Virus record (IMG/VR): IMGVR_UViG_3300031784_000195
Coordinates: 1-24,534 of that record
Length of the DNA: 24,534 nucleotides
From: a virus
Reading direction: 5' to 3' (one strand)
Part shown: positions 1 to 24,534 of the stretch, piece after piece
Layout: each line of letters starts with the position of its first letter
Position numbering within the stretch: the first letter of the stretch is position 1
Notes under the pieces: model-generated
What the model saw: only the letters and a program-made list of their open reading frames with translations
What the model was told of the DNA's origin: nothing
Database searches by the model: none
Position numbers and translations under genes: made by a program

Positions 1-81
1 GCCTGAGACAGTTTGTAATAACGTTACGAGTACTTCAAATGTTTCCCCCTGACCCACTCGTAATTCTGTTAATTGTGGCAT
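1..81 (-). CDS. 5' part of an unidentified gene after the tail tube gene (runs off the window)
   Basis: An ATG at 79-81 opens a frame that stays open for 27 codons to the left edge and begins MPQLTELRVGQ. It lies downstream of the tail tube gene and its terminator, on the same strand, as the next late gene would. The upstream sequence has only a weak purine stretch as a ribosome binding site. The visible part is too short to assign a family. The frame could be chance, but its position and the lack of stops favour a real gene. Confidence 0.55.
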   Translation of the reverse strand, partial: MPQLTELRVGQGETFEVLVTLLQTVSG

Positions 82-121
82 ATTACACACCCAAGTTAAA
101 AATATTTCTACCTCTATATAA

Positions 122-140
122 GTATCATTTCAATTGATAC
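122..140. repeat. Short inverted repeat between terminator and next gene
   Basis: GTATCA (122-127) and TGATAC (135-140) form a 6-bp stem around TTTCAAT. It lies in the leader region of the gene starting at 81. It could be a weak regulatory hairpin or chance in AT-rich DNA. Confidence 0.3.
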
Positions 141-157
141 AAATAGATTTTATAAGT

Positions 158-203
158 AAAAATCCCCTTCGTGAGTATAGAACACCTGCATCACGAAGGG
201 GAT
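158..203 (-). terminator. Intrinsic terminator after the tail tube gene
   Basis: A perfect 13-bp inverted repeat (162-174 with 191-203) contains CCCCTTCGTGA and its complement around a 16-nt loop. Read on the minus strand it is followed at once by five T residues (158-162). It sits 24 nt past the gp19-like stop codon and so ends the sheath-tube transcript. Confidence 0.85.
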
Positions 204-226
204 AAATACATCCTGAGTTTTTTGGA

Positions 227-721
227 TTAGTAGTTCAATACGCAGTAGTCTGGTTGAATTTCTAATTCAATTGCTACGTTATCACTGGTATCTGCCCATT
301 CAAGGTCACCAAATGTTGCACGTGTAATTTGTGCACCCTTGATAATCCATTCTTCAACCTTATCACCTACTGGGCCAAGAACTTGAAGGGTCAAATCTTT
401 CTTATAGAATTCTGCATATCCGTCACGACCTGTTACTGATTCGTGGTGGAGACGAACCCATTCCATTACTGCTTGTGCACCTGATGGTACAACAGGATCG
501 TAAAGGGTCAAAGTCATTGGTTGCCATACAGACACACCCTTAACAAAACGAACGGTGTTGATGTGTGGAACTTTAATGGTATCTTGACGAATTTCTGGAC
601 GGCTGACCTTTCTTACGATGTAAGCTGGTACGCCTTCAATTAACATTAAAAAGCGATTTTTAACTTTTGGTTCGAACGCCGTAAAGAAAATTTCATTTTC
701 GGCTACGATATTGTTTGCCAT
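227..721 (-). CDS. 19: Tail tube protein, gp19-like
   Basis: This is the 164-residue subunit of the inner tail tube of a contractile phage. T4 gp19 has a very similar length (163), and the overall pattern matches: a short N-terminal arm, a central FVKGVSVWQPMTLTLYDP segment, and a C-terminal half ending in beta strands (ELEIQPDYCVLNY). The hexameric tube is the conduit for DNA and is surrounded by the sheath encoded just upstream. The start is well supported, with TAGGAGAT 5-6 nt before the ATG. A CTATTTATA motif lies 22 nt further upstream, so the tube may have its own promoter in addition to read-through from the sheath gene. A strong terminator follows the stop. Confidence 0.93.
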   Translation of the reverse strand: MANNIVAENEIFFTAFEPKVKNRFLMLIEGVPAYIVRKVSRPEIRQDTIKVPHINTVRFVKGVSVWQPMTLTLYDPVVPSGAQAVMEWVRLHHESVTGRDGYAEFYKKDLTLQVLGPVGDKVEEWIIKGAQITRATFGDLEWADTSDNVAIELEIQPDYCVLNY

Positions 722-743
722 GTGTATCTCCTAACAGATTTAC

Positions 744-751
744 TATAAATA
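744..751 (-). promoter_or_regulatory. Putative late promoter motif before the tail tube gene
   Basis: On the minus strand the gap between sheath and tube reads ACTATTTATAGT. The core is the same as in four other gaps of this window and lies 22 nt before the gp19-like start. The exact T4 late consensus TATAAATA is read on the plus strand, so the orientation is opposite to T4 use. Promoter function is inferred from recurrence and spacing. Confidence 0.45.
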
Positions 752-776
752 GTCGGTAAGTTAAAAATATAACCTA

Positions 777-3131
777 TTAACCAGCGAATGTTGCACCAGT
801 TGGAAGGATGTTGAAATCCAACTTGATGAATTCTGCGGTCTTTGTTGGTTGGAGATACAATGAACCAACCAATAAGTTGCGGTCGATTACGTCTGGTGTA
901 TTATTGGTTTCGTCCATAATAACACGGAATGCGTAGAGACCTGAACGTTCTTGTACGTTTGCCAAGAATGGATTTACGATGTTGAGGAAACGACGACGAG
1001 TTGCTTCAACATTTTGTTCGAATACGAGGAAACGTGCTGAACTTGCGATGAACTTCTTAACAGTGATTAACAAACGACGAACATTTACGCGGTCAAGTGC
1101 TGATGAGCGACGTTGTAATGTCTTTTGACCCCATACACAGATACCTTGTCCTGGGAATTGTGCGATTGGGTTAACCTTACCTTCGTATAGTGAATCACGT
1201 TGTGCTTGTGCCAAACGAACCTTAACACCTGCTGCTCCTGGAATTCCACCACGATTTAAACCTGCTGGTGCAAACCATTCTGCTGCTGTATTATCACTAT
1301 ATGCGTATACTTCTGGAAGTACCGCTGATGGTGGAACAAATGCAAACTTATTTGTGTTTGTATCCAACACTCTTACCCAAGGATAGTATGTTGCTGCGTA
1401 GTTACTATCAATTAATGCTGCGGTATTTACAGCTTCTGTAATTGTTGCACTTGCACCCACTGTATCCATAATGTAGAAACAGTCACCACGTGTTTCACAA
1501 ACACTTAATGCGTAGTTTGCGATGTATGAGTGGTCGTTGTAGATAACACCAGGTAGTACCAACAAGTTAATATCGTATGCGTCTGGATTACTGATTGCAT
1601 CTAATGCCTTCTTATATGCACGTGAACCAGCTGTTGTTGCTGAACTTAAGTTAAATCCTTGTGTGTTTGTTGATGTAATACCATCGTACATATTAATCAA
1701 ACGTGCTGGATTGTCACCATCAAATCCACCTTGGAATGGAACTGTAAACTTCAAGAGTGATGCTAATGTTGGTGCTGCACCTGCAAGATATTGTGCAACT
1801 GTATATCCAGTACCGTTTGCATCATATAATTCATTTGATGCTAAGTTTTCAAGATTGAAGTCACTACCACGAGTTATTGAACCACTTGGAAGTGGTGCCA
1901 AGTATGACATATTAGTAGTTGGAATATCAGAGAATTCAAATCCATAACATGCGTTACTGTTGTATGTTGCGGTGGTACTATATCCACGACTACTACCAGA
2001 TACCCAATTTGAACTAATGTATGTTGGTACTGGAACTGCTGAACCAGAATATCCAATTGGTGACTTTAATGCTGCAAATCCAAATGGTAATGCATCTGGT
2101 GATATATTTTCCGAACCATCTGCCATTTCAACGCGAACATATGCTGAGTTATTTTGAAAATCACCTTGGAAATAACGTTCACCAGTATTTGGGTCGGTTA
2201 CAGGTGCACTGTTACCGATACGACGAGCGATGAAATTTGCGTCAGATGGGTCAAGTGTTAAATTATCATATTGTTCTAGTACACTTGGATTTGCATCTGT
2301 GTCTGTAAAGTCACGTACTTGAAGTGAGAATGTTCCGTAAGTTCCAGATACAATTGCTTTCTTTGGACCAAGAACACTAATTTTTACTTGCTTATTTGCT
2401 GATGTGCCATCACTTAATGTATGAACCTTAAATAAGTTTTGGTTAACACCACCAAGTGTTTGTGATTGAATCCAAGGAGTTGTTGCAAATGAGTATGGTC
2501 CATATGTACTGCCAGTTAAGAACAATAAGTCTGCACTAAGTTCTGCTGACATTACTACCGATGCACCACCACTTACTATTGCTTCTGGGAAGATAGAATA
2601 GATGTATCCACCCTTTGTACCAGTAGTTCCAAATCCAAAGAAGTTTCCGATATATCCACCTGCTGCTGTGGTTGATGTTAATCCTGTGCCGGTAAATGAT
2701 CCATTTGAACTTGTAACGGTAACTGCAAAGTTTGTTGATGTTCCAGAAGCACTTACTGCTGTAAGGTCGCTTCCGGACACGGTAGGATGAATAACAGCAT
2801 ATACAAACGAACCACTAGTACCAGTTGCTTTAATAATTGCTGGTGTGTGGCTTGTATTACTATATCCGTCTAGACCAAGAACACGAACAACAGTTGCTCG
2901 TCCTGATTCACGAAGATAGTTTTTTACAGTCAATCCTAAGAATGACTTACCATCAGGTGCACCAAACTTGTTTTCAAAGTCTTGTTGACTTGTAACTACA
3001 GTTGGAATAAATGCTGGTCCTTTTGCTGTTGGACCGATAAATGCACCAGCAATTTCACCAACGCCTTGTTCTAGAAAACTAAGGTCACGTTCTTGTGTGA
3101 AAACGCCAGGACTAACAATGCGTTCTGCCAT
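777..3131 (-). CDS. 18: Contractile tail sheath protein, gp18-like
   Basis: This is the 784-residue tail sheath subunit, which polymerises around the tube and contracts to drive DNA injection. It opens with MAERIVSPGVFTQERDLSF, the typical gp18 N-terminus in which the VSPGV(F/Y)xxE strand links neighbouring subunits. The C-terminal domain (about 640-784) contains GQKTLQRRSSALDRVNVRRL and ends in NILPTGATFAG, also typical. It is longer than T4 gp18 (659 residues). The extra length appears to lie in the Gly/Ser/Thr-rich region between about residues 100 and 400, where surface domains are inserted in this family. The start has GGAGA upstream. It is preceded by a 91-residue gene with a 19-nt gap and followed by the tail tube gene. 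Confidence 0.95.
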   Translation of the reverse strand: MAERIVSPGVFTQERDLSFLEQGVGEIAGAFIGPTAKGPAFIPTVVTSQQDFENKFGAPDGKSFLGLTVKNYLRESGRATVVRVLGLDGYSNTSHTPAIIKATGTSGSFVYAVIHPTVSGSDLTAVSASGTSTNFAVTVTSSNGSFTGTGLTSTTAAGGYIGNFFGFGTTGTKGGYIYSIFPEAIVSGGASVVMSAELSADLLFLTGSTYGPYSFATTPWIQSQTLGGVNQNLFKVHTLSDGTSANKQVKISVLGPKKAIVSGTYGTFSLQVRDFTDTDANPSVLEQYDNLTLDPSDANFIARRIGNSAPVTDPNTGERYFQGDFQNNSAYVRVEMADGSENISPDALPFGFAALKSPIGYSGSAVPVPTYISSNWVSGSSRGYSTTATYNSNACYGFEFSDIPTTNMSYLAPLPSGSITRGSDFNLENLASNELYDANGTGYTVAQYLAGAAPTLASLLKFTVPFQGGFDGDNPARLINMYDGITSTNTQGFNLSSATTAGSRAYKKALDAISNPDAYDINLLVLPGVIYNDHSYIANYALSVCETRGDCFYIMDTVGASATITEAVNTAALIDSNYAATYYPWVRVLDTNTNKFAFVPPSAVLPEVYAYSDNTAAEWFAPAGLNRGGIPGAAGVKVRLAQAQRDSLYEGKVNPIAQFPGQGICVWGQKTLQRRSSALDRVNVRRLLITVKKFIASSARFLVFEQNVEATRRRFLNIVNPFLANVQERSGLYAFRVIMDETNNTPDVIDRNLLVGSLYLQPTKTAEFIKLDFNILPTGATFAG

Positions 3132-3150
3132 ACGGAATCTCCAATATTAC

Positions 3151-3426
3151 TTATTGCTCAGGGGTGAATACACCAGTTTCGACATCCAAAGAACCCATTC
3201 CATATTTCTTTAACAATTCATCAACTAATCCTTTTTCTTTAACTAGTAATGCTTTGTATTTTACTACTTCTTCTTCAAGCTTTGATTTTACCGATGTTAA
3301 ATCTTCGTTCATTAAATCGTGCGTCAATTTTAATTGACCCACTGTGGAAATGGAACCAATAATTTCTTCACGCAAACTTTTAACAGATGATAACTCTTCA
3401 TCCGTTAACTTCGTAACTTCTGTCAT
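3151..3426 (-). CDS. Small coiled-coil protein between neck and sheath genes
   Basis: This 91-residue protein belongs to no family I recognise. It is mostly charged helix: residues 8-70 show heptad-like spacing of Leu/Val/Ile, with KLEEEVVKYKALLVKEKGLV as the clearest coiled-coil stretch, and a short tail ends in TPEQ. It has an excellent ribosome binding site (AAGGAGGT) before the ATG. In T4 the small and large terminase genes lie between gp15 and gp18. T4 gp16 is also a small helical protein, so a small-terminase role is possible but not shown. A tail chaperone or sheath-associated factor is equally possible. Confidence 0.8.
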   Translation of the reverse strand: MTEVTKLTDEELSSVKSLREEIIGSISTVGQLKLTHDLMNEDLTSVKSKLEEEVVKYKALLVKEKGLVDELLKKYGMGSLDVETGVFTPEQ

Positions 3427-3457
3427 ATAACCTCCTTATGTATATCTGTACTCGTAT

Positions 3458-3465
3458 TATAAATA
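3458..3465 (-). promoter_or_regulatory. Putative late promoter motif before the 91-residue gene
   Basis: The minus strand reads CTATATTTATAATA here, sharing the TATTTATA core seen in other gaps. It lies 31 nt before the start codon at 3426, in the 65-nt gap after the gp15-like gene, and would drive the coiled-coil, sheath and tube genes. Function is inferred from recurrence. Confidence 0.45.
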
Positions 3466-3491
3466 TAGATTATTTTTGTGAAACACGACTT

Positions 3492-4301
3492 TTAACCCTC
3501 TTCTAATTCAGTAAAAGTGACGATTTTTTTAACTGAAAATCGTTCTTGAGAGGTCTGCATAATTTGACCTGTTTTATTGACCATTCTCTCTGGTAGGAGG
3601 TACGCAGACACATTTAATGTAAACGTAGTTCTGACCAATCTATCTTGTACGTTTGGTAGAGTTGTATCAGTTTTGTACTCATCAATTCGTGTTCTAAACT
3701 TGTACTGCCCTCTGTCACCCCAATACTCATCGTCCTCAAATGACACTTGTTCAATGACTTTGTTCATCTGTTCCATATATTCTGTCCAGATTATACATTC
3801 ATATGTAAGATCAAAATAGTCAGGAGTTACTGTTGTAATATACTTTTTAACTGGTTTAATACCATTTACTGCGGCAAATCTATCATATGGGTTATATTTG
3901 TTCCATCCAGTTTCAAATTCCCGTTCTAAATACTTGTTAACTGGTGAGTTTTGTTTTAAGTTCTTCTTTAGACCAGTTCTACGTATCATAATGATTGGTA
4001 GTTGTATCTTATTAAATTTATCACGTATAACACCATCTTTTTGAACACTTTTCCAGCGTTCAGGATTACCATAAATTATAGGTACCTTTACCGATTTACC
4101 ATCTTGTGATAAAATAGGTTGTATTCTTGCAGATAAATACTTAATAAGTGTTTCATCAATTGTTAATAATGTAACCGTGATTGGTGTATCCGATGCATCG
4201 GTTTTTGTGTCATACGCACGATTTTGGTATTCTGTAGTTTTTGTATTATCAACTACTTGTTTTACTTTATCTGTTACTTTTCTGTTACTATAGTCGGCCA
4301 T
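3492..4301 (-). CDS. 15: Tail terminator / sheath stabiliser, gp15-like
   Basis: This 269-residue protein is close in length to T4 gp15 (272), the hexameric ring that caps tube and sheath and joins the tail to the neck. Matching features are the KVPIIYGNPERW segment (about residues 71-82; T4 has a similar VPITYASKE), the YECIIWTEYMEQMNKVIEQV helix in the middle and the beta-rich C-terminal part with TTFTLNVSAYLLPE. Its first codon overlaps the stop of the upstream gp14-like gene (TAATG), which suggests coupled translation. The order 13-14-15 is as in T4. The family call rests on motif and context recognition. Confidence 0.8.
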   Translation of the reverse strand: MADYSNRKVTDKVKQVVDNTKTTEYQNRAYDTKTDASDTPITVTLLTIDETLIKYLSARIQPILSQDGKSVKVPIIYGNPERWKSVQKDGVIRDKFNKIQLPIIMIRRTGLKKNLKQNSPVNKYLEREFETGWNKYNPYDRFAAVNGIKPVKKYITTVTPDYFDLTYECIIWTEYMEQMNKVIEQVSFEDDEYWGDRGQYKFRTRIDEYKTDTTLPNVQDRLVRTTFTLNVSAYLLPERMVNKTGQIMQTSQERFSVKKIVTFTELEEG

Positions 4302-4759
4302 TATGTATTAGCCTCCTCAATTTGAATACCACTACGACGAGTTAGATGTGCTAAGCAAAGTAGTGATGTGGAATATTCTGGTTGACCTGCGATAAGTTGT
4401 GAATCTTGCGTCATGTCTATTTCATAGAATAGTCCGTTATACTCTACAATATCACCTGGTTCTGGATAGGTTTCTACTTCTGCCAACAATCTTCTCGCAA
4501 ATCTAAATTCAACATTCTGTGTTACGTCTACACCGAACCCATCCCTTGTATCAGTTTGAACTTTTGGATATTTAACTAATGCTTTAAGTTCTACACCAGT
4601 ATAACGTGCTTTTTCTGTTGATTCTCCATAGATGTTAATCGCAGTGGTTTCTAATGCAATCTTGTATAAGATTACATCTACGTCCACCACATCGACCAAT
4701 AATTCACGGTTAATGTGTTGAAAAAAATTAAAATCTCTTTGAGATACGAAACGTGGCAT
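4301..4759 (-). CDS. 14: Neck protein, gp14-like
   Basis: This 152-residue protein lies between gp13-like and gp15-like genes. Its segment PEPGDIVEYNGLFYEIDMTQ (about residues 108-127) matches the T4 gp14 pattern 'EGDLIYFPMDNSLFEI'. T4 gp14 is longer (256), so this is a compact form lacking the C-terminal extension. In T4, gp13 and gp14 form the neck that seals the filled head and receives the tail. Start and stop couple it to both neighbours: the upstream stop and this ATG form TAATATG, and its own stop overlaps the next start. The assignment is good by position and moderate by sequence. Confidence 0.7.
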   Translation of the reverse strand: MPRFVSQRDFNFFQHINRELLVDVVDVDVILYKIALETTAINIYGESTEKARYTGVELKALVKYPKVQTDTRDGFGVDVTQNVEFRFARRLLAEVETYPEPGDIVEYNGLFYEIDMTQDSQLIAGQPEYSTSLLCLAHLTRRSGIQIEEANT

Positions 4760-4760
4760 A

Positions 4761-5927
4761 TTATCCGATATAAATTAAAGTTGGGACTTTACCAAATAAT
4801 TCTTGCATCATTTTAGCATTTTCTGCTTGCTTCTTCATTTGTGCTTGTAATCCGGTTTGTTCCAATGTTTCACGTATTTCTTTAATAAGAAGTTCACGTT
4901 CTTCTTTACCCTCACGACGAAGAAGGTCACCGTCCATTTTAATTATTTGGTCTGGAATAGGTACATTGTCATATTTACCACGAACATTACCAAGCGTTTC
5001 TTTTGCTAATGCAAGTGTGTATCGGTATATCCAATTTTTACCTATGGAGTTTATACTATAATATGGAATATGATTATATGGAACGTTTGAATAATCCGAT
5101 ACTAGTGATGTAGATGTATTATAGGTTTTACCTGCACCTTCTTTATCACCAACCACTACGTAATCGAACCAAACTGTTGCACTTTGTTTAAATATCGGAC
5201 TGAATCTTACGATGTTGTTTGATACTTCAAATGAATATTGACTTTTACGAATTAAATCGTTTATTTCGATTGCTTGGATACGAAGTAAATCTTCGTATGC
5301 TGGCATCATTACGAAAGTAACTGGTGGTGAATATCCGTCAAATCCAAATTCACCCATTAAATTTGTAAGACCAAGACCCGTGGTTGCAAATGGGTCATAA
5401 TAACGTGCGACTGCTGATGGCATATAGTGATATATACGACGAATTTCTATTGCTGACCCACTTTCGTATGTATCGGCCCACAATGTTTTTAAGTCATATG
5501 ATTGTGTAAGTGCAGATGCGGAAATATATCCTTTTTTTACTTGCACATTACCACCAGATTGTGCTTCTACACCATATTGTGTTGACAAACGAATGATTTG
5601 CGGTAAAGATGACCCAATAATATTTCTTTGTGTTAAAACACTACCAGTTGACAATCCTTGTAATGACAACATATGTTCACGTGCTTGAAACTGATTAACT
5701 TGTGAACCATATGTGGTGACTGCTTCTTCGAAGCATGTGTAGATCATTTTGTCAATTAATTCAACATCCAATACAGGATATCCTAAACGATTAGCTACAT
5801 AATCAGCTACTCGTGGGGCATCTGTTCTAAATGCTGGTTCATCATCAAATAACGCAAATGGAGTGAGGCCGTCTGGGTCTTGTGGGTTACCATCGTAAAC
5901 TATTGGATCATCACTTAGTATTGCCAT
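4761..5927 (-). CDS. 13: Neck protein, gp13-like
   Basis: This 388-residue protein opens the neck cluster and is a little longer than T4 gp13 (309). An N-terminal segment (about residues 35-80) is predicted helical and resembles head-tail connector folds (ANRLGYPVLDVELIDKMIYT). The middle is beta-rich, with VTFVMMPAYEDLLRIQAIE and a YSFEVSNNIVRFSPIF strand pair. The C-terminus (about 305-388) is a long charged helix. The gene follows the terminator of the capsid operon and a CTATTTATA motif, so it begins a new transcription unit. A GAGAT ribosome binding site precedes the ATG. The gp13 call relies mainly on gene order with the gp14- and gp15-like genes. Confidence 0.72.
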   Translation of the reverse strand: MAILSDDPIVYDGNPQDPDGLTPFALFDDEPAFRTDAPRVADYVANRLGYPVLDVELIDKMIYTCFEEAVTTYGSQVNQFQAREHMLSLQGLSTGSVLTQRNIIGSSLPQIIRLSTQYGVEAQSGGNVQVKKGYISASALTQSYDLKTLWADTYESGSAIEIRRIYHYMPSAVARYYDPFATTGLGLTNLMGEFGFDGYSPPVTFVMMPAYEDLLRIQAIEINDLIRKSQYSFEVSNNIVRFSPIFKQSATVWFDYVVVGDKEGAGKTYNTSTSLVSDYSNVPYNHIPYYSINSIGKNWIYRYTLALAKETLGNVRGKYDNVPIPDQIIKMDGDLLRREGKEERELLIKEIRETLEQTGLQAQMKKQAENAKMMQELFGKVPTLIYIG

Positions 5928-5957
5928 AGTAATCTCATAAATGGAAAAACTCTATAG

Positions 5958-5965
5958 TATAAATA
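5958..5965 (-). promoter_or_regulatory. Putative late promoter motif before the neck operon
   Basis: The minus strand reads TACTATTTATACTATAG, 30 nt before the gp13-like start and about 20 nt past the T-run of the capsid terminator. Lying between a strong terminator and the next operon is where a promoter is needed, so this copy gives the best support for the motif. Confidence 0.55.
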
Positions 5966-5979
5966 GTAGTTTAGTTTAT

Positions 5980-6014
5980 ATAAAAAGAAAAAGGGGTGAC
6001 CTTTCGGCCACCCC
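5980..6014 (-). terminator. Intrinsic terminator after the major capsid gene
   Basis: Read on the minus strand, GGGGTGGCC (6014-6006) pairs with GGTCACCCC (6001-5993) with one G-U pair and closes on a GAAA tetraloop. It is followed by a T-rich tract broken by single bases. It lies 34 nt past the capsid stop codon and separates scaffold-capsid transcription from the neck genes. Confidence 0.93.
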
Positions 6015-6048
6015 AATTTCTATTGTGTTACCCTTTTACATCAAGAGA

Positions 6049-7629
6049 TTAGACAGTTGCTAATCCATCGATGAAGATCTTACCGAAGAATTCTGGACGT
6101 ACGATCTTCTTCGCGTAGCGGGTCATTACGCCTCTACGTGGTGTGAAGTTGTTTGGATCGTATACCAATGGAGTCATGATAAGTGGGATATATGGTGCGT
6201 AGACTGCACCAGTTTCGAGGAAGTTACTTCCACGGAAGCCCATTAACAATGTGTTTTCGGTCATATATGGGTTCTTGTAGATTGTGTAACGGTTTTGGAA
6301 TGAACCAACCTTTGTTACGCCACCTGCAAATTCCATCTTATCACCGTCTGTTGCTGCCATAAATCCTGGGATTGTTTCCAAGATTGTTGCAACGGTTGGT
6401 GAACATACTGCAAAGTTTGCACCACCACGCATTGTGAGTTGGTGAATCTTGTTTGATACCTTTTGCATCTTTTGACCAAGTGTTTGGAACCAAGTCATTG
6501 ATGTCCAAGCTTGACCACTGAGCGTTGCACTTGCTACGAATGCTGAACCGTTCCATACCTTACCAACTTCTGCATTCCAGAATTCTGTTGTGGTTGCGTT
6601 TGCAATCAACATATCAAGAATTTCAAGGTCGATTTCAGTTGAGATGTAGTCACTTAACATTGCTGTTAATTCTGCTTCTGCATCAACTGAGTGGTATGCG
6701 TTCAAGTCTTGTGCAAGTTCTGGTGACCAGACTGCCTTCAACTTACGGGTCTTTGCTACGATTGTTTCTGAACGAAGTTCCAAATCAATTTGTGGAATGT
6801 TCAAGTTTGTTACTGAGTTATCACGATCTTCAAAGTCACCACGGGTGGTGTCTGTTGGTTGCTTGTTGTATTCAACTGCTGACATTGATACCATTGAACC
6901 AAGAGCTGATGTTCCACTTACGATAAGTGTAACGTTTGTTCCGTCATACTTGGTGAATTCTGGAAGAAGTGCACCACCTGCAACGTTTGTTGTTACGCGG
7001 AATGAACGAACTGCGTTGAAGTCAGCGTTTGAGAAACTTACTGCTGGAACAACGAACTTGAAGAATGATGCAAATGATGATGAGTATGTATCGTTGTAGT
7101 TTACATCACCATAACCAACTGCTGAACCTGAACCAATTGCTGGTGCAAGTGTTAATGTTGCATCATTTACTGAGTATGCGTATTCACCAGCACCGTAGAA
7201 ACCACCACGTGGAAGAACACCTGAACCACTGGTTGTACCATAGAGTGAACCACCTGCGGTCTTACCGTTTACTGTGTTTGCATACTTGAAATCCATGAAG
7301 AATACCAAACCTGCTGGTAAGTTCATTGGTTGTACTGATACGAAGTTCTTACTTGCGATTGAACCGAATACCTTACGTACTAATGGAAGTGCGACACCTG
7401 CCCAGTTTTCACCAGCTGAACCTGCACCTGCTGGGTTGGTGGTTGTTGCTTCTGAAAGAAGTTGTGTTGCTTGGTTTTCAAGCATTACTGCCATACCTTG
7501 CTTTTCGTGACCAGTTAAGCCTTCAAGAAGGCCTGACTTTTCCCACTTACCTGCCAATTGGCGGGTTTGTTCAACTACTACGCGGTGTGCTGAACCGGCT
7601 TCGTTGATAAATTCTGATACACCTGACAT
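6049..7629 (-). CDS. 23: Major capsid protein, gp23-like
   Basis: This 526-residue major head protein is similar in length to T4 gp23 (521) and builds the hexamers of an HK97-fold capsid. Key matches are VQPMNLPAGLVFF (about 98-110), the central KTRKLKAVWSPELAQDLNAY helix and VDAEAELTAMLSDYISTEI segment, and the C-terminal TGAVYAPYIPLIMTP. A maturation site LLSE60-A61 fits the (L/I)xE cleavage rule of the T4 protease (T4 gp23 is cut after E65 in LTE-A). The first ten residues, MSGVSEFINE-A, also look like a T4 capsid-targeting leader. TAGGAGATAAATC supplies a strong ribosome binding site, as expected for the most abundant virion protein. The scaffold gene ends 20 nt upstream and a terminator follows. 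Confidence 0.96.
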   Translation of the reverse strand: MSGVSEFINEAGSAHRVVVEQTRQLAGKWEKSGLLEGLTGHEKQGMAVMLENQATQLLSEATTTNPAGAGSAGENWAGVALPLVRKVFGSIASKNFVSVQPMNLPAGLVFFMDFKYANTVNGKTAGGSLYGTTSGSGVLPRGGFYGAGEYAYSVNDATLTLAPAIGSGSAVGYGDVNYNDTYSSSFASFFKFVVPAVSFSNADFNAVRSFRVTTNVAGGALLPEFTKYDGTNVTLIVSGTSALGSMVSMSAVEYNKQPTDTTRGDFEDRDNSVTNLNIPQIDLELRSETIVAKTRKLKAVWSPELAQDLNAYHSVDAEAELTAMLSDYISTEIDLEILDMLIANATTTEFWNAEVGKVWNGSAFVASATLSGQAWTSMTWFQTLGQKMQKVSNKIHQLTMRGGANFAVCSPTVATILETIPGFMAATDGDKMEFAGGVTKVGSFQNRYTIYKNPYMTENTLLMGFRGSNFLETGAVYAPYIPLIMTPLVYDPNNFTPRRGVMTRYAKKIVRPEFFGKIFIDGLATV

Positions 7630-7649
7630 ATGATTTATCTCCTAAATTG

Positions 7650-8909
7650 TTATAGAATGCCTGCGAGTTGTTGTAGACGCTTTGCGACTGTATTTTCTTC
7701 TAAAATTTCCTTCTTTGGTGCTGTACTTGGGGTTGGCTTTGATGCCAAACCTTCGGTAACAACCTTACTTGATACGGTGCGTCCCTTTGCATTCTTAGCA
7801 GTTACAGTCATTGCTTCTGCTAATGTTGCATATACCATCTTGACTTCACGTACATTGATTGCTCTGTCGAATGATTCGAGGATTGCAACCTTTTGTTCGT
7901 TGGTCAAACCTTCCTTACGGAAGATCTTGTTGGTATAAAGGAGTTTTGCGTTTAGAAGATTTACTTCGTTAAGCTTGCCTCGTAGGACTTCTACAACCTT
8001 ACGATATTCTGCTAGCTCTTTTTGAAGATCTGCCATCTTAGATGCCATTTGATGCTTTTGTTCTGTGTCCTTAGCATCTTGGGCTTCTAATTCACGAAGG
8101 ATTGCTTCAAGATCGAGTTCTTCTTCGCCTTCACCTTCACCTGCGCCATAACCCATTTCCATCTTTGGTTCTGCTGGGTTCATTGCGAACTTATGTGGGT
8201 CTGATGCATCTTCTGCACCTTCTGCCTTACCCATAGGATTTACTGCTGGAGCGGATGGCTTGTCATCACCCTTCTTTTGCATTGCATCTGAATGTTTCTT
8301 AGCTGCTTCTGGTGGGGTGCCTGCATCTGCGGTTGGGTCTACAACCTTAGCTGCTTCGTCTGCCTTTTCCTCTTCCTCTTCCTTTTCTTCATCATCATGC
8401 ATTTCTTCATTATAACCTTCCTTCATTTCTTCCTTCTCTTCTTCACCTTCATGCTTAGCTTCGTCGAGTTCTTCTTCTTCAGCTTCTGAAAGTGCGTTTA
8501 CATCTCCTTCTAATTCCTTGATTACTTCGTCAAGGTCAAAATCTGATTCTGACCAATCATCATACCAATCGGTTGATGAGTCGGTTTCACCTTCACCGCC
8601 TTGATCAATATCCGATGAGTAGTTTGCTGCATCGGATGGTTCCTTGTTGTCACCAGTTCCGATTGCGGAAGTATCTTCTGGACCACCACCTGTTACGTGT
8701 GTTGCGTCTTGGAATGGTTCTTCCTTTGCCTTTTCCGCACCTTCTGCTGTTTCCATTGCTTCGGCACGTAAGCGCTTTGCAAGCATGGACTTGATTTGGG
8801 GTGTGAAGGTTTCTTCTAATGCAATCTTTGCATTTGCGATAGCCATATCACGGACTGCATCTGCATCTGCAATTGCTTGCTTTAGAAGTTCGTTTGTAAT
8901 TTCTGCCAT
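7650..8909 (-). CDS. 22: Prohead core scaffold, gp22-like
   Basis: I place the start at the ATG of MAEITNELLKQ (8907-8909), preceded by GAGAGG, giving 419 residues. An in-frame upstream ATG at 8984 would add 25 residues but lies beyond the intergenic hairpins and lacks a binding site. The protein is very acidic between about residues 55 and 265, with long Glu/Asp-rich runs, then helical. A conserved C-terminal part contains LLYTNKIFRKEGLTNEQKVA. Scaffolds of this type form the prohead core and are degraded by gp21 into small peptides. Many LxE or IxE sites are present, such as ALSE-A and TLAE-A. It is longer than T4 gp22 (269), mostly through the acidic region. It lies directly upstream of the capsid gene. 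Confidence 0.88.
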   Translation of the reverse strand: MAEITNELLKQAIADADAVRDMAIANAKIALEETFTPQIKSMLAKRLRAEAMETAEGAEKAKEEPFQDATHVTGGGPEDTSAIGTGDNKEPSDAANYSSDIDQGGEGETDSSTDWYDDWSESDFDLDEVIKELEGDVNALSEAEEEELDEAKHEGEEEKEEMKEGYNEEMHDDEEKEEEEEKADEAAKVVDPTADAGTPPEAAKKHSDAMQKKGDDKPSAPAVNPMGKAEGAEDASDPHKFAMNPAEPKMEMGYGAGEGEGEEELDLEAILRELEAQDAKDTEQKHQMASKMADLQKELAEYRKVVEVLRGKLNEVNLLNAKLLYTNKIFRKEGLTNEQKVAILESFDRAINVREVKMVYATLAEAMTVTAKNAKGRTVSSKVVTEGLASKPTPSTAPKKEILEENTVAKRLQQLAGIL

Positions 8910-8930
8910 ATAATGCCTCTCGTTTGTTTC

Positions 8931-8949
8931 AATAGTTATTTTAACTATT
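8931..8949 (-). promoter_or_regulatory. Perfect 8-bp hairpin in the scaffold leader
   Basis: AATAGTTA (8931-8938) and TAACTATT (8942-8949) pair perfectly around a 3-nt loop, 21 nt before the scaffold start. In RNA it would sit just above the GAGAGG ribosome binding site. It overlaps a possible -10 box, so it may act on transcription, translation or message stability. Confidence 0.4.
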
Positions 8950-8974
8950 ATACGGTTATTAATACAAAAGCATA
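8947..8974 (-). promoter_or_regulatory. Possible MotA-type middle promoter before the scaffold gene
   Basis: On the minus strand TATGCTTTT (8974-8966) matches 8 of 9 positions of the T4 MotA box consensus (A/T)(A/T)TGCTT(T/C)A. After a 13-nt spacer comes a perfect TATAAT (8952-8947). This is the layout of a T4 middle promoter. Scaffold genes are normally late, and AT-rich DNA yields chance matches, so the call is tentative. Confidence 0.3.
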
Positions 8975-8975
8975 G

Positions 8976-8993
8976 ACACCCCAAAAGAGGTGT
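8976..8993 (-). promoter_or_regulatory. Hairpin with UUUU loop between bS21 and scaffold genes
   Basis: On the minus strand ACACCTC and GGGGTGT form a 7-bp stem with one G-U pair around TTTT. No T-run follows directly, so it is a poor classical terminator. It could be an RNA-processing or stability element, or a weak terminator, in the 129-nt gap before the scaffold gene. Confidence 0.4.
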
Positions 8994-9038
8994 AATCTAT
9001 ATAATATATATTAGTGCTTTGACAAAAAACACTATTTT

Positions 9039-9257
9039 TTACCATTCTGAATTCTTTTTCTTCTCTACCTTCTTTTCTTCACGAATACGGCGACGAAGTG
9101 CTTCTTGTTGCTTTAAGATTTTTTTCTTTGACCTCTTGACATAAAACTCACGGCGCTTCACTTCGTTTACTATTTCTGCCTTTTTAACCATTTTAGAGAA
9201 TTGTCGAAGTGCTCTATCTAAATCACCAAGACTGTCCCCTCTTACTTCTACATACAT
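9039..9257 (-). CDS. rpsU: Phage-encoded ribosomal protein bS21 homologue
   Basis: This 72-residue basic protein matches small-subunit ribosomal protein bS21 along its length. The hallmark region is ALRQFSKMVKKAEIVNEVKR followed by REFY (about residues 16-39), corresponding to E. coli [24 protein letters not shown]. A Lys/Arg-rich C-terminal helix follows, as in cellular bS21 (71 residues). bS21 lies near the 3' end of 16S rRNA, close to where mRNA Shine-Dalgarno pairing occurs. It is one of the ribosomal proteins known to be carried by phages. The gene has a very strong binding site (AAGGAGGT) and lies 12 nt after the holin candidate. A plausible role is remodelling host ribosomes for phage messages; that is inference. 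Confidence 0.9.
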   Translation of the reverse strand: MYVEVRGDSLGDLDRALRQFSKMVKKAEIVNEVKRREFYVKRSKKKILKQQEALRRRIREEKKVEKKKNSEW

Positions 9258-9269
9258 ACAACCTCCTTA

Positions 9270-9593
9270 TTAGCCACCTAATGTATTTGAGAATGATTGA
9301 CCATCTTCTTCGTCCATCTTTTGTACTAACATCTTATCCTTATCGGTATCTGAGAACCAGTAGTCAATAATCTTACCGTATGAACCAATAAATGCACCAA
9401 GCATAAGAAGTAAAAGTTCTTTCCATTCACCGTCAATTGGTGTTTGCATATACACTGCACCAGTGATGCCTGCAACGATTAACATAAATGTGACAAGAAC
9501 GATGCCCGTGATATTCCAACGACGAGCCATCATCTTGAACAACATTTCTTGGAACTTACTTTCTTGTGATACTGGGGTTTCTTCTGTTGCCAT
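9270..9593 (-). CDS. Two-TM membrane protein, holin candidate
   Basis: I choose the second ATG (MATEETPVSQ, 9591-9593) because a GGAGATAG binding site spans the upstream ATG at 9605; this gives 107 residues. A soluble N-terminus (1-27) is followed by a membrane segment at about 28-49 (ITGIVLVTFMLIVAGITGAV) and a second at about 59-79. A charged C-terminal tail has DTDKDKM. Two TM helices, short length and charged tail resemble class II holins, and the GAFIGSYGKIIDYWF segment recalls holin-type proteins of T4-like marine phages. No endolysin is visible nearby. A membrane anchor with another role is possible. Confidence 0.75.
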   Translation of the reverse strand: MATEETPVSQESKFQEMLFKMMARRWNITGIVLVTFMLIVAGITGAVYMQTPIDGEWKELLLLMLGAFIGSYGKIIDYWFSDTDKDKMLVQKMDEEDGQSFSNTLGG

Positions 9594-9620
9594 AACTATC
9601 TCCATTAATAAAACTTGTAA

Positions 9621-9628
9621 ATAAATAG
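9621..9628 (-). promoter_or_regulatory. Putative late promoter motif before the holin candidate and bS21
   Basis: The minus strand reads ACCTATTTATTTAC, a one-base variant of the CTATTTATA motif, 27 nt before the holin-candidate start. It begins next to the stop codon of the HAD gene. Function is inferred from recurrence. Confidence 0.35.
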
Positions 9629-9629
9629 G

Positions 9630-10313
9630 TTATTTCATATTTTTAGCGATATAATTCATCGCCGTCTTTCTGACTACCGAATCTGTTCCATAACCCAATG
9701 CACTCTTAACCAAAATATCACGGCCAGTTTGTGGATTTTTAATACGATGTTTTAATAAATCTTTTAGTCGTGTTTGTTTTGTTGGTGTTCCACCAGCTTG
9801 TTTTGTATCTTTTTCTTGTGCTTGTTGCACGACCAACTTTGTTTGTGGATACTTGTCCATTAATGTTTTGACTGCTTTTACATTCTTTGGTGCATCGTCA
9901 ACAAATGCTATTCTGGTATATCCATTTTTAATATGTTTTTCTATGTATCGCGCTTTTTCCATCGGGTCGCTATCACCTAATGCAGCAATTGTGATACCCG
10001 ATGTGATACCTTGTGACTTTAAAAATTGCGCAATAGGTTTAGTATGACCACGAGCAGTTAAGACTACTACTTTATCTGCTTTCTTTTGATCAATGACTTT
10101 CTTTAATAGATTGACATATTTTTTTATAGGACGGGGATTTTTCAATTGTTCAAACTCTGAGTAGTCGAACGTATCACCAGGCTGTTTTTCGTATGATACG
10201 TAATCAGCGGGACTTATATCTTTTTTCTTTCCATCCTTGTCAATAACAATAACCCTAGCGTCTGTATGCACTAGGGTATCGTCAAAATCAGTAATATATG
10301 CGGTTTTACCCAT
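9630..10313 (-). CDS. HAD-superfamily phosphatase
   Basis: This 227-residue protein has the HAD fold signature motifs: DFDDT (D9 nucleophile, D11 acid/base) at residues 9-13, VVLTARG with T86, K120 in the PMEKARY segment, and FVDDAPKN with D139/D140. This is the complete catalytic set of a Mg-dependent phosphohydrolase, similar in layout to acid-phosphatase or polynucleotide 3'-phosphatase types. No kinase domain is fused, so it is not a full Pnk. The C-terminal third (about 165-227) is basic and may bind nucleic acid. It is coupled to the upstream gene through a TAATATG junction. The substrate is unknown: a 3'-phosphate end or a nucleotide is possible. Confidence 0.82.
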   Translation of the reverse strand: MGKTAYITDFDDTLVHTDARVIVIDKDGKKKDISPADYVSYEKQPGDTFDYSEFEQLKNPRPIKKYVNLLKKVIDQKKADKVVVLTARGHTKPIAQFLKSQGITSGITIAALGDSDPMEKARYIEKHIKNGYTRIAFVDDAPKNVKAVKTLMDKYPQTKLVVQQAQEKDTKQAGGTPTKQTRLKDLLKHRIKNPQTGRDILVKSALGYGTDSVVRKTAMNYIAKNMK

Positions 10314-10314
10314 A

Positions 10315-10797
10315 TTAACGGGTTACTAACTTATATGCAGTTGCTACCATCTTTTCGGTTGGAAGGGACAACATCTTCTTTCTATTGTCTGGTGATAACT
10401 TGTGTAATACACGAGTCAATAATGCTGCGGTGTAAATGTCTAACATTACACCACCAACTTCTGCTGGTTTTCTGTCCTTTACAATACTCAATATTTGACT
10501 TTGCTTAGAACTATAATCTTCACTAGTGGTGACCAAGTGTGGGTCATTCGATACAGTTGGTGTGGTATCGTCAGATGCTACTGGAAAATCGGAGATTGGG
10601 ACTGCTCCTGCAACTTCGTCCTTTTTCTTTGGTAGTTTATCGTGTGGAGTAGATGCATACTTTTCTACACTACCTTTTGCCACAGTCTGTGCTAACTTTC
10701 TTGCGGTTGGACTAAAATCACTTGCTTTTGCTCGTCCAGTTTGGATAGCTCTAACAATACCAAATAATTTTTGTTGTGCTTTACTAACTGATGGCAT
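10315..10797 (-). CDS. Conserved phage protein with DUF3008-like N-terminus
   Basis: This 160-residue protein has two parts. The first 60 residues (SKAQQKLFGIVRAIQTGRA, then a Ser/Lys-rich helix) look like the short KAQQ-type domain I know as DUF3008, found in many phages. The last 65 residues (KPAEVGGVMLDIYTAALLTR, then NRKKMLSL) look like a second module I associate with T4-like marine phages, where it also occurs separately. The two are joined by an acidic, disordered-looking linker (about 62-90). Function is unknown. Its start directly follows the stop of the metallopeptidase gene (TAAATG), and it is coupled to the HAD gene downstream. The accessory location suggests a virion-associated or host-takeover role. 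Confidence 0.78.
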   Translation of the reverse strand: MPSVSKAQQKLFGIVRAIQTGRAKASDFSPTARKLAQTVAKGSVEKYASTPHDKLPKKKDEVAGAVPISDFPVASDDTTPTVSNDPHLVTTSEDYSSKQSQILSIVKDRKPAEVGGVMLDIYTAALLTRVLHKLSPDNRKKMLSLPTEKMVATAYKLVTR

Positions 10798-11166
10798 TTA
10801 TCTCTCCACGTACATTTCTGGTCGTAAGTATCTAAACTTACGCATTAATTCACCTGCTTTTGCATTTGCTTCGTTTTCTGTGTTTGACCCATCTTCACCA
10901 TTCAACTCTTGATTACTGGTTCGTTGTTTGTGATGCACCATCTCGTGAGCCAAGGTTCGTAATACATCCGCAATATGACGATTACCTTTTACGATAATAA
11001 TTTCGTCAGTTTGTGGATTATAGGTTCCAAAGGTTAAATTTTCTTTAGAATAATCACTACCCACAAATTTAATATTGGCAGGTAGTGATTGAAGTTGTAG
11101 CTCTTTTGCGACAAACTTTACAAATTCATTTGTGATATTTTCATTTAGTAAAGCTTTAAGTCGCAT
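10798..11166 (-). CDS. Small HExxH metallopeptidase-like protein
   Basis: This 122-residue protein contains the zinc-peptidase motif HEMVHH within LRTLAHEMVHHKQRT (about residues 71-85). About twenty residues later the helix NTENEANAKAGELM supplies a Glu as plausible third ligand. This fits minimal gluzincin-type domains found in phages. The N-terminus MRLKALLNE-N ends in an LxE motif like that cut by the prohead protease, so it may be a packaged protein. It lies between the EF-hand protein and the KAQQ-type protein with gaps of 6 and 0 nt. Its protein target is unknown; it could process virion or host proteins. Activity is inferred from the motif. Confidence 0.8.
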   Translation of the reverse strand: MRLKALLNENITNEFVKFVAKELQLQSLPANIKFVGSDYSKENLTFGTYNPQTDEIIIVKGNRHIADVLRTLAHEMVHHKQRTSNQELNGEDGSNTENEANAKAGELMRKFRYLRPEMYVER

Positions 11167-11172
11167 AGAAAA

Positions 11173-11430
11173 TTATTTGGTCTTTTTCTTTGTTGTTATC
11201 TTTTTTGCCTTCTTAACAACCTTTTTACTAGTTGCTTCTACTGCCTTAACGGCTGCAACTGCGTCTTTGAGGTCAACCTTACCATCACCGTTGACATCAA
11301 CAACCTTAACTGCAACTGCTTCAACCTTCTTGGTTGCCTTTAACAAAGGTGCTGGGGCTTCCATTACCTTACGATTAACAAAATAAATTACAACTGCTAA
11401 TACGAATACTACTACTAAAAATGTTGTCAT
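11173..11430 (-). CDS. Membrane-anchored protein with one EF-hand / dockerin-like loop
   Basis: This 85-residue protein has an N-terminal membrane segment (about 3-18, FLVVVFVLAVVIYFV), a short linker, and a calcium-loop motif DVNGDGKVDLKD at residues 45-56 with ligand positions 1, 3, 5, 9 and 12 filled. A Lys-rich tail (ending KKKTK) follows. The loop and following helix look like half of a dockerin or a single EF-hand. Two other proteins in this window carry similar loops. AAGGAG precedes the ATG. Anchoring with a basic cytoplasmic tail would allow contact with DNA or the bacterial envelope, but no function is known. Confidence 0.78.
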   Translation of the reverse strand: MTTFLVVVFVLAVVIYFVNRKVMEAPAPLLKATKKVEAVAVKVVDVNGDGKVDLKDAVAAVKAVEATSKKVVKKAKKITTKKKTK

Positions 11431-11439
11431 AAAAACTCC

Positions 11440-12027
11440 TTACTTTAGTTCACCTAAAAAGTCATATATCAATGTATCAATACGACTATAGGGGGTGATA
11501 ATTTGACCACCCTTGTTTTCGTTGATAAATGCCCCGTGAGTACTTGGATTACTGACAATATCAAAGCAGATAAGTGAGAAGTCATCACCAACTTCTACAG
11601 TATTCTCACCGATTGGTTTGACAGAACCCATACCACGGGATGAAACACCCAATCGGATATTGTTCTTGATGAGTTCACGAACGATATTGCCTGATGGGGT
11701 AGATAAAATTTCGATATTGCCCTTGACATCATCACCTTCGAACCAGAGTTCGGTGACGTTGCAACAGACGTTTTTTAAGTTGACGACAGGACTTTCTGGA
11801 TGGTCGAGTTCACCAAGTGCACGGCGTTGTGATACGAAGTTATTCTTGTATACCATTGCTTCACGTGATAAGATTTCCTTTGGATATACACGACCATTCT
11901 GGTTCTTCATTTCTGCACGTTGAAGTAAAACATCTTTTAACATCAAAGGTTTACTGATGTCTGCTGCTTCTTTTAATAAAGTAGTGTCATAAGAAATGAC
12001 ATTATATTCTACGAGTAATGTTTGCAT
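11440..12027 (-). CDS. 21: Prohead maturation protease, gp21-like
   Basis: I place the start at MQTLLVEYNVI (12025-12027), which directly follows the upstream stop (TAATATG), giving 195 residues; T4 gp21 has 212. The fold family is the herpesvirus-type assembly protease. Visible motifs are NGRVYP (44-49), GELDHPESP with catalytic His76, and LGVSSRGMG with the likely catalytic Ser129 or Ser130. It cuts scaffold and capsid proteins after (L/I)xE during head maturation, then degrades itself; LLKE20-A21 is a plausible self-processing site. A longer reading from 12069 would overlap the previous gene and has no ribosome binding site. Position upstream of scaffold and capsid genes is as in T4. Confidence 0.92.
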   Translation of the reverse strand: MQTLLVEYNVISYDTTLLKEAADISKPLMLKDVLLQRAEMKNQNGRVYPKEILSREAMVYKNNFVSQRRALGELDHPESPVVNLKNVCCNVTELWFEGDDVKGNIEILSTPSGNIVRELIKNNIRLGVSSRGMGSVKPIGENTVEVGDDFSLICFDIVSNPSTHGAFINENKGGQIITPYSRIDTLIYDFLGELK

Positions 12028-12028
12028 A

Positions 12029-12526
12029 TTATTGCCCACGGATTTCACGGATGCGTGTTGCAAGTCCAAGAAGTCTTGATTCCAACTTCAATAATCCTTG
12101 TTGTGTACGCTTCCATAGTTGTTCACTTGCGATACCTGATTCAGTCTTTAAACGACTATTCATTCTAATAACACGTTCAACTTCTTGTAAATTTCTATTA
12201 AGTTGTGAAATAGCTTCTGCAATCTTTCTGTGTGGTGTCTTTGATGTGTCGTTCTTATATTCGTAATACTTGTTTTCGTTTAATTCCTTAGTGACAATTT
12301 CCATTTTATCGGCTGGACGATTTGCTTCTTCTTCACCCTTTGGAGTTAACTTAAATCCTGTGGTTGCGGTGGCAATATGCTTAGAACGTGCTACACTCTT
12401 TGCTTTATTACCACGAAACGAATATGGAGTTAGGTATCCAGGAACATTTGCTGTCGTTGTCATTTCATCAAGTTTTTTCTTGATAATTTGTCGGACGCGT
12501 TCACGAATTTGTTGTGTTTTGTCCAT
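12029..12526 (-). CDS. Conserved helical protein at the gp67/gp68 position
   Basis: This 165-residue basic protein lies between the portal and protease genes, where T4 encodes prohead core proteins gp67 and gp68. After an N-terminal helix (KTQQIRERVRQIIKKKLDE, ending in an LDE-M cleavage-like site) comes the motif TTTANVPGYLTPYSFRG (about 23-39), which I associate with structural proteins of T4-like phages. The rest (about 95-165) is a coiled helix with conserved-looking Arg/Leu spacing. It is translationally linked to the protease by TAATATG. A role in prohead core or as a virion protein is likely from position, but sequence alone does not prove it. Confidence 0.8.
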   Translation of the reverse strand: MDKTQQIRERVRQIIKKKLDEMTTTANVPGYLTPYSFRGNKAKSVARSKHIATATTGFKLTPKGEEEANRPADKMEIVTKELNENKYYEYKNDTSKTPHRKIAEAISQLNRNLQEVERVIRMNSRLKTESGIASEQLWKRTQQGLLKLESRLLGLATRIREIRGQ

Positions 12527-12529
12527 AGA

Positions 12530-13408
12530 TTAACTCTTTAAAGTGTCTAGTGTCTTGGTAATTTCCAAGGCAATTAATAACGCGGTCATGTGATTTTCCT
12601 TGACCATTTGAACTGTCTTTAACTTTTCCAATTGTGAAACAACTTCTGACAACTTGATGGTAGTCACTTTATTATCAATTTTAGCTATCTTCTTTGTTAT
12701 TTCGGCAATCAATTCTTTTGCCAAATCTACGGCATATGCTCGAAGAGCTGCTGAATTGGATACGTTATAGATATATTCACGGAGAAGGTTTTTTTGCTTA
12801 TCACTAAGGTCTACATACTTTTGATTGAACTTTTCCATCAAAATCTTGTAGGTTAATAAACGTAAATCTTCTTCTTGGTTCTTTACGGTTTCAAATAATG
12901 CAGTTTCCTTCTTAATTTCCTTGTTGACAATCTTACCACTTAAATGTTCAACAATAGTAAACTTAGCTTCAACCATACCTTGAATTTCATTGAAGTCTTG
13001 GATTTCGTTTACTGCACCATCAAATACCTTATATACAGAAGCATAAACTTTGTAAGACGGAATACGGGCATTTAAAAATTCTTTTAAATCGTAGTTGTTT
13101 TTAATTTCACGAATTAACTTGTATTTTTGTGTGTTTAATGCCACTTCATTTAACTTTTTACGTTGTGATATCAATACGTTGATAAGTTCAAATGCCTTAG
13201 TTTCACTGAGTTGTTGTGCATTGAAGAAGGAACGATAAAGTATCAATTCTTTACCAAGTTCTGTCTTAGAATTGAAATACTCTTTCATTAGTTTGACCGC
13301 AGTATCATTACTACGGTTTTCCAATGCGTCTGAGGTTATTTTACGGACTAATAGTTCAAATAGTATGCCCGTATTCCGAATTTTGTTATGCTTGACGTTT
13401 GCTTTCAT
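12530..13408 (-). CDS. Conserved helical protein between portal and protease genes
   Basis: I prefer the ATG at 13406-13408 (MKANVKHNKIRNT), since GGGA lies 5 nt before it; the ATG at 13414 would add two residues and overlaps that site. The product is 292 residues, almost entirely predicted helix and rich in Lys, Glu and Leu, with no enzyme motif. Its segment HNKIRNTGILFELLVRKITS looks family-specific, and I associate such proteins with the portal-protease interval of T4-like marine phages. By position it could stand in for T4 core proteins gp67/gp68, though it is much longer. A small hairpin (13425-13440) lies in its leader. Function is unknown. Confidence 0.8.
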   Translation of the reverse strand: MKANVKHNKIRNTGILFELLVRKITSDALENRSNDTAVKLMKEYFNSKTELGKELILYRSFFNAQQLSETKAFELINVLISQRKKLNEVALNTQKYKLIREIKNNYDLKEFLNARIPSYKVYASVYKVFDGAVNEIQDFNEIQGMVEAKFTIVEHLSGKIVNKEIKKETALFETVKNQEEDLRLLTYKILMEKFNQKYVDLSDKQKNLLREYIYNVSNSAALRAYAVDLAKELIAEITKKIAKIDNKVTTIKLSEVVSQLEKLKTVQMVKENHMTALLIALEITKTLDTLKS

Positions 13409-13424
13409 AAACATCCCATTTTAG

Positions 13425-13440
13425 TGACAGTATACCGTCA
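13425..13440 (-). promoter_or_regulatory. Small near-palindrome in the leader after the portal gene
   Basis: TGACAG (13425-13430) and CCGTCA (13435-13440) pair in the minus-strand RNA, with one G-U pair, around a TATA loop. No T-run follows, so it is not a typical terminator. The adjacent AT-rich TATATTTAATAT (minus) is a loose relative of the CTATTTATA motif. Role unknown. Confidence 0.3.
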
Positions 13441-13471
13441 TATATTAAATATAACGAATATTAATAAGACT

Positions 13472-15364
13472 TTAGTTTTCTAGGTCCAAAATATTACTTT
13501 CGTCTAATAAAGAACCAGTTGGTTCTTGGTTTTCCATTAAGACTTTCTTACTTGGCTTTTTTAAGTTTGCAACTAATGCCTGAACTTCTTTAGTAAGTGC
13601 CAACGGAGACTTTCTTTTATCATTTCGTTGTTTACTGACCGTCAACGAACCCATATTTTCTTTGTGTCCGAGTGGGTCACGACCACGTGGGTGACTGTCT
13701 TGACCAAATTTCATTCCTGTTTTTGGACGGCCCATCTTAGCTTCTTCTAATTCAGCTTCTTCATCACCGTATCCTTCCAACTCACTTTCCTCACCACCAT
13801 CTTCTAATGAGGCCAAAATACTATCAACATCAGAAACTTGTTGTTCCTCTTCTTCGGTTGGTGGTGCTTCATCTGTTGCTGGTTGTTCACCTGTAGCACC
13901 TGGTTGTTGTGGTTGTGCTGATTGTTCTAACTGTGCCATACGTTTTACATCTTCTGCAATCTTAGTACGTTCTTCCACGATTTCATCATCAGATAATTCA
14001 AGAATATTATGGTATATCCATTCTTGTGATAACATCTTACTGTTCATAATAGATTCTGCAACCCCAATCTTTTCCTTCCATAAGTTTAACTTTTCTTGTT
14101 CATAGACAATTGATGGGTTGGTCAACGATAATTCAAAGTCTATCAAATCTTCATCAGTAAATCCTTGAACGTATAAGTGGATAATTGCAATCTTGGTGAG
14201 TTCTGACACCATAATACGTTGGATACGTTCTATAGTACGTGCGAAACGTACATCTTGTGCCGCCAATGTTGCCTTACCACTTAAATCTTCTTCGTATCCT
14301 AAGAATGCTTTTGGTACCTTGAATGCTGCCATTAACTTATTACGGAGGTATTCAATATCTTCGATAGCATTAAATTGTAGACCTGGAAGGTTTTGGATGT
14401 CTGTTCCAGAATCTTTACCGCGAACAGGAAGATAAAAATCTTCTGTGATATTTTGCATATTATAACGAAGATTATAATCACCAGTTGCAGGATCTACCAA
14501 TGGTGTTTTCTTCATTCTATCCATAATACGATTCATAAACGTATCGATTTCTGCTGGTGGGATATTACCGATATCAATTAAAATCTTACGCTTATCTGCC
14601 GCTCTCATAATACGATGAATTAACATCGCATCTTCCATCAATTGAAGTTGTTTCCACACACGACGACCACCTTCAACCATTGCCTTACCATATGGAAGGA
14701 AGTTGGTGTCCGAAAGGAGACGGAAGTGAGCTATTTCGTAATTATCGAATTCAGTCTTACCTAACGATAAGAAATCGTTTTCAATCTTGAACTTGACTGA
14801 GAATGGATTACCTGGGTCTTGACCTTCGATACGAATAGTTTCATAGACAGAAAGGGGTAATACATTTACAATTCCAAATTCTGGGTCTATGTCTAGGAAT
14901 AAAAAGAAATCACCATACTTGACCATATTACGAATCCAAGGCCACATATTGAATTCCACATTCAATACATCATAGAATAAGTTATGTAAGATTTCTTGTA
15001 TTTGTGTATTCTTCGAATGAATGGTAAGGAGATTACCAAATTCATCTTTGGTGGTTGATTCGTCAGCATAGATGTCCATCACCGATGAAATAATGGGGTC
15101 ATTATCCATCATATCATAATCACGGAACAATTGCAAGCGGGAACCTTGGAACGCAGCCGCTGCTTCATATCGTCCATGGGCAGAACCATATCCACCCGTC
15201 ATAGAAGAATAGACGCGGTGGTATCTATCAATACCGCGTCTATTGATAAACGATTGAATGTTATCTGTGTCGGCTACTTTAAGTCTTTTTCCACCAACAT
15301 TACGAACTACCGTATTAGTAGAAAATAATTTCTTTAGTCTGCCAAATATGCTGTTATCAGCCAT
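13472..15364 (-). CDS. 20: Portal vertex protein, gp20-like
   Basis: This 630-residue portal subunit forms the dodecameric ring at one head vertex through which DNA enters and leaves. Matches to gp20 include DPIISSVMDIYADESTTKDE (about 87-106), the wing and stem region with HRIMRAADKRKILIDIGNIP, and KVPKAFLGYEEDLSGKATLA followed by DVRFARTIERIQR. It is longer than T4 gp20 (524) because of an acidic Pro/Gln/Glu-rich stretch at about 480-543 and a basic tail. The stretch contains LEE-A, a possible protease site. A strong GAGGGG site precedes the ATG. It lies downstream of small accessory genes and upstream of the protease, as in T4. Confidence 0.94.
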   Translation of the reverse strand: MADNSIFGRLKKLFSTNTVVRNVGGKRLKVADTDNIQSFINRRGIDRYHRVYSSMTGGYGSAHGRYEAAAAFQGSRLQLFRDYDMMDNDPIISSVMDIYADESTTKDEFGNLLTIHSKNTQIQEILHNLFYDVLNVEFNMWPWIRNMVKYGDFFLFLDIDPEFGIVNVLPLSVYETIRIEGQDPGNPFSVKFKIENDFLSLGKTEFDNYEIAHFRLLSDTNFLPYGKAMVEGGRRVWKQLQLMEDAMLIHRIMRAADKRKILIDIGNIPPAEIDTFMNRIMDRMKKTPLVDPATGDYNLRYNMQNITEDFYLPVRGKDSGTDIQNLPGLQFNAIEDIEYLRNKLMAAFKVPKAFLGYEEDLSGKATLAAQDVRFARTIERIQRIMVSELTKIAIIHLYVQGFTDEDLIDFELSLTNPSIVYEQEKLNLWKEKIGVAESIMNSKMLSQEWIYHNILELSDDEIVEERTKIAEDVKRMAQLEQSAQPQQPGATGEQPATDEAPPTEEEEQQVSDVDSILASLEDGGEESELEGYGDEEAELEEAKMGRPKTGMKFGQDSHPRGRDPLGHKENMGSLTVSKQRNDKRKSPLALTKEVQALVANLKKPSKKVLMENQEPTGSLLDESNILDLEN

Positions 15365-15378
15365 AACCCCTCAACTTG

Positions 15379-15729
15379 TTAGTAGATATACAATTCGTCT
15401 ATTGACTTGATAACCATTTCAACGATGTGTGTATCTAATCCCTTAGCTGGTTTCTTCAATAGACTATTTAATGCTTCACGTAAATCACGAGCTGGCATTA
15501 CTACGGTTGCCAATTCGGTCATATGCCATTCTGACATTGTGTTGTAGTTGTATGGTATTTCATTGACCTTGGTGATTCCTGCAAGTAATTCTGCGGTTAG
15601 TTTTGCCAACTTTTCTTCTTGAGCTTCTTTAAGGGTTGGAGTTAACTTTTCAAGTAATGCGACCAAACGCATTGAGTTGATGCGGTTTTCCTTACCTGCT
15701 TCTGTGATTAAATCTGTGAGCTTAATCAT
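15379..15729 (-). CDS. Small helical protein with capsid-targeting-like leader
   Basis: I choose the ATG at 15727-15729 (MIKLTDLITEA), which has AGGGAG upstream; the longer frame from 15813 overlaps the previous gene and has no binding site. The product is 116 residues and mostly helical, with no domain I recognise. The leader MIKLTDLITE-A shares its pattern with three other small genes here and resembles the T4 leader cut by gp21 after (L/I)xE at residue 10. The ATG overlaps the end of the upstream gene by 8 nt and the portal gene follows 14 nt later. It may be a virion-internal protein. Confidence 0.82.
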   Translation of the reverse strand: MIKLTDLITEAGKENRINSMRLVALLEKLTPTLKEAQEEKLAKLTAELLAGITKVNEIPYNYNTMSEWHMTELATVVMPARDLREALNSLLKKPAKGLDTHIVEMVIKSIDELYIY

Positions 15730-16042
15730 GCTTTTTCTCCCTATCCAATGCTGTTCGCATTTTTTTAACATCTTGTGGTTTTGGTGCTGCGTTGATTGCC
15801 CCACCAGGTCCAACTAGTTGTTCATGCTTCTTTTCTACGTACTTCATTAATAATGAATAATACTTCGGGTTTTCTTTCAAGTGTGCTGCTGCGATTTTTG
15901 CAGTCTTGACCACGTTTCCGTTGGTCACATCTTGGTGTTCCAACTCAACATTCATCCCTAAAAAGAATTCTGTTGGATTAAACTTATAACCCATTTTATC
16001 TAATATCTTGTCGGATTGTTCCCGTGAGATTTTCTTTTTCAT
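15722..16042 (-). CDS. Conserved small protein, DUF5661-like
   Basis: The start is placed at MKKKISREQSD (16040-16042) in a TAATATG junction; a longer frame from 16114 would overlap the upstream gene by 70 nt. The product is 106 residues. Its centre, FFLGMNVELEHQDVT then KIAAAHLKENPKYYSLL (about 27-73), fits a small family I recall as DUF5661, marked by VELEH, AxxHLxExPxYY and regularly spaced acidic/His residues. The function of that family is unknown; the His/Glu pattern could bind metal. The C-terminal 30 residues are basic and flexible. It lies in the small-gene cluster before the portal. Confidence 0.8.
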   Translation of the reverse strand: MKKKISREQSDKILDKMGYKFNPTEFFLGMNVELEHQDVTNGNVVKTAKIAAAHLKENPKYYSLLMKYVEKKHEQLVGPGGAINAAPKPQDVKKMRTALDREKKHD

Positions 16043-16043
16043 A

Positions 16044-16613
16044 TTACCAGGTACGACATGCCCAGTAACGAGCTTTTGTTCTTGGACCTGGATTATCACA
16101 ATTGTGTCTTGCACGGAACGACTTACGACGAGAAGGGATATTTTTTTTAATCTTCATTGTCTTTTCACCTCGACGTTTTGCCGAAGTTCCACCATGACCA
16201 AAATTAACCTTCTTAATATTTCCACTCTTTGGGTCTTTGACGAACACCTTAAACTTCTTAACATCACCTCTCATAATCTTACCGAGAGCAACCTTACGAC
16301 CACGATATTCTGCTTCACCGAGTTGATTTTCGTGTAATCCTTCAAGAACTTCAATAAGACATTCTGTGCAGTATTCACCATCGTTTATTTCATCTTCGTG
16401 ACCTGAAACGTGTGTTTCCGAGCCGAATTGGTCACGTTCATTATCTTGGTCTGGCTTGAAATCACTATCCGATGTAACATCACTTTCTGGACGATGATAA
16501 AGTTCTTCTACTGGAACGCAGTTGGGAACCATCTTACCGTTCTTTTCCTTCATACCAACTTGCTTATATCCTTCCCAACAACCTTCGCAAAGAATATCAG
16601 TTAATCTAATCAT
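16044..16613 (-). CDS. Two-module protein with targeting-like leader and basic C-terminal domain
   Basis: The start is at MIRLTDILCEG (16611-16613), with GAGAG upstream, giving 189 residues. Module 1 (11-35) is CWEGYKQVGMKEKNGKMVPN followed by CVPVE, a short Cys-containing motif common in phage proteins. An acidic linker (40-80), then CTEC, leads to LGE100-A101, a second possible prohead-protease site. Module 2 (101-189) is strongly basic (YRGRKVALGKIMRGDVKKFK; GPRTKARYWACRTW at the end). If both sites are cut, a free basic domain of 89 residues would remain in the head. The function is unknown; DNA contact inside the capsid is a reasonable guess. It is coupled to the next gene by TAATATG. 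Confidence 0.82.
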   Translation of the reverse strand: MIRLTDILCEGCWEGYKQVGMKEKNGKMVPNCVPVEELYHRPESDVTSDSDFKPDQDNERDQFGSETHVSGHEDEINDGEYCTECLIEVLEGLHENQLGEAEYRGRKVALGKIMRGDVKKFKVFVKDPKSGNIKKVNFGHGGTSAKRRGEKTMKIKKNIPSRRKSFRARHNCDNPGPRTKARYWACRTW

Positions 16614-16635
16614 TTTCTCTCTCAAAGTCAAGAGT

Positions 16636-16959
16636 TTATTTCTTTTTAAAGGTAGAAACCATTGTTGGTTTTCCACCTGGATTTCCTGCTTTTCTCTTTC
16701 TAACTACAGCCGAACGTTTTTCACCTTTACTCATCGCTGCTGCGGAACGAGCGGGACGACACTTTGGATATTTTGCACTACCACCCTTTCGCTCTTTCTT
16801 ACCAGCCGAAGCACCGCATGGTGGATGTTTTCCTTTTTTATCTTTGCGAGAAATATCTACCCATTTTTGACGAAGCCATTTACCAAGATTACCTTTGGTT
16901 TTATACTTTTCGTCAAGTTCAGTTACAACTTCGTCTAAAAGGTCAGTTAAAAGAATCAT
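16636..16959 (-). CDS. Small Lys/Arg-rich Cys protein with targeting-like leader (DUF5872-like)
   Basis: This 107-residue protein begins MILLTDLLDE-V, the shared leader with an LxE site at residue 10. The body contains LGKWLRQKWVDISRKDKKGK, then PPCG, YPKCRPARSAAAMSKGEKRS and a basic tail ending in FKKK. This layout (KWVDI, PxCG, YPKCxP, EKRSAV) resembles a family I recall as DUF5872, present in many T4-like phages, of unknown function. The paired Cys could bind zinc. Its ATG overlaps the upstream stop (ATGA). Its high charge and leader suggest a packaged, DNA-associated protein; this is inference. Confidence 0.83.
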   Translation of the reverse strand: MILLTDLLDEVVTELDEKYKTKGNLGKWLRQKWVDISRKDKKGKHPPCGASAGKKERKGGSAKYPKCRPARSAAAMSKGEKRSAVVRKRKAGNPGGKPTMVSTFKKK

Positions 16960-17318
16960 TTTAAATATTTTAACTTATAGATAGTGGAATTCACCAACGC
17001 TGAGATTTCATCAACAATATTATTAAGGTCACCATCTTGTGGTAGTCCCTTACGAACACTATCAATATAGGTTGATAATCCAGTAAAATACTTAATTACT
17101 TCATCGTTTTCAAAGTATTGTTTTTGTGGAGTATAACCACGGATAATTCCATAGCGACCTTGGCAAGTTTCTGCGTAGCTATCAACCAACCCTACAACTG
17201 CATCATAATAATCGTTTAATGCTTTGTGAACGGCATACGATGATGTTTGGAGATGAAAGATATGTGCTTGGTCACGACTATTGAATAGTGTGGATAAAAA
17301 CTTGGCTACAGTTTCCAT
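16956..17318 (-). CDS. Dps/ferritin-like four-helix protein (DUF5856-like)
   Basis: This 120-residue helical protein resembles Dps (DNA-protecting ferritin) in its first half. H22, H31, D46 and E50 appear in the Dps ferroxidase order. The spacings from the second His to Asp (15) and Asp to Glu (4) equal those in E. coli Dps (H63, D78, E82); the first loop is three residues shorter. The sequence AHIFHLQTSSYAVHKALNDY parallels the Dps HxxHW...H...LYDE pattern. I recall such phage proteins as DUF5856. Its length is below that of Dps (about 165), so assembly may differ. Iron oxidation or DNA protection in the virion is an inference. Start and stop overlap both neighbours (TAATG, ATGA). Confidence 0.78.
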   Translation of the reverse strand: METVAKFLSTLFNSRDQAHIFHLQTSSYAVHKALNDYYDAVVGLVDSYAETCQGRYGIIRGYTPQKQYFENDEVIKYFTGLSTYIDSVRKGLPQDGDLNNIVDEISALVNSTIYKLKYLK

Positions 17319-17788
17319 TACATTGTTCCCGATGGTGCTGGAACTGCACCTGCTGCTCCAGGAACTTCAGCTGTACCATTTTGGTCCTTTTCACTACTAA
17401 TATATTGTGCAGCAGATTCAGTATATTCCTTAGCTAAAGAAATTTTATTTTGTACCCATTCTGGTAAGTTGGTGTCGTCTGCCAACATATCATGCAACAT
17501 TTGTGCATTTCTAATAATGGTTTGTAATTGATTCTTTGCCATGTCACCTTCGTAATCATATTCACCAGAATCAACTGCATCTTTAGGTCCGATTTCTTCC
17601 TTTTTTTCCATTGACTTACCGATAGCATCACGGCGAGCTTTTAAATACTTGTCTGATGAATCTTTATCACCATCATTATCGATATCACCATCTTCTTTAC
17701 CAACGGCGTCAAGAGCTTCTTTTACAGCTCCAACTGGCTTATCACCAATTCCCTTGATACCAGCTACCAATCCCATAAGTCTAATCAT
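17318..17788 (-). CDS. Acidic helical protein with EF-hand-like loop
   Basis: This 156-residue protein starts MIRLMGLVAG, a degenerate form of the leader seen in neighbours but without the Glu. Residues 35-46 form an Asp-rich calcium-loop motif DIDNDGDKDSSD, followed by KYLKARRDAIGKSM. A second conserved-looking segment, NLPEWVQNKISLAKEYTESA (about 107-126), is one I associate with virion-linked proteins of T4-like phages. The C-terminus is Ala/Pro/Gly-rich and flexible. GGAGAAG precedes the ATG, and its stop overlaps the Dps-like start (TAATG). It is probably a structural or internal protein, without a defined function. Confidence 0.8.
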   Translation of the reverse strand: MIRLMGLVAGIKGIGDKPVGAVKEALDAVGKEDGDIDNDGDKDSSDKYLKARRDAIGKSMEKKEEIGPKDAVDSGEYDYEGDMAKNQLQTIIRNAQMLHDMLADDTNLPEWVQNKISLAKEYTESAAQYISSEKDQNGTAEVPGAAGAVPAPSGTM

Positions 17789-17806
17789 ATTACTTCTCCA
17801 AAGTGT

Positions 17807-18292
17807 TTAGAGGGATTTTTGTCCCTTCTTTTGTGCCACCAAATATCTCTTATACAAATCACGTTTTGCTTTTAACATTTTATCTATTAAATTTACTTTT
17901 CCATCATTATTTACATCTGCGTCCTCTTGACCCATTGGATCACGTCGCTTGTGTGGTATATGATATTCTTTCTTAGTTTTTCTCCAACCACCACCCATAC
18001 TCTTATACTTCTTTGCTGCCCAAAGGTTAGCGTATGCTGATGGATATACTTTGAACTTGGCACGTGCGGCTGCTTTTGCTCGTGCCCACTTTTCAGGACT
18101 GGTTGGTGTGTTCTTTTCTAACAACGTTACAATCTCTTCAGCTTTTTGTAATCGTGGATCTTTAAAATCACTCTCTGTTTCTTTATATCCAAATCCAGGA
18201 TATCCCTCTTCTTGTTCTCCACAACCACAATCAGCTTCGTGGAGACAACCGCAATCCTCAAAAATGTAGGTGTAATATTCTTTATATTCCAT
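17807..18292 (-). CDS. Cys-cluster and EF-hand-loop protein
   Basis: This 161-residue protein has three parts. The N-terminus has a CxC...CxC cluster (C14, C16, C22, C24), likely metal-binding. The middle (about 64-103), TSPEKWARAKAAARAKFKVY then PSAYANLWAAKKYKSMGGGW, is a motif I associate with T4-like marine phages. The C-terminal part has a calcium-loop sequence DVNNDGKVNLID at 126-137 followed by a basic helix. It follows the previous gene through a TAATATG junction. The IFE12-D13 near the N-terminus may be a protease site. No function is known; metal-dependent folding and a virion location are reasonable guesses. Confidence 0.8.
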   Translation of the reverse strand: MEYKEYYTYIFEDCGCLHEADCGCGEQEEGYPGFGYKETESDFKDPRLQKAEEIVTLLEKNTPTSPEKWARAKAAARAKFKVYPSAYANLWAAKKYKSMGGGWRKTKKEYHIPHKRRDPMGQEDADVNNDGKVNLIDKMLKAKRDLYKRYLVAQKKGQKSL

Positions 18293-18293
18293 A

Positions 18294-18554
18294 TTACTTA
18301 CCTTTACTTTTCTTACTATCTATTGCCTTGTTGGTTGATGCTGCCCAAAGGTATGATTTCCAATCATCACCGAACTTATCCTTAAAATAACGGATAGAAC
18401 GCTTGTTCTTTAACAACTTCTTGCCAATACCATCACGCTTTTTGACTTGGGACTTATCCATTTTACGTGGTGGTTCACGGCGAGCTACGGTGCGTTCTGC
18501 CAATTCCGCTTCTAATTCTTCACGAATAATTTCTAAAAGTTCATCTTTGGTCAT
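18294..18554 (-). CDS. Small basic conserved protein
   Basis: This 86-residue protein has an acidic N-terminal helix (MTKDELLEIIREELEAELAE) and a basic remainder with the motif RSIRYFKDKFGDDWKSYLWA (about 53-72). That motif looks familiar from T4-like phages near the terminase, but I know no function. IIRE12-E13 fits the (L/I)xE rule. It lies 3 nt downstream of the 52-residue gene and ends in a TAATATG junction with the Cys-cluster gene. Its charge pattern would suit a nucleic-acid-binding or internal virion protein. Confidence 0.78.
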   Translation of the reverse strand: MTKDELLEIIREELEAELAERTVARREPPRKMDKSQVKKRDGIGKKLLKNKRSIRYFKDKFGDDWKSYLWAASTNKAIDSKKSKGK

Positions 18555-18557
18555 ATC

Positions 18558-18716
18558 TTATACCGGTTTTGATGTTGTTTTCCCACCACGTTTACGCTTT
18601 CTACGTCCAGCGCAATGTGCTTTTTGGCTGAAACCCTTTGGATTACTACAATTTATGGACTTTTTGTATCTGTTTGTCCATTTTTCTGTCAACAAAATAT
18701 CAACTAATTTAATCAT
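18558..18716 (-). CDS. Very small basic protein with targeting-like leader (52 residues)
   Basis: An ATG at 18714-18716 opens a 52-codon frame. The protein begins MIKLVDILLTE-K, the same leader as three neighbours, with the Glu shifted by one. It continues with INCSNPKGFSQKAHCAGRRK and a Lys/Arg-rich tail ending SKPV. The NCxNPKGFSQKAHCxG motif is one I recognise from many T4-like phages; its two Cys and His residues could bind zinc. It has only a weak ribosome binding site but lies 26 nt behind a CTATTTATA motif and 3 nt before the next gene. The conserved motif makes it a convincing gene despite its size. Confidence 0.82.
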   Translation of the reverse strand: MIKLVDILLTEKWTNRYKKSINCSNPKGFSQKAHCAGRRKRKRGGKTTSKPV

Positions 18717-18742
18717 AGATAAATCCAATAAAAACACTACAT

Positions 18743-18750
18743 TATAAATA
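18743..18750 (-). promoter_or_regulatory. Putative late promoter motif, inside a small hairpin, after the terminase gene
   Basis: The minus strand reads CACTATTTATAATG, 26 nt before the 52-residue gene. Flanking ACACTA and TAGTGT (18749-18754 with 18734-18739) can pair into a 6-bp stem followed by TTTT. The element could therefore also be a weak terminator for the terminase transcript. Confidence 0.45.
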
Positions 18751-18755
18751 GTGTA

Positions 18756-20342
18756 TTATCCTAGTAACCACCTAATATCTTCCTTTCCAGTTCCAACTTG
18801 CATCTCGTATGGATTTTGTGCTCTGTCTCTGTTTGTGTAGATGTGACCGACCACATTATACTTGGCCTTGTCTAACGCCATCTTCGTCAGTTCTATACCT
18901 TCCTGACGCAAACGGAGGGCAGTATCACGAACCCACAGACCAATACATAATGCCATTGTCAAGTCATCATTATAACCAGATAATGCTTCTGGTCTACCAT
19001 TCTTCCAAATAAATGTTTCTAATTCAGCACACATTCTTGCTGACCTAATAGTAAAACTATTTTCTAACATATATTCTTTTAATCGTGCAATAACTAACGG
19101 ACGAGTACGTTGTGATGTGGTGAATCCAGGAACCATTTGCCGTTCCTCTGCTCTATATCGTCCTGTCATTTGATGTTCTACGTCAACATATTGTAAATCT
19201 TTGGACATATAAAAGAGATTTTTATATCCACGATCAATAATTTGTTGCACAGCGTTCCATCCTATACTACTATTTTCTGGGATGAGTAGTGCGTCATTAT
19301 ATTCGGTTGCGATAGATACCAACATATTACCAAACTGCTTAGTTTCTACCTTTCCTCTGTATTCTGCTACTTGGGTAGACGATTCTACATCTATTACGTG
19401 AAATGCCGAATAGTCCTCACCATCTCCACGAGCAACGTCAGCACAGACAATGTATGACCGACCAGGTTGTGCATATTCCCATACCCATAAGTTTCCGTCA
19501 AACCCACCTTTGGTAACTGGTTCTTGAACAAACGATGCTTTGTAAAACTCAATAATTTCTGGCGGAACCACCGTATTACCAGAGAAGATAAATGACGCAT
19601 CGTGTTCTTGTGACGCTTGCATTTCACCCATCAGTTCCGTTTGTCTATCACGCCATGCTTGGTCACGTTCTGGATGAACTCGCCAATCTAATAGAATAGG
19701 ATTGAATCCGTTGGTCTTGACCTCCGCTTGTTGCCACATCTTGTGAAAGAAGTTACCCACACCGTTTGGAGTAGAAAGTAATATTGCTTTACCACCCGTT
19801 GATAATGTGGATGATGCTGCCGTCCAGATGATATCTGCGTCATCGATGAATGCAGCTTCATCGAGAATAAGAAGAGACAATGCTTCAGAACGTCCTGCGT
19901 CTGGTGATGATGCCACCGCTTTAATCTGTGAGCCGTTAGAAAATTGGAGTGATAGCTTATTATCCGTGACTACTTCACCACGTAACCATGTTGGGAGGTT
20001 TTGATGCATGAACTTAACTTTGGTAACTAAGTTCTTTGCGGTTTCTTGTTTAGTTGCGATAACAAGGATATTCTTATCTTTATGGAACAACATTAACCAC
20101 AGAGCGTATCCTGCGACCAATGTAGAAATACCAATCTGACGGCCTTTGAGAACGATATTATAATCACTTTTCTCGAAGTCATATAAAGCGTTTTTTTGAT
20201 ATTTGTATAAATCAAACAACACCCGACCACGAATCGGGTGTTGAATGTATGAATATTTTGATAAGAAGTAATCTGGCTGTATTGCACACTTCTTATATTC
20301 TTCTTTAATACGTTCACGTAACTGCTGTGCTGTTGCGTTCAT
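18756..20342 (-). CDS. 17: Large terminase subunit, gp17-like
   Basis: This 528-residue DNA-packaging motor and headful nuclease is a little shorter than T4 gp17 (610). The ATPase domain shows a variant Walker A, KGRQIGIST (66-74; T4 has SRQLGKTT), Walker B LLILDE with catalytic E162, and coupling motif STPNG (190-194). The RNase-H-like nuclease domain has D302 (CADVARGDGEDYS), E356 (IPENSSIG) and D459/D460 (GYNDDLTMA), the usual metal triad. It docks on the portal and pumps DNA into the prohead. GAGGT precedes the ATG. The variant Walker A lacks the usual GK(T/S) Lys after the second Gly (GIST), as sometimes seen when an upstream Arg or Lys takes its role. Confidence 0.95.
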   Translation of the reverse strand: MNATAQQLRERIKEEYKKCAIQPDYFLSKYSYIQHPIRGRVLFDLYKYQKNALYDFEKSDYNIVLKGRQIGISTLVAGYALWLMLFHKDKNILVIATKQETAKNLVTKVKFMHQNLPTWLRGEVVTDNKLSLQFSNGSQIKAVASSPDAGRSEALSLLILDEAAFIDDADIIWTAASSTLSTGGKAILLSTPNGVGNFFHKMWQQAEVKTNGFNPILLDWRVHPERDQAWRDRQTELMGEMQASQEHDASFIFSGNTVVPPEIIEFYKASFVQEPVTKGGFDGNLWVWEYAQPGRSYIVCADVARGDGEDYSAFHVIDVESSTQVAEYRGKVETKQFGNMLVSIATEYNDALLIPENSSIGWNAVQQIIDRGYKNLFYMSKDLQYVDVEHQMTGRYRAEERQMVPGFTTSQRTRPLVIARLKEYMLENSFTIRSARMCAELETFIWKNGRPEALSGYNDDLTMALCIGLWVRDTALRLRQEGIELTKMALDKAKYNVVGHIYTNRDRAQNPYEMQVGTGKEDIRWLLG

Positions 20343-20349
20343 AATACCT

Positions 20350-20976
20350 CTACTTGATTACGAGAACTCCCGCTCCAAGACCCATTGCTAATCCAACTGC
20401 GAATGATGCCTTACGACTTGGGAGTTTGATACCAAACATACGATTTGGGTTCTTTGGTGCTGGTGGAATAAGATTGATGACCGCTTGGAGACTATCTCCA
20501 CGTATCAATGCCATACGTAGTGCGTTGTCTTTACTTGACAATGCACTTTCTAATTCTTTTACTTGACCACCCTGCACATCAATTGTTTCCTTTTGCTTTG
20601 CAATAATTGAATCTTTGAGTGGTAATAATTGACGAGCTAAAACAAGAGTGTCTAAAAGTGTTTCTTTCATTACTTCTGCACGTTCTTCCATACTCAACGT
20701 TTCATCTCGTAAAGTATTAACTTGACGACTCAATACCTTTGCTCGACTTTCTGCTGCTCGTGACTCGTTATCAGCAACTACAATTTCTGCTTTTAAACTA
20801 TCGGCTAACTCGGTGACTGAATCTGCCTTAGCTTGAAATACTTTGTATTCCGCAATATACTTGTCCACTTCGTCTTGCTTTGAATTACTGACGAAGAAAA
20901 ATATAGCTAGTGCTAAACCGAAAAAAATACAAAGATTTACAACGAATGTAGTAATATTATTTGTTATTCTTGACAT
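20350..20976 (-). CDS. Membrane coiled-coil protein, spanin-like in layout
   Basis: The start is at MSRITNNITTFV (20974-20976) in a TAATATG junction with AGGA upstream, giving 208 residues; a longer frame from 21021 overlaps the upstream gene. An N-terminal membrane segment (about 10-30) is followed by a long coiled coil (about 32-165), then PPAPKNPNRMFGIKLPSRKA and a second hydrophobic segment at the very C-terminus (SFAVGLAMGLGAGVLVI). An N-terminal anchor with a periplasmic coiled coil recalls inner-membrane spanins, but the second hydrophobic end is unlike Rz. It could instead be a virion or membrane scaffold protein. No o-spanin lipoprotein was seen nearby. Confidence 0.75.
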   Translation of the reverse strand: MSRITNNITTFVVNLCIFFGLALAIFFFVSNSKQDEVDKYIAEYKVFQAKADSVTELADSLKAEIVVADNESRAAESRAKVLSRQVNTLRDETLSMEERAEVMKETLLDTLVLARQLLPLKDSIIAKQKETIDVQGGQVKELESALSSKDNALRMALIRGDSLQAVINLIPPAPKNPNRMFGIKLPSRKASFAVGLAMGLGAGVLVIK

Positions 20977-20977
20977 A

Positions 20978-21592
20978 TTATTGTTCCTGTGTTTCGTAGT
21001 ATTGTCTGATTTCTTCTTCACTCATTCCAGACTCAACCATTTCTAAATGCTTTTGCAGCTTGGTAATTTCTTCCATCAAATCTTTTTTGACCGTATTGAT
21101 ATCCATATCCCACTTTTCAATCATCAATATTTTTTCATTGTCTGCGTGAATAAATTCTGGTTGTGAGAGATTATCGTGATAGCTTTGTAATTCTTGTATC
21201 TTGTCTCGTATTATCGCCATATGATTTTGACGACCTTTTTCAATTATTACGTCATGCCATTTACCAGACTTTTTTAATTCCATTTCTTCTTTTAACATAC
21301 ATTCGTGGCAATGCCCTGCTTTTTTGTATGCTTTAAGATGAATACCGTTTAGTGGAGTATTACATTTTGGACACCACCACGGAGTTTTAAATCCATCAAG
21401 TTTTGTAACGGTTTGAACAAGACCATTCTTCTTTGTCCATTTTTTACCATCATGATCTTCCCACACTTCACCTTCTTGTCGCTCTACTTGTTGCGGACGC
21501 CATCCAAATACAAGTTTTTGTTCTTGTTTGTTCATTACTTCACCAATTCTTTTTCTTACATCTGCTACTGCTTTTTCATCCATGCGTGCCAT
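20978..21592 (-). CDS. Zinc-finger protein conserved upstream of terminase
   Basis: This 204-residue protein has an N-terminal helical part, then the pattern GEVWEDHDGKKWTKKNGLVQ (41-60), a zinc site formed by C74/C77 (WWCPKC) and C95/C98 (CHEC), and a long charged C-terminal helix with coiled-coil character. I recognise this combination as one that tends to precede the large terminase gene in T4-like marine phages, but know no proven function. A small-terminase (gp16) or packaging-accessory role is possible from position and from the DNA-binding look of the zinc module. AGAGG precedes the ATG. A single nucleotide separates its stop from the next start. Confidence 0.78.
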   Translation of the reverse strand: MARMDEKAVADVRKRIGEVMNKQEQKLVFGWRPQQVERQEGEVWEDHDGKKWTKKNGLVQTVTKLDGFKTPWWCPKCNTPLNGIHLKAYKKAGHCHECMLKEEMELKKSGKWHDVIIEKGRQNHMAIIRDKIQELQSYHDNLSQPEFIHADNEKILMIEKWDMDINTVKKDLMEEITKLQKHLEMVESGMSEEEIRQYYETQEQ

Positions 21593-21601
21593 AGTAACCT
21601 C

Positions 21602-24415
21602 TTATGATTTAGCGAATTTGTCTGCTCGGTCCTTTGTACCAAAATATCTTACTTGATTCTTTTTATTCTTGCCACCAAAGTTTCCAGTTTCAGTTTCCCA
21701 CGATTCACCAGGTTTGTAAAATGATGGATCTTTTGGTTCTGGTTTTACTGCTTTTTTTCTCACACCTTTTTGTGGTTCTCCCGCTTTCTTTTTTACTCGT
21801 GGTTTTGCAGCTTTTTTACCACCATGCTGTTGTGTAAGTGCCAATGCTTTTTCTGAGTCCGTAGTAGTTTTAACAATCTTTTTAAATATGTCTGGGTCGA
21901 ACTTACCATATATCATTGTGAATATTTCTTCTTTTGCTTCGTCAGTAATATTTGGATTACCTAACAATGCTCTAACTTGAGTTCCACTAATGTTTTTGCC
22001 TTGAAGTTGTAGTTGCATTTCTGGTGCAACTATGAAATATCCTTTATCTTTAAATCCTTGTGTCGCTGTTTCACCATCATACGGTGTAAAGTATTTACCA
22101 CCCGTTAATCGTTCTGAGTCTTTTTCACTGACTGCAGTTACCACAACTGTATTGTCTGGCATATTACCGGTGATTTCAACTGGTGCGTATGGATTTTTTA
22201 CTTGTACCACCATATCTTCCGGAATATCAAACATTCTTGTGATAATGTCTTTCTTTTCAACAAACCCAAATGGTGATTTGGTTGGGTCGGTCTTATCACT
22301 GGTTGCGATATAAACATTTTCTTTACCAAACTTTTCGACCAAAGCACGATAGATACTGTAATGTCCTGCGTGGAATGGTTGAAAACGACCAGGAAAAATA
22401 GCAATGGTTCGTTTTTCACCAGTTGGTGTAGTTGTTGTTTGTGTGGTTACTTGTGGTTCTTCTGCTGGTTTCTTTTCTGGTTCATCAACAACTTTAGCTT
22501 TACCTCGTTGAAACTTCATCATACCAAGGATTTGATTGACTGGTGCAAATGCTCCAGTAAATTTATATGGTTTACCATTATAGATAAAGACCAACCCTTC
22601 GCTTGGAACCACACGTTCAATACCAAGGTCATCTAACCGTTCTATTTGTTGCTGTAACATTGCCAATTGATTTTCATCACCAGCGTCTTTAATCTTTTCT
22701 ATAGCATCTCTAACTTCTTGTTTTAATTGTGCTGCCATCTCTGGATTATTAGCTCCAAGAGTATTAGTGACGCGTAGTAACGTATCTGCACCAATACGTA
22801 AAAAAATACGTTCTATTGGACGAGTAGCAGCCTTTTGTTTATCTTTAAGTTCGTTTACTTCAAATTGTCTAAATGCCTTTTTCTTTTCAGGATCTTCAAT
22901 ATCTTTGACCCCAAACTTCTTTTCACCCATTGCCCAACGACGAATAAGACCTTCACGTTCTTGTGGAGTCCAATCGATACCCATATTATCAATTTCTCTA
23001 TTCCACCATGCCACCTTGTAATCTTCTAATGTAGAATTATCATCAAGGTCATATTCTTCTTGAATACGTGCAATTTCTGCACCGTATTGTTGTAATCGTT
23101 CTTTATTGCGTACTGTGTCGGCATCATTAAATGTAATAGGTTGTGGACCTGATATGCCAAATGTGCGTTGTTTTTGTGCACTAACTGCTTGAAGTTGTTG
23201 GTCCAAAATTTTTGCATCATCTACATTACGACCAATCTCTTCCCCTGCATCATCATATTCAATAGTTCCATGAAATACCAACACTGGTTTACCGTATGGA
23301 ATAACATTTTTTGTATCTGGGAATATAATTTCTACATTCATAAACTTACGACCATCACCGAACATCGCGTCTCGTTGTTCTTGTGGTAATGCGTCTACTG
23401 CTGCTTGTAAGTCATCTGCTGAGTTTCCAAATGCTTTTTCTATATCACCACGACCAGCAAACATTTGTCGTAAGTCTGCTGCTGGTAATGCGTTCTGTCC
23501 ACGATTTTTGACTTGACCTTTATTACGAGCAAATACCACACGACCATCACGTACACTAAAGGTGATGTTCTGTCCGTCAAGTTTTTCGGTGACTGGACCT
23601 TCTGCATCTAATCCACCGACCAAACCACGTTTTGCCATTTCTTTTAAATCTTTAAACGTCAAACTATCATCTTCGTATGGATGCGCTAAATGTCCTGCTG
23701 CTCCACCCTCTGATAACAATATCCACGGACCATTTGGTACATTACCTTCTAATAACTCGGAGAGATATACGTACTCAATATTTTCGTTTTTCTTATCTCG
23801 TCCATGATCTTTACGTACCAAGCGAGCACCACCATTATGTGGTCCGTTTGGATGATGTACGTCATGGTTCTTCATCTTTGTTTTGCCGTATTTCTTTACT
23901 GCTTTTTTACGGTCGCGGTTACGGGCAACGCGGTCATCCTGAGTCTTTTTAAGGTACTGACGAACTTTTTCGGGGTGACGCTTGTTGTACCTACGCATCC
24001 GTTCCGTACTTGATAGTGCTTCTTTTTGTAAGAATTCATCATCTTGCTCCGGACCAAGTGAATAAGGAAATGCAAATGCGTTATCTACATTTTGTGGCTT
24101 AATTTCATCCACACCACCAGTATCACCAGCACCAGCATCACCACTATCGGTTGGTTCCGTTGGTGGTGTTGATGGTTCTTCTTTGGGTTGTTCACCAGTT
24201 TTAATTACACGAGGATACAATGGATAGAAAAATCCATAACGTTTAATCTTCTCTTTTGCCTTCTTACGCTTCTTCTTTGCTTCTTCCAACGTATCAGTCG
24301 TGGTAATAGCTAATTCTTCCACAAGTTCTGGGGCAAGTTTCTCTACCAAGAAGTTGTGTTGCTCAACATAATCGTCAAGTGCTACTATTCGTTCAAATAA
24401 TTTGTTTATGTTCAT
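21602..24415 (-). CDS. Multidomain protein: HNH-like patch, ligase-type nucleotidyltransferase and NMNAT-like domain
   Basis: This 937-residue protein has several parts. Residues 1-110 are helical then Pro/Glu-rich and disordered. 138-210 are very basic and contain an HNH-like patch (NHDVHHPNGPHNGG, then RKDHGRDKKN). 217-250 hold LSEGGAAGHLAHPYED. 250-621 form a covalent nucleotidyltransferase: motif I K278-LDG, NVEIIFPDT near 360, EGLVF 606-610, and KPYKFTG 615-621. A helical insertion fills about 400-590. 668-850 form a Rossmann nucleotidylyltransferase with GRFQPFHAGH (HxGH 682-685) and ISGTQVR (809-815). A basic linker leads to a C-terminal module (GNFGGKNKKNQVRYFGTKDR). Adenylylation plus NAD synthesis in one chain is a plausible combined role. 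No OB-fold is evident, so classical DNA ligation is uncertain. Confidence 0.85.
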   Translation of the reverse strand: MNINKLFERIVALDDYVEQHNFLVEKLAPELVEELAITTTDTLEEAKKKRKKAKEKIKRYGFFYPLYPRVIKTGEQPKEEPSTPPTEPTDSGDAGAGDTGGVDEIKPQNVDNAFAFPYSLGPEQDDEFLQKEALSSTERMRRYNKRHPEKVRQYLKKTQDDRVARNRDRKKAVKKYGKTKMKNHDVHHPNGPHNGGARLVRKDHGRDKKNENIEYVYLSELLEGNVPNGPWILLSEGGAAGHLAHPYEDDSLTFKDLKEMAKRGLVGGLDAEGPVTEKLDGQNITFSVRDGRVVFARNKGQVKNRGQNALPAADLRQMFAGRGDIEKAFGNSADDLQAAVDALPQEQRDAMFGDGRKFMNVEIIFPDTKNVIPYGKPVLVFHGTIEYDDAGEEIGRNVDDAKILDQQLQAVSAQKQRTFGISGPQPITFNDADTVRNKERLQQYGAEIARIQEEYDLDDNSTLEDYKVAWWNREIDNMGIDWTPQEREGLIRRWAMGEKKFGVKDIEDPEKKKAFRQFEVNELKDKQKAATRPIERIFLRIGADTLLRVTNTLGANNPEMAAQLKQEVRDAIEKIKDAGDENQLAMLQQQIERLDDLGIERVVPSEGLVFIYNGKPYKFTGAFAPVNQILGMMKFQRGKAKVVDEPEKKPAEEPQVTTQTTTTPTGEKRTIAIFPGRFQPFHAGHYSIYRALVEKFGKENVYIATSDKTDPTKSPFGFVEKKDIITRMFDIPEDMVVQVKNPYAPVEITGNMPDNTVVVTAVSEKDSERLTGGKYFTPYDGETATQGFKDKGYFIVAPEMQLQLQGKNISGTQVRALLGNPNITDEAKEEIFTMIYGKFDPDIFKKIVKTTTDSEKALALTQQHGGKKAAKPRVKKKAGEPQKGVRKKAVKPEPKDPSFYKPGESWETETGNFGGKNKKNQVRYFGTKDRADKFAKS

Positions 24416-24507
24416 TGTCTTGAACCTGTAAAGATAGTTGGAACTGACTGAATATTTAAGTCTAATGCATTATTGTTAATATCAAACAAATCTGTTTTAA
24501 ATATCAA
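24412..24507 (-). other. Short open stretch before the 937-residue gene, without a clear start
   Basis: A 31-codon open stretch on the minus strand ends in TGA overlapping the ATG of the next gene (ATGA). It has no ATG, only a TTG at 24507 without a ribosome binding site. The frame upstream of it contains a TAA at 24511-24513, preceded by an open run to the edge of the window. It could be the end of an interrupted gene, a TTG-initiated small gene, or chance. Confidence 0.25.
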
Positions 24508-24534
24508 ACTTTAAGTATTTGCTGCATTATTTGG

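Follow-up and report, generated by a model that had tools for sequence, protein, structure and literature searches.

In phage T4, Mullaney and Black are said to have described a capsid-targeting sequence, cut by gp21, on the internal proteins IPI, IPII, IPIII and Alt. As given in an excerpt of PMC9026906, mutations map targeting to residues 4 and 7 of this sequence and processing to residues 8 and 10, and the motif is L/I-X-E. Our analysis of a 24,534-nucleotide stretch of viral DNA (the window) finds leaders resembling this sequence on four small proteins, all encoded between gp17 and gp20:

15379..15729, minus strand: portal-adjacent gene; leader MIKLTDLITE (15700-15729), then a 106-residue body predicted to be a helical bundle
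16044..16613, minus strand: CW/RARHNC gene; leader MIRLTDILCE (16584-16613), CW module (CWEGYKQVG..VPNC) and C-terminal RARHNC module
16636..16959, minus strand: DUF5872-like gene; leader MILLTDLLDE (16930-16959); net charge +23
18558..18716, minus strand: small basic gene (open reading frame); leader MIKLVDILLTE (18684-18716), 41-residue body CSNPKGFSQKAHCAGRRKR; net charge +14
13472..15364, minus strand: portal gp20 (context); 49% to Mel-JY01 and 45% to immuto, where it is annotated capsid assembly protein Gp20
18756..20342, minus strand: large terminase gp17 (context); BLASTP finds the annotated terminases of Mel-JY01 (15768) and immuto (119017)

An earlier note on this DNA had described four nearly identical N-termini on otherwise unrelated bodies, and both points are confirmed: the four genes lie on the minus strand and start as quoted, and the best BLASTP similarity between bodies is no better than E 0.25. 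The product of 16044..16613 matches phrog_7595 and phrog_9737, and the body of 16636..16959 matches phrog_23735 at 1e-17 and Pfam DUF5872 at E 0.0061, under the Pfam cut-off. The portal-adjacent gene finds no match by tblastn against named phages, and its body fold none in the PDB at E 0.001 or better. AlphaFold2 models this protein at a mean pLDDT of 87.6, and nowhere but at residues 10-12 do three or more in a row fall under 50; in the model, the leader helix appears hinged there. The model of the 16044..16613 product (mean pLDDT 53) is too poor for use.

We favor a joint explanation, to which we assign a probability of roughly 0.86, in which the leader is a T4-type capsid-targeting sequence, docked to the prohead core, cut by gp21 and carried as a swappable tag by unrelated bodies. 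The hydrophobic face of the leader (residues 4 and 7) would dock the protein onto the prohead core, and a gp21-type protease, encoded 3-7 kb away, would cut behind L/I-x-E at residues 8-10, freeing a small, mostly basic body in the head prior to DNA entry. The leader is exchangeable as a tag: unrelated bodies bear it, and one and the same body is found in other phages with a different wording or with no leader at all. The protease and the major capsid protein are both encoded in the window:

11440..12027, minus strand: gp21-type prohead protease; phrog_207 at 1.3e-48, PDB 5jbl (prohead core protein protease) at 1.2e-14
6049..7629, minus strand: major capsid protein gp23; phrog_138 at 3.9e-70, leader-like start at 7600-7629

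These protease matches, together with the motifs GELxHP and SSRGxGS kept in alignment with T4 gp21, bear out the earlier statement that the phage encodes its own gp21-like protease, whose N-terminal LLVE|Y is similar to LLIE|T in T4. The capsid maturation site is E60 (codon 7450-7452) in LLSE|ATTT, which is L-x-E like the leaders and aligns with T4 E65; Glu occupies this position in 20 of 20 distinct capsid proteins aligned, the window's own being read directly. Homology of LLSE|A to the T4 site suggests an L/I-x-E specificity for the window protease. The capsid N-terminus does read MSGVSEFINE, as quoted previously, but it is not the maturation site. Processing at the first ten residues was rejected: 2 of 13 close relatives have Asp in place of Glu10, the stretch is absent from the T4 and kyanovirus rows, and the T4-homologous E60 is the site.

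A different fate for the tagged proteins is suggested by the T4 core proteins gp22, gp67 and gp68, which are cut up and mostly lost, as described in part of PMC9026906. By this precedent, the tagged proteins would be a structural scaffold of the core, degraded and expelled, and not host-delivered cargo; the 15379..15729 body, which is near-neutral, helical and adjoins the portal gene, fits such a role. We consider this unlikely, although it deserves weight, because the site lies at the extreme N-terminus of the tagged bodies, as in T4 internal proteins, and three of the four proteins are basic (+7, +23 and +14), as expected of DNA-associated proteins.

The mapped T4 positions define a strict grammar, hydrophobic at 4 and 7, L/I at 8 and E at 10, in which the positions are published and the hydrophobic set (LIVFYM) is our own choice. 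Four of the window's 31 genes match it (15379, 16044, 16636 and the capsid protein) versus 0.064 expected when residues 2-15 are shuffled (P = 2.4e-7). Three of the four leaders have hydrophobic residues at exactly 4 and 7 and L/I-x-E at residues 8-10. The leader of 18558..18716 has one extra residue, with the hydrophobic positions shifted by one and L/I-x-E at 9-11; its Glu, E11, misses the exact T4 grammar but fits with a one-residue shift. The N-terminal pattern proposed in the earlier note finds precisely the four leader genes among the 31, and across the called genes of relatives' loci plus the window, loci that are themselves related, it matches 112 of 1187 versus 16.3 in shuffled sequences (maximum 27 in 200 shuffles).

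The same positions could instead belong to a generic amphipathic N-terminal helix, used for membrane or partner docking or as start-codon context, with Glu10 there by habit and no protease site. Forms of a loose rule (E anywhere at 8-13) do fit RecA-like (UvsX) genes of three cyanophages, T4 DNA ligase and T4 RNase H. We compared seven complete phages that encode a gp21-type protease (1420 genes) with eight that do not (499 genes), and the loose rule is enriched about twofold over shuffles in both (56 versus 22.5 and 8 versus 4.0, respectively), and barely so in two of four Kyanoviridae (S-SM2, 5 versus 2.9; S-H9-1, 4 versus 2.4). The loose rule was therefore rejected as too permissive, and the published positions were used in its place. 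Under the strict grammar, matches in the phages with gp21 peak at Glu10, with 21 of 1420 genes versus 2.8 per other position (Poisson 4e-12, comparing E at 8-30), or 17 of 1167 versus 2.2 with T4 left out, whereas this peak is absent from the phages without gp21 (1 of 499; Fisher p 0.011). The window's group (676 genes) has 73 at E10 and smaller peaks at E12 (36) and E7 (32), where Met1 counts as hydrophobic. In T4 the strict grammar picks out four proteins, of which three are known substrates: IpII, IpIII and gp24, whose annotation reads ‘cleaved by gp21’. The fourth is the hypothetical gp61.1; the sole strict match in S-H9-1 is a RecA-like gene.

Conservation bears on the same question. We aligned 47 sequences of the portal-adjacent family, picked by homology, length and ATG start and not by leader. 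Only M1, E10, N56 and Y60 are invariant, with L4 at 90% or more, and bodies drift to 27% identity; the grammar is present in 45 of 46 distinct relatives. The DUF5872-like family has the full grammar in 32 of 34 distinct relatives. The grammar, with E allowed at 8-13, occurs in 29 of 70 distinct complete IMG/VR genes related to 16044..16613, where its wording is diverse, and is absent from the other 41. For the module of the 18558..18716 body, inspection by eye shows a Glu one or two residues ahead of the module's Trp in 26 of 29 distinct contexts; in all 26, the residue two positions ahead of that Glu is hydrophobic. In S-SM2, MKTLKQFLKE leads an 18558-type body, and in C48C1, MKKFKQYIDE leads the C-terminal module of 16044..16613. 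In the portal-adjacent family Glu10 stays invariant despite the drift of the bodies, the codon of the leader's fixed leucine varies among genes, and the same modules in gp21-less phages lack the grammar (0 of 13 genes), all of which makes a generic helix improbable; phi-x-E alone does occur in 3 of those 13. Scarcely credible is common ancestry of the leaders through duplication or recombination of a 5′ gene end, kept by recombination with no present function: the window wordings MIKL, MIRL and MILL are mutually close and all four genes open ATG ATT, but they diverge in their remaining leader codons and in the DNA upstream, distant gp21 phages keep the key positions in other wordings, and E10 and L4 are conserved.

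Taken together, the grammar, the Glu10 peak and invariance, the swapped wordings and the gp21-less count make a swappable targeting and cleavage tag the most likely reading of the leader. Grammar, conservation, protease and swapping are established in this analysis. The earlier interpretation holds in part: a targeting and cleavage signal is well supported by grammar, phase, conservation, body swapping and the gp21 contrast, whereas processing at the capsid N-terminus is not supported. By analogy with T4, the tagged proteins would be packaged, cleaved in the particle and ejected into the host. What is new here is the proteins that carry the tag; the principle itself is known from T4 and very probably extends to their packaging and cleavage.

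Further genes in the window have leader-like starts or a candidate site:

10798..11166, minus strand: metallopeptidase-like protein; leader MRLKALLNE (11140-11166), weak Peptidase_M78 match under cut-off
17318..17788, minus strand: degenerate-leader gene; MIRLMGLVAG (17759-17788), targeting positions kept, Glu absent
17807..18292, minus strand: possible aromatic leader gene; MEYKEYYTYIFE (18257-18292), grammar with E at 12, YPSAYAN motif
12029..12526, minus strand: candidate core protein; a conserved LDE|MTTT site at residue 21 marks off a propeptide (12464-12526)

The metallopeptidase-like protein begins as previously quoted, and all 17 of its distinct relatives of suitable length have hydrophobic-x-E within the first 14 residues, 14 with the full grammar. 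The degenerate copy is real as sequence, but hydrophobic-x-E occurs within the same 14 residues in just 5 of 25 distinct relatives; by eye, the body of this gene has an EF-hand/dockerin-like motif. Relatives of 17807..18292, which matches Dockerin_1 at E 0.0019 (under cut-off), start with, for example, MKYRDFFPE or MKYTDFFSE. In relatives of the candidate core protein, E is followed by x-[ST]-T in 76 of 78, and Leu stands two before Glu in 31 of 31 distinct contexts listed.

The earlier note had asked whether the leader is equally common in early genes. In ten relatives' contigs, 30 of the 168 genes that lie within the gp17-gp23 interval carry it (E at 9-11), as do 9 of the 494 that lie elsewhere. 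In the two nearest isolates leader genes are scattered and unclustered (Mel-JY01, 8 of 204 outside the head interval and 1 of 12 inside; immuto, 6 of 203 and 0 of 9). For three Mel-JY01 leader paralogs, an ADP-ribosyltransferase assignment was not adopted: the paralog searched had no match in Pfam and no convincing one in the PDB; the PF03496 profile had no matches over 16 contigs, its positive controls likewise none.

In cyanophages, these modules recur in series within long proteins encoded between gp16 and gp17, each preceded by a site that resembles a leader (FQQFQE|KCW, FEEFRE|SW and phi-x-E|NKSGD). The modules of the window's group are mostly separate genes, each with its own leader; those of cyanophages are fused. 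With the former leaders kept as internal cut sites, the long proteins would be made as polyproteins for the head protease to process. We tentatively propose, at somewhat less than even odds, that phages of the T4 superfamily that infect aquatic bacteria share a mobile set of head-cargo modules, small, often basic and containing cysteine, which are plugged in by short gp21 signals, and that the cyanophage fusions are gp21-cut polyproteins delivered with the DNA. The T4-calibrated four-position rule offers a way to list, from sequence alone, candidate head cargo in T4-related phages, where many of these proteins bear only the annotation hypothetical, and predicts exact mature N-termini. It also joins the DUF5872, CW, RARHNC and NPKGFSQ modules, families of no known role, under one predicted role as packaged head proteins.

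Like the T4 capsid-targeting sequence, the window's leader is ten N-terminal residues with hydrophobic 4 and 7, L/I at 8 and Glu10; in both cases the phage also encodes a gp21-type protease, and one tag precedes diverse bodies. The wording differs (LTDLL versus TYQEF in T4), as does the gene order: the tagged genes lie between gp17 and gp20, whereas T4 has ipI-III at 65-74 kb and head genes at 102-109 kb. The Pfam and PHROG matches of the tagged bodies include no T4 internal-protein family, and these comparisons suggest that the proteins resemble IPI-III in working, with descent from IPI-III not supported by the matches. In the excerpted accounts of phiKZ-like and SPN3US ejection proteins (PMC5694885, PMC9026906), many head propeptides are likewise cut after a short Glu-ending motif, and identical N-termini occur on two diverged paralogs; unlike in the window, several propeptides are longer than 100 residues, and cleavage follows A-x-E or S/A-x-E. 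Several domains per polypeptide are found in the S-RIM8 591-residue and S-SM2 708-residue proteins (a likeness of architecture only), not in the window's small genes. In this they recall the polyvalent proteins, which, in the part of Iyer et al. (2017, PMC5512222) drawn on here, are multidomain and predicted to be packaged and delivered, with domains perhaps freed by proteolysis; polyvalent proteins have embedded peptidase domains, whereas the cyanophage module proteins would rely on the phage's own gp21.

Our analysis of the window, a 24.5-kb fragment of an uncultivated T4-superfamily phage, establishes the grammar, phase, conservation and swapping of a short N-terminal leader, together with the phage's gp21-type protease. 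Among named phages, Microcystis phage Mel-JY01 is the closest by portal (49%), followed by Flavobacterium phage immuto (45%), and close relatives of the window are common in IMG/VR (at least 80). The minus strand runs in the order terminase (18756-20342), small-gene cassette, portal, gp21-type protease, core proteins, capsid protein and tail genes. An earlier note had placed four leaders here on otherwise unrelated proteins; the window ORFs show its positions to be correct, and comparison of the bodies by BLASTP finds them mutually unrelated.

Leader-bearing genes, with one metallopeptidase-like gene, and the full grammar (defined below) among their distinct relatives
15379-15729, minus strand: helical protein on the portal side, carries leader (MIKLTDLITE); 45/46
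16044-16613, minus strand: two-module protein (CW and RARHNC), carries leader (MIRLTDILCE); only 13/44, with hydrophobic-x-E in the first 14 residues in 43/44
16636-16959, minus strand: DUF5872-like protein, very basic, carries leader (MILLTDLLDE); 32/34
18558-18716, minus strand: 52-aa protein with basic body, carries leader (MIKLVDILLTE); 14/29, with hydrophobic-x-E in 27/29, some starts being doubtful
10798-11166, minus strand: metallopeptidase-like protein; 14/17

Three of the four tagged proteins have basic bodies, a charge that would fit association with DNA. The cassette also holds a gene without the leader, 16956-17318, which matches DUF5856 (3.7e-23) and phrog_858, a starvation-inducible transcriptional regulator (3.7e-24); we guess that its product is possibly Dps-like.

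In the T4 IPIII leader, according to the passages of PMC9026906 that treat it, residues 4 and 7 direct targeting and residues 8 and 10 direct processing, with gp21 cleaving after L/I-X-E. Scored as a hydrophobic residue (LIVFYM) at 4 and 7, L/I at 8 and E at 10, this strict grammar occurs in 4/31 window genes versus 0.064 expected from shuffles; the T4 positions are independent of the window, but were taken from the literature only after the leaders had been noticed. Seven complete phages that encode a gp21-type protease have 1420 called genes in total, of which 21 carry the Glu10 grammar; moving the Glu to each of the other positions between 8 and 30 gives a mean of 2.8 genes. Among eight complete phages without this protease, several of them related, 1/499 genes fits. 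In the window's group (676 de-duplicated genes), the peak is at E10 (73 genes), with lesser peaks at E12 (36) and E7 (32; Met1 counts as hydrophobic at E7). A custom script called the genes; on a test stretch of Mel-JY01 it recovered 37/43 annotated genes exactly, and it overlooked the window's 52-aa gene. At window 18294-18554 and in its relatives, another common start, MTKDELLEIIREE or MKKSELxxIIxEE, has the same spacing with Glu at 12.

Within T4, the strict rule matches IpII, IpIII, gp24 and gp61.1; IpI, Alt and gp23 have different sites and escape it, and a looser rule adds five genes (Alt, gp2, e.5, DNA ligase and RNase H). The start of gp61.1 (T4 AF158101 18966-19130, L371; annotated hypothetical), MKTFKEFIKE, has the exact capsid-targeting grammar, making it a candidate unrecognised T4 head protein.

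In the family of the helical protein, 47 sequences picked by homology, length and ATG start, identity to the window goes down to 27%, and no column is invariant except M1, E10, N56 and Y60, with L4 in at least 90%. The fixed leucine of this leader uses four different codons, a comparison informative for codon variety only, as the sequences had been pre-selected for the leader. For the window's own protein (15379-15729), AlphaFold2 predicts a short helix (4-10), a low-confidence hinge (10-12) and a confident helical body. Many relatives of 16044-16613 have a short leader form, for example MENLTE/ACW. For the degenerate copy that the earlier note saw at 17788 (gene 17318-17788), 5/25 distinct relatives have hydrophobic-x-E in the first 14 residues.

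The same bodies are found behind other leader wordings. MKTLKQFLKE starts an S-SM2 protein whose end is the body of the window's 52-aa protein, MKKFKQYIDE heads the RARHNC module in C48C1, and the GRYADASG domain carries MVNLTSLLLSE in a relative of the window, whereas in S-RIM8 and S-SM2 its leader reads MKKFSAFLTE or MKSFFQFLSE. Gene calling on 80 IMG/VR relatives of 16044-16613 gave 70 distinct complete genes. Of these, 29 show the grammar when E may stand at 8-13 (13 of them strict Glu10), with wordings that include MKTLRDYFAE, MKSLKDYLAE, MKTFQEYLKE and MKINEFLSE; the other 41 lack it. The phrog_207 protease is present in 18 of the 80 records, many of which are fragments. Among 13 module genes from Pelagibacter, Roseobacter and lake phages that lack gp21, none has the grammar and three have a bare hydrophobic-x-E, two of these within the module. 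The YPSAYAN gene immediately precedes the DUF5872 gene in Pelagibacter phages HTVC023P, HTVC106P and HTVC027P, both leaderless; in cyanophage S-RIM8 these modules lie within one protein.

The phage does encode its own gp21-like protease, as the earlier note held: the window protein (11440-12027) matches T4 gp21. A Glu aligns to the T4 maturation site in 20/20 distinct capsid proteins and is E60 in the window (LLSE/ATTT). Together, this L-x-E site and the gp21 match indicate that the window protease most likely cuts L-x-E, the same motif as in the leader. The candidate core protein (12029-12526) has a like site, L-x-E then x-[ST]-T, in 76/78 relatives. At the capsid N-terminus, MSGVSEFINE, the Glu becomes Asp in 2/13 close relatives; for the IPIII leader of T4, the same passages of PMC9026906 describe an Asp at this position as allowing targeting and inhibiting processing. 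A ribosomal protein S21-like gene (9039-9257; phrog_21469, 4.1e-9) is flanked by scaffold and protease genes, and an RpsU gene is annotated at the corresponding position in Mel-JY01.

A 591-aa protein in the gp16-gp17 interval of S-RIM8 chains DUF5872-like, YPSAYAN and CW modules that are separate genes in the window. In 39 distinct complete relatives, hydrophobic-x-x-[FY]-x-E occurs 30 times versus 12 in shuffles; 18 of the 30 lie at most 5 residues ahead of the CW module, a zone comprising 1.2% of residues, and a further six are found directly ahead of a CW-like variant, CWxxHKKVGMKMKGG, with exceptions among the CW contexts such as TNEAKKCW. Two of the 39 contain an exact leader-like stretch, KSFGKFIAE/A or KSFGKFMAE/A. 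Ahead of the DUF5872 module, hydrophobic-x-E is found in 16/16 distinct contexts, compared with a rate of 0.239 over every Glu of these proteins. The pattern required the Glu and not the residue two before, a few contexts offer two Glu, and the 16 are related and hence non-independent. These patterns suggest that the long cyanophage proteins may be fused, formerly tagged genes, with leaders that are now internal cut sites. In the window's 937-aa cytidylyltransferase-like protein (21602-24415; phrog_395), leader-like YLSELLE and WILLSE were seen by eye before a nucleotidyltransferase-like region.

The earlier note would count its reading as refuted if the leader were equally frequent in early replication genes. 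In ten large contigs from relatives, some near-duplicates, 30/168 genes between the terminase, portal, protease and capsid genes match a slightly wider rule (E at 9-11) versus 9/494 outside; 6 of the 9 lie just past the interval on the three contigs in which no terminase or no capsid anchor could be located. The RecA-like genes of S-RIM8, S-SM2 and S-H9-1 fit some form of the rule (S-H9-1 strictly). Tagged genes are scattered in Mel-JY01 (1/12 inside the interval, 8/204 outside) and in immuto (0/9 and 6/203; E at 9-11 in both), so the clustering belongs to the window's group and not to the tag. Three neighbouring Mel-JY01 paralogs (60276-60926, 60923-61105 and 62056-62718) start MIKLKSLLQE, MIKLKSLLKE or MIKLMSLVTE, then ISDRVWH; the one of the three tested had no family match. 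Four immuto genes (NC_055915; 1803, 103806, 117631 and 118632) share, by eye, a second start type of ~23 residues, M-x-N-F-D-L-K-K-F-L-x-E-N-K-L-T-x-N-S-x-L-L-x-E with variations, and two of them directly precede the terminase gene; this is perhaps a further class of head leader.

The window's phage most likely works as T4 does: the leader would dock in the prohead core and be taken off by gp21 before DNA packaging, and the body would stay in the head and be ejected together with the DNA. In one open-access collection, searched mostly at the level of listings, we found nothing on tagged cargo in the window's group or on gp21-cut cyanophage polyproteins. The capsid-targeting tag and its function have already been published, as has the idea that T4-like phages package varied proteins by such a tag (relevant passages of PMC9026906 and PMC3012670).
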